This document shows positions 1 to 64,000 of a DNA stretch of 64,000 bases, one piece after another. The stretch is taken from NCBI GenBank assembly GCA_004296775.1, contig RHGE01000009.1:42474-106473 (forward strand), read 5' to 3'. How positions within the stretch are numbered: the stretch's first letter is position 1; each line of letters opens with the position of its first letter. The position numbers and the translations under genes were made by a program. The DNA comes from Marinilabiliaceae bacterium JC017. Its GTDB lineage: Bacteria > Bacteroidota > Bacteroidia > Bacteroidales > Marinilabiliaceae. The notes below the pieces were generated by a model. The model had not been told where the DNA came from. It was given only the letters and a program-made list of their open reading frames with translations, and did not search any database.

Positions 1-1
1 T

Positions 2-1309
2 CGTGAAAAATACGGAGCAACCAAACCATTAGCCGGCGCAAAAATCATGGGCTCCCTGCACATGACCATACAAACCGCCGTATTAATTGAAACACTGGTT
101 GAACTTGGTGCTACCGTCAGATGGGCCAGCTGTAACATCTACAGCACACAAGACCACGCTGCTGCTGCCATTGCCGCCAGCGGCGTTCCTGTTTTTGCCT
201 GGAAAGGCGAAACCCTTGAAGAATATTGGTGGTGTACCGAACGTGCCTTAGACTTTGGCAACGGCCAGGGACCCGACATGATCGTGGACGATGGCGGTGA
301 CGCTACCATGATGATTCACATTGGTGCCGACGCAGAAAAAGATCCTTCCATTTTAGAAAAAGATTACAGCGGCGAAGGAGAAGATTACCGCAAATTAATG
401 GCTCGTTTGAAAGTTGAGTATAATAAAAATGCCGATCGTTGGGGTAAAGTAGCTCAAAACATTAAAGGAGTAAGCGAAGAAACTACCACTGGTGTACACC
501 GTCTGTATCAAATGATGGAAAAAGGTGAATTACTGTTCCCGGCCATCAACGTCAATGACTCCGTTACAAAATCCAAATTCGATAACCTGTATGGATGTAG
601 AGAAAGTTTGGCCGATGGTATAAAAAGAGGTACCGATGTAATGGTTGCCGGAAAAACCGTATTGGTTTGTGGCTATGGTGACGTGGGTAAAGGTTGTGCA
701 CAAAGTATGCGTGGCTTTGGTGCCAGGGTATTGGTTACTGAAATCGACCCCATTTGTGCGCTGCAGGCTGCCATGGAAGGCTTCGAAGTTACCACTACCG
801 AAGAAGCCCTTCATGAAACAGACATCGTTGTTACTTGTACCGGCAACAGGGACGTCATCACCATCGATCACATGGCTAAGATGAAAGACCAGGCAATTGT
901 ATGTAACATTGGTCACTTCGACAATGAGATTCAGGTTGAAAAACTTGAGAACTATGAAGGGATTAAGGAAATCAACATCAAACCACAGGTAGATCAGTTT
1001 CTGTTTCCCGATGGCCACAGCATCATCCTGCTTTCCAAAGGTCGTTTGGTAAACTTGGGAAATGCCACCGGGCACCCAAGTTTTGTGATGAGTAACTCAT
1101 TTACAAACCAAACTCTGGCTCAGTTAGAACTTTGGCAAAAAGATTATAAGGTAGGCGTTTACACACTACCTAAATCACTCGACGAAGAAGTAGCACGCTT
1201 GCACTTAGGCAAATTAGGCGTCAAGCTAACACAACTTTCACAAGAACAAGCCGATTACATTGGTGTGAAGGTAGATGGCCCCTTTAAGCCGGAACACTAT
1301 CGCTACTAA
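2..1309 (+). CDS. ahcY: S-adenosylhomocysteine hydrolase, 5'-truncated by the window edge
   Basis: Hydrolyses S-adenosylhomocysteine to adenosine and homocysteine with bound NAD+, clearing the product inhibitor of methyltransferases in the cytoplasm. The reading frame is open to the window edge: codons before the first internal ATG (47) encode the conserved stretch ending GAKIMG, so the gene starts outside the window and only about 30 residues should be missing from a protein of roughly 470. Visible family signatures are [25 protein letters not shown], the [11 protein letters not shown] substrate/catalytic segment, the dinucleotide-binding CGYGDVGKG (about 664-693), GHFDNEI, and the C-terminal KPEHYRY that reaches the neighbouring subunit's NAD site. 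It converges on the lipoprotein at 1381 across a terminator. Confidence 0.97.
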
Positions 1310-1330
1310 ACCACATTGATTAATGATTTA

Positions 1331-1363
1331 AAAAAGGGAGAATCGTTTTGATACTCCCTTTTT
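1331..1363. terminator. Bidirectional intrinsic terminator after ahcY
   Basis: Arms 1331-1340 (aaaaagggag) and 1354-1363 (ctccctttt plus t) form a 10-bp stem with a 13-nt loop. A/T runs on both sides let it serve ahcY on + and the convergent lipoprotein gene on -. Confidence 0.8.
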
Positions 1364-1380
1364 CTATCTATTATATTTAT

Positions 1381-1812
1381 TCAATTCCACACACTCAACC
1401 AATTGCCATTAACAGACGTCTGGTATGCCTTCAATGGCCACTTCGAAGGCCCCTCCAGGATACTGCCCGTTTCCGTCCCGATCATAAACTCAGAGCCACA
1501 ACACGGACATTTGTAGGTCATATCATCCTTTTTTTCCACCAGGCAATTGTAACGCTTCTCATAGGGACACATTAAATCAAAGGCATAATAGGTATCCGAT
1601 GTCAACCGGTAAATAACAACTCCACAGACACCTGCAGGTCTACCACTTAAATCTCTTTTTACAATGAAACTGGTTTCACTGTATTCAGGATCATCATTCA
1701 CATTTATTTTTATAGAAAAGGAAACATTCGGTATTATCTCATCCCGGTCACTTTTACATGCAGCCAAAATAAACAAAGACATTACCAGAATAGCACAAAA
1801 CTTCATCCTCAT
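1381..1812 (-). CDS. Rieske-like lipoprotein with altered metal ligands
   Basis: A predicted lipoprotein whose signal peptide ends in LFILAAC (lipobox), so an upstream in-frame ATG at 1860 is disfavoured. ATG 1812 is chosen; ATG 1806 is also possible. The mature part resembles the small Rieske-fold proteins of Bacteroidota, with a CPYE segment, a second Cys eight residues on, then CPCCGSEF and a C-terminal LKAYQT...WLSV strand. In a classical Rieske protein the 2Fe-2S ligands are CxH and CxxH; here the histidine positions read Tyr and Cys, leaving a Cys-only ligand set. It may bind a different Fe-S cluster or zinc, or no metal. The function is unknown and there is no operon partner. Confidence 0.75.
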   Translation of the reverse strand: MRMKFCAILVMSLFILAACKSDRDEIIPNVSFSIKINVNDDPEYSETSFIVKRDLSGRPAGVCGVVIYRLTSDTYYAFDLMCPYEKRYNCLVEKKDDMTYKCPCCGSEFMIGTETGSILEGPSKWPLKAYQTSVNGNWLSVWN

Positions 1813-1941
1813 ATCACATAATTTTACCGTCAACTCAAACTTATCAGATTCACACTTCAAACTTAAAAATAATAACTAATAATTTTGCGATTCCTAAAAC
1901 ACATTCTACCTTTAGTCATTGCATCTAAAAAAATAGAAATC

Positions 1942-2358
1942 ATGGAAAATGGAATCGGAGAAATCCTCTATATAGTAGCGATGTTGGCAATATTTGTGTT
2001 CAGTGCTTATAAAAAATCACAACAAGCGAAAAAGAAAGTTACGCCTCCAAATCAAACACCTCATGTTCCCGACCCAATGGACGAAGAGGATATCATGAAA
2101 GAGCTTAAAGATCTGTTTCAACCCCAGCAACCTGGAAAAGCAACGGTTCCGGTTGAAAAGAAACCGGTACAACCAGTCGTACCAACCGACACAAATAAAT
2201 ACGCTAAACCTCAAGCCAAAATTTCTGAAAGAAAAATAAGCAGGGAAATAAAAGTAGAATTAGAAGAAGAAGGGGAAGGAAACCACATTTTGGATGAAGA
2301 TTTTGATTTACGCAAGGCCGTCATATATTCTGAGATATTGAAACGGCCAGGTTATTAG
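1942..2358 (+). CDS. Hypothetical single-pass membrane protein
   Basis: Not assigned to a named family. Starting at ATG 1942 gives about 138 residues: a short N-terminal stretch, one hydrophobic segment (LYIVAMLAIFVFSAY, about residues 8-22), then a long hydrophilic region rich in Lys, Pro and Gln with an acidic patch (DPMDEEDIMKEL) and a conserved-looking end (DLRKAVIYSEILKRPGY). This topology, an N-terminal anchor with a cytoplasmic low-complexity tail, is common among small Bacteroidota proteins. An upstream in-frame ATG at 1885 would spoil the anchor arrangement, so 1942 is preferred. Confidence 0.65.
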   Translation: MENGIGEILYIVAMLAIFVFSAYKKSQQAKKKVTPPNQTPHVPDPMDEEDIMKELKDLFQPQQPGKATVPVEKKPVQPVVPTDTNKYAKPQAKISERKISREIKVELEEEGEGNHILDEDFDLRKAVIYSEILKRPGY

Positions 2359-2406
2359 TTGATCACCATATTTTATTTATCTGTCAATTATAGCAGAAAT
2401 ACCATC

Positions 2407-2437
2407 TTTGTTAATCATTTTAAACTTTGTATATTTG
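2407..2437 (+). promoter_or_regulatory. greA promoter of the Bacteroidota type
   Basis: TTTG at 2407-2410, a 19-nt spacer, then TATATTTG at 2430-2437: an exact match to the -33/-7 consensus of the Bacteroidota housekeeping sigma factor. Transcription should begin near 2443-2445, about 65 nt before greA. Confidence 0.85.
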
Positions 2438-2442
2438 CCTTA

Positions 2443-2477
2443 AAGAGTTCCGGTCCCCGGGATTCTTTTATTTTTTT
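2443..2477 (+). terminator. Terminator-like hairpin in the greA 5' leader
   Basis: Arms 2443-2453 and 2457-2467 pair over 11 positions (two G-T wobbles) around a tcc loop and run straight into TTTTATTTTTTT. The hairpin lies downstream of the greA promoter and upstream of the greA start, so it can abort greA transcription very early. It could also end readthrough from the upstream gene. Confidence 0.65.
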
Positions 2478-2509
2478 ATAAAATCCGCAAATAAATAGGA
2501 GGAAAAGCA

Positions 2510-2983
2510 ATGTCAAAAATGAGTTATGTTACTGAGGCGGGATTAAAAAAATTGCGAGAAGAACTAAATCAGTTAGAAACAATTGAACGCCCGAGTATAT
2601 CAAAACAAATAGCTGAAGCTCGCGACAAAGGAGACTTGTCGGAAAATGCAGAATATGACGCAGCCAAAGAAGCCCAAGGGCTGTTGGAAATGCGCATTGC
2701 CAAATTAAAAGACATCATAGCCAATAGCAGGATTATTGACGAATCAAAAATTGACACTTCAAAAGTTCAGTTATTGAATAAAGTAAAGATTAAGAATCTA
2801 AAAAACGGAGCACAGATGACTTATACCTTGGTGCCCGAAAGTGAAGCAGACCTGAAAGCTGGAAAAATATCTATTTCCACCCCCATAGCCAAAGGCCTTC
2901 TTGGAAAAATCGTTGGTGATAAAGTTGATATTAAAGTTCCTTCCGGAATGATGACATTTGAAGTTATTGAAATTTCACTTTAA
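2510..2983 (+). CDS. greA: Transcription elongation factor GreA
   Basis: Rescues backtracked RNA polymerase by stimulating its intrinsic transcript cleavage through the secondary channel. The 157 residues match the family length. An N-terminal antiparallel coiled coil (about 1-75) carries the tip motif GDLSENAEYDAAKE with the acidic residues that coordinate the catalytic Mg2+. A C-terminal FKBP-like domain follows (KGLLGKIVGDKVDIKVPSG). An unusually good Shine-Dalgarno (aggagg) lies just upstream of the ATG, rare in Bacteroidota, and the leader contains a terminator-like hairpin. The HIT gene follows after 30 bp. Confidence 0.97.
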   Translation: MSKMSYVTEAGLKKLREELNQLETIERPSISKQIAEARDKGDLSENAEYDAAKEAQGLLEMRIAKLKDIIANSRIIDESKIDTSKVQLLNKVKIKNLKNGAQMTYTLVPESEADLKAGKISISTPIAKGLLGKIVGDKVDIKVPSGMMTFEVIEISL

Positions 2984-3013
2984 TTTTAAAGACAATAACT
3001 AAAAACAAAAACA

Positions 3014-3406
3014 ATGGCTTCTATTTTTTCAAAAATCGTTAGAGGTGAAATTCCTTCCTACAAAATTGCAGAGGATGATAACTATTATGCCTTTTTAGAC
3101 ATTAATCCACTAACACAAGGGCATACATTAGTTATTCCAAAACAAGAAACAGACTATTTGTTCGACATCGAAGATGACTTGATCTCCGGACTAATGGTTT
3201 TCTCCAAAAAAATAGCCAGGGCCATTGACAAAGCAATACCTTGCAAACGAGTAGGTGTAGCTGTATTAGGTTTGGAAGTACCCCATGCCCACATACATCT
3301 TATTCCTATTCAAAGCGAAGCAGATATTAGTTTTTCAAATCCAAAACTCAAGTTCACACCAGAAGAATTTGAAGAAATTGCGGAAAAAATAAAAAAAGAA
3401 TTATAA
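3014..3406 (+). CDS. HIT-family nucleotide hydrolase/transferase
   Basis: A 130-residue histidine-triad protein of the HINT branch, which hydrolyses nucleoside phosphoramidates or related adenylates. The signature HAHIHL sits near residue 95, with the family landmarks FLDINPLTQGHTLVIPK near residues 28-44 and an N-terminal FSKIVRGEIPSYKI. It lies 30 bp after greA on the same strand, a common Bacteroidota pairing that suggests cotranscription. It converges on ruvC with a shared terminator between. Confidence 0.93.
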   Translation: MASIFSKIVRGEIPSYKIAEDDNYYAFLDINPLTQGHTLVIPKQETDYLFDIEDDLISGLMVFSKKIARAIDKAIPCKRVGVAVLGLEVPHAHIHLIPIQSEADISFSNPKLKFTPEEFEEIAEKIKKEL

Positions 3407-3430
3407 TACTTAATTCCTTATAAGACAAAA

Positions 3431-3462
3431 GCCACTTCTATAAAGAAGTGGCTTTTATTTTT
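3431..3462. terminator. Bidirectional terminator between HIT gene and ruvC
   Basis: Perfect stem gccacttct (3431-3439) / agaagtggc (3444-3452) with a tataa-type loop, then tttatttttt on the + side and an A-rich stretch on the other. It overlaps the end of ruvC on the minus strand. Confidence 0.9.
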
Positions 3463-4009
3463 TAACCCTTCCCGGGTTTTTATTTATAAAATCTTTCCAA
3501 CTGCCTGAGCCGCTCTTAACCATGATCGACTGATTTTGGAGAAAATGACAATAGGCCGCCGCCAAACCATCTGTAGCATCCAAATATTTTGGTATTTCCG
3601 ACAGCTTCAATAACTGCTGTAATATAATGGCAACTTGTTCTTTGGTGGCATTTCCCCGACCGGTGATCGCTTGCTTGATCCTCAATGGTGCATATTCAAA
3701 GATGGGGATGGATCTGGAAAGAGCAGCGGACATAGCCACCCCCTGAGCCCTTCCTAACTTAAGCATGGATTGCACATTTTTACCATAAAAGGGTGCTTCA
3801 ATAGCTAATTCATCAGGATGATAAGAATCAATCAATTGAATAACCCTTTCAAATATCTTCTTCAACTTTAGATAATGATCATCGTATTTGTGAAGTTCCA
3901 GCACACCTAATGTCAACATTTGGGCTTTATTCCCATCTACCTTAATTAGACCATATCCCATCACAGTCGTCCCAGGATCAATTCCTAAAATTATCCGTTC
4001 ACGACTCAA
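3455..4009 (-). CDS. ruvC: Holliday junction resolvase RuvC
   Basis: Dimeric endonuclease that resolves Holliday junctions with RuvAB. The N-terminal RNase H-fold strand [14 protein letters not shown] supplies the first catalytic Asp, [10 protein letters not shown] a Glu, and the C-terminal [13 protein letters not shown] the last Asp pair. At 184 residues it matches the family. Its start codon overlaps the end of the DUF4286 gene by 4 bp, so the two are probably translationally coupled on the minus strand. Confidence 0.97.
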
Positions 4010-4311
4010 AGTTGCTTTTGTTTTAATATTGTACTGAAATGCAAACAGTTTTCTCCATACTCTCCACTCAGGTTATTCAGAAGAATGTTGGAATACTTAT
4101 GGATGACTTCAAGCTCTTCAGGCTCCGAACATCGCCATTGACATGAATAGTTTGTAGAATTTTCATTTACTACCGCCATAACCTCATACAATTCAGAGAC
4201 TACATCCGGAAGTAACTCTTTAAAGGTGGGCAGATAGGTTTTTTTCATCCATTCTTCCCACCTTTCCAGGTATTCTGTGTTTATCGAGAATGTTGTATTA
4301 AAAACAAGCAT
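4006..4311 (-). CDS. DUF4286 family protein
   Basis: A 101-residue protein of the Bacteroidota DUF4286 family, recognised by its opening ([11 protein letters not shown], then a W-rich helix ending in TYLPTF) and the antiparallel sheet pattern, which suggests a dimeric ferredoxin-like fold. No function is known. It overlaps ruvC by 4 bp. Its start codon lies directly beyond the T-tract of the serS terminator, so it may depend on readthrough or on an undetected promoter. Confidence 0.8.
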
Positions 4312-4313
4312 AT

Positions 4314-4353
4314 AAAAAATAATTAAGCCGGCTGATAATTCATTTCAGCCGAC
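4314..4353 (-). terminator. Intrinsic terminator after serS
   Basis: Arms 4327-4335 (gccggctga) and 4345-4353 (tcagccgac, one G-T pair). On the minus strand the stem is followed by ttaattatttttta, which ends next to the DUF4286 start codon at 4311. Confidence 0.75.
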
Positions 4354-4368
4354 CACAATAAGACCATA

Positions 4369-5640
4369 TTACTTAATCCACTCAAAACCTGTATACGGAA
4401 CCAATACATCAGGAATCTTAATTCCTTCAGGTGTTTGATTGTTCTCCAGAATAGCTGCCACGATGCGAGGCAATGCTAATGCACTTCCATTTAAAGTATG
4501 AGCGAGTTGAGTTTTCTTTTCGCCATCCTCTTTAAACCTTAATTTAAGTCGATTGGCCTGGAAACTTTCAAAATTGGACACAGAACTCACTTCAAGCCAA
4601 CGCTCCTGTGCAGCAGAATATACCTCAAAATCAAATGTCAGGGCAGAAGTAAAACTCAAGTCTCCACCACATAACCTCAAAATACGCCATGGCAAACCTA
4701 ACTTATCCACCAATGACTGCACATGGGCCACCATGGAATCAAGTAACTGATACGACTTATCCGGATGAGAAATCTGAACGATTTCAACCTTATCAAACTG
4801 GTGCAATCTATTCAATCCGCGCACATCTTTTCCCCATGATCCGGCTTCTCGCCTAAAGCAAGCAGAGTAAGCACAATTCTTCACAGGAAAATCACTGCTC
4901 TTCAAAATAACATTACGATATAAATTCGTTACAGGAACTTCAGCAGTAGGAATAAGATAAAGATTATCAGCAGACACATGATACATCTGCCCTTCCTTAT
5001 CGGGCAACTGACCGGTTCCAAAACCGGAATCTTCATTAACAACCAACGGAGGTAATACTTCTTGAAACCCAGCCTTCACTGCTTCATCCAGGAAAAAGTT
5101 AATCAGAGCACGTTGCAGTCGAGCTCCTTGTCCTTTATAAACAGGAAACCCTGCACCGGAAATTTTAATCCCCAATTCAAAGTCTATCAGATCATATTTC
5201 CTGATTAGATCCCAGTGTGGTACCGGATTAATCAATTCAGGCATTGCACCCCCGGTTTTAACCACTTCATTATCTTCCTCCCCTTTACCTTCCGGTACCG
5301 AAGTATGAGGTAAATTTGGTAACTGAACCAATAAATCCTGTAGTTCCTTTTCTGTATTGTCCAGTTTGGTACTATATTGTTTTATCTGATCTTTTAGTTC
5401 ACCTGTTCGTGCTTTCGCCTGGTTGGCCTCTTCTACTTTTCCTTCCTTAAACAGACCTCCAATTTTTTTGGACAAAGCATTCATCTCTGCTTGTAAAGAC
5501 TCCGACTCTATCTGCGTTTCTTTACGATTATTATCGAGATTAATGATTTTTTCAACAATTTCAGAAGCATCAAATCGCTTTACCTTTAAGCGATTAATAA
5601 CATCTTCTTTAAAATCCTGGATATACCTTAATGTTAACAT
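4369..5640 (-). CDS. serS: Seryl-tRNA synthetase
   Basis: Charges tRNA-Ser (and tRNA-Sec where present) in the cytoplasm. The 423 residues have the expected order: an N-terminal long antiparallel coiled-coil arm (about 30-105) that grips the long variable arm of tRNA-Ser, then the class II catalytic core with motif 2 (ACFRREAGSWG) and motif 3 (LNGSALALPR). The N-terminus starts directly at the conserved MLTLRYIQD. It is transcribed from the minus strand downstream of the rpmA terminator and ends in its own terminator. Confidence 0.97.
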   Translation of the reverse strand: MLTLRYIQDFKEDVINRLKVKRFDASEIVEKIINLDNNRKETQIESESLQAEMNALSKKIGGLFKEGKVEEANQAKARTGELKDQIKQYSTKLDNTEKELQDLLVQLPNLPHTSVPEGKGEEDNEVVKTGGAMPELINPVPHWDLIRKYDLIDFELGIKISGAGFPVYKGQGARLQRALINFFLDEAVKAGFQEVLPPLVVNEDSGFGTGQLPDKEGQMYHVSADNLYLIPTAEVPVTNLYRNVILKSSDFPVKNCAYSACFRREAGSWGKDVRGLNRLHQFDKVEIVQISHPDKSYQLLDSMVAHVQSLVDKLGLPWRILRLCGGDLSFTSALTFDFEVYSAAQERWLEVSSVSNFESFQANRLKLRFKEDGEKKTQLAHTLNGSALALPRIVAAILENNQTPEGIKIPDVLVPYTGFEWIK

Positions 5641-5662
5641 GTTGGATTAATTAATTTTCAGA

Positions 5663-5710
5663 TAAAAAAAATCTCCTGAATTCATTACGAAAGTAACAAA
5701 ATCAGGAGAT
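5663..5710 (-). terminator. Intrinsic terminator after rplU-rpmA
   Basis: Arms atctcctga (5671-5679) and tcaggagat (5702-5710) are perfect. On the minus strand the stem runs into eight T residues (the a-run at 5663-5670). The 22-nt loop is long. Confidence 0.8.
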
Positions 5711-5731
5711 TTATTATGCCTTTTCAAAATC

Positions 5732-5995
5732 TTATTCAGCAGCCAATGGTTCTACTGACACATAAGATCTATTGTTTCTTTTCTTCTGAAACTTAACATT
5801 ACCATCAATCAGGGCAAATAATGTATGGTCTTTACCAATACCTACATTTTCACCTGGATGATGCTGAGTTCCTCTCTGCCGTACAATAATATTTCCGGCT
5901 TTCGCAAACTGACCTCCGTAAACTTTTACTCCCAGTCGTTTACTTTCTGATTCTCTACCGTTCTTTGAACTACCGACACCTTTCTTGTGAGCCAT
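5732..5995 (-). CDS. rpmA: Ribosomal protein L27
   Basis: Large-subunit protein whose N-terminal tail reaches the peptidyl transferase centre. It begins directly with the mature-type sequence [14 protein letters not shown], with no Firmicutes-like cleavable extension, and includes the [23 protein letters not shown] core. At 87 residues it has the normal length. It follows rplU by 20 bp on the minus strand, the universal L21-L27 pair. Confidence 0.98.
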
Positions 5996-6015
5996 TTCTT
6001 TTTAGTTTTTTCGGT

Positions 6016-6327
6016 TTATCCTTCGATGTTTTCAATTTGAATTTGAGTAAATTGCTGGCGATGACCATTCTTTACTCTGTAGCCTTTTCTTCTCTTTTTC
6101 TTGAAGACAATTACCTTATCTCCTTTTACATGAGAAAGAATTTTAGCTGTTACTTTAGCACCTTCCAACATTGGAGCACCTACTTTGATCGCTCCTTCAT
6201 TGTCAATTAAAAGTACTTTTTCAAATTCTACCGAATCACCTTCGTTAGCGTTCAAACGGTGAACAAAGATTTTTCTTTCTTTTTCAACTTTAAATTGCTG
6301 TCCTGCAATGTCAACAATTGCGTACAT
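6016..6327 (-). CDS. rplU: Ribosomal protein L21
   Basis: Large-subunit protein binding 23S rRNA near L20. The true start is the ATG at 6327 ([17 protein letters not shown]); an upstream in-frame ATG at 6372 would add 15 residues absent from the family. The 103 residues end with the typical [18 protein letters not shown] segment. It heads the rplU-rpmA operon, with a consensus promoter 85 bp upstream. Confidence 0.97.
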
Positions 6328-6413
6328 TTTACCAAACTTTAAATGGTTACATCCTGCAGGTGGATCCTTCAAATTCAGACCACTTGCTCAAACCCACAGG
6401 ATTGATCGGAGTG

Positions 6414-6445
6414 CAAAAGTATAAAAAAAACAAGTATGCCACAAA
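6414..6445 (-). promoter_or_regulatory. rplU-rpmA promoter
   Basis: On the minus strand: TTTG (6442-6445), a 20-nt spacer, TACTTTTG (6414-6421), fitting the Bacteroidota -33/-7 consensus. It leaves a leader of about 80 nt before rplU. Confidence 0.75.
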
Positions 6446-6551
6446 CATTTTTTACTCCCTTCCCTTGAAAATAAGATTTTTAGCCAATCAACCCTTTTGT
6501 GCTTACAAATTTTAATCCCACTTGATTGGCATTAAGTTGAAAAGGAATTAC

Positions 6552-6559
6552 TATATTTG
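6552..6559 (+). promoter_or_regulatory. Probable -7 element of the BFN-domain gene
   Basis: TATATTTG matches the -7 consensus; no well-spaced -33 TTTG is visible. A start of transcription just downstream would exclude the in-frame ATG at 6557 as initiator and support 6644 or 6617. Confidence 0.5.
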
Positions 6560-6643
6560 TTTATATCTGAAAATGAATGCCAAAAACGAGTTCTTCCCGT
6601 TACGCCAGAAGCAGAAATGGGAAGAAGGAGAAACAGACCACTT

Positions 6644-7240
6644 ATGACTAAAAAGAAGGTAAAATTAAATATTCTCGGATTGTCATATAGTCAAACCCAA
6701 TCCGGAGCGTATGCATTGGTACTGGCTGAAGAAAACGGAGAACGGAGGATTCCTATTATAATTGGCGGTGTTGAAGCACAATCGATCGCCATAAAACTTG
6801 AGGGTCTTGAACCACCACGACCACTCACTCATGACCTCTTTCTCAATTTTGCGCAATCATTCTCTATCACTTTACATGAAGTTATCATCTACAAACTTGA
6901 AGAGGGAATCTTCTTTTCAGAACTAATTTGCCAACAAGGAGATCAGGAGTTGCATGTTGATTCGCGTACATCAGATGCGGTTGCCTTGGCTCTGAGATTC
7001 AATTGTCCTATCTATACTTATGAGGAAATAATTGATAAGGCAGGTATCGTTCTTGATTTTGGAAAAAAAGAAGAAGCAAATGATCCGGCAACAAACCCAA
7101 CCCCATCATCTTCACACAAGTATTCTTCAAAAACACTTGAAGAATTAAAAACACTCCTGAACGAGGCAATTTCCAATGAGGATTATGAGAAAGCTTCCCA
7201 AATTAGAGATGAAATTAACAACCGGGAAAAAAACGAATAA
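6644..7240 (+). CDS. BFN (DUF151) domain protein with C-terminal UVR motif
   Basis: From ATG 6644 the protein has 198 residues. The first ~140 form a bifunctional-nuclease (DUF151) domain, with VKLNILGLSYSQTQSGAYALVLAE, the RRIPIIIGGVEAQSIAIKLEG segment and DSRTSDAVALALR. A linker rich in Pro and Ser then leads to a UvrB/UvrC-like helical hairpin (LEELKTLLNEAISNEDYEKASQIRDEI). This two-domain layout is common in Bacteroidota; the biochemical role is not established. ATG 6617 is an alternative start. The nucleoside transporter follows after 18 bp, implying an operon. Confidence 0.88.
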   Translation: MTKKKVKLNILGLSYSQTQSGAYALVLAEENGERRIPIIIGGVEAQSIAIKLEGLEPPRPLTHDLFLNFAQSFSITLHEVIIYKLEEGIFFSELICQQGDQELHVDSRTSDAVALALRFNCPIYTYEEIIDKAGIVLDFGKKEEANDPATNPTPSSSHKYSSKTLEELKTLLNEAISNEDYEKASQIRDEINNREKNE

Positions 7241-7258
7241 CTTTTCTACCATAACCTC

Positions 7259-8662
7259 ATGAAAAAACTTATCCTTTTAACTATTACCTTGATGTTACCT
7301 CTTCTCATCAAGGCTCAAAATCTTGTACCCTCTATTTTATTAATTAATGTAACACCCAACGGATTTGACCTCACCAGTGTCCTTAGAGGCATCCTTGGAA
7401 TGCTGGTAATAATTGGTCTGGCCTGGTTATTTAGTACAAACCGAAAGGCTATTTCGTGGCGTGTTGTTGGAATCGGATTATCCATTCAGCTTATATTGGC
7501 CCTTGGAATACTATATATCCCATTTATTCAGACTATTTTTGATTTCGTAGGCCGGGGATTTGTAAAAATCCTAAGCTTCACAGAGGCAGGTACAAGCTTT
7601 CTGTTTAAAAGCTTCGGAACTGACACTATTGAGTCTCCTCTCTTAAATTTCGCTATTACGATTTTGCCCACTATCATTTTCTTTTCTGCTTTAACCAGTG
7701 TATTGTTTTATTTTGGCATCATTCAAAAAGTGGTTTACCTCCTGGCATTAGGCATGACAAAGTTACTCCGTCTTTCAGGTGCAGAAAGCTTATCCGTTGC
7801 GGGCAATATATTCCTGGGACAAACCGAATCACCATTAATGATTAAAGCCTATCTGGAAAAAATGAACCGTTCTGAAATCCTGCTGGTGATGGCCGGCGGA
7901 ATGGCAACACTCGCAGGTGGTGTATTAGCTGTTTATATAAAAGTGTTAGGCGGAGGTGTTCCAGCACAAGAGGTAATATATGCCAAACATCTTTTAGCGG
8001 CCTCGATCATGGCTGCTCCGGGAGTGGTGGTTATTTCAAAAATACTAATGCCTCAAACCGAGCCAATAGAAAAGGATGTCACCGTTTCAAAAGACAGAAT
8101 AGGAAAAAATGTTTTGGACGCCATCTCTAATGGCACCAGTGAAGGTTTGCGATTAGCAGTTAATGTAGCGGCCATGCTACTGGTATTCATATCCTTCATT
8201 GCCATGGCCAACTACCTGTTTTTTAAAATTGGCGATTGGACTCACCTGAATGGAGTTATAGAATCTGCCACAAATGGCGATTACAAAGAACTTTCTCTTC
8301 AATTCATATTGGGCTATGTCTTTTCCCCAGTCATGTGGTTACTGGGCGTTCCCAGCCAGGATGTGGATTTAGTAGGACGTGTATTAGGGGAAAAAGTAAT
8401 TATGACAGAGTTTATAGGTTATGTAAGTCTGGGCGAACTTAAAGATGCAGGAGCTTTCTTCTCGCAAAAATCCATTATAATGGCTACGTACGTATTATGT
8501 GGCTTCGCAAATTTTGCCTCCATTGGTATACAGATTGGAGGAATTGGTTCTCTGGCTCCCGGGAAACGTGTTATGCTTTCTCAATTTGGCATGAGAGCTC
8601 TTTTAGCAGGTACACTAGCCTCATTACTATCGGCTACTATTATTGGAATGATTCTTGGGTAA
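7259..8662 (+). CDS. nupC: Concentrative nucleoside transporter (NupC/CNT family)
   Basis: Inner-membrane Na+- or H+-coupled nucleoside importer. The 467 residues show the CNT order: paired N-terminal helices, a gate/nucleoside-recognition region, GNIFLGQTESPLMIKAYLEKMNRSE (a CNT hallmark), the MAGGMATLAGGVLAVY motif, and a C-terminal FANFASIGIQIGGIGSLAPGKR segment. The first 20 residues (ending LLIKAQ) look like a cleavable Bacteroidota signal peptide ahead of the first transmembrane helix. It follows the BFN gene by 18 bp and ends in a strong bidirectional terminator. Confidence 0.92.
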   Translation: MKKLILLTITLMLPLLIKAQNLVPSILLINVTPNGFDLTSVLRGILGMLVIIGLAWLFSTNRKAISWRVVGIGLSIQLILALGILYIPFIQTIFDFVGRGFVKILSFTEAGTSFLFKSFGTDTIESPLLNFAITILPTIIFFSALTSVLFYFGIIQKVVYLLALGMTKLLRLSGAESLSVAGNIFLGQTESPLMIKAYLEKMNRSEILLVMAGGMATLAGGVLAVYIKVLGGGVPAQEVIYAKHLLAASIMAAPGVVVISKILMPQTEPIEKDVTVSKDRIGKNVLDAISNGTSEGLRLAVNVAAMLLVFISFIAMANYLFFKIGDWTHLNGVIESATNGDYKELSLQFILGYVFSPVMWLLGVPSQDVDLVGRVLGEKVIMTEFIGYVSLGELKDAGAFFSQKSIIMATYVLCGFANFASIGIQIGGIGSLAPGKRVMLSQFGMRALLAGTLASLLSATIIGMILG

Positions 8663-8680
8663 CACCCACTTACAATATAA

Positions 8681-8716
8681 AAATAAAGGCATTGGAAGTT
8701 TTCAATGCCTTTATTT
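8681..8716. terminator. Bidirectional terminator after nucleoside transporter
   Basis: Perfect 14-bp stem, 8681-8694 with 8703-8716, and an 8-nt loop, flanked by A-run and T-run. It is shared by the convergent transporter and MORN-lipoprotein genes. Confidence 0.95.
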
Positions 8717-8725
8717 TTATAATTT

Positions 8726-9514
8726 TCATCTTGCTCCTCTAACCGCAACCTTAACTGGTTTTTGCTGAATCATCATCAAACCGCTGGTGGTTATAGCTTT
8801 TGCAATAATATTTAACTGTTTATCTACAACATACCCTTTAGGTACCTCAATTCTTAACTCACCTTTCTTTGAAGATACGATCGTTAATGCCGTTAAATTT
8901 TTATGAAAAAATTTCCCATCAATAAGCTTCCCTTCAAAGAACTCTATCTTCTTAATGCGCTCTTTTCCTTTTCCTTCTAATGTGCAAACCAAGATATATT
9001 TACCACTGGTTCGAATATTATCAACTCTTTCTATTTGTATTGTAGGTTGACTACGTTTCTTCCCCAGATTAGTATACTCCACTAAACCAATCCCGGGCAA
9101 TCCGTTTTTATAAGGATATTCAGCCGCGAGACGTCCTTCTCTGTCATATCTTTTACAATTGCCATCAAGCCTGCCATTTTTATAAGGCTGCTCTTTCCAC
9201 ACCTTACCTGTTGTATGATAAGCTAACCGCAAACCCTCCTTTTTATTATCAACGTAATTAATCTTTTCAGCTAAAACGCCTGATTTTGTATAGCGAATAC
9301 TCTCCCCATGACGCACATATGTACCCTCATTGGTTTTCTTCATGGCAACTTTCCACTCTATTGGCGCTTGGGGATCATTATTAAAGTGCATCTCTCTGAC
9401 GATCAGACTATCATTCTTTATAGAATTCTCTTTACCACTCTGTTGTGGGCCAAAGAACTGACATGCAGAAAGCACCAATAACAAACTGACACAGACAATA
9501 ATTGAATGTTTCAT
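8726..9514 (-). CDS. MORN-repeat (YwqK-like) lipoprotein
   Basis: A 262-residue predicted lipoprotein; the signal peptide ends LLLVLSAC. The middle (about 65-140) carries several MORN_2-type repeats of the form G..xxY...G.L....Y.xGxxxG (RHGESIRYTKSGVLAE, KEGLRLAYHTTGKVWKEQPYKNGRLDG, RYDREGRLAAEYPYKNG), as in YwqK-like proteins. The C-terminal ~100 residues look like a beta-sandwich with no family I recognise. It is probably on the periplasmic or outer face. It stands alone on the minus strand. Confidence 0.8.
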   Translation of the reverse strand: MKHSIIVCVSLLLVLSACQFFGPQQSGKENSIKNDSLIVREMHFNNDPQAPIEWKVAMKKTNEGTYVRHGESIRYTKSGVLAEKINYVDNKKEGLRLAYHTTGKVWKEQPYKNGRLDGNCKRYDREGRLAAEYPYKNGLPGIGLVEYTNLGKKRSQPTIQIERVDNIRTSGKYILVCTLEGKGKERIKKIEFFEGKLIDGKFFHKNLTALTIVSSKKGELRIEVPKGYVVDKQLNIIAKAITTSGLMMIQQKPVKVAVRGAR

Positions 9515-9604
9515 AACAAATTAGGGGGTTAGAAATATGAAAATTAATAATAAAAGAAATGATTCTAGATTCTCAAATCACAAGCAGGTGCAAATACCTA
9601 TAAA

Positions 9605-9632
9605 AAAAGCTGCCTTTCCCGAGACAGCTTTT
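9605..9632 (-). terminator. Intrinsic terminator after trxA
   Basis: Arms aaaagctg (9605-9612) and cagctttt (9625-9632). On the minus strand the stem continues into a T run (the a-run at 9602-9608). Confidence 0.75.
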
Positions 9633-9650
9633 CTTATAAATATCTTATTC

Positions 9651-9968
9651 TTATACTATGGCATCCAATTTTGAAGCTAGAATTGTTTTGGGTACTGCTC
9701 CAACTTGTTTATCCACAATCTCACCCTTTTTAAAGAATAAAATTGTAGGAATGTTACGGATTCCGTATTTCACGGATGTACCTGGATTGCTATCAACATC
9801 CATTTTAGCAACAACGGCTTTTCCATCGTATTCTTCTGCCAACTCTTTTACAATTGGAGTTACCATGCGGCAGGGGCCACACCATTCTGCCCAGAAATCA
9901 ATCAAAACTGGTTTATCAGAATTTAAAACAACCTCTTCAAAATTGGCATCTGTTACTTCGATTAACAT
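9651..9968 (-). CDS. trxA: Thioredoxin
   Basis: A 105-residue cytoplasmic disulfide reductant with the canonical FWAEWCGPCRM active site (Cys30 and Cys33), a buried Asp in PVLIDFW, the cis-Pro loop RNIPTILFF, and the C-terminal Gly-rich turn. There is no signal peptide. It is a single gene on the minus strand with its own terminator; TAACTTTG at 10030-10037 (minus strand) is a likely -7 element. Confidence 0.97.
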   Translation of the reverse strand: MLIEVTDANFEEVVLNSDKPVLIDFWAEWCGPCRMVTPIVKELAEEYDGKAVVAKMDVDSNPGTSVKYGIRNIPTILFFKKGEIVDKQVGAVPKTILASKLDAIV

Positions 9969-10029
9969 AGCGAATCTGTTTTACTTTAATATGGTTAATA
10001 AACTCAACTAAAATCATTTAGTGCCCGAA

Positions 10030-10037
10030 CAAAGTTA
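10030..10037 (-). promoter_or_regulatory. Probable trxA -7 promoter element
   Basis: Minus-strand TAACTTTG fits TAnnTTTG. A TTTTTG lies about 22 nt further upstream, slightly longer than the usual spacer. It sits about 60 bp before the trxA start. Confidence 0.5.
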
Positions 10038-10149
10038 TCAAAAAATAGCTCGGCATCCCCAAAAATACACATTTTTTAATATTTCCATAAAAGGTTTAAC
10101 TGGAAGAAAAAATCAATAATCTCTTCTCAAAGCATTAAACAGTTATTGT

Positions 10150-13100
10150 TTAAATTATATGCATAGTAATTTCGGGATGCTGATCTAAATACTGAACCAA
10201 CTCATCCGTTAGACTTATTTTTACACTTCGAGACAATAATTGTATCTGACTTTTTGTTTCCGGATCTATAATCTGAAACCTTAGAACTACATTTCCTTCA
10301 TTTGCCAAGGCTAAGTTCGCTAACTCAGTAACAAGCTCCTGACTCAATGCAGACAAGGGAATTTTCAATGTAATCCCGTTCACTAGCTTTTCACGTAAGT
10401 CAGCCAGGAAACTGATATGATGCACCTTGAATTCCAGCTCTTCCTGATTATATCTTTTGGGTTGTATTTTACCTTTAATCATCAAAAAGAAACCTTCTTC
10501 CAGGTAACCAAGGTAATCGGTATAATCAGTGCCAAAGAATGCAAACTCATAGGACCCGGAATAATCTTCAAGCGTTATAATCCCGAATGGATTCCCTTTT
10601 TTGGTGGTTCCTTTCCGCACATTAACAACCATACCACCAACTGAAATATCCCTTCCCTTCAGATGCTCCAGGTCATTAAGTTGCTTTATTTCGCCCTTTA
10701 CAAAATGTTTTAACTCCAATTTGTAATCATCCAAAGGGTGAGCTGACAGGTAAATACCAATGCACTCTTTTTCCTTATTTAATTTTTCAATATTGGAGTA
10801 AGCTTCACATTGAGGCAAATCTGGTTTTTTAATCTCAATATCACTGCCGACCGCCCCAAAGAGTGAATTCTGAGCAGAGGCTTTATCGACCTGATAACGG
10901 TTTCCATACCGGATAATATTCTCAATGAAGTTTGTATCTTCATTAGGCAGAGAGGCAAAAAACTGCGCCCGGTGAAAATCTCCTAAACTATCAAAAGCAC
11001 CGGCATAAGCCAGGGCTTCAAGGTTTTTCTTATTAACCGTGGTGAGCGGCAAGCGCTCTACAAAGTCAAACACATCTTTAAACGGACCATTCTTTTCACG
11101 TTCTTTGATAATGATCTCCACGGCGCCTTCTCCAACACCTTTAATCCCTGCCATTCCAAAACGGATCGCACCCTCCTTGTTTACCATGAATTTACGGTAA
11201 CTCTCATTTACATCAGGGCCCAACACATCCAATCCCATGTGCCGACACTCTTCCATGAAATTGGTGATCTTGGTAATATCGCTCAGGTTACGACTTAATA
11301 CCCCGGCCATAAACTCTGCCGGGTAATGCGCCTTGAGGTATCCTGTTTGGTAGGCAATGTAAGCATAACAAACCGAGTGTGATTTATTGAAGGCATAACT
11401 GGCAAATGCTTCCCAGTCACCCCATATTTTCTCAATCAACTCCTCCGGTGTTTTGGGCGATTTTTCACATCCCTCAATAAACTCCTCACTCCCCAGACAA
11501 CCTTTGATAAACTTCTCCTTGAGCTTATCCATCATGGCAATGATTTTCTTACCCATTGCCTTACGCAACGAGTCAGAATCACCACGTGTAAAACCTCCCA
11601 AAGCCCTGGACTGAAGCATCACCTGCTCCTGATAAACCGTAATACCGTAAGTATCTTTCAGGTAAGGCTCCATCATGGGGTGATCATATTCGATCTCTTC
11701 ACGCCCATGCTTACGGGCGATAAACGACGGAATATATTCCATCGGTCCCGGACGATACAGGGCGTTCATGGCTACCAGGTCTTCGAACCGGTTGGGTTGA
11801 AGTGCCCGCAAATGTTTTTTCATCCCGGGTGACTCGAACTGGAAAATAGCCGTAGTCTCTCCCCGGCTGAATAGCTGAAATGTTGTTTCGTCCTCGAGTG
11901 GCACCTCATTAACATCCACCTCCAGACCTTTGGATAGCTTAATATTAGAGATTACCTCTTTTATAATCGACAATGTCTTTAAACCCAAGAAGTCCATCTT
12001 AAGCAAACCAATGTCTTCCACAAACCGTCCGTCATATTGCGTGGTAAGCAGCTCCTCTCCTTTGGTAGGCATCACCGGCAAATGCTGATCCAACGGATTC
12101 TTTCCGATAAGAACTCCACAGGCATGTACGCCTGTTTGCCGGATGGACCCTTCCAACGCCTCCGCGAATTTAATGGTTTTCGCAATGAGCGGATTGGAAG
12201 ACTCTTTTTCTTTCAACAATTCCGGCTCTTCTTTATAAGCTTTTTTAAAACTCATCTTCGGGGCTTCAGGAACCAACTTGGCCAAACGGTTAGCTTCGGC
12301 CAGCTCGAGACGCAACACACGAGCCACATCCTTAATGGAGCTTTTGGTGGCCATACTTCCGAAAGTACATATATGAGCCACCTTATCATGCCCGTATTTT
12401 TCGGTCACATAATCTAAAACAGCCTGCCTTCCATCATCATCAAAATCAATATCGACATCAGGCATAGAAACACGATCGGGATTCAGGAAACGTTCGAAAA
12501 GCAGATCATACTTAATCGGGTCCACATTGGTGATACTCGTACAATATGCCACTGCAGCCCCGGCCGCTGATCCACGTCCCGGCCCCACAAGTACTCCATT
12601 ATTCTTAGCCCAGTTGATAAAATCCTGCACAATAAGGAAATACCCGGGGAATCCCATATTTATAATGGTCTCCAATTCAAAATTAATGCGCTCCAGGTAA
12701 GCTGCCGGTATAGGATCACCATAGCGTTTCTTAGCCCCTTCCATGGTCAAATGGCGCAAATAACCTGCCTCTGAATCAAATCCTTCAGGCAAAGGAAAGT
12801 CAGGCATAATGGGCGCCGAGTCAAGTTCATAAAACTCCACCTTCTCAGCAATTTCCGCCGTATTGGCAATGGCCTCGGGAACGTCAGCAAACAGTTTATT
12901 CATTTCCCGGGTGGTTTTAAACCACTCTTGTTTGGTGTAATGCATCCGCGTAGGATCATCATAATCACGGCCGGTACTTAAACACACCAGTACATCATGA
13001 GCTTCTGCATCTTCAGGATCCACAAAATGGGTATCGTTGGTTGCAATCATTTTCACACCCAACTCTTTGGATAAATCCTGGATAACCTTATTTACTTTTA

Positions 13101-14427
13101 CCTGATTTTCCCAAACATCCACTCTTAATTTGGGATCATCCGTCTTATGGCGCATCAACTCTAAATAGTAATCCTCCCCAAACACACCTTTATACCATAA
13201 GATCGTCTCTTTAGCCCGGTCAAAGTTTCCGTTCATGATATGTTGAGCCACTTCTCCGCCTAAACAAGCACTACTAACAATCAATCCCTCTTTATGCTTC
13301 TCCAGTAATTCCTTATCAATACGTGGCTTGTAATACATCCCTTGCGTATGGGCAATGGATATCAACTTCAACAAGTTCCGGTATCCGGTAACATTCTTAG
13401 CCAATAAGATGATGTGATGACCGGAAGCATCCGTTTTATCCTCTTTCCGCAGATGACCACGACGGGCCACATAAGCTTCCACACCCAAAATGGGTTTTAT
13501 CTCTGCCTTCTTACACGATACATGAAATTCTTTAATCCCAAACATCCCTCCATGATCGGTAAGCGCCACGGCCGGCATACCATCCGCTTTCGCTTTGGTA
13601 GCAATTTGTGCGGTTTTGGCCGCCCCATCCAAGATAGAGTATTGCGAATGGACATGAAGATGCACAAAAGGTTGTATTTCAGCTTTCGTTGCAGCTTCAG
13701 TCTGTTTCTTCTCTTCTTCTTCAATAGAAATATCATGGAATTCGTTCACCTTAAAGGATTCGAATTCAATGCCAGCCGGCTGTATCTCCTCAGGATTGTT
13801 TTGCCGGAAAGCTTCAATCTGCAGTTCCGTCATTTTCAGCCGCTGCGCTGATATAGCCCCTACCCTGATCAATTCCAGAAAACAACGGGTAGTTGCCTCC
13901 ACGTCTGCTGCCGCATTGTGCGCTTCCTGAAAAGGCACCCTGAAAAGCTTCAGGTGTAATTCTGTTAAAGTGGGCCATTTAAACCCGCCACGTTTATTAA
14001 CAATGGCACAGTATTCCGTACTTTCAATTTTAGTACACAATTGAGGAGCTCCCGTCATAATCTCCTCCATTTCGCACCTTAACAACTCACTGCCGACAAT
14101 ATTAATATCAAACTCGATATTATGCCCGATGACAAACTTTGATTTTTTAACATCTTCTATAAAATCAAGCAAGGCCTCCTTCAACGGAATTCCCTTCTCA
14201 AGCGCTATTTCGGTTGAAATCCCATGCACGTTTACCACCTCTTCCGGAATGGTATAACCATCAGGTGTAATCACATGATTTTTGGCATAGAGGAAATTTC
14301 CTTTCAGATCATGGCACTGCCAGGCCAACTGTACCATTCGCGGCCAGTTGTCAAAATCAGTTAAAGGGGCTTTCCATTTCTTAGGTAAGCCAGTTGTTTC
14401 GGTATCAAAGACTAAAAACATTGTCAC
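10150..14427 (-). CDS. dnaE: DNA polymerase III alpha subunit with N-terminal DEDDh exonuclease
   Basis: Replicative polymerase of 1425 residues, about 200 longer than a standard DnaE because a DnaQ-like exonuclease is fused at the N-terminus (1 to about 200). That domain has DTETTG, HNIEFD and EAHNAAADVEAT, the complete DEDDh set. After a linker the PHP domain starts near residue 252 (HLHVHSQYSILDG, LTDHGG, GVEAY, NDTHF), with its metal ligands apparently intact, unlike E. coli. The palm has GPGRGSAAG (about 612) and PDVDIDFDDD (about 654). HhH and OB regions follow (KGVGEGAVE; GGMVVNVRKG), with the clamp-binding motif QNSLF near 1185. It stands alone on the minus strand; TAACTTTG at 14453-14460 may be its -7 box. 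Confidence 0.96.
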   Translation of the reverse strand: MTMFLVFDTETTGLPKKWKAPLTDFDNWPRMVQLAWQCHDLKGNFLYAKNHVITPDGYTIPEEVVNVHGISTEIALEKGIPLKEALLDFIEDVKKSKFVIGHNIEFDINIVGSELLRCEMEEIMTGAPQLCTKIESTEYCAIVNKRGGFKWPTLTELHLKLFRVPFQEAHNAAADVEATTRCFLELIRVGAISAQRLKMTELQIEAFRQNNPEEIQPAGIEFESFKVNEFHDISIEEEEKKQTEAATKAEIQPFVHLHVHSQYSILDGAAKTAQIATKAKADGMPAVALTDHGGMFGIKEFHVSCKKAEIKPILGVEAYVARRGHLRKEDKTDASGHHIILLAKNVTGYRNLLKLISIAHTQGMYYKPRIDKELLEKHKEGLIVSSACLGGEVAQHIMNGNFDRAKETILWYKGVFGEDYYLELMRHKTDDPKLRVDVWENQVKVNKVIQDLSKELGVKMIATNDTHFVDPEDAEAHDVLVCLSTGRDYDDPTRMHYTKQEWFKTTREMNKLFADVPEAIANTAEIAEKVEFYELDSAPIMPDFPLPEGFDSEAGYLRHLTMEGAKKRYGDPIPAAYLERINFELETIINMGFPGYFLIVQDFINWAKNNGVLVGPGRGSAAGAAVAYCTSITNVDPIKYDLLFERFLNPDRVSMPDVDIDFDDDGRQAVLDYVTEKYGHDKVAHICTFGSMATKSSIKDVARVLRLELAEANRLAKLVPEAPKMSFKKAYKEEPELLKEKESSNPLIAKTIKFAEALEGSIRQTGVHACGVLIGKNPLDQHLPVMPTKGEELLTTQYDGRFVEDIGLLKMDFLGLKTLSIIKEVISNIKLSKGLEVDVNEVPLEDETTFQLFSRGETTAIFQFESPGMKKHLRALQPNRFEDLVAMNALYRPGPMEYIPSFIARKHGREEIEYDHPMMEPYLKDTYGITVYQEQVMLQSRALGGFTRGDSDSLRKAMGKKIIAMMDKLKEKFIKGCLGSEEFIEGCEKSPKTPEELIEKIWGDWEAFASYAFNKSHSVCYAYIAYQTGYLKAHYPAEFMAGVLSRNLSDITKITNFMEECRHMGLDVLGPDVNESYRKFMVNKEGAIRFGMAGIKGVGEGAVEIIIKEREKNGPFKDVFDFVERLPLTTVNKKNLEALAYAGAFDSLGDFHRAQFFASLPNEDTNFIENIIRYGNRYQVDKASAQNSLFGAVGSDIEIKKPDLPQCEAYSNIEKLNKEKECIGIYLSAHPLDDYKLELKHFVKGEIKQLNDLEHLKGRDISVGGMVVNVRKGTTKKGNPFGIITLEDYSGSYEFAFFGTDYTDYLGYLEEGFFLMIKGKIQPKRYNQEELEFKVHHISFLADLREKLVNGITLKIPLSALSQELVTELANLALANEGNVVLRFQIIDPETKSQIQLLSRSVKISLTDELVQYLDQHPEITMHII

Positions 14428-14452
14428 AGCGGTTTTTGTAATAACGGAACGC

Positions 14453-14460
14453 CAAAGTTA
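14453..14460 (-). promoter_or_regulatory. Possible dnaE -7 promoter element
   Basis: Minus-strand TAACTTTG matches TAnnTTTG, 26 bp before the dnaE start. No clear -33 TTTG is seen at the expected spacing. Confidence 0.4.
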
Positions 14461-14584
14461 TTAATATTGCCTGAAGGAGAACCCTGATCGGTGCATTTGG
14501 TTTTTCACAACTTTATAAACAGGCTTTTTTGTGTTGAAAATGATATTTTTAAGGGATATAATTTATTATTCAGGGAATAAGCCC

Positions 14585-14592
14585 TATATTTG
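14585..14592 (+). promoter_or_regulatory. Probable rpsP -7 promoter element
   Basis: TATATTTG matches the -7 consensus and lies 52 bp before rpsP. The expected -33 position carries TTTA rather than TTTG. Confidence 0.6.
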
Positions 14593-14643
14593 CGCCTCAA
14601 AATACTAAACGTAGGTTGTTTAACTATTTAATTTAAAGTCCAA

Positions 14644-15204
14644 ATGGCTGTAAAAATCAGACTATCAAGACACGGACGCAAAAGGTATGCTTACTACCAC
14701 ATTGTGGTAGCTGATAGCAGGGCGCCACGAGATGGCAGGTTTATCGAAAGGATTGGATCTTACAATCCCAACACTAATCCTGCTACTATTAACCTCGACT
14801 TTGAAAAAGCCCTTGGTTGGCTGTTCAAAGGTGCTCAACCTACAGACACTTGTAGAGCAATTTTGTCCTACAATGGCGTTCTTATGAAGAAACACCTTTT
14901 AGAAGGTGTTAAAAAAGGAGCATTCGATGAAGCTGAAGCTGAACGTCGTTTCGAAGCTTGGATACAAGAAAAAGAAGCAAATGTTCAAGCTAAAAAAGAC
15001 CGTTTGTCAGGCGAAAAAGACAGCGCTTACAAACAACGTCTTGAACAAGAGGCTAAAATCAATGCTGAAAGAGCTGAAGCCATCGCTCAGAAAAAAGCTG
15101 AACTGGCTGCCGAAGCTGAAGCTGCTGCTAAAGAAGCCGCTAAAGAAGCTGCTGGTGAAGAAAACACTGAGGAAGAAGCTGCAGAAGAAGCTCAAGGTGA
15201 ATAA
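14644..15204 (+). CDS. rpsP: Ribosomal protein S16 with long C-terminal extension
   Basis: Small-subunit protein important for 30S assembly. The first ~80 residues are the conserved S16 domain ([35 protein letters not shown], then [10 protein letters not shown]). The remaining ~100 residues are a helical, low-complexity tail made almost entirely of Ala, Glu and Lys, doubling the family's normal length of about 80-90. Such tails are usual in Bacteroidota S16; their role is unknown. The gene is monocistronic, with a terminator directly downstream. Confidence 0.97.
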
Positions 15205-15234
15205 GGAAACAAAATTATTTATTCATCATATAAG

Positions 15235-15265
15235 AAACCGCTCTCTATTAAAGAGCGGTTTTTTT
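15235..15265 (+). terminator. rpsP terminator
   Basis: Arms aaaccgctct (15235-15244) and agagcggttt (15252-15261) form a perfect stem with a 7-nt loop and then a T run. Confidence 0.9.
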
Positions 15266-15387
15266 AATGCCTTATCAGCCATCTTTTCCTTATTACAACT
15301 GCAATCCTTCGTTCCAACAACACTGCCTTTTTTCATTTGATTAAAATTTAGTATCGAGATTCAAGTATCAAGACACAAGACGGATAA

Positions 15388-15464
15388 ACACAGAGACTCA
15401 GAGTTCTTTATTTTAATCATCATCCTTGTGTGTTAATTGAATTTGCCTGTTCGTTTCATATCAA
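15388..15464 (+). repeat. cacagag-type dispersed repeat, copy 1
   Basis: Shares the layout aaacacagag...tgtgttaattgaatt...tcgtttcata with 17544-17626. The ends are partly inverted (acacagag / cttgtgtgt). Confidence 0.6.
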
Positions 15465-15513
15465 CCACTATACTATGGTGCCTCTGGCACTGAAATCACT
15501 ACAAAACCTCTTT

Positions 15514-15621
15514 AGGAGTCTTATCCGTAATATTCGTGTTCTTTTTGGCAGAATATTTTTGGTGAGCAGTAAATCATCTTGATACTCAATACCTTTTACT
15601 TTTATGGCTAGTCCAGGTTAG
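15514..15621 (+). repeat. 110-bp dispersed repeat family, copy A
   Basis: Runs from a gtcttat start through ggcagaatatttttgg and atcttgatactc to gtccaggttag. It is recognisably homologous to 44641-44758 (same strand) and to 32251-32320 and 51331-51429 (opposite strand). Confidence 0.75.
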
Positions 15622-15747
15622 AAAGAATAGTATGGTAGAAAAACCAATTTCTTTTTCCACAAAGGCCTATAGGGACGGCAGATTTTTATTAAAAGCAATT
15701 TACATCGTCGCCAAACTAACGATCTGTTACCTTAAATAATAAATCCT

Positions 15748-15755
15748 TATTTTTG
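15748..15755 (+). promoter_or_regulatory. Probable rimM -7 promoter element
   Basis: TATTTTTG fits TAnnTTTG, 68 bp before the rimM start. No good -33 box is visible. Confidence 0.45.
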
Positions 15756-15822
15756 CACGTAATGGAGCAGCTCCATCAATAATTCGATTGAGCCACCAAA
15801 ACATCACATCATTCTGATATAT

Positions 15823-16350
15823 ATGATTGAAAAAAAGAATTGCACCGAAATAGGCACCTGCATCAAAGCCCATGGTATTAAAGGGGAATTAGTTATCAGG
15901 TTGCTGAGTGACTGGGATATTAACAGCTTCGACACTGACTTTTTGTTTTTTGACCTGGATGGCGGATTGGTTCCTTTTCGTGTTGAAAGCATCAGGGAAA
16001 AGAATGATACCGATATATTAGTCAAGCTGGAAGACATTGAAGGTGAAGAAAAAGGCGCATTTCTGTTTGATAAACCGGTTCATGTAGATAATGCCCACAT
16101 CTCAGTCGAGACGAATGATAGTATAAAACCAGGCGGGGTGACCGGTTTCACGGCAGTGGATTTAAAAGTTGGAGAACTGGGCGTAATAAAAGGAATCCTT
16201 GAGATCAACAATAACCCGTTATTCGAGATAGAGTATCACAACCAGGAGCTACTCATCCCGGTTGTGGAGGATTTTATCAGTGAGATTGACGAGACAAATA
16301 AAAAGATCATCTTTGATCTTCCGGAAGGATTAATTGATTTGGCCGAATAA
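15823..16350 (+). CDS. rimM: Ribosome maturation factor RimM
   Basis: 30S assembly factor that binds S19 and acts on the head domain. The 175 residues contain the N-terminal RimM beta-barrel (GTCIKAHGIKGELVIRL, conserved) and a C-terminal PRC-barrel (GELGVIKGILEINNNPLFEI, LLIPVVEDFI). In many bacteria rimM lies directly next to rpsP; here the two remain neighbours on the same strand but are split by about 600 bp of repeats. It converges on the thioesterase gene with a terminator built into both stop codons. Confidence 0.95.
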   Translation: MIEKKNCTEIGTCIKAHGIKGELVIRLLSDWDINSFDTDFLFFDLDGGLVPFRVESIREKNDTDILVKLEDIEGEEKGAFLFDKPVHVDNAHISVETNDSIKPGGVTGFTAVDLKVGELGVIKGILEINNNPLFEIEYHNQELLIPVVEDFISEIDETNKKIIFDLPEGLIDLAE

Positions 16351-16367
16351 TCAGGCCAAATCTTTTT
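16336..16367. terminator. Terminator embedded in the overlapping 3' ends of rimM and the thioesterase gene
   Basis: A perfect 9-bp stem, gatttggcc (16336-16344) and ggccaaatc (16354-16362), then ttttt. The 9-nt loop contains the abutting stop codons of the two convergent genes. Confidence 0.85.
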
Positions 16368-16785
16368 CCAGGTTACCAATCTTTACCCGCCACTCTACCG
16401 GCAATTCAATCGAATAGCCCTTTACTTTGTGAATACCTACCATCACTGATTCACACGACGATTTAATGACCTGTGAATCTTTTTCAACCAATTCCTGCAC
16501 CATGCGCAAACTCTTGGTTCCAAGATGTACTATTTTGGTCTTCACCACCATGTTATCTTTCAGGAAAACAGGATGAAAGAAATCTGTTTTTACCGACGCA
16601 ATAATTAATGCTTCATCCCCTTTAAACAGATCATCTTTAGAAACATCTTGTAAGTAATGCATCCGTCCCAGGTCAAAATACTCCTGAAGAGTGGCATTAT
16701 TCACATGGCCCAACATATCAACATCATTAAAACGAACCTGAACCGGTATAACATGATTGAAATGAAGTGTGTTTTTTTCTTCCAT
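16351..16785 (-). CDS. Acyl-CoA thioesterase, 4HBT/hotdog family
   Basis: A 144-residue single-hotdog protein of the YbgC/4-hydroxybenzoyl-CoA thioesterase type, expected to hydrolyse acyl-CoA thioesters as a multimer. It has VRFNDVDMLGHVNNATLQEYFDLGRMHYL, in which the Asp of DVDMLGHVNN is the likely catalytic residue. ATG 16785 is chosen; an in-frame ATG at 16806 adds seven residues. It converges on rimM, and its physiological substrate cannot be inferred from context. Confidence 0.88.
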   Translation of the reverse strand: MEEKNTLHFNHVIPVQVRFNDVDMLGHVNNATLQEYFDLGRMHYLQDVSKDDLFKGDEALIIASVKTDFFHPVFLKDNMVVKTKIVHLGTKSLRMVQELVEKDSQVIKSSCESVMVGIHKVKGYSIELPVEWRVKIGNLEKDLA

Positions 16786-16851
16786 GAATTTGAAATTTAT
16801 CTTCAATTATTTAGGACACTAATGAATTAAGACTGAAAAATACCTTTTTAT

Positions 16852-17415
16852 TTACTCGCGAATCACCGTAATCTCACCATTCACCCCCAGCTTAATGATG
16901 CCTGATGGCGCCGGATTACTGGTTTCATCCTGACGGTAATTAACAATGTAATCCACCCCCTCTTTTATTTCTTCAGCCACTTCACCAAAATGACCGGGTG
17001 CAGGCGTTCCACTAATATTTGCCGAAGTAGAAACGATGGGCTTCTTAAATCGACTGCATAGCGATTTGGAAAACAGTTCATCGGTCACCCTGATACCGAT
17101 GGTGCCATCAGCTGCAATTAAATTAGGTGCCAGATTTTTAGCCCCCGGATAGATAATGGTCAACGGCTTATTGGTCACTTCCACCAGGTCCCAGGCCATT
17201 TCGGGTACCTCTTCTACGATACCATTCAATTTGGCAGAGCTATCGGTCAGCACCAACATGCTTTTGGAATCTTCACGCTGCTTCAATTCATATATCTTCT
17301 TCACGGCCTCCGGATTGGTAGCATCACACCCAATCCCCCAAATCGTATCAGTGGGATAAAGAATCAAGCCGCCGTTATGTAACACTTCCAGTGCTTTTTT
17401 AATATCGTCGTGCAT
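16852..17415 (-). CDS. tsaC: Threonylcarbamoyl-AMP synthase (TsaC/YrdC family)
   Basis: Makes threonylcarbamoyl-AMP from threonine, bicarbonate and ATP for the universal t6A37 modification of ANN-decoding tRNAs. The 187-residue form starts at ATG 17415; a longer frame to 17544 would run into repeat DNA. Family motifs are YPTDTIWGIGCDA, a basic KQREDSKSM segment, IGIRV, and the signature IVSTSANISGTPA. At this length it is the single-domain TsaC type, without the Sua5 C-terminal domain. Confidence 0.95.
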   Translation of the reverse strand: MHDDIKKALEVLHNGGLILYPTDTIWGIGCDATNPEAVKKIYELKQREDSKSMLVLTDSSAKLNGIVEEVPEMAWDLVEVTNKPLTIIYPGAKNLAPNLIAADGTIGIRVTDELFSKSLCSRFKKPIVSTSANISGTPAPGHFGEVAEEIKEGVDYIVNYRQDETSNPAPSGIIKLGVNGEITVIRE

Positions 17416-17486
17416 AGTTGTAAATATTAACGCCTGCAATTTAGTAAACAAACAAGCAACCGTCACTGAGTGCAGGATGAAAATAA

Positions 17487-17541
17487 ACAATAGACTATTA
17501 GATATTAGACAATAGACTGATAGATAAGAGATGATAGACTG
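17487..17541 (+). repeat. TTAGAT-type dispersed repeat
   Basis: Runs of attagatattagacaatagact type; a diverged member of the family best seen at 35281-35342 and 40712-40775. Confidence 0.5.
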
Positions 17542-17543
17542 CA

Positions 17544-17626
17544 AACACAGAGGCTATGAGGCTGGGTTCCTCATTTTTATCATTCCTCTGTGTATTAATT
17601 GAATTAGCATGGTCGTTTCATAAATT
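17544..17626 (+). repeat. cacagag-type dispersed repeat, copy 2
   Basis: Matches 15388-15464 along most of its length, including acacagag at one end, ctgtgtattaattgaatt and tggtcgtttcata. The arms acacagag and ctctgtgt are inverted. Confidence 0.6.
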
Positions 17627-17969
17627 AACGACTTCCCTTCTTTATGGCGACCCAATTTTTATCAGACATGAAAGCCACAAAAGCCTCGGGGCCTTCCTCC
17701 CTGAGCATTTTAATACCGGCTGCACGGTCACTGCGGAAAACCAGTGCAAAAAGACGGGAAACAAAATTGTTGAATTTCTTACATTCGGTCACCTGCTCAT
17801 ATTCCTGACATTGAGCACAGGAACTGATCTTTTTATCCAGGCAACAACGCCGGATTTTACACCAGCTGGCTTTCTCATTTTCAGCACATCCGGGACATTT
17901 TCCCTTTTTATAACTGGGACACGCGCCACAATAGAGGCCACAAAACGAAACGAGCGATTTCTTCTCCAT
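17625..17969 (-). CDS. DUF3795 cysteine-rich protein
   Basis: A 114-residue protein with about 13 cysteines in the first 75 residues (FCGLYCGACPSYKKGKCPGC, then WCKIRRCC and CAQCQEYEQVTEC). The DUF3795 family is recognised by the CGLYCGACP start and probably binds zinc or an Fe-S cluster; no activity is known. It is the last of three genes on the minus strand after the WYL regulator and the GyrI-like protein, and is probably controlled by that regulator. Confidence 0.85.
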   Translation of the reverse strand: MEKKSLVSFCGLYCGACPSYKKGKCPGCAENEKASWCKIRRCCLDKKISSCAQCQEYEQVTECKKFNNFVSRLFALVFRSDRAAGIKMLREEGPEAFVAFMSDKNWVAIKKGSR

Positions 17970-17978
17970 TACTATTGT

Positions 17979-18425
17979 TTATTGAATACCAATTTGAACT
18001 TCGGTTACATTATTTGCCGGATTCTGGAAATCGACCACATGATACACTTCCCGGCTGATGCCTGTCAGGCTTTTTTCCTGACAACAAACATCCCCTATCA
18101 ATTGCGGATAAAATTCAGAAAACTGCTCCCAGGGACCATTCATTACACCGGCTGCACACGAAAATGATGGCAATGTTTTAACCTTTTCATGCTGCCGCTC
18201 CCCGGTTGTCACAGGTATTCCAATGGTAAGGGTAAAAGTGGTATCCGGGTTTCCATCAGCGCCTTTGTACATCCAAATCTGGGGCCCCGCAATCTCAAAA
18301 CCGGCATCGGCAGCCTCCTGCATCAATTGGGCTGGTTTATCTCCCACCAGTTTGCAAATATCTTTAAGCGTTGTGGTTACTGTTTCGCAAAACACCTTTT
18401 GTGCCTCAATAATTTTAAACTCCAT
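17979..18425 (-). CDS. GyrI-like small-molecule-binding domain protein
   Basis: About 148 residues of the GyrI/AraC effector-binding (SHS2-type) fold: two alpha-beta repeats with GFEIAGPQIWMYKGADGNPDTTFTLTIGIPV and PSFSCAAGVMNGPWEQFSEFYPQL. Stand-alone members bind hydrophobic small molecules; some are hydrolases or quorum-like sensors. It lies 9 bp from the DUF3795 gene and 65 bp from the WYL regulator, so the three form an operon. ATG 18425 is preferred over 18431. Confidence 0.75.
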   Translation of the reverse strand: MEFKIIEAQKVFCETVTTTLKDICKLVGDKPAQLMQEAADAGFEIAGPQIWMYKGADGNPDTTFTLTIGIPVTTGERQHEKVKTLPSFSCAAGVMNGPWEQFSEFYPQLIGDVCCQEKSLTGISREVYHVVDFQNPANNVTEVQIGIQ

Positions 18426-18489
18426 AATCATCGTTTTAAATTCAATACAAATCTATGGCGGCACAGTGACAACCCTATGTCAACAGGTT

Positions 18490-19455
18490 TTACACATGTT
18501 GAAAAATTTTATAGTGAGCCGAAAGCGTTTTCACCCTTTCACACAACAAAACACTAAGTTCAGAGGGCTGAACCACCTGAACCCTATCCCCCAAAGACAA
18601 CAACCAACCGGCAATATAATCCAGGTCATTCACCAGGAAATCCATCTCCACCGTTTTATCCGTCACCTCCCGCTCCCGAATAAAACCAAAATAAAAACGT
18701 GTTTTAGCAATGGTGGCACAAATGCTTTTACTAAACCGCAAAGTAACCAACTGCATCTCTTCCTGTTGCATCAGCCTGTCAAAATAATCATCCGCATCCC
18801 ATTTCCGTTCCGCATAATCAATGTCGGTTATTTCAAGCGCCTTAATGCGGTCGAGTCTGAAATCTCGAAAATCATTTCGCAAACGGCACCATGCCATCAT
18901 GTGCCAATCGAAACTGTAATGCACCAAACTCATTGGCTCCACCAGCCTGGAGGTTTCCTCCCCGGAATAACCCGCCTTATATGAGAGTTGCAACACCTTA
19001 TGGGCGGCCAGGGCTTCCATTACGGTAGCCGAATAATTATTAGAGACCTGATGGGACTGATCGTCATGCCCTCCCATCACACTAATGCGCGATTCCAGGC
19101 ATTCTAAAAAATGCTTATCGGTGTTTCTCAAAATAGACCGCAGTTTATACAACCCCGATTCAAAATGGTTCTTCACTGAAACATCCGCCTGTTTTTCCAC
19201 CAGCTTGGCGGCCATAAGAAAAGCACCTGCCTCTTCACGCGAGAACATGACCGGCGGCAGATGGTAACCTTCAATTAAATAATATCCCTTGCCGGCTTCT
19301 CCTCCCACCGGCACCCCCGATTCCTCCAGCGCCCTGATATCGCGATAAATGGTGCGGTTACTAACATTGAAACGACGGGCCAGTTCTCCGGCGGTTACCA
19401 CCTGTTTGCTCTGAAGATGAATTAATATAGCTGATAAACGATCAATCCGGTTCAT
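18490..19455 (-). CDS. YafY-type HTH/WYL-domain transcriptional regulator
   Basis: A 321-residue regulator with an N-terminal winged HTH (DRLSAILIHLQSKQVVTAGELARRFNVSNRTIYRDIRALEESGVPV, residues 4-50), a central WYL ligand-binding domain (about 140-220; the usual WYL signature appears as YSFDWHMMAWCRLRNDFRDFRLDRI) and a C-terminal WCX-like region. Start 19455 is preferred because TACCTTTG, a -7 element, sits at 19481-19488, leaving no room for the in-frame ATG at 19494. It heads the GyrI-like/DUF3795 cluster and probably regulates it and itself. Confidence 0.9.
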   Translation of the reverse strand: MNRIDRLSAILIHLQSKQVVTAGELARRFNVSNRTIYRDIRALEESGVPVGGEAGKGYYLIEGYHLPPVMFSREEAGAFLMAAKLVEKQADVSVKNHFESGLYKLRSILRNTDKHFLECLESRISVMGGHDDQSHQVSNNYSATVMEALAAHKVLQLSYKAGYSGEETSRLVEPMSLVHYSFDWHMMAWCRLRNDFRDFRLDRIKALEITDIDYAERKWDADDYFDRLMQQEEMQLVTLRFSKSICATIAKTRFYFGFIREREVTDKTVEMDFLVNDLDYIAGWLLSLGDRVQVVQPSELSVLLCERVKTLSAHYKIFQHV

Positions 19456-19480
19456 AATGATGCGGCTTTTACATGCCATA

Positions 19481-19488
19481 CAAAGGTA
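19481..19488 (-). promoter_or_regulatory. -7 element of the WYL-regulator operon
   Basis: Minus-strand TACCTTTG fits TAnnTTTG, 26 bp before the start codon. No clear -33 box, as may be expected for a regulated promoter. Confidence 0.5.
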
Positions 19489-19584
19489 AACCATTCCCCA
19501 AATTCCTCATTCATATTTCATTCAACAGACTTAACTTTTGTTCAATAGAAAAAAGAATCAAAACCCGCCAAAAACATACTCAGC

Positions 19585-19668
19585 ATCTTTTGCTCCGGAG
19601 ATGCTGGGGAAAATGTCGGGAGATGCGCATCTAAATCATTTTTCCCCTGCATCTCCCGAGCAAAAGAT
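19585..19668. repeat. Long imperfect inverted repeat
   Basis: Arms 19585-19613 and 19640-19668 match over 29 bp with two mismatches. The loop contains the perfect 12-bp palindrome agatgcgcatct (19621-19632), and the word gggagatgc recurs in arm and loop. A second small hairpin, agccctt/aagggct, follows at 19681-19701. No gene overlaps. Confidence 0.85.
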
Positions 19669-19892
19669 ACGCATCTCTGTAGCCCTTACCAGGCAAGGGC
19701 TGTAGAGGCTATATTATTTTGTTAATCATTTTTACGGCATCAAACCTTATTTAACAGAAAACAGCAGCCATGGACCGTATTCAGGCCCTGTTTTGAAGGA
19801 TCTTTCCGGGAACAGCAGATAATTCAAATGACCCTTGCACAACACCTTTCGGTCTCTCTTATCAACCGTTACTCCCCAAAAGGCAACAAAAA

Positions 19893-19912
19893 AGCCGGCT
19901 TTTACGCCGGCT
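19893..19912 (-). terminator. dapD terminator
   Basis: Perfect 7-bp stem agccggc (19893-19899) / gccggct (19906-19912), with a run of T on the minus strand past 19893. Confidence 0.85.
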
Positions 19913-19939
19913 CTGCAAAAATATTTGGTTTCGCTTTTT

Positions 19940-20755
19940 TTATACTGCCACATCATGCTCGCGCAGCGCATCATTAAGCGAGGTTTTTTTATCGGTTGAC
20001 TCCTTACGCTTACCAATGATCAAGGCAGCCGGTACCTGGTAACTTCCTGCCGGAAATTCTTTGGTGTATGAGCCGGGAATAACCACCGACCGCGGCGGCA
20101 CATACCCTTTATAAATCACTGGTTCACTTCCGGTCACATCAATAATTTTAGTTGAGCCGGTTAATACTACATTGGCACCAAGCACCGCTTCTTTACCAAC
20201 CCGACATCCCTCAACTACAATGCAACGGGAACCTATAAAAGCATTGTCTTCAATGATTACCGGAGCGGCCTGTACCGGTTCCAACACACCCCCAATACCA
20301 ACGCCACCACTCAGGTGAACATGTTTGCCAATTTGTGCACAACTACCCACGGTTGCCCAGGTATCTACCATGGTGCCTGAATCCACATAAGCCCCGATGT
20401 TAACATACGATGGCATCATAATCACACCCTTGGCCAGATAGGCGCCATAGCGTGAAACAGCATGAGGTACCACACGCACACCCAGTTCGGCATAATTCTT
20501 TTTAAGCGCCATTTTATCATGAAATTCAAATGGGCCCACTTCAATGGTTTCCATCTTTTGCAATGGAAAATACAAAATCACAGCTTTCTTAACCCATTCA
20601 TTCACCTGCCACCCATCCTCAACCGGCTCGGCAACACGTATTTGACCTTTATCCAGTTGTTCAATAACGGTCCTTATGGCCTCCACAGTTTCGGGCTTTT
20701 CAAGCAACGACCTGTCATTCCAGGCACTTTCAATTTGTTCTCTTATATCGGTCAT
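19940..20755 (-). CDS. dapD: Tetrahydrodipicolinate N-succinyltransferase
   Basis: Succinylates tetrahydrodipicolinate in the succinylase branch of lysine/meso-diaminopimelate synthesis. The 271 residues have an N-terminal helical domain (1-100), then a left-handed parallel beta helix of hexapeptide repeats (IMMPSYVNIGAYVDSGTMVDTWATVGSCAQIGKHVHLSGGVGIGGVLEP), the DapD active-site block, and a C-terminal KRKESTDKKTSLNDALR tail. It is monocistronic on the minus strand with its own terminator. Confidence 0.96.
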   Translation of the reverse strand: MTDIREQIESAWNDRSLLEKPETVEAIRTVIEQLDKGQIRVAEPVEDGWQVNEWVKKAVILYFPLQKMETIEVGPFEFHDKMALKKNYAELGVRVVPHAVSRYGAYLAKGVIMMPSYVNIGAYVDSGTMVDTWATVGSCAQIGKHVHLSGGVGIGGVLEPVQAAPVIIEDNAFIGSRCIVVEGCRVGKEAVLGANVVLTGSTKIIDVTGSEPVIYKGYVPPRSVVIPGSYTKEFPAGSYQVPAALIIGKRKESTDKKTSLNDALREHDVAV

Positions 20756-20953
20756 GACTGATAATTTTATATTTCTGATGTAAAAATAGCAGGAATAAAT
20801 TACTTCTCGAGGGCGTTTATAGAGATTGCACGCTTTTCATTAGAGGTGTTAAAAATACATGTTAACACCTGTTAATTATACATAAATTATTTGAACCACA
20901 CAGAGTTATAGCAGAAATTCTTCTAATTTCATCAGCGTCTAACCTAAATCAAT

Positions 20954-21742
20954 ATGAACCATACCAAGCTGTTTATTACTTGTTTATTCCTACTCCTAAT
21001 ACGTCCGATTGTGAGATCCCAACAATTGAAATACCTAAAAGGAAGAGTCATTAACCGGGACGATAATCGGGGCATCCCTTTTGCTCAAATAGCCAGTTAC
21101 CAGTTACGCATGATGTTTGCCGCCGATTCCCTGGGCTATTTCATCATTAAAATTCCCCCCAACGACAGCCTGAAAATAATATCGCTGGGCTTCGAATCCC
21201 AGGTATTTAAAACGGACAATCCTTCCCCGGCCAATGAAGATAGCCTGCATATATTTCCCTTAAAACTTAACTCCTACCTGCTAGGCCAGGTTGATGTTAA
21301 TTTTTACAGAGGCTACCACGAGCACAGCAACCGCTACAATTACTTAAATAAAAAGGATGAAAATGAACTTCATTTACATCTGCCCGAAGACATTAAAATG
21401 GGACAAGAAAGTGACATTCCGGCTCCCCTGCGCCCCACCTTTTCTCAGCCCCCCAATGTGCTGGATGCCATATTCAGCCCCCTAAGCTTTGTCTATTATC
21501 ATGGTTCGAAAAGCGAAAAAGCCAAAACAAAACTTCTTAAAATAAGAGAAAAAGATGCTGTCAGAGCCTTGATGACCCGTGAACTAATTGAAGAAATATC
21601 AGGTTATAAGGAAAAAGAATTAGATCGCTTTATCGTCTATTGCAACACACACATAGAGTTATCAAAATCAGACGATGAATACACCATTCGCATTAAAGTG
21701 ATTGACGCTTTAAATGAATATAAAAAAGAAAAAAAATCATGA
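20954..21742 (+). CDS. Secreted CarboxypepD_reg-like domain protein (first of a pair)
   Basis: A 262-residue exported protein: a signal peptide ending near IVRSQ, then a single carboxypeptidase-D-like regulatory beta-sandwich (LKGRVINRDDNRGIPFAQIASYQ, SLGYFIIKIPPNDSLKIISLGFES), the fold that opens SusC-type receptors, here without any barrel. The C-terminal half is helical and charged (REKDAVRALMTRELIEEISGYKEKELDRFIVYC). It is probably periplasmic or surface associated. The second gene follows after 4 bp and has the same layout, so they are probably paralogues expressed together. Confidence 0.75.
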   Translation: MNHTKLFITCLFLLLIRPIVRSQQLKYLKGRVINRDDNRGIPFAQIASYQLRMMFAADSLGYFIIKIPPNDSLKIISLGFESQVFKTDNPSPANEDSLHIFPLKLNSYLLGQVDVNFYRGYHEHSNRYNYLNKKDENELHLHLPEDIKMGQESDIPAPLRPTFSQPPNVLDAIFSPLSFVYYHGSKSEKAKTKLLKIREKDAVRALMTRELIEEISGYKEKELDRFIVYCNTHIELSKSDDEYTIRIKVIDALNEYKKEKKS

Positions 21743-21746
21743 CTTT

Positions 21747-22526
21747 ATGAATACTCGATTAGCCATCCTTATTTCAATCTTTATGGTTAGTTTCATTGGC
21801 AGAAACACAATCCTCCAGGCACAAAACACCCAAGGAACAGACCGTAAAAGAGTGCTTAAAGTTATTTCCCAATCAAACCGGCAGCCCATCCCCTTCTCAT
21901 ACCTCGTGAATAAACGAACAGGTGAAGGAAAAGAGTCCCGCGAAGATGGTACCATTAACATGATAGTAATCCCGGGCGACTCCATCATGTTCCGAAGCCT
22001 TGGCTTCCATGACAGCACCTATGTGTGCGCCCAGATTTTTGAACATAGCGATACCCTTATGATTCAGGTACAGGAAAAGAGTTACGAATTAAGCAGCATT
22101 GATGTTTACCGCTTTAAATCTTACGGTTCCTTCAAGCAATACCTCCTATCGCTTGATGTGCCCACAGAGCAAACAATGACGTTTAATGCCAACATCGATC
22201 TTCGTGAAATACAAGCCCTCGCCAAAGCGAAAGCAGGCACCTTTGGCCTTACCCTTGGTATGTCGGGCGGAAAAAGCAGGGCCACCACCCAATTACAGGC
22301 AATAAAAAATCATCAGGAACAATATGCACGCCTAAACCACCTCACTTCTCATGAAAACATTAAAGAATTTACCCAACTGGAAGGAGCATCTCTCGATTCC
22401 TTTATCGTTTTTTTGAGAACACAACACAAAATCAACCCCGACTTATCCGATTACAAAATTATGGAAGTAGTACAGTCGGCTTTTGAAGAGTTTTTGGCCA
22501 TGCGATGCGAAAAACAGCCCGATTAA
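21747..22526 (+). CDS. Secreted CarboxypepD_reg-like domain protein (second of a pair)
   Basis: Start 21747 gives a 259-residue protein with signal peptide (ending TILQAQ), one CarboxypepD_reg-like domain (VISQSNRQPIPFSYLVNKRTGEGKESREDG, then DSIMFRSLGFHDSTYV) and a helical C-terminus whose end (SLDSFIVFLRTQHKINPDLSDYKIMEVVQSAFEEF) parallels that of its neighbour (LDRFIVYCNTHIELSKSDDEYTI). An in-frame ATG at 21714 would lie inside the upstream gene. No enzymatic motif is seen. Confidence 0.75.
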   Translation: MNTRLAILISIFMVSFIGRNTILQAQNTQGTDRKRVLKVISQSNRQPIPFSYLVNKRTGEGKESREDGTINMIVIPGDSIMFRSLGFHDSTYVCAQIFEHSDTLMIQVQEKSYELSSIDVYRFKSYGSFKQYLLSLDVPTEQTMTFNANIDLREIQALAKAKAGTFGLTLGMSGGKSRATTQLQAIKNHQEQYARLNHLTSHENIKEFTQLEGASLDSFIVFLRTQHKINPDLSDYKIMEVVQSAFEEFLAMRCEKQPD

Positions 22527-22578
22527 CAATAAACTAAAACCCCTTTTTCGACCATCCAGTCGATAAACGCTCTATCGA

Positions 22579-22667
22579 AAAACGTGTGTGAAATCAAACA
22601 CTTTCCAACCATTAATATTCAATACTTTACACCCTTCCAATATTCAGTTTAAAATCACACACGTTTT
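22579..22667. repeat. 13-bp inverted repeat upstream of the ilv promoter
   Basis: aaaacgtgtgtga (22579-22591) and tcacacacgtttt (22655-22667) are perfectly inverted with a 63-nt interval. They lie 100 bp upstream of the ilv promoter and have no T-run. This spacer (22527-22766) is otherwise featureless. Confidence 0.6.
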
Positions 22668-22766
22668 GAACTGTGATTACATCATCCATTACACTATAAA
22701 ATCTATAAGCAAACCATCCTCTTTAGTTACAACCAGAAAGTTTTTTCATCTTTTTTCTAAAAGTTT

Positions 22767-22797
22767 TTTGGATTTAATTTTTTTCCGTCTACATTTG
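22767..22797 (+). promoter_or_regulatory. Promoter of the ilv-leu operon
   Basis: TTTG (22767-22770), 19-nt spacer, TACATTTG (22790-22797): an exact Bacteroidota consensus. Predicted transcription start about 22803, roughly 25 nt before the leader peptide ATG. Confidence 0.85.
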
Positions 22798-22827
22798 CTT
22801 CCGTCAAAAGAACAAACAAGACATACA

Positions 22828-22908
22828 ATGAAATTTAACTTATCACTCATTCTCATTATTATTATTATTCTCGTGGTCAAGCCAGGGAGGAGTGAGATTG
22901 TCGTATAA
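22828..22908 (+). CDS. Branched-chain amino acid leader peptide (attenuator)
   Basis: A 26-codon reading frame: ATG at 22828, stop TAA at 22906-22908. Residues 5-17 are LSLILIIIIILVV, so 11 of these 13 codons specify Leu, Ile or Val, including five consecutive Ile codons; Ile-Val-Val ends it. Such composition directly before ilvD, with a terminator downstream, marks a regulatory leader rather than a functional peptide. Ribosome stalling at these codons when charged tRNA-Ile/Leu/Val is scarce would expose 22889-22897 and favour the antiterminator. Confidence 0.88.
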   Translation: MKFNLSLILIIIIILVVKPGRSEIVV

Positions 22909-22948
22909 GTTACTGAACACAAAATAGTAAAAAGGCTTTTCTCACTCC
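22889..22948 (+). promoter_or_regulatory. Antiterminator pairing of the ilv attenuator
   Basis: ggagtgaga (22889-22897), inside the leader coding region, is perfectly complementary to tctcactcc (22940-22948), which forms part of the terminator's 5' arm and loop. A ribosome at the leader stop codon would cover the first element; one stalled in the Ile run would not. Confidence 0.82.
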
Positions 22949-22970
22949 ACTGAGAAAAGCCTTTTTTTTT
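22931..22970 (+). terminator. Attenuator terminator before ilvD
   Basis: Perfect 14-bp stem 22931-22944 / 22951-22964, 6-nt loop, then T residues to 22970. It sits 31 bp upstream of the ilvD start. Confidence 0.93.
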
Positions 22971-23000
22971 ACCCATAAATCAAGCTATAAAAAACTAGCA

Positions 23001-24830
23001 ATGAAAAAACAACTTAGAAGCGCAACCACCACAGAAGGCCGCAGAATGGCCGGAGCCAGAAGCCTTTGGAGAGCCAATGGCATGCAAGAGTCACATTTTG
23101 GCAAGCCGGTGATTGCGGTGGTCAACTCATTTACACAGTTTGTTCCCGGGCATACCCACTTGCATGAGATCGGACAACACGTGAAACAAATGATTGAAGC
23201 CAGAGGTTGTTTCGCCGCCGAGTTTAACACCATTGCCATCGACGATGGAATAGCCATGGGACACGATGGCATGTTGTACTCCCTGCCATCCCGCGATGTC
23301 ATTGCGGACAGCGTGGAATACATGGTAAACGCCCATAAAGCCGATGCCATGATCTGCATCAGCAACTGCGACAAGATCACGCCAGGTATGTTGATGGCTG
23401 CCATGCGTTTGAATATCCCAACCGTTTTTGTATCAGGAGGCCCCATGGAAGCAGGTAAATCAGGTGAAAAAAGCCTGGACCTGGTAGATGCCATGGTAAT
23501 GGCTGCTGATGAATCCGTTTCGGATAGCGAGGTGGAAGAAGTAGAACGCAATGCCTGTCCCACTTGCGGATCGTGTTCGGGCATGTTTACCGCCAACTCC
23601 ATGAACTGTTTGAACGAAGCCATCGGACTGGCACTGCCGGGAAATGGCACCATCGTGGCTACCCATACTAATCGCCGGCAACTATTTGAAAAAGCCGCCA
23701 ACCTCATCATTGATAACACCAATCGCTATTACGGCGAAGGAGACACATCGGTGCTGCCCCGGTCCATCGCCACCAGGCAGGCTTTCTTGAATGCCATGAC
23801 CCTGGACATTGCCATGGGCGGTTCTTCCAACACCGTATTGCACCTTTTGGCCATCGCTCATGAAGCCGGTGTTGATTTCAACATGAAAGACATTGATCAG
23901 CTATCACGCCAAACACCGGTTTTGTGCAAGGTAGCTCCCAATTCCCATTACCACATTGAAGATGTTAACCGCGCCGGTGGAATACTGGGAATATTGGGAG
24001 AGTTGGAGAAACACGGCCTGGTAGATGGTTCCGTGAAACGAATTGATTACAGCTCTCTAAAAGAAGCCATGGATGCTTATAACATCCTAAAATCCTCCCC
24101 ATCACCTGAGGCTCAGGAAGTATACTCCAGTGCACCGGCCGGTCTGTTCAACCTGAAACTAGGCTCCCAAAAAGCACAGTACAGTGAATTGGACACCGAC
24201 CGTGAAAAAGGGTGCATCCGTAGTGTTGAACATGCCTATTTCAAAGATGGCGGATTAGCCATTCTTTTTGGGAACATTGCCCAAAATGGTTGCATTGTTA
24301 AAACAGCAGGGGTGGATCCATCCATATTCACCTTCAATGGAAGCGCCCGTGTTTATGAATCACAGGACGCAGCCATGGAAGGCATCCTGGATGGCCAGGT
24401 ACAAGCAGGGGATGTGGTAATCATTCGCTACGAAGGCCCCAAAGGCGGACCGGGCATGCAGGAAATGCTCTACCCCACCTCTTACCTTAAGTCCAGACAC
24501 TTGGGGACAAAATGTGCGTTACTGACCGATGGCCGTTTTTCCGGTGGTACATCAGGCCTGTCCATCGGACACGTTTCACCTGAAGCGGCGGCAGGCGGCA
24601 CCATTGGACTGGTAAAAGACGGTGATCGCATCGAGATAAATATTCCGGAGAGAAAAATCGAACTGTGTGTCTCTCCCGAAGAACTAACTCGCCGGCACCA
24701 GGCTGAAATGGCCAAAGGAGCAGAGGCCTTTAAGCCCGCAAGCAGAAACCGTAATGTATCAAAAGCCCTGAAAGCATATGCCCAACTGGTAAGTTCAGCA
24801 GATCAGGGAGCCATTAGAATAATTGATTAA
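23001..24830 (+). CDS. ilvD: Dihydroxy-acid dehydratase
   Basis: Dehydrates 2,3-dihydroxy-isovalerate and -3-methylvalerate to the 2-oxo acids of valine and isoleucine. The 609 residues carry the Fe-S and Mg2+ site cysteines in [12 protein letters not shown] and [18 protein letters not shown], the substrate segment [10 protein letters not shown], and the C-terminal [23 protein letters not shown]. The first gene of the operon, controlled by the attenuator just upstream. ilvB follows after 26 bp. Confidence 0.98.
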
Positions 24831-24856
24831 CACCTCCATTAAAAAATCCTTAACAG

Positions 24857-26590
24857 ATGGAAACATTAACCAAAGAAACCAAACAGATGGAAAAAAGAAA
24901 GACAACCAGGTTGTCCGGATCGGAGGCCGTTATCCAATCATTGCTTCATGAAGGCGTGGACTTGATTTTCGGATATCCCGGTGGCGCCATCATGCCTATC
25001 TATGATGCCTTGTATGACTACCATGAGCAACTGCATCATGTATTGGTTCGTCATGAGCAGGGAGCCACCCATGCTGCCCAGGGGTATGCCAGGGTAACAA
25101 GCAAAGTAGGTGTTTGCTTTGTGACCTCCGGCCCCGGAGCTACCAATGCGGTAACCGGCATTGCCGATGCCATGATAGACTCCACACCTTTGGTTGTCAT
25201 CAGCGGCCAGGTTACTTCACCATTATTGGGAACAGATGCTTTCCAGGAAACAGATGTGGTAAGTATTACCAAACCCATTACCAAATGGAACTACCAGGTA
25301 ACACATGCGGAAGAAATTCCTGAAGCCATTGCCAAAGCGTTCTACATTGCACGATCAGGGCGACCGGGTCCGGTAGTTATAGACATCACCAAAGATGCGC
25401 AGTTTGGCCAGTTGGATTTTTCCTATTCACCAATCAAACACATCAGAAGTTATACGCCTGTTCCAAAAGTCAACCCTGATAACATTGAAGAAGCAGCCCG
25501 GCTTATAAACCTGTCGAAAAAACCGATGGCCCTGATCGGCCAGGGGGTTATCCTGGGAAAGGCTGAAAAAGAATTGGTAGCCTTCCTGGAGAAATCAGGC
25601 ATGCCCGCCGCCTGGACTTTACTGGGCTTATCGGCTTTACCCTCTGACCATCCTCAAAATGTAGGAATGCTGGGAATGCATGGTCATTACGGCCCAAATG
25701 TTAAAACCAACGAGGCAGATTTGATCGTCGCCATCGGCATGCGTTTCGACGACCGGGTTACCGGAGATGTTAATAAATATGCCCTCAATGCCAAGGTGGT
25801 TCACCTGGAGATAGACCCGGCAGAGATCAATAAAATCATCTACGCTGACGTACCGGTATTGGGCGATGTAAAAGAATCATTACCACTACTTACTGAGAAG
25901 GTAACCAGTAATTCACACCAGGAATGGCTGAATGAATTCAATGCGTGTTACAAAATTGAGCACCAAAAGATCATCAACAAAGAGATCAATCCCATCAAAG
26001 AAAAAATGACGATGGGAGAAGTTATTAACAAGGTATCCGGCGTTTATAATGATGACTCTATAATGGTAACGGACGTGGGACAGCAACAAATGATGGCCGC
26101 CAGGTATTTCAAGTTCAAACAATCCCGCAGCGTGGTAACATCCGGTGGGTTAGGCACCATGGGATTTGGCATTCCGGCAGCCATCGGAGCTGCCATGGGA
26201 CAACCCGACCGACCGGTATGCCTGTTCGTTGGAGATGGTGGATTCCAGATGACCATTCAGGAGTTAGGAACCATTTCTCAGACCAAGGCACCGGTAAAGA
26301 TGGTGTTGTTGAATAATAGTTTCCTGGGAATGGTGAGACAATGGCAAGAGCTATTCTTTGATAAGCGCTATGCTTCCACCGAATTGACAAATCCCGATTT
26401 TCAAACCATTGCCAAAGGATATGGCATTTCCGGCGAAAAAGTAACGGCACGGGAAAATCTGGATGAAGCCATCGAACGCATGAAACAACATCAAGGAGCT
26501 TATTTACTGGAAGTGGCAGTTGAAAAGGAAGGAAATGTATTCCCTATGGTACAGGCAGGTGCTTCTGTATCGGATATCCGTCTGGAGTAA
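24857..26590 (+). CDS. ilvB: Acetolactate synthase large subunit
   Basis: ThDP-, FAD- and Mg2+-dependent catalytic subunit making 2-acetolactate from pyruvate and 2-aceto-2-hydroxybutyrate from pyruvate plus 2-oxobutanoate. The 577 residues show the catalytic Glu in VRHEQGATHAAQGYAR, the FAD region (PQNVGMLGMHGHYG...RFDDRVTGD) and the ThDP motif starting GDGGFQMTIQEL and ending LLNN. The first ~18 residues are a variable, charged extension; an internal ATG at 24887 is an alternative start. ilvN follows after 30 bp. Confidence 0.98.
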   Translation: METLTKETKQMEKRKTTRLSGSEAVIQSLLHEGVDLIFGYPGGAIMPIYDALYDYHEQLHHVLVRHEQGATHAAQGYARVTSKVGVCFVTSGPGATNAVTGIADAMIDSTPLVVISGQVTSPLLGTDAFQETDVVSITKPITKWNYQVTHAEEIPEAIAKAFYIARSGRPGPVVIDITKDAQFGQLDFSYSPIKHIRSYTPVPKVNPDNIEEAARLINLSKKPMALIGQGVILGKAEKELVAFLEKSGMPAAWTLLGLSALPSDHPQNVGMLGMHGHYGPNVKTNEADLIVAIGMRFDDRVTGDVNKYALNAKVVHLEIDPAEINKIIYADVPVLGDVKESLPLLTEKVTSNSHQEWLNEFNACYKIEHQKIINKEINPIKEKMTMGEVINKVSGVYNDDSIMVTDVGQQQMMAARYFKFKQSRSVVTSGGLGTMGFGIPAAIGAAMGQPDRPVCLFVGDGGFQMTIQELGTISQTKAPVKMVLLNNSFLGMVRQWQELFFDKRYASTELTNPDFQTIAKGYGISGEKVTARENLDEAIERMKQHQGAYLLEVAVEKEGNVFPMVQAGASVSDIRLE

Positions 26591-26620
26591 TAAGGCATAT
26601 CAAACTAAAACTTGAATAAG

Positions 26621-27166
26621 ATGATCAATCAGGAATTTACATTATCCATATACTCAGAAAACCATGTGGGGCTACTCAATCAGATTACCACGATATTTAT
26701 TCGCCGGCACATTAATATTGAAAGCCTCACCACCTCTGAGTCTGCCATTGAGGGTATTCACAAATTTACCATCATCGTGAACACCACACGGGAGCAGGTT
26801 GAAAAGCTCCGCCAACAAATTGACAAACGCGTAGATGTGATCAAGGCCTTTGTGTTCACCAACGATGAAGTTATCCACCAGGAGATAGCACTCTATAAAG
26901 TCCCTACCGAAGCGCTGCTCAACAGCAATGAGATTGAACGGTTGGTGAGAGAGTATGGAGCCCGGATACTGGAAATCACATCGGAATACACCGTCATTGA
27001 GAAGACGGGGCACAAATTTGAGACACAGGAACTATTTGAAAAACTAGACCGTTTTGGCGTCTCGCAATTTGTCCGTTCAGGACGTGTCGCTGTCACCAAG
27101 CTGAGTAAAGAATTACTCACAAACTATTTGAAGAAACTAGATAAAGAAGAAACCATATTAGACTAA
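26621..27166 (+). CDS. ilvN: Acetolactate synthase regulatory small subunit
   Basis: Regulatory partner of IlvB that raises its activity and mediates feedback inhibition by valine. From ATG 26621 the 181 residues have an N-terminal ACT domain (FTLSIYSENHVGLLNQITTIFIRRHINIESLT, the amino-acid binding loop region) and a C-terminal ALS_ss domain (ARILEITSEYTVIEKTGHKFETQELFEKLDRFGVSQFVRSGRVAV). A TTG at 26612 in frame is a less likely start. ilvC follows after 19 bp. Confidence 0.96.
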   Translation: MINQEFTLSIYSENHVGLLNQITTIFIRRHINIESLTTSESAIEGIHKFTIIVNTTREQVEKLRQQIDKRVDVIKAFVFTNDEVIHQEIALYKVPTEALLNSNEIERLVREYGARILEITSEYTVIEKTGHKFETQELFEKLDRFGVSQFVRSGRVAVTKLSKELLTNYLKKLDKEETILD

Positions 27167-27185
27167 CAATTAATCATAAAGAATC

Positions 27186-28232
27186 ATGGCAAAAATTAAT
27201 TTCGGAGGAACAGAAGAAAATGTTGTTACACGGGAAGAATTCCCATTGAGTAAAGCACTTGATACCTTAAAAGAAGAAACCATTGCAATCATTGGCTATG
27301 GCGTACAAGGCCCCGGTCAATCCCTTAACCTGAAAGACAATGGTTTCAACGTTATCGTTGGTCAAAGAAAAAACAGTAAGAGTTGGGACAAAGCAGTAGC
27401 AGACGGCTGGGTTCCGGGCGAAACACTATTTGAAATTGAAGAAGCACTGGAAAGAGGCACCATCATTCAATACTTATTGTCAGATGCCGGACAGATTGCT
27501 GTATGGCCAACGGTTAAAAAACACCTGACACCGGGTAAAGCACTTTATTTCTCTCACGGTTTTGGTGTGACATATAAAGAACGTACTGACATTGTACCAC
27601 CTGCTGATGTGGATGTGATTCTTGTAGCCCCCAAAGGTTCAGGTACCAGCCTGCGTCGTATGTTCCTGGAAGGTCGCGGATTGAATTCAAGTTATGCCAT
27701 CTTCCAGGATGCTACCGGCAGAGCCTATGACCGTGTTATCGCATTGGGTATTGGCGTTGGTTCTGGTTACCTGTTCGAAACAACTTTCAAACGTGAGGTA
27801 TACAGTGACCTTACCGGAGAACGTGGAACACTTATGGGAGCTATCCAGGGAATCTTTGCTGCCCAGTATGAAGTATTGCGTGCCAACGGCCACTCTCCTT
27901 CGGAAGCTTTCAATGAAACAGTGGAAGAACTAACGCAAAGCCTGATGCCGCTTGTAGCTGAAAATGGAATGGACTGGATGTATGCCAACTGTTCAACAAC
28001 AGCTCAACGTGGTGCTTTGGACTGGTGGAAGAAATTCCGTGATGCCTCTAAACCGGTATTCGAAGACTTATATAGCGAAGTAGCCAAAGGAAACGAGGCG
28101 CAGCGATCTATTGATTCCAACAGCCAGGACGACTACCGGGTGAAATTGGAAGAGGAGTTGAAAGAATTACGTGAATCGGAAATGTGGCAAGCAGGAGCAG
28201 CAGTCCGCAAATTACGTCCTGAAAACAACTAA
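27186..28232 (+). CDS. ilvC: Ketol-acid reductoisomerase
   Basis: NADPH- and Mg2+-dependent isomerisation and reduction of acetohydroxy acids. The Rossmann motif is IAIIGYGVQGPGQSLNLKDNG, and the basic/serine loop GQRKNSKSWDKA is consistent with NADPH. The C-terminal knotted domain has the metal-binding DLTGERGTLMG and E-rich helices. At 348 residues it is close to the short class I form but has small insertions typical of Bacteroidota. It is the last gene before a 309-bp spacer preceding leuA. Confidence 0.97.
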   Translation: MAKINFGGTEENVVTREEFPLSKALDTLKEETIAIIGYGVQGPGQSLNLKDNGFNVIVGQRKNSKSWDKAVADGWVPGETLFEIEEALERGTIIQYLLSDAGQIAVWPTVKKHLTPGKALYFSHGFGVTYKERTDIVPPADVDVILVAPKGSGTSLRRMFLEGRGLNSSYAIFQDATGRAYDRVIALGIGVGSGYLFETTFKREVYSDLTGERGTLMGAIQGIFAAQYEVLRANGHSPSEAFNETVEELTQSLMPLVAENGMDWMYANCSTTAQRGALDWWKKFRDASKPVFEDLYSEVAKGNEAQRSIDSNSQDDYRVKLEEELKELRESEMWQAGAAVRKLRPENN

Positions 28233-28541
28233 TCAAATCAATTGAGGATGTCCGAAAATATCATTCCGCGCAACATCCGCTAAGTTTTTCACAAAACAAA
28301 CCACCTGTTGCGCAGGAGCGATTCCTTTTTTTTTGGACAACCTCTTTTACTACAATAGTTCGTTAAACTTTTGTAATTACCTGAAAGACCGTTTGCGATT
28401 ATTTGACAGCCATAATTTTTATAGCTCTTAGAACAAGCTTCAAGCAATCCATGGTCTGTTATCTGAAATCTAACGTTCTATTATTACCAGATGCTTGCCG
28501 CAAAAGGGGAAATGGGACAAGCATCATTAAAAACAAAATGC
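28233..28541 (+). other. Spacer between ilvC and leuA
   Basis: It contains gcgcaaca (28268-28275) and tgttgcgc (28306-28313), a perfect 8-bp inverted repeat followed 13 nt later by a T run (28324-28334): a possible weak terminator or processing site. A TTAGAT-type repeat lies at 28451-28485. No consensus promoter was found, so leuA may be served by readthrough from ilvC. Confidence 0.4.
28451..28485 (-). repeat. TTAGAT-type dispersed repeat (inverted copy)
   Basis: ctgttatctgaaatctaacgttcta is the reverse complement of the tagatcgttagattttagataacag core seen at 35281 and 40712. Confidence 0.65.
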
Positions 28542-30038
28542 ATGAGTAATAAAGTATATATCTTCGATACCACTTTGCGAGATGGAGAGCAAGTGCCGGG
28601 TTGTCAGTTAAACACAATTGAAAAGATTGAAGTAGCTCGCCAGCTCGAAAAGCTTGGCGTAGATATTATTGAAGCCGGATTCCCCATCTCAAGCCCCGGA
28701 GATTTCAATTCAGTGGTTGAAATTTCCAAAGCCGTAACCAATCCAACTATCTGTGCACTTACCCGTGCTGTTAAAAAAGATATTGAAGTAGCAGCCGATG
28801 CGCTTAAGTTTGCCAAACGTGGTCGTATCCACACCGGCATCGGAACTTCTTATTATCACATCACATCGAAATTAAACTCCAACCCGGACGAAATCATTGA
28901 ACGGGCCATCGAGGCAGTCAAATATGCCCGCCGCTTTGTGGAGGACGTGGAATTTTATGCAGAAGATGCCGGCCGAACGGAAAACGAATACCTGGCACGT
29001 GTGGTAGAGGCTGCCATCAAAGCCGGCGCTACCGTCATTAACATTCCCGATACAACGGGCTATTGCCTGCCGGGCGAATATGGCGAGAAAATCGCCTACC
29101 TGATGAACCACGTGCCTAACGTGGATAAGGCCATCATCTCCACCCACTGTCACAACGACTTGGGCATGGCTACGGCCAATACCTTGTCGGGTGTAATTAA
29201 CGGAGCCCGCCAGGTGGAAGTGACCATCAACGGACTGGGCGAACGTGCCGGAAACACATCCCTGGAAGAAGTTGTGATGGCCATGAAGAGCCATAAAGAC
29301 CTGGATTTTGAAACAGGCATCGACGCCAAGCAGATTATCAAATCCAGCAAATTGGTTTCCACCCTGATGCGCATGCCGGTTCAGGCCAACAAGGCCATCG
29401 TAGGCCGCAACGCCTTTTCACACTCTTCCGGTATTCACCAGGACGGGGTATTAAAAAACAGGGAAAACTACGAAATCATTGACCCGGCAGATGTGGGTGT
29501 CAAGGAATCAAGTATCGTATTGACAGCCCGAAGCGGACGCGCAGCCTTGAAACACCGATTGCAGGTATTAGGCTACAACTACGAAGGAGCTGAGCTTGAC
29601 AACATCTATCAAAAATTCCTGGCCCTGGCAGATAAAAAGAAAGACATCTCCGATGAGGATCTGGATATCTTGATTGATTCAGAACAGGAGAAAGAGGACC
29701 GTTCCATCAGATTGGAATCGCTTCAGGTGATCTGCGGCAAGTCTACCATACCAACGGCTACTGTTGCTGTAAACTTCAGCGGTGATGTATTTACTGAAAC
29801 GGCTTCCGGAAATGGCCCCATTGATGCTGCCTTCTCCGCGGTAAAAAACCTGATGAAACGGAAAGTACACCTGGAGGAATTTCTCATTCAGGCCATTACC
29901 CGAGGAAGTGATGACTTGGGGAAAGTACATGTACAGGTGGAGCATAAAGGCCAAACCTATTATGGTTTTGCAGCAAATGTTGACATCGTATCAGCCTCAG
30001 TAGAATCGTTCATTGACGCCATCGCTAAAATCGGATAA
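28542..30038 (+). CDS. leuA: 2-isopropylmalate synthase
   Basis: Condenses acetyl-CoA with 2-oxoisovalerate, the committed step to leucine. From ATG 28542 the 498 residues start at [22 protein letters not shown], the HMGL-like TIM barrel with divalent-metal ligands (Asp of DTTLRDGEQ and the HCHND motif in [15 protein letters not shown]), then [17 protein letters not shown], a linker, and the C-terminal LeuA allosteric dimerisation domain that binds leucine (from about 395). An in-frame ATG at 28491 would add 17 residues lacking family similarity. leuC begins 30 bp later. Confidence 0.96.
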
Positions 30039-30068
30039 TCACTTATTAACCTATTAAAAAGAAGAAAA

Positions 30069-31469
30069 TTGGCAGGAAAAACACTTTTTGACAAGATATG
30101 GGATGCACATGTGGTGTCATCGGTTGAAGACGGCCCCAGCATCCTTTACATTGACCGTCACTTCATCCACGAAGTAACCAGTCCACAAGCCTTTGCGGGC
30201 CTTAAAGAAAGAGGCGCCAAAGTTCTCAGGCCCGAAAAAGTGGTGGCTACACCCGACCATAACATACCCACCAAGGACCAGCACCTGACTATTCAGGATG
30301 AATTGTCACGGATGCAATTGGAGACGTTGAAAAACAATTGTGAGGAGAACAACATTACCATGTATGGGATTAATCACCCTAACAATGGCATTGTGCATGT
30401 GGTAGGTCCTGAGTTGGGAATTACACAACCGGGCATGACCATTGTATGCGGCGACAGTCATACTTCCACCCATGGTGCCTTTGGCAGTATTGCCTTTGGT
30501 ATCGGAACCAGTGAAGTGGAAATGGTACTGGCCAATCAGTGTGTGCTTCAGCCCAAACCCAAACGGATGCGCATTAATGTGGAAGGAAGCCTGAATACCG
30601 GCACTACTTCAAAAGACATCATCCTTTACATCGTGTCCAAATTGACCACCGGAGGCGGAACCGGCTACTTCATCGAATTTGCAGGATCAGCCATCAGCGA
30701 CCTGTCCATGGAAGCCCGGATGACCATCTGTAACATGAGCATTGAAATGGGTGCACGCGGCGGTATGATTGCGCCGGATGAAACCACCTTTGAATACATT
30801 AAAGGAAGAGAATTTGCACCCCAGGGAGAAAAATGGGACGAAGCAGTAATCTACTGGAAATCCCTGTGTTCTGATGACGATGCAGTCTTCGACAAAGAGC
30901 TTCATTTTGACGCCGCCGATATTGAACCCATGATCACCTATGGCACCAACCCGGGTATGGGAGCTAAAATTGTGAGCCATATCCCAACCCTGGACAAGAT
31001 TGATGAGTCTTCCAAAGCGTCATTCCTGAAGTCCATGGAATACATGGGATTTGAGCCCGGTGATGCCCTGGAAGGTAAAAGCATCGATTATGTATTTGTG
31101 GGCAGTTGTACCAATGGACGCATCGAAGACCTGCGAGCCTTTGCCTCATTTGTGAAAGGACATAAAAAAGCCGACAGCGTGGTGGCCTGGATTGTACCTG
31201 GCAGTAAGCAAGTTGAAAAACAAGCGATCAAAGAAGGCATTAAAGACATTCTGGAAGAAGCCGGCTTTGAGTTGCGCCAGCCCGGGTGTTCAGCCTGCCT
31301 GGCCATGAACGATGATAAGATCCCGGCCGGGAAATATTCCGTCTCCACGTCCAACCGGAACTTTGAAGGACGCCAGGGACCGGGTGCCCGCACTTTACTG
31401 GCCAGCCCGGCTACAGCAGCTGCTGCAGCCATCACCGGTAAAATTACGGATCCCCGTGCCTTTCAATAG
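30069..31469 (+). CDS. leuC: 3-isopropylmalate dehydratase large subunit (TTG start)
   Basis: With LeuD forms the aconitase-type isomerase converting 2- to 3-isopropylmalate. The 466 residues carry the 4Fe-4S ligands in [12 protein letters not shown] and [10 protein letters not shown], plus [24 protein letters not shown]. The conserved N-terminus ([13 protein letters not shown]) begins immediately after a TTG codon at 30069, preceded by a purine-rich aaaaagaagaaaa. No ATG is available upstream in frame that fits, so TTG is the likely initiator. Confidence 0.96.
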
Positions 31470-31512
31470 ATGGTTAGAATTTAGATAAGAGACCTTAGAC
31501 TGATGTACATCC
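31468..31512 (+). repeat. TTAGAT-type dispersed repeat (leuC-leuD spacer)
   Basis: tagatggttagaatttagataagag...ttagactgatgtacat follows the same plan as 40712-40775. It begins within the leuC stop codon, so the element has become part of an otherwise compact operon. Confidence 0.7.
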
Positions 31513-31601
31513 AGCTTATTTGTAAAATCATAAAAGATTTGACTAACAAATAACCATACACCGTCTTTCTAATGATTACAAAAGTTTAAACGCAAAACAT
31601 T

Positions 31602-32201
31602 ATGCCCATAGATAAATTTAATACGCTAACCTCATCCGTGGTGCCATTACCCATTGAGAATGTGGATACCGATCAGATCATCCCGGCGCGTTTCCTGAAA
31701 GCCACCACCAAAGAGGGATTTGGGGACAACCTTTTTTTTGACTGGCGCTATGAGAAAAACAGCCAGCCGAAAACCGATTTCGTTCTTAACAACCCAACGT
31801 ATAAAGGAAGTATTCTTTTGGCCGGTAAGAACTTCGGCAGCGGCTCCAGCCGTGAGCATGCCGCGTGGTCGGTATATGGCTATGGCTTTAAGGTGGTCGT
31901 TTCCAGCTTTTTTGCCGACATATTTCGCAACAATGCCCTGAACAATGGATTATTGCCGGTACAGGTATCAGAAGCCTTCCTGAAAAAGTTATTCACCGCT
32001 GTTGATAACAATCCGGCAGCCGAAGTGAAAGTGGATCTTCAGGCACAAACCATCACCCTGGTAGCCACTAACGAAAGTGAATCCTTCGACATCAACGGCT
32101 ATAAAAAGAACTGCCTGTTGAACGGCTATGATGACATTGATTATCTGCTCAACAGGAGAAACGAAATAGAGGCTTATGAGAAAAAAGCCATCACCTTTTA
32201 A
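31602..32201 (+). CDS. leuD: 3-isopropylmalate dehydratase small subunit
   Basis: Swivelling-domain partner of LeuC. The 199 residues include [14 protein letters not shown] and the substrate-recognition loop [17 protein letters not shown], plus [17 protein letters not shown]. Length matches the ~200-residue bacterial form. It is separated from leuC by a 132-bp spacer holding a dispersed repeat, and from the next gene by a 345-bp spacer. Confidence 0.97.
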
Positions 32202-32546
32202 TTACAACCGGAAGACAAACTGACAACTTGTTCAAATGCACTTAGATATTAGTATCAAGTATCAAGATTGCATTACCGGGGTTGTAATATTCTGCCAAAA
32301 AACACGAATATTAAGGATAATACATCTAAAGCCCGATGGCTGCGGGGCTGTAAAAAAAAGACCGTTCGATCCGGTAAGAAAAGTCTTACTACTGTATTTT
32401 ACTGAAATTAACATCACTAAAAAATGCTCGCAACACTATCTTTTATCCAACAACTTACAGCCCCGGCCATCCGGGACATTATTAACGGAGTATGAATCGC
32501 ACGGAAACAACCTTTACGCCAACCACAATCTTTTAAGGAGAAACCG
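32202..32546 (+). other. Repeat-bearing spacer between leuD and the leuA paralogue
   Basis: It contains an inverted, shortened copy of the 110-bp dispersed repeat (32251-32320). No promoter match or convincing terminator was seen. A 23-codon frame at 32432-32503 is not enriched for branched-chain codons enough to be called a leader. A good Shine-Dalgarno (aaggag, 32535-32540) precedes the next gene. Confidence 0.5.
32251..32320 (-). repeat. 110-bp dispersed repeat family, copy B (partial, inverted)
   Basis: agtatcaag, ttgtaatattctgccaaaaaacacgaat and ttaaggataa align with the reverse complement of copies A and C; the ctaacctgga end is missing. Confidence 0.65.
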
Positions 32547-34079
32547 ATGAGAATAGAAATAATGGATACAACCCTGCGCGATGGGGAGCAAACCACCGGT
32601 GTTTCATTTAATGAAGCCGAAAAGTTGGCGATTGCCCGGATACTTCTGGAAGAGGTAAAGGTCAATCGCATCGAGGTGGCGTCTGCCCGTGTGTCGGAGG
32701 GGGAGTTCCGCTCTGTGCGAAAAATAACCGAATGGGCCGAAAAAAACGGCTACCTCAACCAGGTAGAAGTCCTGGGGTTTGTTGATGGCGAAGCATCCCT
32801 CAACTGGGTGCAGGAGGCAGGAGCCAAAGTACTAAACCTGCTGACCAAAGGATCATTGAAACATCTGAAAGGACAGTTAAAAAAAACACCGGCAGAGCAC
32901 ATCAATGACATTAAAGCCTTACTGGCAAAAGCCAACCGGATGGGAATCACCGTTAACCTTTACCTGGAAGACTGGTCAAACGGCATGCTTCACTCACCCG
33001 AATATGTTTTCTACCTGATGGATCACCTGTGCCAGACTTCCATTAAACGTTTCATGTTACCCGACACGCTGGGTATACTCAACCCGTTACAAACAAAAGA
33101 GTTTTGTTCGGCCATGGTAAAACGTTACCCGGAAGTGCATTTCGATTTCCATGCACACAATGATTATGACTTTGCAGTGGCCAATGTGTTTGCTGCCGCT
33201 TCAGCAGGAATCCAGGGCATACACACCACTGTTAACGGACTGGGCGAACGGGCCGGTAATGCGCCGTTATCGAGTGTATTGGGCGTTATCAACGATCACC
33301 TGGAGGGTGTTAATAACCTGGATGAATCAAAACTTACCCATATCTGCCGCATGGTGGAAACATTCTCTGGCATACGCATCCCGGCAAACAAACCATTAAC
33401 CGGTGAAAATGTATTTACCCAGTGCAGCGGGGTACATGCCGACGGCGATAACAAAGACAACCTGTACTTTAATAACCTGATGCCGGAACGTTTTGGGCGT
33501 GTGCGCAAATATGCCCTCGGAAAAACATCCGGCAAGGCCAACGTCCTTAAGAATTTGGAAGAACTGGGGATTGAACTGACAACCGAAGAGATGAAAAAGG
33601 TTACCAAACGGGTGATTGAGCTGGGGGATAAAAAAACAACCGTGACGGCCGAAGACCTTCCCTATATCATCTCGGATGTCCTGAGAAGTGCCTCCATTGG
33701 GGAACACATAAAAGTGAAAAACTACAGCCTTTCACTGACACAAGGCCTTAAACCGGTGGCCACCCTGAGCATACGCATCAATAAAGAGCTCTACCAGGAA
33801 ACGGCCATTGGTGACGGACAGTATGATGCCTTTATGAAGGCACTTTGGAAGATCTATGAAAAACTGGGTAAACCACATCCCCGCCTGGTGGACTACATGG
33901 TATCCATTCCACCGGGAGGTAAAACCGATGCCCTGGTAGAGGCTGTCATCAGCTGGATATACAAAGGCAACAAGTTTAAGACAAGGGGACTGGATGCCGA
34001 CCAAACCGAAGCAGCCATTAAAGCAACGGTGAAAATGCTCAACCTGATTGAAAACGAAGATTTAAAATTTAAGCAATAA
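32547..34079 (+). CDS. 2-isopropylmalate/citramalate synthase-family protein (LeuA paralogue)
   Basis: A second DRE-TIM metallolyase of 510 residues, with [49 protein letters not shown], and a C-terminal LeuA-type regulatory domain (GDGQYDAFMKALWKIY in the last third). It differs from LeuA at the metal/substrate motif (HAHND rather than HCHND) and is clearly divergent over its length. Position between leuD and leuB suggests a substrate close to pyruvate or 2-oxo acids; (R)-citramalate synthase activity, feeding 2-oxobutanoate to isoleucine via LeuCD/LeuB, is one possibility, a second isopropylmalate synthase another. The substrate cannot be decided from sequence alone. Confidence 0.85.
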   Translation: MRIEIMDTTLRDGEQTTGVSFNEAEKLAIARILLEEVKVNRIEVASARVSEGEFRSVRKITEWAEKNGYLNQVEVLGFVDGEASLNWVQEAGAKVLNLLTKGSLKHLKGQLKKTPAEHINDIKALLAKANRMGITVNLYLEDWSNGMLHSPEYVFYLMDHLCQTSIKRFMLPDTLGILNPLQTKEFCSAMVKRYPEVHFDFHAHNDYDFAVANVFAAASAGIQGIHTTVNGLGERAGNAPLSSVLGVINDHLEGVNNLDESKLTHICRMVETFSGIRIPANKPLTGENVFTQCSGVHADGDNKDNLYFNNLMPERFGRVRKYALGKTSGKANVLKNLEELGIELTTEEMKKVTKRVIELGDKKTTVTAEDLPYIISDVLRSASIGEHIKVKNYSLSLTQGLKPVATLSIRINKELYQETAIGDGQYDAFMKALWKIYEKLGKPHPRLVDYMVSIPPGGKTDALVEAVISWIYKGNKFKTRGLDADQTEAAIKATVKMLNLIENEDLKFKQ

Positions 34080-34133
34080 GCGGTGAAAAGAGCCCTGAAG
34101 GCTTCACACTAACCAGATAAAAAAACTAAAATC

Positions 34134-35204
34134 ATGAAACTAAATATTGCATTACTTCCCGGTGACGGAATCGGACCGGAAATCGTAGAACAAGCACAAA
34201 AAGTGGTCAATGCCATCAGTGAAAAATATGGTCATGAACCCCAATACACCAGCGCCCTGGTTGGTGCCTGCGCCATTGATGCCACCGGTAATCCTTATCC
34301 CGAAGCAACACATGAGATCTGTATGCAATCGGATGCCGTTTTATTTGGCGCCATTGGCGACCCGCGCTTCGACAATGACCCCAAAGCCAAAGTACGCCCG
34401 GAGCAAGGCTTGCTGGCCATGCGTCAAAAACTGGGGCTGTATGCCAACCTACGCCCGGTAAGTACTTTCAAATCACTGGCCCACAAATCACCCCTTAAAA
34501 CCGAACTGGTTGACGGAGCGGACTTCATGTGCATCCGTGAATTAACCGGCGGCATCTATTTTGGCCGGCCCCAGGGACGCTCTGAAGATGGTAATACGGC
34601 TTACGACAGCTGTGTATATACCCGCTCTGAAATTGAACGCATCGTGCGCCTGGGCTTCGAATACGCCCAAAAGCGTCGTAAGAAACTAACCGTAATTGAC
34701 AAAGCCAACGTATTGGCCACTTCGCGTTTGTGGCGCGAAACGGCCCAGGCACTGGCCCCTGAATACGCCGATGTGGAGGTGGAATACATGTTTGTGGACA
34801 ACGCCGCCATGCAGCTGATTCAGTGGCCCAAACGTTTTGATGTGATGGTGACCGAAAACATGTTTGGTGACATCCTTACCGATGAAGCCAGTGTCATCAC
34901 CGGCTCCCTGGGACTCTTGCCATCAGCTTCCATTGGTGTACACACCTCGGTATTTGAACCCATTCACGGTTCCTACCCGCAAGCCGCCGGTAAAAACATT
35001 GCCAATCCATTGGCCACCGTCCTGTCGGCAGCCATGATGTTTGAATATGCTTATGGCAAAATGGAAGAAGGCGCCCTCATTCGCGAAGCGGTGGAACAAT
35101 CCATTGAACAAAGCATTGTAACGGAAGACCTGGCAGAAGGGGGCAAAGCGTACACCACCTCCGAGGTAGGTGACTGGCTGGTTAACTATATCAACAAGAA
35201 ATAA
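34134..35204 (+). CDS. leuB: 3-isopropylmalate dehydrogenase
   Basis: NAD+-dependent oxidative decarboxylation of 3-isopropylmalate to 2-oxoisocaproate. The 356 residues show [14 protein letters not shown], the substrate loop with RPVSTFK and [11 protein letters not shown], the catalytic Tyr/Lys region ([24 protein letters not shown]), Mg2+-binding [21 protein letters not shown], and the NAD loop [20 protein letters not shown]. It lies 54 bp after the leuA paralogue and is followed by a strong hairpin. Confidence 0.97.
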
Positions 35205-35225
35205 TACCATAATTCCAAATCCAGA

Positions 35226-35265
35226 AAACCTCACTTCTGCGTCGCCAGACAACGAAGTGAGGTTT
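35226..35265 (+). terminator. Hairpin after leuB
   Basis: Perfect 12-bp stem aaacctcacttc (35226-35237) / gaagtgaggttt (35254-35265) with a 16-nt loop. The tail is gtatata, not a T-run, so it may only partly terminate or may stabilise the upstream mRNA. Confidence 0.6.
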
Positions 35266-35280
35266 GTATATAAAAAACAA

Positions 35281-35342
35281 CAGATCGTTAGATTTTAGAT
35301 AACAGATGTCAGACTGTTTTACATTAATCTCAGTTTTAAACC
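35281..35342 (+). repeat. TTAGAT-type dispersed repeat
   Basis: agatcgttagattttagataacag...gactg..ttacatta, closely matching 40712-40775 over its full length. Confidence 0.8.
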
Positions 35343-35467
35343 TCAATTAGCGTTCAAAGCATAGAACTCCGAATGGGGCTCAACCATTGATTCGCATTAA
35401 TTAGAACTATTAAGATCAAAAGGAAAGATAAAATACATTTACACCCCATCAACAAACAGAATATATC

Positions 35468-36760
35468 ATGGAAATAACCAACGAAGAAACGAAGACGGAT
35501 ACAGAGACGAAAGCCTATTTCCCCAACCTGAAAGACATCATTGCCGCCAAGCATACCCTTAACAGCATACTTGACACAACCCCTTTGATGCACAACCGCA
35601 ACCTGTCGGAAAAATATGGTGCCAACATCCACCTGAAGCGGGAAGACCTCCAGGTGGTACGGTCTTACAAAATCAGGGGTGCTTACAACAAAATTAAAAG
35701 CCTGTCCAAAGAACAACTGCAACGGGGCATTGTGTGTGCCAGCGCGGGAAACCACGCACAGGGCGTGGCCTACTCCTGCCAAAAACTCAACATCAAGGGT
35801 AAGATCTACATGCCGGCCACCACGCCACGCCAGAAGGTGAACCAGGTGAAGATGTTTGGGAAAGACCAGGTAGAGGTAATTCTCACCGGCGACACCTACG
35901 ATGCCGCCTACCATGAAGCCATCACTGAATGCCGCCAGTCAGGCACCACCTTTATTCATCCGTTTGATGATCCGCAGATTATAGAAGGCCAGGCAACCGT
36001 GGGCCTGGAAATATTGCAGGAGGCCAGTGCCCCTATTGATTATATCTTCGTGCCCATCGGCGGCGGCGGCCTGTTATCGGGCATTGGCAGCTATTTTAAA
36101 CAGATGAGCCCCGACACCAGGATCATTGGCGTGGAACCGGCCGGAGCCGCCGGCATGAAAGCATCCCTTCGGGCAGGAAACGTCATTGAACTGGATCAGA
36201 TTGACAAATTTGTTGATGGCGCCGCCGTGCAGCGGGTGGGTGACATCACCTTTAACATATGCCAAAAGGTATTGAGCGACCTGGTGTCGATCCCCGAAGG
36301 GAAAGTATGTACCAAAATCCTGGAACTCTATAACTACGATGCCATTGTGGTGGAACCGGCCGGTGCGTTGAGCATTGCTGCCCTGGATTATTACGCCGAA
36401 GAGATTAAGGGTAAAAACGTGGTGTGCATTGTCAGTGGCAGCAACAACGACATCACCCGTACCGAAGAGATTAAAGAGCGGAGCCTGCTGTTTGAAGGGT
36501 TAAAGCACTACTTTATCGTGCGCTTCCCCCAACGTGCCGGTGCCCTGCGTGACTTTGTGGACCAGGTGCTGGGCCCCGACGATGACATCACCCATTTTGA
36601 ATACAGCAAGAAAACCAGCCGGGAGAAAGGCCCTGCCATCATAGGCATTGAGCTGCAACACCCCGGCGATTTCGATGGATTCGTCACACGCATGAGCGAA
36701 AACGGCTTTAAATACGAATACATCAACGAAAAGCCCGATCTGTTTCAATACCTCATCTAA
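35468..36760 (+). CDS. ilvA: Threonine ammonia-lyase, biosynthetic
   Basis: PLP enzyme deaminating threonine to 2-oxobutanoate, the entry to isoleucine. The 430 residues have the PLP lysine in VRSYKIRGAYNK, the phosphate-binding GGGGLLSGIG, substrate-binding CASAGNHAQG, and one C-terminal ACT-like regulatory domain (from about 330, HYFIVRFPQRAGALRDFVDQVLG), so it is expected to be isoleucine-sensitive. A short acidic N-terminal extension (1-17) precedes the domain. It closes the branched-chain locus before a strong terminator. Confidence 0.96.
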   Translation: MEITNEETKTDTETKAYFPNLKDIIAAKHTLNSILDTTPLMHNRNLSEKYGANIHLKREDLQVVRSYKIRGAYNKIKSLSKEQLQRGIVCASAGNHAQGVAYSCQKLNIKGKIYMPATTPRQKVNQVKMFGKDQVEVILTGDTYDAAYHEAITECRQSGTTFIHPFDDPQIIEGQATVGLEILQEASAPIDYIFVPIGGGGLLSGIGSYFKQMSPDTRIIGVEPAGAAGMKASLRAGNVIELDQIDKFVDGAAVQRVGDITFNICQKVLSDLVSIPEGKVCTKILELYNYDAIVVEPAGALSIAALDYYAEEIKGKNVVCIVSGSNNDITRTEEIKERSLLFEGLKHYFIVRFPQRAGALRDFVDQVLGPDDDITHFEYSKKTSREKGPAIIGIELQHPGDFDGFVTRMSENGFKYEYINEKPDLFQYLI

Positions 36761-36792
36761 AACAAATGAGTCAACTAATTGAAGGTTGATAC

Positions 36793-36828
36793 TACCCCTT
36801 GGTACTGCGACGCCAAGGGGTATTTTTC
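36793..36828 (+). terminator. Terminator of the branched-chain locus
   Basis: Perfect 10-bp stem taccccttgg (36793-36802) / ccaaggggta (36813-36822), then ttttt. Confidence 0.92.
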
Positions 36829-36871
36829 CTCTTGAAAGTTCTTCTTATTTAATTGCGGCGATGTTAAAAAA

Positions 36872-36927
36872 CCTCGCTGGTGAGCGATTGCAACTTACCA
36901 CACGAAAGGATTCGCGCGGTAGCAGAG
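36872..36927 (+). repeat. Structured repeat R1 flanking the toxin-antitoxin island
   Basis: Shortened copy of the repeat at 37574 and 38492, with cgctggtgagcgattgc, then taccacacgaaaggattcgcgcggtagcagag. The final part folds as ACCaCgCGAA-agga-TTCGCGcGGT. Confidence 0.85.
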
Positions 36928-36963
36928 GGTAATTTATTTACACAACAGGTTAATTCTTCATTT

Positions 36964-36995
36964 TTAACCACGAAGACACTGAGACGCAAAGATTT
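36964..36995 (+). repeat. cactgagac-type repeat fragment
   Basis: aaccacgaagacactgagacgcaaag belongs to the same sequence type that flanks the GxxExxY gene at 58336-58363 and 58765-58797. It touches the end of the RelE/ParE toxin gene. Confidence 0.55.
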
Positions 36996-37311
36996 ATTTA
37001 TTTTTCTTTGGATTCTGCCGCATATCAAACACACGGTTAATATAGACAATCGATTTTAAGGAACTTATTCGGTATGTGATTTTCACATCACCTTCAATCA
37101 GCTTTCTATAGGTTCTTTTTAAGTGTTTAAAGTCCTCATCAACAACCCCCATCTCAATAAACTTCTTATTAGAAAGAAGAGTCACACGATCAATAAGAAA
37201 TTGAGTTAATTCAAAGGCTTTATCCTCGCCCCTAACCTCTACATTAAAATTGTAAACCTTTCGCAAGTCTTTAACAGCACGTGAAGTCCAGACTATTTGG
37301 TATGCCTCCAA
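36994..37311 (-). CDS. RelE/ParE-type toxin
   Basis: A 105-residue basic protein of the RelE/ParE fold, with an N-terminal YQIVWTSRAVKDLRKVYNF, a central RKLIEGDVKITYRI and a C-terminal YINRVFDMRQNPKKNK typical of the family. It probably acts as an mRNA interferase or gyrase inhibitor; sequence does not say which. The antitoxin gene precedes it and overlaps by 19 bp. The module lies between repeats R1 and R2. Confidence 0.87.
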   Translation of the reverse strand: MEAYQIVWTSRAVKDLRKVYNFNVEVRGEDKAFELTQFLIDRVTLLSNKKFIEMGVVDEDFKHLKRTYRKLIEGDVKITYRISSLKSIVYINRVFDMRQNPKKNK

Positions 37312-37496
37312 TTTAACACCTCCTTTTTTAATGCATCATGTGTTATAACATTACCCTTCTTAATATCGTCTTCAGACTCTTCAATCAAAGACTCATTTAA
37401 AAGTGCTCGCATTTTGTTATATATTTCATCAATAACAGGCTCTTTTACCTGGTGAAGGTAACGGTGGATAAAGTCTCTTTTTTCTATCACATTCAT
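37293..37496 (-). CDS. Antitoxin partner of the RelE/ParE toxin
   Basis: A 67-residue acidic protein from ATG 37496 (70 from 37505). It has an N-terminal helix pair (DFIHRYLHQVKEPVIDEIYNKM) and a flexible acidic C-terminus (EESEDDIKKGNVITHDALKKEV), the pattern of small RelB/Phd-like antitoxins without a clear HTH. The 19-bp overlap with the downstream toxin implies translational coupling. Confidence 0.75.
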   Translation of the reverse strand: MNVIEKRDFIHRYLHQVKEPVIDEIYNKMRALLNESLIEESEDDIKKGNVITHDALKKEVLNWRHTK

Positions 37497-37573
37497 AATT
37501 CCCATCTATTTGTCCAATACAAAGTTAACCTTTTTGAGCTTAAAGAGATCCTTGTATAGAAGTTATCTAACTT

Positions 37574-37642
37574 CCCCCCGCTGGTGCGCGATTGCATTGC
37601 ATTTCTTACTTACCACGCGAAAGGATTCACGCGGTAGCAGAG
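37574..37642 (+). repeat. Structured repeat R2 between the two toxin-antitoxin modules
   Basis: cccccgctggtgcgcgattgc...ttcttacttaccacgcgaaaggattcacgcggtagcagag; nearly the same as R3, with an imperfect first hairpin. Confidence 0.9.
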
Positions 37643-37645
37643 AAT

Positions 37646-38113
37646 TTATCTTATTGGGGTCATGCCTCTTCTTGCAATATATTCTTTGATAGAAGATACA
37701 TTTAAGAGTTGCGCTCTCTTCTCCGGGTCTAATTTCACTTCAATATTTCCACAAACCAACGACTCTAAAGGAATTCCTAAATACCTGTTCAATAAGGTTA
37801 TCATTTTTAAGGTTAATGGCCTTTTTCCATGCAAAACTTCTGATACTCTTGTTTTACCACCAAACAAGGGTGCAACATCGGCCTGCTTTAAGTTCATTTG
37901 TTCCATTCTGAACTTAATGGCCTCTATGGGATTGGGTGCTTCAACGGGATATCTTTCCTGTTCGTATTTTTCTACCAGCAATGACAACAACTCTATTTCC
38001 TCCCCTTCAGGACTGTTCGGCTCAACGGCTTGTTCACTGCTATTAATAAGCTGATAAATCCTTTCACAAGCCTCGTTATATTCTTCTTCTGTTTTTAATA
38101 TTTTAGTTTTCAT
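37646..38113 (-). CDS. higA: HigA-type antitoxin (XRE HTH)
   Basis: A 155-residue antitoxin with an HTH_XRE domain near the C-terminus (FRMEQMNLKQADVAPLFGGKTRVSEVLHGKRPLTLKMITLLNRYLGIP), preceded by an acidic, toxin-neutralising half. HigA proteins repress their own operon by binding its promoter. As usual for higBA, the toxin gene is first and overlaps by 11 bp. The stop codon is adjacent to repeat R2. Confidence 0.9.
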   Translation of the reverse strand: MKTKILKTEEEYNEACERIYQLINSSEQAVEPNSPEGEEIELLSLLVEKYEQERYPVEAPNPIEAIKFRMEQMNLKQADVAPLFGGKTRVSEVLHGKRPLTLKMITLLNRYLGIPLESLVCGNIEVKLDPEKRAQLLNVSSIKEYIARRGMTPIR

Positions 38114-38414
38114 AGCTTACTGTTTTTGCATCTATTCTATCATATTCCGAATGGGTCCCAAACCATACTACAAATACTATTTTCAATTTATATTCAACAT
38201 CAACAATCAAGCGATAATCATTGCCTTTAATATTGAATACAACTCTTTTAGCACTTATTATGCTGGCATTTCCGTATTTTAATTTTAATTCATTTGCATT
38301 ATTCCAGTTTGAAAACCTAACTTCATAAATCCAGGCTTTTACAGACTCTTCGGCCTGTTTGTATTTACTTAGCCTACAATACTCAATTAATGTTTTTTCC
38401 TTTATTATTCTCAT
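38103..38414 (-). CDS. higB: HigB-type toxin
   Basis: A 103-residue protein of the HigB_toxin family (RelE superfamily; ribosome-dependent mRNA cleavage in known members). Signatures are RIIKEKTLIEYCRLSKYKQAEESVKAWIYEVRFSNW, IISAKRVVFNIKGNDYRLIVDV and FVVWFGTHSEYDRIDA. It is the first gene of the module and lies between repeats R2 and R3. Confidence 0.9.
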   Translation of the reverse strand: MRIIKEKTLIEYCRLSKYKQAEESVKAWIYEVRFSNWNNANELKLKYGNASIISAKRVVFNIKGNDYRLIVDVEYKLKIVFVVWFGTHSEYDRIDAKTVSYEN

Positions 38415-38491
38415 GCATTACAAAGTTAGCTAAAGTTACCATATAGGGTAACTTTAGAGACTAAAATTTTTCCTTTATCCTCTATATGAGT

Positions 38492-38561
38492 CCCCCCCGC
38501 TGGTGCGCGATTGCATCGCGCTTCTTACTTACCACGCGAAAGGATTCGCGCGGTAGCAGAG
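38492..38561 (+). repeat. Structured repeat R3 flanking the toxin-antitoxin island
   Basis: The best copy: gcgcgat-tgc-atcgcgc is a perfect 7-bp hairpin, followed by accacgcgaa-agga-ttcgcgcggt, a 10-bp hairpin with one mismatch, and the common end agcagag. Confidence 0.9.
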
Positions 38562-38569
38562 CAGTCAAC

Positions 38570-38597
38570 AGGCAGGTGAGCGGGCGCTCACCAGCCT
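38570..38597 (-). repeat. GC-rich hairpin downstream of the beta-helix lipoprotein
   Basis: Arms 38570-38582 and 38585-38597 pair over 13 bp with one mismatch and a gg loop. No T-run; it could protect the 3' end of the envelope operon mRNA. Confidence 0.6.
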
Positions 38598-38606
38598 ACT
38601 CCAGCA

Positions 38607-40034
38607 TTATTCATCCGCTGAAACACAAAATTCATAAGCCCCTATGTCTGGTAAATGAGAGCGGGAAACACCACCCTTGTCACACGGGAATTGGGAAACC
38701 TTACCCGGATCACCGGCATCAATAGCGGGGGATTCCTCTTTGAGATGAAAGTCGAAGTGGTATCTTTCTTCGCTTCTGAATGCGGGTTTCACATTGTAGA
38801 GGTTGTTTTTGGCATTGGACAACTGTTGTAATTTCTTTGTTCGCAGGATACAATTGGTAAAAACGTATCGGTTTTCCGGCAAGGGGTACTCCAACAAATC
38901 AACCTCATCGGAATTGCTTCCGGTAACAATGGTGTTATAAAACAGGCAACTCTGAACGAGATACTCGGTATCATCGTTTACATCAAGGTAATTACAACTA
39001 CTAACCACCACTGCCGGTTCATTAAAGTTGTTTTCATACTCATAATAGTTATACAGGGTAGATTGATAAACAGCTAACTTCCCGCCATGAACTATTAACT
39101 GTTGGGGAGCGCTGGAAAAAACACAATTGGCAATGGTTACATCAGAATTATAGCTCAACAGGTTACATTTTGAACTGTAATCCAACAAGGAATTCGTCAA
39201 AACTAATTTGGAGACCAGGGAGGCATTAACACCGCCAACCTTGATGCCTGTTTTTGCGCCTCTTATTTCACAATTATTCAACACATTTTCCCCAGCACTC
39301 TCTTTTAGCCATATTTGATCCCAAACACCGGGAACCTGATCATGTCCCACGCCTTCAATTATATTCCCCTGCCTGACACCGGAAAAAATAACCGGGTTTT
39401 TATAATCACCCCTGGCCTTTAGGGTTCCCTCAACAATCAGACTTGTGTTATTATTAAAATAGACATGGCACCCTTCCTGAATCATTAACGTTTCACCCAC
39501 AGGCACCACCACATCTTTTTTCACATATATACTTTGGTTTTTACTCCACTCGAATTCCTTCAGCTCACCTTCCAGGGGTTTGGCATTTATCATTGCAGTC
39601 GTCAGGACAGCCTTGAGGCGGCATACCCCGTTTTCCACAATAATGGAATCTTCCAGGTTAAAAACAGGTTCATGACCGGCTGAATAAGTGCCGGGTTTTA
39701 CCTGAACAAACACAAACAAACTATCCTTACTTCTGAGTCTTAATGCCTCAAAATAAGTACCAGTCATTCCATTAACATTTATGGAATAAGGCGATTGATC
39801 ACCCCCGGCAAGTGATAGCCTTATATTTTGGCTATTGCTTTTCCCAACGTTGTATAATTTCAATTGGCTACTGGTTGCCGATGAACGCCCCACAACCAAT
39901 GTATCAAGCTTCAGGGTATCGGTACTGAATTTTAACGAATTACCGGCCTGAACATATTCCGGCTCACAGGAAGGTGTCAGAATATAAGCAAATAGTAATG
40001 TTAGAATAATAAGAAGTGAAAAATGGTCTTTCAT
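38607..40034 (-). CDS. Beta-helix lipoprotein with a choice-of-anchor Q-like C-terminus
   Basis: A 475-residue lipoprotein (signal peptide ending LTPSC). After an N-terminal beta-sandwich region (about 30-160, LKLYNVGKSNSQNIRLSLAGG) comes a right-handed parallel beta helix (about 170-430: ECHVYFNN-type strands, LIVEGTLKARGDYKNPVIFSG, NCEIRGAKTGIKVGG). It ends with the signature ESPAIDAGDP...DIGAYEF. Probably on the outer-membrane surface. It is the last gene of the minus-strand envelope operon, separated from the caspase-like gene by a spacer holding a nuclease remnant. Substrate unknown; polysaccharide or protein binding is possible. Confidence 0.82.
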   Translation of the reverse strand: MKDHFSLLIILTLLFAYILTPSCEPEYVQAGNSLKFSTDTLKLDTLVVGRSSATSSQLKLYNVGKSNSQNIRLSLAGGDQSPYSINVNGMTGTYFEALRLRSKDSLFVFVQVKPGTYSAGHEPVFNLEDSIIVENGVCRLKAVLTTAMINAKPLEGELKEFEWSKNQSIYVKKDVVVPVGETLMIQEGCHVYFNNNTSLIVEGTLKARGDYKNPVIFSGVRQGNIIEGVGHDQVPGVWDQIWLKESAGENVLNNCEIRGAKTGIKVGGVNASLVSKLVLTNSLLDYSSKCNLLSYNSDVTIANCVFSSAPQQLIVHGGKLAVYQSTLYNYYEYENNFNEPAVVVSSCNYLDVNDDTEYLVQSCLFYNTIVTGSNSDEVDLLEYPLPENRYVFTNCILRTKKLQQLSNAKNNLYNVKPAFRSEERYHFDFHLKEESPAIDAGDPGKVSQFPCDKGGVSRSHLPDIGAYEFCVSADE

Positions 40035-40191
40035 GGTCGTTTGTAAATTATGGGGAACACAACAGGTATCCGCAGAAATAAAAGCACACGAATATAGAAT
40101 TTATCTGCACGAATAACCCCGATGGAGGTGTTCATTCACTTTGTAATACTTACAAACGTTAAAAGATCAGACCTTGGTATAGAGCAAACAG

Positions 40192-40226
40192 GATCTTTTC
40201 TAAAGCATATTACTTTAGAAAAGATC
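40192..40226 (-). repeat. Perfect 14-bp hairpin downstream of the nuclease remnant
   Basis: gatcttttctaaag (40192-40205) and ctttagaaaagatc (40213-40226) with a 7-nt loop. No strong T-run, so a terminator role is uncertain. Confidence 0.6.
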
Positions 40227-40250
40227 TTATCAAATTGCTTTGAGCGATTG

Positions 40251-40415
40251 CTACAAGCCGGACCAGCAGTTCCTGTTCACCGTTCCTTCCACCTGGCTTT
40301 CGATGTCGTCAGGCAGATTAGTAAAGAAGTTAATACCGGTTTTGGTTTCCAGCTCATCAATGGAAATCACATAACTACTGACGCCATCAAACTCAAACCG
40401 CAGCTCAACGTAACA
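40251..40415 (-). pseudogene. C-terminal remnant of a DNA/RNA non-specific endonuclease
   Basis: About 54 open codons end at a stop (40251-40253) and are closed upstream by an in-frame stop at 40416-40418. The peptide contains SYVISIDELETKTGINFF followed by TNLPDDIESQVE, which matches the C-terminal end of NUC1-type DNA/RNA non-specific endonucleases. The DRGH-type active-site half is missing. I see no start codon, so this is a decayed gene fragment, on the same strand as the envelope operon. Confidence 0.72.
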
Positions 40416-40846
40416 CTAATCAACATCGCTTTTAATATTCCATACACTTTCTGATTTGATGATAAGCCAAGGTATTCTATTACAGAAAAATTAATAACGC
40501 AAAAATCATCAATTTAATAAACATGAAAAAAAGCCCTCCCCCCCGATCAGGCAATCTATGCCGCACCATCGGGAAAAAGGACTTTGAGCAATCGCAACCA
40601 CTGAAAAATCTAATATTGGCATACGTAGATTCCAACCATTCCTATTCCTTATCAGGGTTAAGTTTATTGGCTGTCACAGGCTACTCAGTGATTCTGCTAA
40701 CAATTTTATCCAATAGATCGTTAGATTTTAGATAATAGATGTTAGACTGATTTACACTACTCTCATTTTTAGACCTCTAGAAGCTTTGACTATCAAACAG
40801 GTATAAACTGTTTTTCAATTAATTACAAAAACTTAACGATTTATTA
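40416..40846 (-). other. Spacer with no supported gene
   Basis: Apart from the TTAGAT-type repeat at 40712-40775 I see nothing convincing. A 70-codon + frame at 40523-40735 has no recognised family and runs into the repeat. Confidence 0.5.
40712..40775 (+). repeat. TTAGAT-type dispersed repeat (best copy)
   Basis: tagatcgttagattttagataa then tagatgttagactgatttacac; the reference copy for this family. Confidence 0.8.
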
Positions 40847-43030
40847 TCATCTATACCATGGTGTTAATAACCGGTTCGATGTTTTTTGGGCCTGCTCTCT
40901 CACACAAGCAGGATAATGATCATCAGCAACAACTTCCTTACACATTTCTACAATTACATCTTTTTTACAAGAGATATTTAACCATCCCAATGCCTCTAAC
41001 ATCATTACCTGTAAATTTTGGTTGTTACTATTTCTTACAAACCGGCAATAGTTTTCGATACCCGGATGGTAGTTATAGTTACGCAAGGAGCGAATACTAA
41101 ATGTGGCTTCTTTATCTGATATTTCAGGATCCAGTAATTTTACACCTGACTCTTTCCACCTATTTGTGTTATAAGCAATGGCATCAACAATTTTCGATTT
41201 AACCAGTTCTGAGTCGGTAAAGGAAGTATTATCAGCAAACAACCGGTCAAAATGGGCCATTAGTTTATCTTTTTCAAACAAGGTTAAAGCTTGTTTGGCA
41301 TTAAACTCCACTCTTGCTGAGGCATTGTTTCGCATGGCAACCGTTAAAAGAGGTTCAATCAACCGGTCATCACCACTCTTTCCTATTAAGTAGATCGCTT
41401 GTCGGCGTACTAACTCATACGAGTCATTGCATGCCAGCGAAAGACACTCAATAAAATTATCATCATTAAATGCAGTAAGTAATTTCAGGCATTCCATACG
41501 AACGGTGCCATATTTACTTTGTTTGAAAGTGTGCAATAAGAGATTTGATAATTCCGGATAATTATTTTCAAATAGTTTACGTAATGCCAAAGTCCGGATA
41601 GCACAATAGTCAGAAGATAGTTGAGCACGCCAGAAAGCCGCGTCTTTGCCATGCTGTATCAACGCCTGGTTGACATCAAAAACATCCTCGTTTGTTTTAA
41701 ACCTGAAAGTGGGATCGCCAATAATGTGTGTTTCAAGATAGGATACATGTTTAGACCAATTTCCAAACCTCACTCCCAGACCCAATAACCCAATCAGCTC
41801 ATTGGCCCACTTATCCTGTAACGTATTCACACTGTTGGCTTGCACAGCAACCGTATTCCCGTCATTAAAAATGTAAGTACTGGCAAGGCAACGATCAAGA
41901 TGAAATGAACCATTAAAACAAGCATCAAGAATTACCAGTCGCGCACTTGGTTTATAATTCATCACATCTTCTATGACGATATCCAGGCTGGCATTGAAAA
42001 TAGAATCTTCCTTAATCACTGCCGGATCAAATGTTCCATCGAACCAATTTAGTGGAACATTCAAACTTTTATGGTAGTAACGCTTAACATCCTGAATACT
42101 TTTCCCCCTCCTCTTGGCATTTCTAAGCTTGGAGCGCAAATACCGTTTTGTCCCGTCAATTTGCAAGCTCACACCGTCAACTTTGGGCATACCGCTCAGG
42201 TATTGTGTATCATCGCCCCCATGGTGGTGCAACAAGGCAATGTCCAAATCCTTTCGTTGAACTTCACTCATCAACCTGGATTTGATATGCGTTTCCATGC
42301 CGTGATCAATGTAATTCAGCCCATTGGTTTGTTTATTCAAACCAGGAAATTGATCCAGTAAGGTTATCTTTTCATCCATCCTGGCAATGGTAGATTCAGA
42401 ATTATAGCCATGTCCGCCAAAAAAGAGTACCTGATCAACTACATTCGATTCTGACTTCAATCTAACAACCTTCTTCAGGTACTTTTTTAAATCCTCGTAT
42501 TTGTGTTCCGATTCAAAAGGTTTAATCCGGCCGGTGTATATTTCCGGTTGTAAATGCTGCGTTGATTCGGTCTTCAAAGAATAATAATGATACAACTTAT
42601 TCTCAGTATCCTTTTTCAAATATTCAAATGACAAATCAAAGTCATCATAAAAACGATCAGAAGGTACTGAAGACCTTGCCCAGTCAAATCTTTTTTGATT
42701 CATCTTAAAGGCGCTGGTAAAGTGTTGGGCATCCCGGATCATGGCAATGGGAATGTCTCCAATAAAAACCGCTCCTTCCAGGGGATGAACAGGGTCATGG
42801 TAGAGCTTAATTAACGTTTCTTTGATGGAATCAGGATGATGCCACTTGTCCTCTATAATTATAGTTTTAAGGCCATCTTTTTCAATGGATGCAGCGTAAT
42901 CCGTTACTTCCCGGGTGGCCTGTGCATAGCTGTTACTATCAATTATAATAGCAAAGGAGGAAACCACCGGTTGATCCTGGCAGGCCGAGAATAAACAGAC
43001 TAAACTTAAAAAAATAAGAAATCGATACAT
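40847..43030 (-). CDS. Peptidase C25/caspase-like lipoprotein with HEAT-like repeats
   Basis: A 727-residue lipoprotein (signal peptide ending LFSAC). Residues about 25-430 resemble the gingipain/caspase (clan CD) fold: GAVFIGDIPIAM, YTGRIKPFE, a candidate catalytic His in IALLHHHGGDD (about 267-270) and a candidate Cys in LVILDACFNGSFH (about 369), followed by IIGDPTFRF, a C25 hallmark. Residues about 450-650 are helical repeats of HEAT type (RTLALRKLFENNYPELSNLL, VRMECLKLLTAFND, LVRRQAIYLIGKSGDDRLIEPLL). No type IX C-terminal signal is evident. It lies 11 bp after the DUF6850 gene. A surface protease or a non-proteolytic scaffold are both possible. Confidence 0.75.
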   Translation of the reverse strand: MYRFLIFLSLVCLFSACQDQPVVSSFAIIIDSNSYAQATREVTDYAASIEKDGLKTIIIEDKWHHPDSIKETLIKLYHDPVHPLEGAVFIGDIPIAMIRDAQHFTSAFKMNQKRFDWARSSVPSDRFYDDFDLSFEYLKKDTENKLYHYYSLKTESTQHLQPEIYTGRIKPFESEHKYEDLKKYLKKVVRLKSESNVVDQVLFFGGHGYNSESTIARMDEKITLLDQFPGLNKQTNGLNYIDHGMETHIKSRLMSEVQRKDLDIALLHHHGGDDTQYLSGMPKVDGVSLQIDGTKRYLRSKLRNAKRRGKSIQDVKRYYHKSLNVPLNWFDGTFDPAVIKEDSIFNASLDIVIEDVMNYKPSARLVILDACFNGSFHLDRCLASTYIFNDGNTVAVQANSVNTLQDKWANELIGLLGLGVRFGNWSKHVSYLETHIIGDPTFRFKTNEDVFDVNQALIQHGKDAAFWRAQLSSDYCAIRTLALRKLFENNYPELSNLLLHTFKQSKYGTVRMECLKLLTAFNDDNFIECLSLACNDSYELVRRQAIYLIGKSGDDRLIEPLLTVAMRNNASARVEFNAKQALTLFEKDKLMAHFDRLFADNTSFTDSELVKSKIVDAIAYNTNRWKESGVKLLDPEISDKEATFSIRSLRNYNYHPGIENYCRFVRNSNNQNLQVMMLEALGWLNISCKKDVIVEMCKEVVADDHYPACVREQAQKTSNRLLTPWYR

Positions 43031-43041
43031 GTTATATGGTA

Positions 43042-44589
43042 TTAAAAAATAAATCCTACTTTAAAGCTGGTTAATAAGCGGGTACTGCCATTATATTTTG
43101 AATAGTCTGCCAGGGCACACAGGTAGTTGCCATTCACCGCGAGATATGGGATAGCATTGGTATTGAAAAAGTGGGGAATTCCTATTTTCATCTCACCATT
43201 AAGTGACAGAAGTTCCGATGAATGGTAATAATGTTCCGGGTAGGTGATTTGGTCTTGCAGCTCTATATTTTCAATATAAATTTCCTGCTTCAGGGGAAAA
43301 CGGTAGCCGACTCCTGCCTTCAGGGAAATGTCAGCGTTATTAAGCGACCAGCTTTTTTTACCATTTACTTTGGTGGTCAGGTTAAAAATATTCTCATAAT
43401 AGTTTTCAGGATAAAAGTCAGACATTAGGGCCTCCAGCATAACATCAGCACCTACTCTGAAATCTTCAGTTCCTTCTTTCATCTTCAATAAGTCGTATCC
43501 CAGGTGCAGATTAATAACCGAACGTTTGTATTTCACAGACTGGTTATACACCTCCCAATATTTGGTACCATCTTCATAGGTCTGTTGTTCCTGGTCAAAC
43601 CAAATGCCTTTAATGGTTTTATAGTTGGCATACATACTTAAGGTGTGATAGAGGTTAGATCTGTTAACAGTCAAATGATCCGACAATTGCATGCTAAATC
43701 CTTTGTAATCTCCCGATAAATAGATGGTGGATTCTGCCCCTTCCTGTGCCCGCTCGTATTCTTTATCTGCTTTTAGCTCCAGGATATTTGAAAAGCTACT
43801 GTTGGTATATTGGAGCTGCAACGCCAGGCCATAGTTTTCACCCTTATATATTCTTTCCAGGCTACTTTTGGTTACCCCCTGGTACATACCAAAGCCCATG
43901 AATCTGAAAAAACGATGATTCACATAGTTATCAACCACTTTGATATCAATCTCTTCTTTAAATTTCTCAAGGTGAAGATTCATTCCATACTGCCAGTGTT
44001 CCTTAGAAAGAATAATACCGGGACTAATCTCCGCACGCATGGATGTAATTTTGGGACGAGGATCGGTTTGATCAGCCTTACTACCTGCCTTGTAATTTAA
44101 ATTCAGCCCCCAGTAAAAATCACTTTTACCTATTTGGGAAGCAATAATTCCCTGGAGCAGAAATTGCTCATTATCATAATCCCCTCCTGTTGAATCGGCC
44201 AGTATAAAAGGATTGTCCGGGGCAATAAAGGCCACATCATTCCATTTCAAATTTCTTTCGAGCCCGTTGTAATAGCTCAATTTACCATAAAATCTGATGC
44301 CTTTAACAAGGGTGTATCCTTGGGTTTGAAAAGCTATACTTCTTTTTGATTCTGGCTCGAATACCCTTTGATAATCCCCGTTTTCATGGCTGAAGTCGAT
44401 GTTCGTTTCACTAAGGCTGGCATTGGGATGATAAAAAATACCGGCAGGATTACTGCTATACTGCCACACGTTATAGGTTGGAAGCAGGTCAAAGGTATTG
44501 ATGTCCTTTATTAGTTTTTCGGACGATTGGGCCACTGTTATCACACACATACCCAAAATAAAAACCGGTAACAAAATAAGCCTTAGCAT
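43042..44589 (-). CDS. DUF6850 family outer-membrane beta-barrel protein
   Basis: About 515 residues from ATG 44589 (an in-frame TTG at 44598 is less likely), with a signal peptide ending VITVAQ. The rest is alternating amphipathic strands with aromatic girdle residues (SIAFQTQGYTLVKGIRFYGKLSYYNG, FYWGLNLNYKAGSKA, NIEL..YPEHYYHSSELLSLNGEMKIG) ending in a C-terminal Phe (SFKVGFIF), the classical outer-membrane barrel ending. It lies between the DUF4876 and caspase-like genes; role unknown. Confidence 0.82.
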   Translation of the reverse strand: MLRLILLPVFILGMCVITVAQSSEKLIKDINTFDLLPTYNVWQYSSNPAGIFYHPNASLSETNIDFSHENGDYQRVFEPESKRSIAFQTQGYTLVKGIRFYGKLSYYNGLERNLKWNDVAFIAPDNPFILADSTGGDYDNEQFLLQGIIASQIGKSDFYWGLNLNYKAGSKADQTDPRPKITSMRAEISPGIILSKEHWQYGMNLHLEKFKEEIDIKVVDNYVNHRFFRFMGFGMYQGVTKSSLERIYKGENYGLALQLQYTNSSFSNILELKADKEYERAQEGAESTIYLSGDYKGFSMQLSDHLTVNRSNLYHTLSMYANYKTIKGIWFDQEQQTYEDGTKYWEVYNQSVKYKRSVINLHLGYDLLKMKEGTEDFRVGADVMLEALMSDFYPENYYENIFNLTTKVNGKKSWSLNNADISLKAGVGYRFPLKQEIYIENIELQDQITYPEHYYHSSELLSLNGEMKIGIPHFFNTNAIPYLAVNGNYLCALADYSKYNGSTRLLTSFKVGFIF

Positions 44590-44640
44590 AGTAAGCAATC
44601 AATTCAATTAAAAAAATAGAAAAAGAGATACCCTAAGGAA

Positions 44641-44758
44641 TTAGGGTCTTATCAGTAATGTCTGTGTATTTTTTGGCAGGATATTGCAATGTCTGTCATG
44701 CAAATATCTTGATACTTGATACTCATATCTGTGTACTTTTCTGGATTATCCAGGTTAG
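44641..44758 (+). repeat. 110-bp dispersed repeat family, copy C
   Basis: gggtcttatcagtaatgtctgtgta...ggcaggatattg...atcttgatact...ctggattatccaggttag, aligned with copy A at 15514 and, inverted, with copy D at 51331. It lies in the spacer between two genes of the envelope operon. Confidence 0.75.
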
Positions 44759-44775
44759 GGTATCTCTGTAATGTA

Positions 44776-45984
44776 TTATTTCTCAACCGAGGTGGGATGT
44801 ACACCTGGTGTAGGATCTAAATTACTCAGAAAGTCATCGGACGAATTATTGGTATCCTGGTAGATAACTTTACCATCAATAATTTGTTTCACCTTACGGC
44901 GAATGCTTTTACTGATATAAGTACCATCACACCACACTTTTCCGGCATCCAGTTCCTGGGGCAATCGTTTGTATTGTTTTTCTTCTTCAACACTTACTAC
45001 TTCAACCGCATCTACCACATATTCTTTGGGCACCATTAAGTATTTAGTTTTATTAGTTGAACTGGGTTTTGTAGCCAAATTGCCCGGATCAGCAGCCCAT
45101 TGCTTCGGATCGGTACCTTCAGGTAATCTGAACATGATTACTCCAGCACCAAACACAGAATGTAACCAATCTTTCATTGTGGTAATAGTAGTAAACATCA
45201 TAGATAAGTTAGGAACCCCGGCAGCATCGGCGTCTTTTCCTTTATTGATGTCGCCACAGTAGGTTTCCCAGTCGGCATTTGACAGATTCACCGATGAATT
45301 GGGATTACCCTCCGGATCTGAATGATGGTCTATCCCATCTTGTGCAATAATGCAACTGGTACGGGGCTGAAGAGGATGCTCCTTGCCACTGCCTGGAATG
45401 TACCACACGTAAAATTGAAGAGGTAACCGGGGGAGGATTTGTCCATTGTCATCCACCCATACATTCTTTTTAGAACTAGACTGTTGCATAACGCCAAGAC
45501 AAAGACCATCCAGGTAAATTACCTCATCCGAGTTATTGTATATTTCGTGGAATTGATCAGCAAAATAGGGTTTATTACCAGGTGTTTTACAGCCAGTGTA
45601 ATAGATCTCTTTAAACACCAATCCGCCTTCCAGGCATACTGCCTGTAGCTTTATATCAAATTTAGCATCGGCTGTAACGCCAGCATTTTCCAACAGGCCG
45701 TTGAAGGCAAATTCATCAGATTCGGTCTTACATGTAAAATTATACTGACCCGCCTGAAGTTCTAAAGTAGCTACACCCGAAGCATTTGTCATAGCCGACT
45801 CTTTGGCTGATGAATTTACTCCTGAAGCTTCAACGAGAATTCCTTCTGCCACTGTCTTTTCAAACCCATCGGGATATTTAACGGTAATGGAAACCGTAAG
45901 TTTTTTGGCTACTTCGTCTTCTTCGCATGCAGAAAAACCTACGATTAATGCAAGCAAGAACAAACAGTAAAATACTCTTTTCAT
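44776..45984 (-). CDS. DUF4876 domain lipoprotein
   Basis: A 402-residue lipoprotein (signal peptide ending GFSAC, then EEDE). An N-terminal carboxypeptidase-regulatory/fibronectin-like beta-sandwich (about 28-115, VSITVKYPDGFEK..TNASGVATLELQAG) is followed by the DUF4876 body (about 120-395, GLVFKEIYYTGCKTPG, DQFHEIYNNSDEVIYLDGLCLGV), which resembles a lamin-tail-type beta-sandwich. It follows the TonB-dependent receptor by 17 bp, like a SusD-like partner lipoprotein, but is unrelated to SusD in sequence. Confidence 0.85.
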   Translation of the reverse strand: MKRVFYCLFLLALIVGFSACEEDEVAKKLTVSITVKYPDGFEKTVAEGILVEASGVNSSAKESAMTNASGVATLELQAGQYNFTCKTESDEFAFNGLLENAGVTADAKFDIKLQAVCLEGGLVFKEIYYTGCKTPGNKPYFADQFHEIYNNSDEVIYLDGLCLGVMQQSSSKKNVWVDDNGQILPRLPLQFYVWYIPGSGKEHPLQPRTSCIIAQDGIDHHSDPEGNPNSSVNLSNADWETYCGDINKGKDADAAGVPNLSMMFTTITTMKDWLHSVFGAGVIMFRLPEGTDPKQWAADPGNLATKPSSTNKTKYLMVPKEYVVDAVEVVSVEEEKQYKRLPQELDAGKVWCDGTYISKSIRRKVKQIIDGKVIYQDTNNSSDDFLSNLDPTPGVHPTSVEK

Positions 45985-46001
45985 AATTATATGATTTTAA
46001 A

Positions 46002-48890
46002 TTAGAAACTAACTTTAAACTCCGCACCAAAATAGATTGGAGTATTGCGTTCTTCATATCCTGATGTCTGTGTTCTTTTATGACGGGGCCGGATATTCAG
46101 GAAGTTATTGGCCGTAAAAGCAGCCGTTAGGTTGTTAGCAAACTCTTTGGTGATTTTAAGATCGAACTGAACGGCCGGCGGATAACTCTCCTGCAAAAAA
46201 TATAGATCGCTGTGGTTTTTCACCATAGAGTAATAGGGGGGCGTTAAATAGTTATCCGGATTCCACTGGTAATATTTCCCGGCTTTATCCATATACCCAA
46301 GAGGAGCAACATTTTTAACCACCCCTTCACCCTGGTAAGTATAGACATCGTCAACCTCAATTTTTTCTTTATCCCTGGTTACATAAACATAGGGCTTACC
46401 ATTATCATCTTCATACCGCAACTGGCATTTATCCATCCATACAATTTGGGTAGTTAAAGAAACAATCAGTTTCACAGCAGGTATGTGGGTAATGGATCGG
46501 ATATTGGTATTCAATCGTTGTCGAATTTTCTTCTTTCCCGCTGGCATTAAAGCCACATAGGGAAAGGGTTTTCCCAGATAGCCAACAGTGTTCCGGAGGT
46601 AAGTAGGTTTGGTATTATACGATTCGGTGCGCATCCAGGCTCCATCGAACACAAGATTGGTGTTAAGGGCTTTAAACTTTTTCAGTTTCAAAGAGTATTC
46701 AATCCCTTGTTTTATCAGCACATAATCATTCTCTGGTTTTTTGTATAGACAGAAGGTCGTATCCCTGGACACATCAGCCTTCATTACACCCGAGTCATCG
46801 TGGTAATAAACGCCCTCGCCTTCCTTGAAACAGGGGTATTTACCACCGCCTGACACACTGTATTTTTGATAATCGAAACAGACGGGGATGCTGTGAAAAG
46901 TAAAGCCATTGGTCTGTTTTTCCCAATAACCGGTGAAGGTGCCCGATAAAAAATTAGTGGCAAAATCAAGGCCCACTTCCCGCTTTCTGTTATAGGCTGG
47001 CTTCAGATCCGGATTGGAGGTATCCTCTATAATTTTGGTTGTGATAACGGCCAATGAGCCATCAACATTTTTTTCATCTTTATAATTAAAGCTAATCGCA
47101 TCAAAATAAGCCTTGTCCGGATAAAGATGCACTAACGTAGGCGTTTTAGCTGCTATTCCATAACCTACCCGCAAACTCAGGTCTTTAAAAATAGGATTGT
47201 TTTTCCGGTTGAGAATCTGATAACGGATATTAAGCCGTGGCTCGGTGGTTAAAGCCCCATCGGTACTGAAAAAGCCGGTTGGTTGTATGTTTGAAAAGCG
47301 CACCCCGGCCTGACCGGTAAACATGGTAGATCCCAGCGGGTATTTGATCTTATCCTCTATAAAAAAGGAAACCGTATGAAGCGTAGGGATACTCTTGAAA
47401 GAACGGGGCCGTAAATTACTTGTATTGGGGGGCCGATTAAGGTCATAGCTTTTTCCATTCCCATTATTACCATTGGCCCGCCACTCCAACCCAAGCATGA
47501 TGTTGTTGAAAACATCACCCCAATTGGAAGAGGTATTTCCTTTCAATTGAAAAAAGGTATTAAAAGGTTTCCCATCCAGGGTTAATTCCGAATAATATTC
47601 GGCAGGTAAAAATTCAGACTCATATTCACCTTCTACAAAGGAGTTAGGTATCGGCATGGACCCGGCATAAATGGTCTGGAGTTGCTTTTGATAATTGGTT
47701 TGATGAGAAATATTGGTAGACAGGTTATAGGATAAATTGGTGATCCAGGGCTTGTTCAGGTACCACTTTCCATTTACACCTAATCGAAGACCGTCGGTAT
47801 TGGCAGAGAGGATCTCTCCGGCTTTTAACTGTGGATCTGTTTTTTTATCATCCACGGTACTGTAAAAAGCTAACTTGAAATTTATGGAGAGTGGATTGGT
47901 AGTTTTAAAGAAGCTATTGGCATACCCCAGGTTGGCTGTTACCCTTTTATAGCCGGTATATTTTTTCCTGATATCCGGGTACGATTCCGTGAAATCGATA
48001 CTGGTATTGACATTGCCTTTGTTCTTACCAATGGAAAATCCTTTGCCAAAGTATAAGATCTTTGTGCCCGGATCAATGGCCAATTTGGCTTCATAGGGGG
48101 TTTTACCCGCCTTGGTTTTAACAATAACTGCCCCGGAAGTCAAATCTCCATATTCTACCGAAGGAATCCCCCTGATTACTTCCACTGACTCAATGTTATC
48201 AGTTGTAAACTCTCTTAAATCAACTCCCCGGCCGGCCACTGACGCGGATCCGCTTGCGGTACCACTTTTGGCTGTGGACAACACCTGCAGGTTAGCGTTA
48301 TTGGATATGGGAACCCCATCCACAATAACAGCTGCACCTAACGCACTAGTAGCATCTTTCGAATCGGTCATCACCTGCCCTTTTTCGATATAACCTACCT
48401 CACGGATCTTTACTTGCCCGGGTGACGAAAGGCTGGGGTTTTCCGTTATGTGACCTGGTAAAAGCTGCAGGATATCTTCAATACTCTTAGGCTGGATGTG
48501 CTGTATGGCTGTTTGCTCAATTGTGGAGGCAGAACCCAGTTTTTTCTCTTTAGCAATCACGGTAACCTCCTTCATGTCCAGGCTTACCTTTCTTAAGCCG
48601 ATTTTTAACCCCTCTATATTTGTGCTGACCTGCAAGGTGGTATCCAGTTGTTGATAACCCAAATAAGTAAATACCATGTGGTACACACCTTTTTGGGGGA
48701 GCTTGAGGTTGAATGTACCGTTGATAGATGATATGGTTCCTATTTCAGTTCCTTTTACCTGAATAGCTGCAAACTCCAATGGTTTATCTGTACCATATTC
48801 CTGAATAGACCCATTCACACTGATTTGAGCTACACTATTAAGTGTAGAAATAGCGCACACTACTAGCGCTAATAGATATCTGATCCCCAT
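46002..48890 (-). CDS. TonB-dependent outer-membrane receptor with CarboxypepD_reg-like N-terminus
   Basis: A 962-residue active importer. Order: signal peptide ending LNSVAQ, CarboxypepD_reg-like domain (about 23-105, VNGSIQEYGTDKPLEFAAIQVKGT...SINGTFNLKLPQKG), plug (about 125-265, SIEDILQLLPG, AAVIVDGVPISNN, NIESVEVIRGIPSVEYGDLTSGAVIVKTK), then a 22-strand barrel ending in F. Substrate unknown: the partner is DUF4876 rather than SusD, so glycan import is not implied. It is the promoter-proximal gene of the operon, with a consensus promoter directly upstream. Confidence 0.92.
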   Translation of the reverse strand: MGIRYLLALVVCAISTLNSVAQISVNGSIQEYGTDKPLEFAAIQVKGTEIGTISSINGTFNLKLPQKGVYHMVFTYLGYQQLDTTLQVSTNIEGLKIGLRKVSLDMKEVTVIAKEKKLGSASTIEQTAIQHIQPKSIEDILQLLPGHITENPSLSSPGQVKIREVGYIEKGQVMTDSKDATSALGAAVIVDGVPISNNANLQVLSTAKSGTASGSASVAGRGVDLREFTTDNIESVEVIRGIPSVEYGDLTSGAVIVKTKAGKTPYEAKLAIDPGTKILYFGKGFSIGKNKGNVNTSIDFTESYPDIRKKYTGYKRVTANLGYANSFFKTTNPLSINFKLAFYSTVDDKKTDPQLKAGEILSANTDGLRLGVNGKWYLNKPWITNLSYNLSTNISHQTNYQKQLQTIYAGSMPIPNSFVEGEYESEFLPAEYYSELTLDGKPFNTFFQLKGNTSSNWGDVFNNIMLGLEWRANGNNGNGKSYDLNRPPNTSNLRPRSFKSIPTLHTVSFFIEDKIKYPLGSTMFTGQAGVRFSNIQPTGFFSTDGALTTEPRLNIRYQILNRKNNPIFKDLSLRVGYGIAAKTPTLVHLYPDKAYFDAISFNYKDEKNVDGSLAVITTKIIEDTSNPDLKPAYNRKREVGLDFATNFLSGTFTGYWEKQTNGFTFHSIPVCFDYQKYSVSGGGKYPCFKEGEGVYYHDDSGVMKADVSRDTTFCLYKKPENDYVLIKQGIEYSLKLKKFKALNTNLVFDGAWMRTESYNTKPTYLRNTVGYLGKPFPYVALMPAGKKKIRQRLNTNIRSITHIPAVKLIVSLTTQIVWMDKCQLRYEDDNGKPYVYVTRDKEKIEVDDVYTYQGEGVVKNVAPLGYMDKAGKYYQWNPDNYLTPPYYSMVKNHSDLYFLQESYPPAVQFDLKITKEFANNLTAAFTANNFLNIRPRHKRTQTSGYEERNTPIYFGAEFKVSF

Positions 48891-49449
48891 TTAACTTACT
48901 TTTTCGAAAGGGCAAAATTAGATTTGAAGACCTATGCCATCAATCATTATTTATTGGTATATCATCTGAAGGAATACTGGAAAATGATGAGTTTTCAGGC
49001 TTACAGCACCAATACTCTAAAAAAGATAATCAAATACACAAACCGGTTACTTCAGGTTTTAAATAACTATTCTTGCCTACTTATCCATTGTTATCTTTAT
49101 ACACTCCTGTGTTAATGAACTAATCAACCTGAATGCCTCTTCTTCATCAAAAACACATTGACGATCAGCCCTCCTAAAGCGTAACTTTTGACTGTTTTAA
49201 AATCCTTACTAAAACTGGATTCTCAATGGTCCTGAAGATGGATTAACTGCGTGGGTGGATACTTTGGACGAACAGGACTGGTAATACAACAAGCACAAAA
49301 AAAGCAGAAAGGAGAAGAGATCACATTTTAACCCATAATTACTTTCTATATTAATTTTTCCGATAGGAAAATAACAAGATTAAATAAATCAGTTACGGTA
49401 TTAGCTTGTTTGTCTGAGACACCTTTTTTTAACCAAAAACATTAATATA
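48891..49449 (+). other. Divergent spacer between TonB-dependent receptor and hydrolase gene
   Basis: It carries the receptor promoter at 48913-48944. No gene is supported. A short + frame ending in a stop at about 49282 (reading LTAWVDTLDEQDW) might be the tail of a lost gene, but it has no recognised family. Confidence 0.4.
48913..48944 (-). promoter_or_regulatory. Promoter of the TonB-dependent receptor operon
   Basis: Minus strand ATTG (48941-48944), 20-nt spacer, TAATTTTG (48913-48920). The predicted start lies about 15 nt before the receptor ATG, so the mRNA leader is very short. Confidence 0.75.
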
Positions 49450-50814
49450 ATGAGAAATAATATCGGGTCTGGCACTTGGATGAGGCCTTTTCTGTTTTGG
49501 ATGCTATTAATAACCCTGTCCCTGTTAAATGCCTGCCGGACAGATGAAGAAATCCGGCCAATGGAAGACCCTCAGGCAGATCAACTGAAAAACTATGCCC
49601 TGGATGAGAACTTATATGGTGGCACCTATAGTGGTGGACAGTGGGTACTCGCTCTACCGCCTCTTTGGAATGCCTTACCTGTGGAACAACGCAACCTGCT
49701 GATTTATGCCCATGGAATTGTAGATCCTGATGAAGATCCTGCCCTGCCCGATGATGAGATAGGCGGACGTCCGGTGGCTGAGATTATCCTTGGCATGCAG
49801 TGGGCCTTTGCAACCACCAGCTACAGAGAAACCGGCCTGGTGGTGAAAGAAGCCGTGCAGGATGTGAAAGCGCTTATGGTTTTGCTTAACACCCTTTTTG
49901 GTGATGGTACCGTGAAACCGCCTGGTTATATCTTCCTGGCCGGTCCTTCAGAGGGGGGATTGGTTACCGTGAAAACCATTGAGAAGTATCCCAATCATTT
50001 TGACGGAGCAATTGCTACCTGCGGACCCTACGGTAATTTTTACCGTCAGTTGCAGTACAATGGTGATTTCCATGTATTGTTTAATTACTTTTTTGCTGCT
50101 GAACTAAGTGCTTTAGGCATTGATCTTGGTGACCCTGAGAACGGGGTACCCTCTACTACGAGGACTGCCTGGAAACACAGTAACCTGCGAGATGTGTTGA
50201 AAGGAATGATGGCCTCCCGACCTAATAAGGTGGTGCAACTGGTTAAGTGCAGCAAGGCCACTGTCAATCCGGATGAGCCGGAAGCTGTCCTGGATGCCTT
50301 GCTGGATATTTTGCGATACAATATCATGTTTACCGACCAAGTAAATGAGAAATTTGAAGGGGTTATTTTTAACAACGCCCGCCGTTGGTACCGTGGTTCA
50401 AACAATGATTTTCATTTGAACCGTTACATACAACGAGTATCAACAACCGATTATCGCAGAGCTGTAGCAAAAGCCCGGTATTATGAGACCTCCGGTCGTA
50501 TTCGTGATCCATTGGTCACCATGCATACAACCGGCGATCATGTGGTTCCTATCTGGCACCAGTTACTTTACCGGCTCAAGATCTTATTCAAAGGCTCAAG
50601 CCGTGATTATGTCGGCATTCCGGTACCGAACTATGGCCACTGTACGTTTGAAGAGAGCCATGTAATGGCCGCTATTGTAATCATGTACCTGAAAGCCACC
50701 GGCACGCTCTTGTATGAAATTCCGGCGTCCGCCTTTTCCAATGAAGAATCAAAAACAATGTTTAAATCTATTTGTACCGATGAAGGATATGGCGTGACAT
50801 TTGATGAAGAGTGA
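49450..50814 (+). CDS. Alpha/beta-hydrolase lipoprotein
   Basis: A 454-residue secreted lipoprotein (signal peptide ending SLLNAC) with an alpha/beta-hydrolase core: NLLIYAHGI oxyanion region, nucleophile elbow in LAGPSEGGLVTVKTIEKYPNHFDGAI (GPSEGG, Ser about 167), acid in HTTGDHVVPIWHQ (about 362) and His in NYGHCTFEE (about 396). Family similarity at this level points to an esterase or peptidase of the secreted, tannase/feruloyl-esterase-like type, but the substrate is not decidable. It is monocistronic with a hairpin at 50845-50883. Confidence 0.82.
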   Translation: MRNNIGSGTWMRPFLFWMLLITLSLLNACRTDEEIRPMEDPQADQLKNYALDENLYGGTYSGGQWVLALPPLWNALPVEQRNLLIYAHGIVDPDEDPALPDDEIGGRPVAEIILGMQWAFATTSYRETGLVVKEAVQDVKALMVLLNTLFGDGTVKPPGYIFLAGPSEGGLVTVKTIEKYPNHFDGAIATCGPYGNFYRQLQYNGDFHVLFNYFFAAELSALGIDLGDPENGVPSTTRTAWKHSNLRDVLKGMMASRPNKVVQLVKCSKATVNPDEPEAVLDALLDILRYNIMFTDQVNEKFEGVIFNNARRWYRGSNNDFHLNRYIQRVSTTDYRRAVAKARYYETSGRIRDPLVTMHTTGDHVVPIWHQLLYRLKILFKGSSRDYVGIPVPNYGHCTFEESHVMAAIVIMYLKATGTLLYEIPASAFSNEESKTMFKSICTDEGYGVTFDEE

Positions 50815-50844
50815 GTCCTGGTAGGGTTAGAGTGTTGATTAATT

Positions 50845-50890
50845 TCCCCTTTCCGGTTTAATGAATTTAAAACAGAAAGGGGATTTTAAT
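50845..50890 (+). terminator. Hairpin after the hydrolase gene
   Basis: tcccctttc (50845-50853) / gaaagggga (50875-50883), 9-bp perfect stem with a 21-nt loop and a short tttt. Long loop lowers confidence. Confidence 0.6.
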
Positions 50891-51660
50891 AGATATTAGA
50901 GATTAGATGATAGAATTGAGATCGATTTACACCTAAGGCTATCAAGGATTACCCCCCTTCAGGCATATGTATCATACTTAAGGATATAAAATCAAACTCA
51001 TTTTGATGTTTCTAATGAATCAGCAATAGTTTGTATGGTCAATTTACCCCCTCTGCCTTGCAAGCAAGACATCTCCCCCTGCCAGCAGGTGGGAGAAAAT
51101 GTTGAATTTTCAATACGTTAATTTGCCGGCATGTAAAATCGCATTCTTGTCCCCCTAAAGTAGGGGGATTCAGGGGGTAAAAAATAAGTTATCGCGCAAT
51201 GCCCTTCGCATATCTAATTCATTTGCTATATCACAGAAATTTCAACTATTAATTGTCCACAAACTATTGATATTGGATACGCTTATTGTTTGAAATCATT
51301 TTACTATTCAAGACAAAAACCATTAACAACCTAACCTGGACAAGCCAGAAAAGTAAAGAGTATCAAGATGATTTACTTCTCGCCAAAATATTTTGCCAAT
51401 AAATACACCAATATCACACGTAAGACACTATGTTTTTTCTGGAGTACCCTGAAAAAAAGCCTCTTCGAAGGATGTTACCTCAAGCTGATTGTTGTTCGAG
51501 ATTGACATTGGTAAGTGCGGTCTATTTCAATCTGTTTCCATGTATTTCTATTTATTTCCCCCTCTAACTTCTGACCTCTAACCTCTTTATATATTCCATC
51601 CAATTTGAACAACATGTTGGTAAAAGCTGCTTCCTAAGCGCCTAAACCGTCCCAAAAAAC
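50891..51660 (+). other. Gene-free spacer rich in repeats
   Basis: No coding potential. Contents: a TTAGAT-type remnant (50887-50930), C-run elements (ccccctaaagtaggggg near 51152), and the inverted 110-bp repeat copy D (51331-51429). Confidence 0.6.
51331..51429 (-). repeat. 110-bp dispersed repeat family, copy D (inverted)
   Basis: The reverse complement of copies A and C: ctaacctggacaagccag, agagtatcaagatgatttac, ccaaaatattttgcca, cgtaagacac. Confidence 0.75.
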
Positions 51661-51665
51661 AAAAA

Positions 51666-51700
51666 AAAGAGAGCGCCCTGAATAAAAAGACACCCTCTGA
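51666..51700 (-). terminator. Possible terminator after the glycosidase gene
   Basis: On the minus strand, agaggg...gcgctctc forms an imperfect short stem followed by eight T residues (the a-run at 51661-51668). Stem quality is low. Confidence 0.4.
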
Positions 51701-51717
51701 CAATCTGAAAAACAAAA

Positions 51718-54396
51718 TTATTTAATCCTTCGAAGACGAACCTCATCCAGCATAGCCCGGTTCACTTCTCCATTCATATTTTCATTGTGTGGCAAAAACT
51801 GAATGGTGAGTTTATTCACCCCTTTCTTCAAGTCAGTTTTTACGGCATTGGACCAACCCCAGTTGGACCATTCGTCCTTACCGCGTTGTGGCATCACCAA
51901 CACCCCGCCTTCAGCACCATTAATCAACAAAGTTCTGATGGCACATTTATTATCGGTATTGCCCGGACCGGAACCATTGGCATAACGCACATCAATGGCA
52001 TACCAACCGGCTTCCTTCACGCTGGCTTTAAGGTTGATTTTAGTATTCTTCTTCCGGGTGAGTTCCACAAACCCGGTACCGTTATAGCCTTTAAAAGGCA
52101 GGAACGATTTACGGGCATATTTCTCTGCCGGCACATTTATCTCACCCATTGAAGAGATAATGGCAATTGGCTCACTAAGGAATGAAACGCCCTCGTTGTT
52201 CACCGCCTGCACCTGGTACTCAGCAAGACTTTTGGTTATCTCAATAGTATAGTGCGTATCTGTTACAGAGGCCACCTTTTCACCATTCATAATCACATTG
52301 TAACTCTCGGCTCCTTCTACTGCCGGCCAGGACAACTTATTATCAGCGATGGTCACCAGCGGATTGGGCAATGAAAAACGGTTATCCACCACATTCACTT
52401 TTCCTTTCCCCGGTTTTTTATTGGCAAGAATAATCTCCACCCTTTGGTTTCCTTTGGCATGGGCCGGAATCATGTATTCCTTCATGGGATTTCCATTCAC
52501 CTTAAACGCTTTTATCTCACTGCCAAAACCTTTCACTTCTATGGACAGGCGGGCATCCCGGTATTTAAAGTTATCAACAGCCAGGTGACCGGCATAAACC
52601 TTAGGCACAACCGGTGAAAAATAAAGGCCATCGGTTTCAAAAGTCATTCCCATAAAAACCCGGTAAACCATGGCCAGGTTACCGGCCACACTCCACAGCT
52701 GGCGATTGGAGTTTATTTCTGTGTCCCTGAAGTCACCATTATCGGCTACCATGTTCTCCTTATTGGTTAAAAACAATGCTGCCGCCCGGTTGATGGAAGC
52801 CAATCCCTGTTCCAGGGCAGCCATGTTTTCGGTTTTGGCACAGGCCCAGTTCCAGTATGCCTGCACAAAGGGCCAGATGCCATTGTTATGGTAAGGAGGC
52901 AAATTGGGAATCTGCGGATAGATGCATGGCACGCCATAATCAACAACCGGGGTATTCTTTGTAACACGAGAAGCCTTATGGGTATCCGCGATATCAAACA
53001 ATACAGTAAAAGCCTCGCCCAGGGCTTCGCTTCGGGGCGATACCGATTGATGGTTACGCCCGTACATATACTGGGCATAGTAACCTTTGTTATCCAGCCA
53101 CAACAGATCATTAATATCCGTTTTCACTTTTTGGGCCATCTCAACAAAAAACGCATTGTCTTCTCCCTTCAGGCGCGCCATCTCACCTAAAATCTCCAGG
53201 GTACGGTAATGCACGGCATTTGTTCCCAGGCATCGCGACTTGTAGATATCCACGCCATCCATCCATACCGGGTAGGTTTGTTTTCGCCAATCGAGAAAAG
53301 AAGACTCGCCCATCAACAGGTTATTATCACCATCCACAATGGTTTTCATATCATCCAGCACCGAGTTTTTAACAATGGGGTAAATAGTGTTGAGCCAGGC
53401 TTCATCACCGGTGTATAGATAAATCTCCCAGGCGGCCAGCGTCCAGGTAGTGCGGTCCGATGAAACCGGCCAGGCACCGCCGGTACCCGTATCCTGTATA
53501 ATGCGGTTGTTTTTAACTTTTCGCAGCAGGCTGGTCTTTGCCGTTTCCGTATCCAGATAAGCATAAGCCAGCAAAATACTATAACTCACATCCCTGGTCC
53601 AAACACCGGGCCAGGCTTCACCGGTGCGAAAAGTACCATCCTCTTCCTTGTTCATAACCGTTTCATCCAATGCCATATTGTAGAGGGCATCCACCAGGGG
53701 AATTTGCGATGAAAAAGCCGGGTATTGAGATATATCGTTTTTCAATTTCCAATCCTGCGAGGTAAAATCTTCCGGATTATAAGGATTCAACGCCAAAGTC
53801 AATTCGAAGATCCCGTCCCCGTCATCGTCTTTCAATTGAAACTGCTCCCGCGAAGGCAGGTTATCGAAATCCCATGAAAGCGGCGAAAGATTTCCCGCCA
53901 TGAAAATTCCTTTAAAATCATCCTTAAATATTTTATCCCCGGTATAAAGCTCAAAGAATCCTTTTTCATTCATGGACTGAATGATTTTACGGGCATCCAG
54001 CTTTACCACTAAAGGCGTGTTGGCCTCCACTGAGCCGGTGGCTAAAACCTGTTGCTCAGCGGCATGTTTCTCCCCAAAGGTTAACACCGGCAACTCAATT
54101 TTGCCATTACTGCCCGGCTCCAACAAAAAAGTGTGGTTAATGCCCATGGGTAACTCATTATCTTTTCCGTTGATGGCGAATTTAAACTCAATGAAATTTG
54201 GGAAATTCTCATTGGCCGGACTTTGATAGTCGGAAGTCATATGAGTGGGTGATAATGCCAATGCCGTGTACCCCCCTTGTTCCACGCGATTAGGGTATAC
54301 ACTGTAGGCCTTACCCTTGTAAAGCGTTTTCTCTGGTCGGGGTTGACAAGCCATAACCATGACGATAGTTGTTAACAGGATGAAATAATTTTTCAT
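51718..54396 (-). CDS. Six-hairpin glycoside hydrolase lipoprotein (MGH1/GH63-like) with C-terminal CBM
   Basis: An 892-residue lipoprotein (signal peptide ending VMVMAC). Residues about 30-200 are a beta-sandwich; about 215-640 form an (alpha/alpha)6 barrel of the MGH1/GH63/trehalase-like clan, with GEAWPGVWTRDVSYSILLAYAYLD, DRTTWTLAAWEIYLYTGDEAWL, MGESSFLDWRKQTYPVWMDG, SEALGEAFTVLFD and NNGIWPFVQAYWNWA. A fibronectin-III-like segment and a CBM35-like domain (WYAIDVRYANGSGPGNTDNKC) end it. It probably trims an alpha-linked oligosaccharide at the cell surface; no SusCD pair is adjacent. A consensus promoter lies at 54455-54485. Confidence 0.87.
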   Translation of the reverse strand: MKNYFILLTTIVMVMACQPRPEKTLYKGKAYSVYPNRVEQGGYTALALSPTHMTSDYQSPANENFPNFIEFKFAINGKDNELPMGINHTFLLEPGSNGKIELPVLTFGEKHAAEQQVLATGSVEANTPLVVKLDARKIIQSMNEKGFFELYTGDKIFKDDFKGIFMAGNLSPLSWDFDNLPSREQFQLKDDDGDGIFELTLALNPYNPEDFTSQDWKLKNDISQYPAFSSQIPLVDALYNMALDETVMNKEEDGTFRTGEAWPGVWTRDVSYSILLAYAYLDTETAKTSLLRKVKNNRIIQDTGTGGAWPVSSDRTTWTLAAWEIYLYTGDEAWLNTIYPIVKNSVLDDMKTIVDGDNNLLMGESSFLDWRKQTYPVWMDGVDIYKSRCLGTNAVHYRTLEILGEMARLKGEDNAFFVEMAQKVKTDINDLLWLDNKGYYAQYMYGRNHQSVSPRSEALGEAFTVLFDIADTHKASRVTKNTPVVDYGVPCIYPQIPNLPPYHNNGIWPFVQAYWNWACAKTENMAALEQGLASINRAAALFLTNKENMVADNGDFRDTEINSNRQLWSVAGNLAMVYRVFMGMTFETDGLYFSPVVPKVYAGHLAVDNFKYRDARLSIEVKGFGSEIKAFKVNGNPMKEYMIPAHAKGNQRVEIILANKKPGKGKVNVVDNRFSLPNPLVTIADNKLSWPAVEGAESYNVIMNGEKVASVTDTHYTIEITKSLAEYQVQAVNNEGVSFLSEPIAIISSMGEINVPAEKYARKSFLPFKGYNGTGFVELTRKKNTKINLKASVKEAGWYAIDVRYANGSGPGNTDNKCAIRTLLINGAEGGVLVMPQRGKDEWSNWGWSNAVKTDLKKGVNKLTIQFLPHNENMNGEVNRAMLDEVRLRRIK

Positions 54397-54454
54397 AATT
54401 CCTCTGTATATAAGTGTGTTTGACTAGTGTTTAAAAGTTTTTTCTTTGTTGCTG

Positions 54455-54485
54455 CAAATTAACGAGATAGGGAATGAGATGCAAA
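54455..54485 (-). promoter_or_regulatory. Promoter of the glycosidase gene
   Basis: Minus strand TTTG (54482-54485), 19-nt spacer, TTAATTTG (54455-54462), one change from consensus. A gaggaatt just before the ATG is a plausible ribosome-binding site. Confidence 0.65.
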
Positions 54486-55096
54486 TACAATAATAGATTA
54501 CAAACTATAAATCAATATTTTGTCGATAACAACAATACAGAATCACGGATTGCAAACGTTTGAAGAAGGAACGATTTTGACTATAAATAGTAAATAAATC
54601 ACATTGGCACCGAATTGGTAATCTAATACTGGTATGTTTTACAACACATGTAGCTTTATTGATAGCTCGTTATATTTTAGTTCTCTGATGGCCTTTAACC
54701 ATGTTGACATCGTGATAACATTAAAAACTTGTTAGATAATTGAGGATTAAAAATAAATACAACCCAATACCAGCTGAACCAGCCAAAGTGAGCTGTTCCT
54801 TTATCTATTAAGGAGAAGGTTAGGATGCGGTGTTAACCGGATAAGAAGATGCTTATTATAAACCACCTCACCCCTCCATCTCATCAAAGGCGAGAGAGTC
54901 TTCAAACCTGACGTTTATACTCTTAGTGATTAAGTGTAGTGAAGGCTTGTTATATGAAAGATAACAGCCCCCCGATTTACACCCGATTCACTTTTAGCAT
55001 CATAAAGATTTTGGCTATCAAATATTCTCAACCTATCTTTAAAATAATTTCAACAATTTAACAAACTATTATAATAATCCACAAACCTTTAAACTC
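54486..55096 (+). other. Gene-free divergent spacer
   Basis: I see no gene, no good promoter and no strong hairpin. Faint similarity to the tttacaccc end of the TTAGAT family occurs at 54970-54990. Confidence 0.5.
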
Positions 55097-55546
55097 ATGA
55101 GATCAATTATTAAATTTCTGTTTCTGTTCGTCGTTCTTATTACTCCCTGCTGCGAAGAAGATGAATGTCCGGAATGCTTCACCCCTCCTAAGATGTTTAT
55201 CCTCGATATTGTTGATACAGAAACCGGGGAGAACCTGTTTACAAATGGCACCTTAAAGGCCGATGAGATTGAAATCAAAAACGTTTTGAACGATGCACCG
55301 GTCGATTTCACCTTCATCGATGAAAATGGCGTGAACTACATCCAGATCCATTCCATTGGTTGGGAGACGGAGGTCGTAAATTGCCATATAAGCGTATCAT
55401 CAATCGATATCTGCAACCTGTATGTGGATGCAAAAAGGGAAAGTGACAATTGTTGTTCATACACCGTTTTCAATGAAATATCGATAGAAAACGCCGAATT
55501 CAAACAGGATGATGAAACTGGCATTTATAAGATTTTAGTAGAATAA
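55097..55546 (+). CDS. Small hypothetical lipoprotein
   Basis: A 149-residue predicted lipoprotein (hydrophobic signal ending LITPCC, then EEDECPEC). The mature part is acidic beta-rich sequence (ILDIVDTETGENLFTNGTLKADEIEI, NYIQIHSIGWE) with several cysteines (about 8). It resembles many unassigned Bacteroidota lipoproteins with a DUF-like beta-sandwich; I recognise no named family. It stands alone between long spacers. Confidence 0.65.
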   Translation: MRSIIKFLFLFVVLITPCCEEDECPECFTPPKMFILDIVDTETGENLFTNGTLKADEIEIKNVLNDAPVDFTFIDENGVNYIQIHSIGWETEVVNCHISVSSIDICNLYVDAKRESDNCCSYTVFNEISIENAEFKQDDETGIYKILVE

Positions 55547-55740
55547 TACCGATTAGTGATTAAATTGACCACTTAATGCGCTACGCTTTTAACTGGTCTT
55601 TAATCATCTATCGGCATTATACCTGTGTCATTTTGAAATTTAGTTGGTATAATACCAAATCTATTCATATGTGACCTTAGTATAATGCCTTTTTTGAAGG
55701 GTACATTGCTACCATACCGTGTAATCTAAAAAGTTTAGTT

Positions 55741-56031
55741 ATGAACAAATACAAATCAGTAGTATTAATCTCCGTATTTATTGTCCTGACACTTTTGCTC
55801 ACCTCCTGTTTGCCGGGTGGCGGTAGCTATTCTCCTATTAAACCAGCCGGCTTCTTTTCCGGTATCTGGCATGGCTGGGTTGCCCCTGTTTCTTTGATTC
55901 TGGGACTATTTAACTCAAAAATATCCATTTATGAATCGTTCAACACCGGGTGGTGGTACGATTTCGGGTTTTACATCTCCATCATTGCCGGCTTTGGAAG
56001 TATACAGTTGATTAGAAAGAAACGGTGTTAA
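55741..56031 (+). CDS. Small membrane lipoprotein, conserved hypothetical
   Basis: A 96-residue protein with a signal/lipobox (LLLTSC, then LPGGGSYSP) and two further hydrophobic stretches (GIWHGWVAPVSLILGLF; FYISIIAGFGSIQLI) ending in a basic tail. The motif GFFSGIWHGWVAPVSLI occurs in small proteins widespread in bacteria, function unknown. Followed by two hairpins before the mutase operon end. Confidence 0.7.
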   Translation: MNKYKSVVLISVFIVLTLLLTSCLPGGGSYSPIKPAGFFSGIWHGWVAPVSLILGLFNSKISIYESFNTGWWYDFGFYISIIAGFGSIQLIRKKRC

Positions 56032-56071
56032 TAAGGGCGCTTGCCGAAGTACGAGAAAGACTAAATACACC

Positions 56072-56098
56072 TTTTCCAAAGTTTTATACTTTGGAAAA
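56072..56098 (+). terminator. Hairpin after the small membrane protein gene
   Basis: ttttccaaag (56072-56081) / ctttggaaaa (56089-56098), perfect 10-bp stem and 7-nt loop. Confidence 0.6.
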
Positions 56099-56108
56099 AT
56101 ACATTCAA

Positions 56109-56142
56109 AAAAGAGCCACCTGCAGCAGCAGATGGCTCTTTT
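56109..56142. terminator. Bidirectional terminator between small membrane gene and mutase operon
   Basis: Perfect 10-bp stem aaaagagcca (56109-56118) / tggctctttt (56133-56142), flanked by A and T runs. Confidence 0.85.
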
Positions 56143-56164
56143 AATATAGATAGAATAAAACTTA

Positions 56165-58321
56165 TTACTCAGCGTGGCTTTGCAGCAACAGGTTCAGGAT
56201 ATCAGAACCGGCTTTTGCTACTGAACTACCAGGACCAAAGATGGCCACAGCACCAGCGTCATACAGGAATTGATAATCCTGAGCAGGGATAACACCACCA
56301 CAAATAACCATGATGTCATCACGTCCCAGTTTTTTCAATTCTGCGATTACCTGAGGCACCAATGTTTTATGACCAGCGGCTAATGAGGATACACCCAATA
56401 CGTGTACGTCATTTTCAACCGCTTGCTTGGCAGCTTCGGCAGGCGTCTGGAACAATGGTCCCATATCCACGTCGAACCCGATGTCAGCATACCCGGTAGC
56501 TACTACTTTAGCACCGCGGTCGTGACCATCCTGCCCCATTTTGGCAATCATGATACGAGGCTGACGACCTTCTTTCTCAGCAAATTCTTTTGCTAATTTT
56601 TGAGCGTTTTCAAACTCTTTATCGTTGGCAGCTTCTGAGCTGTATACTCCTGAAATTGATCTGATCACAGCGTTATATCTTCCTACAATTTTTTCACAAG
56701 CATAAGAAATCTCACCCAAAGAAGCACGTTTCTGAGCGGCATCAACAGCTAACTCCAATAAGTTTCCTTTACCGGTTTCAACCGCTTTGGTGATAGCTGC
56801 CAAGGCTGCCTGTACTTCTTCTTCGTTACGATTGGCGCGCAACTTATTCAAACGCTCAATCTGAGACAGACGTACTGCAGTGTTATCGATATCCAGGATA
56901 TCAATAGGATCTTCTTTCTCCAAACGGTATTTATTAATACCAACAATCGTTTGGTTCTTGCTATCGATTTTAGCCTGCGTACGGGCAGCAGCCTCTTCAA
57001 TACGCATCTTTGGTACACCTGACTCAATGGCTTTAGCCATACCACCCAAGGATTCAACTTCCTCGATAAGCGCCCATGCTTTATCAACAATCTCCTTGGT
57101 CAATGCTTCTACATAGTAAGAACCAGCCCAAGGATCAACGCCACGACAAATCTGTGTCTCTTCCTGGATAAAGATCTGTGTGTTACGAGCAATACGAGCA
57201 GAGAAATCGGTAGGCAAGGCAATCGCCTCATCCAAAGCATTGGTGTGCAACGATTGGGTGTGACCTAAAGTAGCAGCCATCGCTTCAATACAAGTACGCC
57301 CTACGTTGTTGAACGGATCCTGCTCAGTCAATGACCAACCGGAAGTCTGAGAGTGCGTCCGCAACGCCAGCGACTTAGGATTCTTAGGATTGAATTGTTT
57401 TACAATCTTGGCCCATAACATACGTCCGGCACGCATCTTGGCAATCTCCATAAAATGGTTCATACCAATAGCCCAGAAGAAGGATAAACGAGGTGCAAAA
57501 GCATCAATATCCAATCCGGCTTTTGTTCCGGCACGCAAATACTCCAATCCATCGGCCAGGGTGTAAGCCAACTCAATATCAGCGGTAGCACCTGCCTCTT
57601 GCATGTGGTAACCAGAAATAGAGATAGAGTTGAACTTAGGCATCTTTTGAGAAGTGTACTCGAAAATATCGGCAATCACTTTCATTGAGAACTCAGGTGG
57701 GTAGATGTAAGTGTTACGCACCATGAACTCTTTCAAAATATCGTTCTGAATTGTACCAGACAATTGCTCAAGGGTAGCGCCTTGCTCCAGACCAGCCACA
57801 ATGTAGAAAGCCAATACCGGCAATACCGCACCGTTCATAGTCATTGATACAGACATTTTATCCAATGGAATACCATCAAACAAAACGTTCATATCCAGGA
57901 TAGAGTCAATGGCCACACCTGCTTTACCAACGTCACCAACCACACGCTCATGATCGGAGTCATAGCCACGGTGAGTCGCCAGGTCAAATGCTACTGACAA
58001 ACCTTTCTGCCCGGAAGCCAGGTTACGACGATAGAAGGCATTCGACTCCTCTGCCGTAGAGAAACCAGCATACTGACGGATGGTCCACGGACGGAAAGCA
58101 TACATCATGGAATAAGGCCCGTGCAGGTACGGAGGCAAACCGGCAGCATAATTCAAGTGCTCCAAGCCGGCCAAATCGGACTTACTATATACGGGCTTTA
58201 CAGGAATACGCTCAGGCGTTACCCAATCTTTTTTAATCCCGTGTTTTTGTTCCCAGGCCTTGGCGTCTACATCAGCACAAGACTTGGCTTTGATATCTAT
58301 GTTATTAAATTTTGGTCGCAT
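56165..58321 (-). CDS. mutB: Methylmalonyl-CoA mutase large (alpha) subunit
   Basis: Adenosylcobalamin-dependent interconversion of succinyl-CoA and methylmalonyl-CoA, used for propionate formation or uptake. The 718 residues have the TIM barrel (about 60-420, [51 protein letters not shown]) and C-terminal B12-binding domain with base-off motif DGHDRG (about 600), then a GVSSL and GGVIP pair. Downstream of the small subunit on the minus strand; the usual near-adjacent spacing is replaced by a GxxExxY insert. Confidence 0.97.
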
Positions 58322-58335
58322 GATATTCTTTTTTT

Positions 58336-58363
58336 AACACTGAGACACGGAGGCACGGAGAAC
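58336..58363 (+). repeat. cactgagac repeat, left flank of GxxExxY gene
   Basis: aacactgagacacggaggcacggag; 15 bp upstream of the mutB start and reaching the GxxExxY stop codon. Roughly inverted relative to 58765-58797. Confidence 0.8.
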
Positions 58364-58752
58364 TAAAGTATTCCATTAATTCTTCGCCGGATTCCATGTT
58401 TCAGGACAGATGCATTGAAATTAATTAATAATCCCAGCTTTTTTCCTGATAGTTTAAGATAGGTAACAAGCTGAACTTCATGAACAGGAAGAATATCTTC
58501 CACTGCTTTTAATTCCACAATAACACTATCCTCAACTAATAAATCCAACACAAAGTGCTTATCCAGTTTTTCTCCTTTGTAATAAAGAGGTAATTGAACC
58601 TGGTTCTGAACATTAATTCCTCTTGCTTTAAACTCATGAAGCAGGCAATTCTCATAAACAGATTCAAGCAAACCAGGCCCTAACTGCTTATGCACTTCAA
58701 TTGCAGAAGCAATTATTTCACGGGTTAACTTATTATACTGTTCCTCTGTCAT
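58363..58752 (-). CDS. GxxExxY protein
   Basis: A 129-residue protein of the GxxExxY family (PDDEXK-like nuclease fold proposed), with the motif LGPGLLESVYENCLLHEFKARGI, the VDLLVEDSVIVELKAVEDILPVHEVQLVTYLKLSGKKLGLLINF core (candidate D-ExK catalytic triad) and LGLLINFNASVLKHGIRRRI. Function unknown. It lies between the two mutase subunit genes and is unrelated to them; inverted cactgagac-type repeats sit at both ends, consistent with insertion of the gene plus repeats. Confidence 0.9.
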   Translation of the reverse strand: MTEEQYNKLTREIIASAIEVHKQLGPGLLESVYENCLLHEFKARGINVQNQVQLPLYYKGEKLDKHFVLDLLVEDSVIVELKAVEDILPVHEVQLVTYLKLSGKKLGLLINFNASVLKHGIRRRINGIL

Positions 58753-58764
58753 AACCTAAAAAGA

Positions 58765-58797
58765 AAAACTCTGTGTCTTTGTGCCTCTGTGTTTTAT
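58765..58797 (-). repeat. cactgagac repeat, right flank of GxxExxY gene
   Basis: Reverse complement reads acacagaggcacaaagacacagag, the same type as the left flank. It overlaps the stop codon of the mutase small subunit (58794-58796). Confidence 0.8.
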
Positions 58798-60659
58798 ATA
58801 TTCAATAATTCATTAAAACCCTTCAATGTCTCAAGCACATTCGAACGCACATTCACGAAATTCGTGATGCCTTTAGCTTTCAACTCATCAGCACAAGCAG
58901 GAGCACCGGCTACTACCAATGGTGTATCACCCAGCAGTTCAAATGCAACAGGAGCGGCTTCGGCGTACTCAGCATCAGAGCTACAAAGCACTACGATGTC
59001 GGCACCGGCGGCTTTCGCTGCTTTCACACCTTCTTCTACTGTTTCAAAGCCCAGGTTGTCGATGATCTCATAACCGGCACATCCAAAGAAGTTACCAGAG
59101 AACTGAGAACGAGCTAAACGCATGGCCAGGTTACCGTAAGTCAACATGAACACTTTGGGACGTTTAGCAGCTTTCTCGGTAGCTAAACGCATAGCTTCAA
59201 ACTCTTCGGCACCACGGAACAATACGATAGGCTCAACCTCACAGCCTTCACTGGAAACGGCTTCTTTTTCCAATTTAGCAGCCTCAATGTTGGCCATTAT
59301 CTGTTCATTAATATTTGGAAACTGGTTTGTACCCAACAGGTTCTCACGACGTGTAGCGACCGCTTTACGACGCTTGTCAGCAGACTGCTTAACAAGTTCC
59401 TGAACGAAACCTTCTTTCAAAGCAACCAGGTAACCACCTTTTTCTTCAAGTTCCAGGAATAACTTCCAGGCCTCATTAGCAATGCTGTCAGTAAGATTCT
59501 CGATATAATAAGAACCGGCTGCCGGGTCAACAATTTTATCGAAATGCGATTCCTCTTTCAACAGCAACTGTTGATTACGTGCAATACGCTCAGAGAAAGT
59601 GTCTGACTCTTTATAATACATATCAAAAGGCTGTACAGTCAAGGACTGAGCGCCACCCAATGTAGCCGACATCGCTTCCGTCTGTGTACGCAACATATTC
59701 ACATTAGGATCGAAAACAGTCTTATTCCAAGCCGATGTCTCACTGTGAATATGCATTTTGCATACTTCCTTGCCGGTTGGCTTGTACTCTTCAACGATTT
59801 TAGACCAAAGTAAGCGTGCAGCTCTTAACTTGGCAATCTCCATGAAGTAGTTTCCACCAACACCAAAATTGAATTTAAGGTTAGAAGCAACCTCGTTTAT
59901 AGAAAGACCACGCTCTGTTAACTGAGCCAGGTATTCATTACCCATCGATAACGCAAAAGCTAATTCCTGAACAACGGTAGCTCCCGCATTATTAAAATGT
60001 TTAGCATTAACGCCAACAGATTTAAATTGAGGCATGGCTTTCGCCGCATCAATAATCTCTTTGGTGTAGTCAAGCGCCTTCTCAACAGAAGAACAAACTT
60101 TACCTTTTACAGTCAGGTCACCAATTGCATCATAGTTAATCGATCCTTGAACCGCATTCAGGTCACGGTTAACTTTTTCCATAGCAGCAACTAAAGCCTC
60201 TACCAACTTTTTGTTGCCATGCTTTGTTTCAAAATTAATCTCTACCTTTTCAGAAAGGATGTTTTTCAACAAAGCCTCAATGTTCTCCGACGAAATAAGA
60301 CTTTCCTCTTCAAAACAAAAACAAAGCGCGTCAACACCTTTGGTAAGAATGTCTAAGGCTTTCGCGTTAGCTTTGGTTACATCATCTACAAGGATATCCT
60401 GACGTACCAACCACTTGTTGTCGCTTGCCTTATTACCGCGTACGTAAGGAAATTCACCGGGAAGACTTTCCAGGTAATTGAGAGATTCTAAATCTTCACT
60501 TCTGTAAAACGGACGTACGTTAAACCCTTCATTGGTTCGCCATACAAGCTTTCTTTCAAAATCAGCTCCTTTTAGGTCCACAGTGATCTTATCCATCCAC
60601 TCCTTCGTGGACACTGGAGGAAAATCACTGAATAACAGTTGATTTGTTTTATCTGCCAT
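58794..60659 (-). CDS. mutA: Methylmalonyl-CoA mutase small (beta) subunit
   Basis: Structural partner of MutB. The 621 residues share its two-domain fold but lack the base-off DxHxxG cobalamin motif (the equivalent region reads LTYGNLAMRLARSQFSGNFFGCAGYE), as expected for the non-catalytic subunit. The N-terminus has the characteristic FPPVSTKEWMDKI and VRPFYRSEDLESLNYLESLPGEFPYVRG. It is the first gene of the operon, with -7 element TAATTTTG at 60687-60694. Its stop codon lies inside the repeat flanking the GxxExxY gene. Confidence 0.96.
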   Translation of the reverse strand: MADKTNQLLFSDFPPVSTKEWMDKITVDLKGADFERKLVWRTNEGFNVRPFYRSEDLESLNYLESLPGEFPYVRGNKASDNKWLVRQDILVDDVTKANAKALDILTKGVDALCFCFEEESLISSENIEALLKNILSEKVEINFETKHGNKKLVEALVAAMEKVNRDLNAVQGSINYDAIGDLTVKGKVCSSVEKALDYTKEIIDAAKAMPQFKSVGVNAKHFNNAGATVVQELAFALSMGNEYLAQLTERGLSINEVASNLKFNFGVGGNYFMEIAKLRAARLLWSKIVEEYKPTGKEVCKMHIHSETSAWNKTVFDPNVNMLRTQTEAMSATLGGAQSLTVQPFDMYYKESDTFSERIARNQQLLLKEESHFDKIVDPAAGSYYIENLTDSIANEAWKLFLELEEKGGYLVALKEGFVQELVKQSADKRRKAVATRRENLLGTNQFPNINEQIMANIEAAKLEKEAVSSEGCEVEPIVLFRGAEEFEAMRLATEKAAKRPKVFMLTYGNLAMRLARSQFSGNFFGCAGYEIIDNLGFETVEEGVKAAKAAGADIVVLCSSDAEYAEAAPVAFELLGDTPLVVAGAPACADELKAKGITNFVNVRSNVLETLKGFNELLNI

Positions 60660-60686
60660 AATGTAACTGTTTATTTTTCAAAGCGC

Positions 60687-60694
60687 CAAAATTA
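60687..60694 (-). promoter_or_regulatory. Probable -7 element of the mutA operon
   Basis: Minus-strand TAATTTTG fits TAnnTTTG, 28 bp before the mutA ATG. The -33 position reads CTTT rather than TTTG. Confidence 0.55.
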
Positions 60695-60717
60695 ACCCTT
60701 TTGATTCATATAAAGTA

Positions 60718-60747
60718 ATAAAACAGCCGTTTTTATACCTGTTTTAT
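60718..60747 (-). terminator. Probable terminator after the EEP-family lipoprotein
   Basis: ataaaacag (60718-60726) / ctgttttat (60739-60747), perfect 9-bp stem, 12-nt loop. Downstream on the minus strand is tactttat, only moderately T-rich. Confidence 0.5.
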
Positions 60748-60777
60748 GGCATGAATATCAATAGCATGACAGCTATT

Positions 60778-61884
60778 TCAATATTTTAGCCTAACAGAAA
60801 TGGGACAATGGTCCGATAAAGACATGGAATTAATACCCCCTTTATCAACCGATTGCCAAGTTGTGTCAGAGTAGGAAACAAATGGCTTGTTACAAAAAAT
60901 AAAATCCAGTTTTCGGTTCCAGAAACCATCCTTATCAGTCGTATGCGTAAAGCATGAAGTATTGTCCTGAGCATACTTATCAATGGGAACAGCCGGAAAG
61001 AAAGCATCATAAAAAGGGGCCATCCAATCGGCCTCCGCCGTATAATCATCCGCCGTCAAATCCTCATCCTCACACACCGAATCAGGAAACCCTTTCATCT
61101 TAACCGTAGCCGGCGGCAGTGTATTAAAATCCCCTCCCAGAATAACGGTATGCTCCTCTGCTTCCTTTTTCACCATCTCCAGAATAATAGCCAACTGCTT
61201 TTTCTTGGTACCATCTTTGGCATAGGCAGCCGTGTGTGTATTAAAAAGAGTGATAATCTCATCCCCCACTTTCAAAAAGCACTGAAGCAAATTGCGCCTC
61301 AGGTAAAAATATCGAACAAGCGCATTTTGCTCCTCAATCAGTGGTAAACCAATCCGCCGGGCATCAGTTAATGGATATTTACTCAGGATCGCATTCCCCG
61401 AATTCATCCGCCCCAGACCATTTGATGGAATGATGCTGGCTTTCCACTGCGAGGCATACACCCCGTAATTCAGGCCAGTATGATTAATAATCCACTGCAC
61501 CTGGTCAATCCCGGCCGACCGCTTGCTGTCAACATCTGCCTCTTGAATAAAAAGCACATCCGGATCGACATGATTAATCATTTCACAAACACCCATCAGG
61601 TTCTCTTCCACCTCCTCCGGCGTCATAATCACCCGATCACCATAACAGTCAAAAAAGAAATCAATACGTCCCCCGCCAAATTTTATATTCCAGGTCATCA
61701 TGGAGAGCGTATCCGTCCCTAAAGGCTCAGTAAGCTCTTGGGATAGGTAATAATCAACATCTGCTTCGCCCAAATGCGTGTCAAAAGGATCACAGGCAAA
61801 TAAAGGAAGTAACAAAAGCAAAACAACCCATTGCCTAAACCAATAGTTCGACAAACTTTTATATGTAATTGAAAAACAGTTCAT
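60778..61884 (-). CDS. Endonuclease/exonuclease/phosphatase-family lipoprotein
   Basis: A 368-residue lipoprotein (signal ending LLLLPLFAC). The EEP fold is complete: MTWNIKFGGG, DVLFIQEADVDS (Glu), NGLGRMNSGNAILSKYPL, LFNTHTAAY, the GGDFNTLP loop (Asp, Asn) and the terminal SLSDHCPISVRL (Asp-His). This fold covers phosphodiesterases, sphingomyelinases, and DNases; being secreted, a lipid or nucleotide substrate is more likely than genomic DNA. The long N-terminal stretch before the hydrophobic core is unusual for a lipoprotein but an alternative start is not obvious. Confidence 0.85.
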   Translation of the reverse strand: MNCFSITYKSLSNYWFRQWVVLLLLLPLFACDPFDTHLGEADVDYYLSQELTEPLGTDTLSMMTWNIKFGGGRIDFFFDCYGDRVIMTPEEVEENLMGVCEMINHVDPDVLFIQEADVDSKRSAGIDQVQWIINHTGLNYGVYASQWKASIIPSNGLGRMNSGNAILSKYPLTDARRIGLPLIEEQNALVRYFYLRRNLLQCFLKVGDEIITLFNTHTAAYAKDGTKKKQLAIILEMVKKEAEEHTVILGGDFNTLPPATVKMKGFPDSVCEDEDLTADDYTAEADWMAPFYDAFFPAVPIDKYAQDNTSCFTHTTDKDGFWNRKLDFIFCNKPFVSYSDTTWQSVDKGGINSMSLSDHCPISVRLKY

Positions 61885-61904
61885 ATTTATCCAACAGCCA
61901 AAGT

Positions 61905-61952
61905 AATGTAAATCGGTCTAATGTTTATTATCTAAAATCTAACGATCTATTG
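61905..61952 (-). repeat. TTAGAT-type dispersed repeat (inverted copy)
   Basis: tgtaaatcggtctaatgtttattatctaaaatctaacgatcta, the reverse complement of 40712-40775. Confidence 0.8.
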
Positions 61953-61967
61953 AAAAGCCTTCATCAT

Positions 61968-62417
61968 CTAAAAGCGTTGAATTAAAAAAATCCCCGCAAG
62001 AAGTAATACAATCCCCATCACACGCCCTGGAGAAGCAGCATGCACAGGAACATTAAAATATCCATGATGATCAATGAAAGTGGCGATAACCATTTGCCCG
62101 GCTATGGTAGCACCCAGCATCGTGGTAACACCAATTTTTGGAATCAGAATAACCACCGAAGAAACAAAAATGGCCCCTAATATCCCGCCAAAAAACAGGT
62201 AAACAGGAATACCAGTCAACTCCTGCCCTTTAGGCATGCCGGTGCGTAACAAAACATTGATAAATAAAAGACAAATAGTACCCACCAAAAAATTGGTAAA
62301 CGACGCCTGAAGCGGATGCCGCAGATAGGAACTCAATTGCGTGTTAATACTCCCCTGCACAGCTATTAATCCACCAATAAGCAAGGCAATAAAAGTGAAA
62401 ACATACTTACTATACAT
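61968..62417 (-). CDS. DMT-superfamily small transporter (YdcZ-type)
   Basis: A 149-residue inner-membrane protein with about five transmembrane helices, of the YdcZ/DUF606 family within the drug/metabolite transporter superfamily, recognised from FIALLIGGLIAVQGSINTQLSSYLRHPLQASFTNFLVGT and GATIAGQMVIATFIDHHGYF. Substrate unknown; relatives often work as homo- or hetero-dimers. It stands alone; the downstream spacer holds a dispersed repeat. Confidence 0.85.
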   Translation of the reverse strand: MYSKYVFTFIALLIGGLIAVQGSINTQLSSYLRHPLQASFTNFLVGTICLLFINVLLRTGMPKGQELTGIPVYLFFGGILGAIFVSSVVILIPKIGVTTMLGATIAGQMVIATFIDHHGYFNVPVHAASPGRVMGIVLLLAGIFLIQRF

Positions 62418-62536
62418 ACATATTCATTTTGAAACTGCAAGTTACTTCATTTTATAGGAAGTAACATATCCATAACCAACCCCAATTCACAAGATTTATC
62501 CCCCGTTACAACCGTATGTACTAAGATCAATTTTTT

Positions 62537-62688
62537 GGGCGAACGGCCGGGTGCTCCGCTATAGCGCCAGTCACCCGGGCTGTGTGGCGTATTGCCGGTG
62601 CGTGGGGCTCCTTCGTCGCCTCCGCCCGCCACGCCACATCAGCCCCGGCAACTACCGGCTGCCGCTGCGCCCCCTGTCGCAGCCCAAC
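62537..62688. other. GC-rich intergenic block
   Basis: A sharply bounded stretch of visibly high GC within AT-rich DNA. It contains ccgggtg (62547-62553) / cacccgg (62572-62578) and other local inverted repeats. A minus-strand open frame (62447-62632) crosses it but looks like an artefact of base composition. Confidence 0.6.
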
Positions 62689-62743
62689 ATCCTAAAAACA
62701 CCCTAATACCATCAATACACTCCCAAATAAAAAAGGTGATAAT

Positions 62744-63040
62744 TTGAAAAATAGACAATTCGAAAAACCGCAAACCGTAATACCGCAAACCGAAGAACCA
62801 CAAACCGTAGCACCGCAAACCGAAACACCATGCACCGCTAAATACCACAAAAGCACCGCACAACCAGACCACTGCACAATCACCCAAAAGCACTGCACAA
62901 TCACAGAAAGACGCTGCACAACCGTTCCCGGGCACTGCAAAAAGACAAAAAAGCGCCACAATGTCAGACAAAAGCACTGCACAGAGGCTCAAGAGTACTG
63001 CACAATGGCTCCCGACCGCTGCACAAAGGCAAAAGAGTGA
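62744..63040 (+). repeat. Degenerate tandem repeat with 15-nt then 21-nt periods
   Basis: From 62760 to about 62850 the unit is about 15 nt (aaaccg..., translating PQTxx); from about 62865 to 63030 it is about 21 nt (ctgcaca..., translating xCTxxxx heptads). The + frame is open from a TTG at 62744 with a purine-rich aaggtgat upstream, so expression cannot be excluded; the minus strand is also open. Confidence 0.6.
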
Positions 63041-63495
63041 CACACTGTCATATAAAAGTGCATTATGGTTAAATAAAAGCAGACCATGAACGTTCCCGGT
63101 AAAAAAGCATCAGGTTAGTATCGCTTCAAAGATATTCCGCAACCAATTAGCACAACCATCCCTTTACCGCTGTTTAATATTTTCCTACCTGAACCTTTAT
63201 GCTGAATACTTAACCAGTCTATCCGCGATCAATAAAAGGGAAAAACCTGCCAAATGGCCTCTTCCCACCAACGACAACAACCCATCCAATCCACAATTTG
63301 CAACAAAAGCGCCCAATTATTAAAACCAACGCAACCGCTCCGTCTCAACGGCTCAGTCAATATTTAAACATCAAAATTTACTGGTAAAATCAAACACATC
63401 CCTTTCAACAGGGGACAATGAGCAGGAATTGGTGAACTATAAGCAGTAAATTCAAATTAACATCCACATTAAAGCCACACCGTGAAGCAAATAAA

Positions 63496-63637
63496 CAAGA
63501 ATTCACAATCAATCATGTAAATCCTGTCGAATATACACCCAGAAAAACCAATCAGCAGAAGAAAAAGAAACACAGAATTTACACAACCCATCATCAACAA
63601 GAATTCTCAACCATGTCAATCGTGTTAATCCAGTCAG
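63496..63637 (+). repeat. Two-copy direct repeat
   Basis: caagaattcaca...atcaatcatgtaaatcctgtc (from 63496) and caagaattctca...gtcaatcgtgttaatccagtc (from 63598) are diverged copies about 100 bp apart. Confidence 0.5.
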
Positions 63638-63723
63638 AAAAAAGTAAGTAAAGTTTGGTCACACCCCGAAATATAATCGGTAATTCCATGAGTCTGCATC
63701 GTACCTGCGTCGGGACAACTACG

Positions 63724-63752
63724 GATCAATTCCGCTGTTAGCGGAGTTGATC
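63724..63752. repeat. 13-bp hairpin
   Basis: gatcaattccgct (63724-63736) / agcggagttgatc (63740-63752), one G-T pair, 3-nt loop; flanked by gtacctg and ggtac words that are also partly inverted. Confidence 0.6.
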
Positions 63753-63915
63753 TGAAGCAAACCCATCGTTGGTACTTAGCAGGTACCTGTTCAACCCCTG
63801 ATCAAACCATTAACACAGAACCCAGAACACCATACTCAGAATCCAAAACCCGGAACCATCGAACATCCCCACTTCAATCATCGAACATCAAAAATCCCAG
63901 GGGTATAAACGCAAA

Positions 63916-63945
63916 AAACCCGATGTTCTAATGAACATCGGGTTT
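63916..63945 (-). terminator. rRNA operon terminator
   Basis: Perfect 13-bp stem aaacccgatgttc (63916-63928) / gaacatcgggttt (63933-63945) with a taat loop; the a-run at 63913-63918 gives T residues on the minus strand. It lies just past the 5S 3' end. Confidence 0.93.
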
Positions 63946-63952
63946 CTAAAGG

Positions 63953-64000
63953 TTGGCGGCGACCTACTCTCCCACTTGACGCAGTACCATCGGCGCTAAC
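63953..64000 (-). rRNA. rrf: 5S ribosomal RNA, 3' end (partial)
   Basis: The reverse complement reads gttagcgccgatggtact, then tgggagagtaggtcgccgcc, the conserved 3' half of bacterial 5S rRNA. It is cut by the window edge; the rest, and presumably 23S and 16S, should lie beyond the window on the minus strand. Confidence 0.95.

Follow-up and report, generated by a model that had tools for sequence, protein, structure and literature searches.

We analyzed a 64,000-nucleotide stretch of contig RHGE01000009.1 from Marinilabiliaceae bacterium JC017, the whole of which is called the window here. In it, ten genes for the synthesis of isoleucine, leucine, and valine stand behind a short leader region, and the features of leader and genes are as follows.

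22767..22797, + strand: Bacteroidota-type promoter, TTTG-N19-TACATTTG (exact sequence match to the strict pattern)
22828..22908, + strand: leader open reading frame MKFNLSLILIIIIILVVKPGRSEIVV, with the Ile/Leu/Val run at codons 5-17 (read from the sequence)
22846..22853, + strand: candidate segment 1, for which pairing with the antiterminator strand is possible (covariation does not support it)
22889..22897, + strand: segment 2, the antiterminator strand GGAGTGAGA, within the leader frame (pairing and covariation)
22940..22948, + strand: segment 3, TCTCACTCC, which pairs with segment 2; 22940-22944 are common to the terminator 5' arm (pairing and covariation)
22929..22970, + strand: predicted intrinsic terminator, 16-bp stem 22929-22944 / 22951-22966 and T-tract 22962-22970 (folding and covariation)
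23001..24830, + strand: ilvD, dihydroxy-acid dehydratase (NCBIfam above cut-off)
24857..26590, + strand: ilvB, acetolactate synthase large subunit (TIGR00118 above cut-off)
26612..27166, + strand: ilvN/H, acetolactate synthase small subunit (TIGR00119 above cut-off)
27186..28232, + strand: ilvC, ketol-acid reductoisomerase (TIGR00465 above cut-off)
28491..30038, + strand: leuA, 2-isopropylmalate synthase (NCBIfam above cut-off)
30069..31469, + strand: leuC, isopropylmalate dehydratase large subunit (NCBIfam above cut-off)
31602..32201, + strand: leuD, isopropylmalate dehydratase small subunit (NCBIfam above cut-off)
32547..34079, + strand: citramalate/isopropylmalate synthase family (best model CimA NF042433, below its cut-off)
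34134..35204, + strand: leuB, 3-isopropylmalate dehydrogenase (NCBIfam above cut-off)
35468..36760, + strand: ilvA, threonine ammonia-lyase (NCBIfam above cut-off)

Nine of the ten genes have at least one NCBIfam model above cut-off. The strict promoter pattern does not occur anywhere within the cluster. The gaps between the ten genes, to which the terminator scan was confined, contain no T-run terminator either, and the first T-run terminator among the gaps has its T-run at 36823, after ilvA. We infer that the ten genes share a single transcript, and we keep to this wording because four of the intergenic gaps measure 132-345 nt. An inverted repeat without a T-tract (AAACCTCACTTC ... GAAGTGAGGTTT) lies at 35226-35265, after leuB, and resembles the antiterminator motif of relatives (GAAGTGAG). 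A search for tandem repeats around the operon found none, and the solved IlvD structures (15 sequences, of dihydroxy-acid dehydratases and a relative) have no bearing on the leader.

Much of the leader anatomy had been put forward in a preliminary description, and most of it stands. The consensus promoter placed at 22767-22797 is an exact instance of TTTG-N19-TACATTTG, which we take to be the Bacteroidota promoter consensus; the strict pattern, with a spacing of 17-23, has two + strand sites in the window, this being one of them. The 26-codon leader with five consecutive Ile codons is also present as described (ATG at 22828, TAA at 22906-22908, five ATT codons in a row), and the dense run of Ile, Leu, and Val codons is real, but its size needs correcting from 11 in 13 to 12 of the 13 codons at positions 5-17, 11 of which are consecutive (7-17). 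Upstream of the leader ATG, a Shine-Dalgarno-like motif is absent; Bacteroidota genes usually lack one.

The perfect pairing claimed between 22889-22897 and 22940-22948 is borne out by the complementarity of GGAGTGAGA and TCTCACTCC. The former begins 10 nt beyond the final codon of the run, inside the leader frame, and the latter is formed by the top of the terminator 5' arm and most of its loop. A terminator with a T-tail was likewise found, with a stem that by folding comprises 16 bp rather than the 14 bp originally given; the hairpin has a predicted energy of -21.0 kcal/mol and a z score of -6.9 relative to shuffles, whereas the z score of the entire leader region is -4.3. Taken alone, the antiterminator hairpin (2:3) is predicted at -18.9 kcal/mol and is thus of similar strength to the terminator (3:4), and segment 3 is transcribed earlier than segment 4. 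A DNA search of the same genome for a second copy of the leader returned only the leader itself and the reverse complement of its own hairpin.

Conservation, pairing, and spacing of the leader

We compared 127 regions upstream of ilvD, namely the window, the best 80 named loci among the matches listed, and 46 relatives, the latter coming from the 47 of 61 searched genomes (own genome included) that had ilvD at E ≤ 1e-100. The closest named locus among the matches listed was that of Saccharicrinis sp. UBA6048 (IlvD identity 81%), a genus of Bacteroidota, Marinilabiliales, in the NCBI taxonomy. With a leader defined as a short frame upstream of ilvD containing at least 8 Ile/Leu/Val in 10 residues, 77 of the 127 regions, window included, carried one. 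When groups were assigned from record titles, such a frame was present in 40 of 46 relatives (six being below the cut), 35 of 51 other named Bacteroidota (16 below it), one of ten Prevotella-like loci, and none of the 19 loci titled as other phyla; the Prevotella-like set was fixed after a first look at the results and includes L078 and L079, titled Bacteroidaceae, but omits L048 and L054, which are titled Prevotellaceae and bear a leader (with a terminator in L054). By title alone (Prevotella, Prevotellaceae, and Marseilla; n = 10), three loci reach 8/10, one of these with a terminator. Eight regions, three of them in the other-phyla group, had less than 350 nt upstream; in a chance control on regions of at least 350 nt, the frame occurred in 76 of 119 forward sequences, compared with 0 of 119 for the reverse complements and 12 of 595 for dinucleotide shuffles.

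Behind the leader, a terminator hairpin (≤ -9 kcal/mol) was found in 72 of 77 regions; among the five missed by the script, L010 (Bacteroides graminisolvens) does have this hairpin, but its T-tract falls below the length that the script required. Cultured relatives with the entire unit include Odoribacter laneus YIT 12061 (L061) and Phocaeicola faecalis FXJYN30E22 (L041). A strict promoter precedes the leader in 57 of the 77, at 45-75 nt from the ATG in 46 of these 57, and 20 leaders are without one. The sole Prevotella-like leader, L067, is without a terminator, and a leader-terminator pair upstream of ilvD is absent likewise from L068, L073, L075, L077, L078, L079, L081, and L082, and from L074 over the 195 nt available. 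It is possible that the Prevotella-like lineages have lost the leader-terminator pair, unlike most other Bacteroidales examined.

Beyond the order, the survey was keyed on ilvD only. A phylum-wide draw contained ilvD in 31 of 90 genomes, own included, and in five of the 29 other loci (L187, L191, L193, L194, and L198) a frame of density at least 7 has a hairpin downstream of it, at about -11 to -14 kcal/mol; none of the five is convincing as an attenuator. In a class draw, ilvD was present in 16 of 60 genomes, and of the 18 other loci, L209 (same order), L215, and L216 have a leader followed by a terminator, with L219 as a doubtful fourth case. In six of the 29 phylum-draw loci, picked by eye (L185, L192, L197, L198, L205, and L207), an Ile/Leu/Val-rich frame precedes a conserved hairpin, GGTCAATCCC / GGGATTGACC, that has no T-tract, sits about 200 nt upstream of ilvD, and displays compensatory changes in three of ten pairs. 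No Rfam model matches this hairpin, the two hits at E ≤ 1 falling elsewhere in these loci, which are possibly a translational or Rho-linked type of attenuator.

The antiterminator was assessed in 83 regions (frame density at least 7 plus a terminator) by comparing the best helix that the leader region can form with the terminator 5' arm against those from 60 shuffles of the region's own leader; p ≤ 0.05 was reached in 64 of the 83 and not reached in 19. For covariation, 76 of 82 distinct leaders were aligned with MAFFT on sequence only, without fitting to structure, the remainder (L016, L047, L056, L058, L120, and L124) having been excluded before counting as divergent by eye. RNAalifold on the gapped alignment of all 76 returned the terminator only, and on a 29-sequence subset it found the 2:3 helix plus a weak helix between early leader and antiterminator strand. 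Because the 2:3 helix emerged only in the subset, pairs were counted for the named structures. In the 2:3 helix, 84.0% of cells in the 76 sequences hold standard pairs, compared with 43-53% when the strands are slid, and 49 cells are changed on both sides, compared with 16.8 in shuffles; on four of five measures the helix lies above every one of the 500 shuffles, and on the fifth, the number of pairs changed on both sides, its value of 8 was reached by 51 of 500. The terminator is 87.2% paired, compared with 39-66% when slid, has double changes in 12 of 15 pairs, and exceeds 500 of 500 shuffles on all five measures. The alignment upstream of ilvD that the preliminary description had proposed as a check thus finds leader, terminator, and antiterminator conserved in most relatives, and it supports antiterminator and terminator as mutually exclusive helices that both covary.

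A 1:2 protector helix, in which the early leader would pair with the antiterminator strand, gave no covariation signal in the same alignment (67.3% paired, with 171 of 500 shuffles as high). Predicted occlusion of the antiterminator strand was 0.83 overall compared with 0.69 in shuffles, a modest excess, and in the window leader it was 0.86 compared with 0.91 in shuffled leaders. The classical protector hairpin is thus a candidate that covariation does not support and whose strand is occluded equally well by shuffled window leaders. Because the protector helix lacks a covariation signal, what the data support is a two-state 2:3 / 3:4 switch.

The stalling and masking geometry suggested previously for the window holds across genomes. 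In the 64 regions with a significant antiterminator, the median distance from the ATG to the start of the antiterminator strand is 61 nt, and the final Ile/Leu/Val codon precedes this strand by 9-11 nt in 42 regions (10 in the window), by 12-14 nt in 8, by 1-7 nt in 13, and by 154 nt in one outlier, these counts not being independent across genomes because the leader sequences are related. From codon -7 to codon -2 relative to the strand, the Ile/Leu/Val share is 0.95, 0.97, 0.87, 0.35, 0.15, and 0.04. The leading edge of the ribosome is placed 12-15 nt from the P site (PMC3641672), and by arithmetic from this value stalling at the last regulatory codon would put the front of the ribosome 7-10 nt beyond that codon, short of the strand in most cases; in the regions with a distance of 1-7 nt, a ribosome stalled at the end of the run would therefore reach into the strand. 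In 62 of 64 regions, half or more of the strand would lie under a ribosome at the stop codon.

Codon choice in the leaders differs from that in ilvD of the same 62 loci, with CTC at 35% compared with 15%, CTA at 17% compared with 3%, GTC at 43% compared with 13%, and ATT at 81% compared with 44%. Such bias is known for attenuation leaders and has been attributed to selective tRNA charging (PMC1183508); RNA pairing constraints could be part of its cause.

Leaders before hisG and trpE and leaders in series

Upstream of hisG in the same genome (G000:C255, L130:1214-1459), one predicted transcript contains, in order, leader, terminator, leader, terminator, and hisG. The two His leaders, MSNNTHHHHHFILLHG and MNNFHLHIHHHSYHSG, have their own predicted terminators of -18.1 and -16.4 kcal/mol; strict promoters occur upstream of the first leader only, and about 20 nt separate the first T-tract from the second ATG. 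The gene hisG was found in 50 of 61 genomes searched, and 49 upstream regions were used, with one weak partial hit omitted. At least one His-rich frame is present in 45 of the 49, compared with 2 of 49 on the reverse strand. A terminator accompanies 49 His units, and for 32 of these units the antiterminator reaches p ≤ 0.05. Two His units, each with a terminator, occur in six genomes, own included; L142, with two frames and one terminator, was excluded. In the five of these genomes that belong to the same family, the antiterminator is significant in 10 of 10 units, and in the sixth and more distant one, L135, in 0 of 2, with no strict promoter found.

Labilibaculum, Marinifilum, and a Marinifilaceae MAG (L047, L057, and L058) have serial ilv leaders, two per locus and each with a terminator, in the stretch of up to about 400 nt before ilvD; in these loci the antiterminator reaches p ≤ 0.05 in two of six units, both in L057. 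The same three loci have an inverted repeat (TTTGTCAACG or TTTGTCAGCG ... CGTTGACAAA) between promoter and first leader. Before trpE in the own genome (L227, -217 to -88), the Trp leader MNLISRNIWWWHHLYLSSGR has three consecutive Trp codons and a very strong predicted terminator of -30.0 kcal/mol.

Serial attenuators for the same amino acid look like a less familiar variant, and finding His and ilv leaders in series was less expected than the rest of this analysis; among the papers listed by a full-text search, covering open-licence papers only, no same-signal tandem leader-peptide attenuator was found. We hold the chances evenly balanced that ribosome-sensed attenuators, of which the present genome has ilv-leu, his, and trp examples, are a standing rule for amino-acid synthesis in Bacteroidales, with some of these bacteria carrying two full attenuators of the same amino-acid specificity per transcript as a series gate in which off-state leakages would multiply. 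If true, this would need close coupling of ribosome and polymerase in a phylum without Shine-Dalgarno initiation.

Proposed mechanism and comparison with known systems

In its layout, the stretch 22767-22970 corresponds to a leader-peptide transcription attenuator, and we consider it very probable that it controls the ilv-leu genes through the speed of the ribosome on Ile, Leu, and Val codons, an interpretation already offered in the preliminary description and supported, at the level of sequence, by the comparison across relatives. Transcription would start near 22804, and a ribosome would enter at the ATG at 22828. With Ile, Leu, and Val all plentiful, the ribosome would reach the stop codon and cover 22889-22897, upon which the hairpin at 22929-22966 would form and transcription would end in the T-tract near 22970. 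With any of the three scarce, the ribosome would stall within codons 5-17 and leave 22889-22897 free to pair with 22940-22948 before the terminator 3' arm exists, allowing read-through into ilvD and the following genes. We count in favor of this model that the His leaders before hisG and the Trp leader before trpE share the same plan, and against it that the window leader returns to Ile-Val-Val at codons 24-26, where a stall would mask the antiterminator strand and favor termination.

A strong terminator by itself would look identical to the one seen here, and the hairpin could then be nothing more than a terminator, or could mark where a short standing RNA ends, with the leader frame incidental and ilvD transcribed mainly from another promoter. 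We regard this as improbable, since the Ile/Leu/Val frame, the spacing, and the covarying antiterminator are all conserved and no other strict promoter lies from the terminator to ilvD. Slightly less credible is that the leader frame acts on translation of ilvD, by reinitiation or ribosome access, and not on termination: gene-proximal leader frames have been proposed to aid reinitiation (PMC4833913), and the loci whose Ile/Leu/Val-rich frame leads into a conserved hairpin lacking a T-tract suggest that a translational mode may therefore exist elsewhere in the phylum, but in the window 92 nt, including the T-tailed terminator, separate the leader stop codon from ilvD. Equally hard to credit is a translation-independent RNA sensor (riboswitch, T-box, or protein-bound attenuator) driving the terminator switch, for although two mutually exclusive hairpins fit any sensor, an Rfam scan of the window (leader families and T-box) gave no match at gathering score, no aptamer-like fold was seen, and conservation sits in coding content and ribosome-scale spacing.

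Leader-peptide attenuation is textbook biology, and the enterobacterial ilvGMEDA, ilvBN, and leu operons carry attenuators of this type; predicted cases in Bacteroidetes/Chlorobi are reportedly included in Vitreschak 2004. A leader-peptide attenuator needs a ribosome close behind RNA polymerase, and the element proposed here offers a compact natural test of whether ribosomes closely trail RNA polymerase in Bacteroidota. The attenuator reading also predicts how the ilvD-headed operon is regulated across many Bacteroidales, among them some whose records bear the titles Bacteroides and Phocaeicola. The analysis provides 76 aligned leader examples.

A literature search for leader-peptide transcription attenuation in Bacteroidota, covering open-licence papers only, found no paper on the subject. 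In the same phylum, the transcriptome of Flavobacterium psychrophilum is described as giving strong clues of leader-peptide attenuation upstream of amino-acid operons (PMC9723704); the passage concerned gives no operon name or test of the mechanism, and the text does not contain "ilv". Long 5' untranslated regions of Bacteroides thetaiotaomicron are reported to have short frames reminiscent of attenuation leader peptides, the example being BT_4401, and "ilv" is absent from the main text (PMC7366714). Corynebacterium ilvBNC has, as here, an upstream frame or attenuator before an ilv operon, but it belongs to another phylum and its operon starts with ilvB (PMC10272879, PMC11857589). For the tandem His and ilv leaders, and not for the window leader, the nearest described case that we found appears to be Salmonella mgtCBR, with two leader frames in series on a single transcript; these sense ATP and proline rather than one amino acid twice, and their stem-loops are unlike intrinsic terminators (PMC3641672).

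The mechanism is thus already known and was hinted at earlier in Bacteroidota, and the window element is a well-supported further case as judged from sequence. In general plan, with the Rfam scan of the window as the sequence comparison, it has in common with the enterobacterial ilvGMEDA, ilvBN, and leu attenuators an Ile/Leu/Val-rich leader frame, competing antiterminator and terminator, and a biosynthetic operon. It differs from them in that the 1:2 protector is unsupported, a Shine-Dalgarno motif is not seen, and one leader heads both ilv and leu genes.
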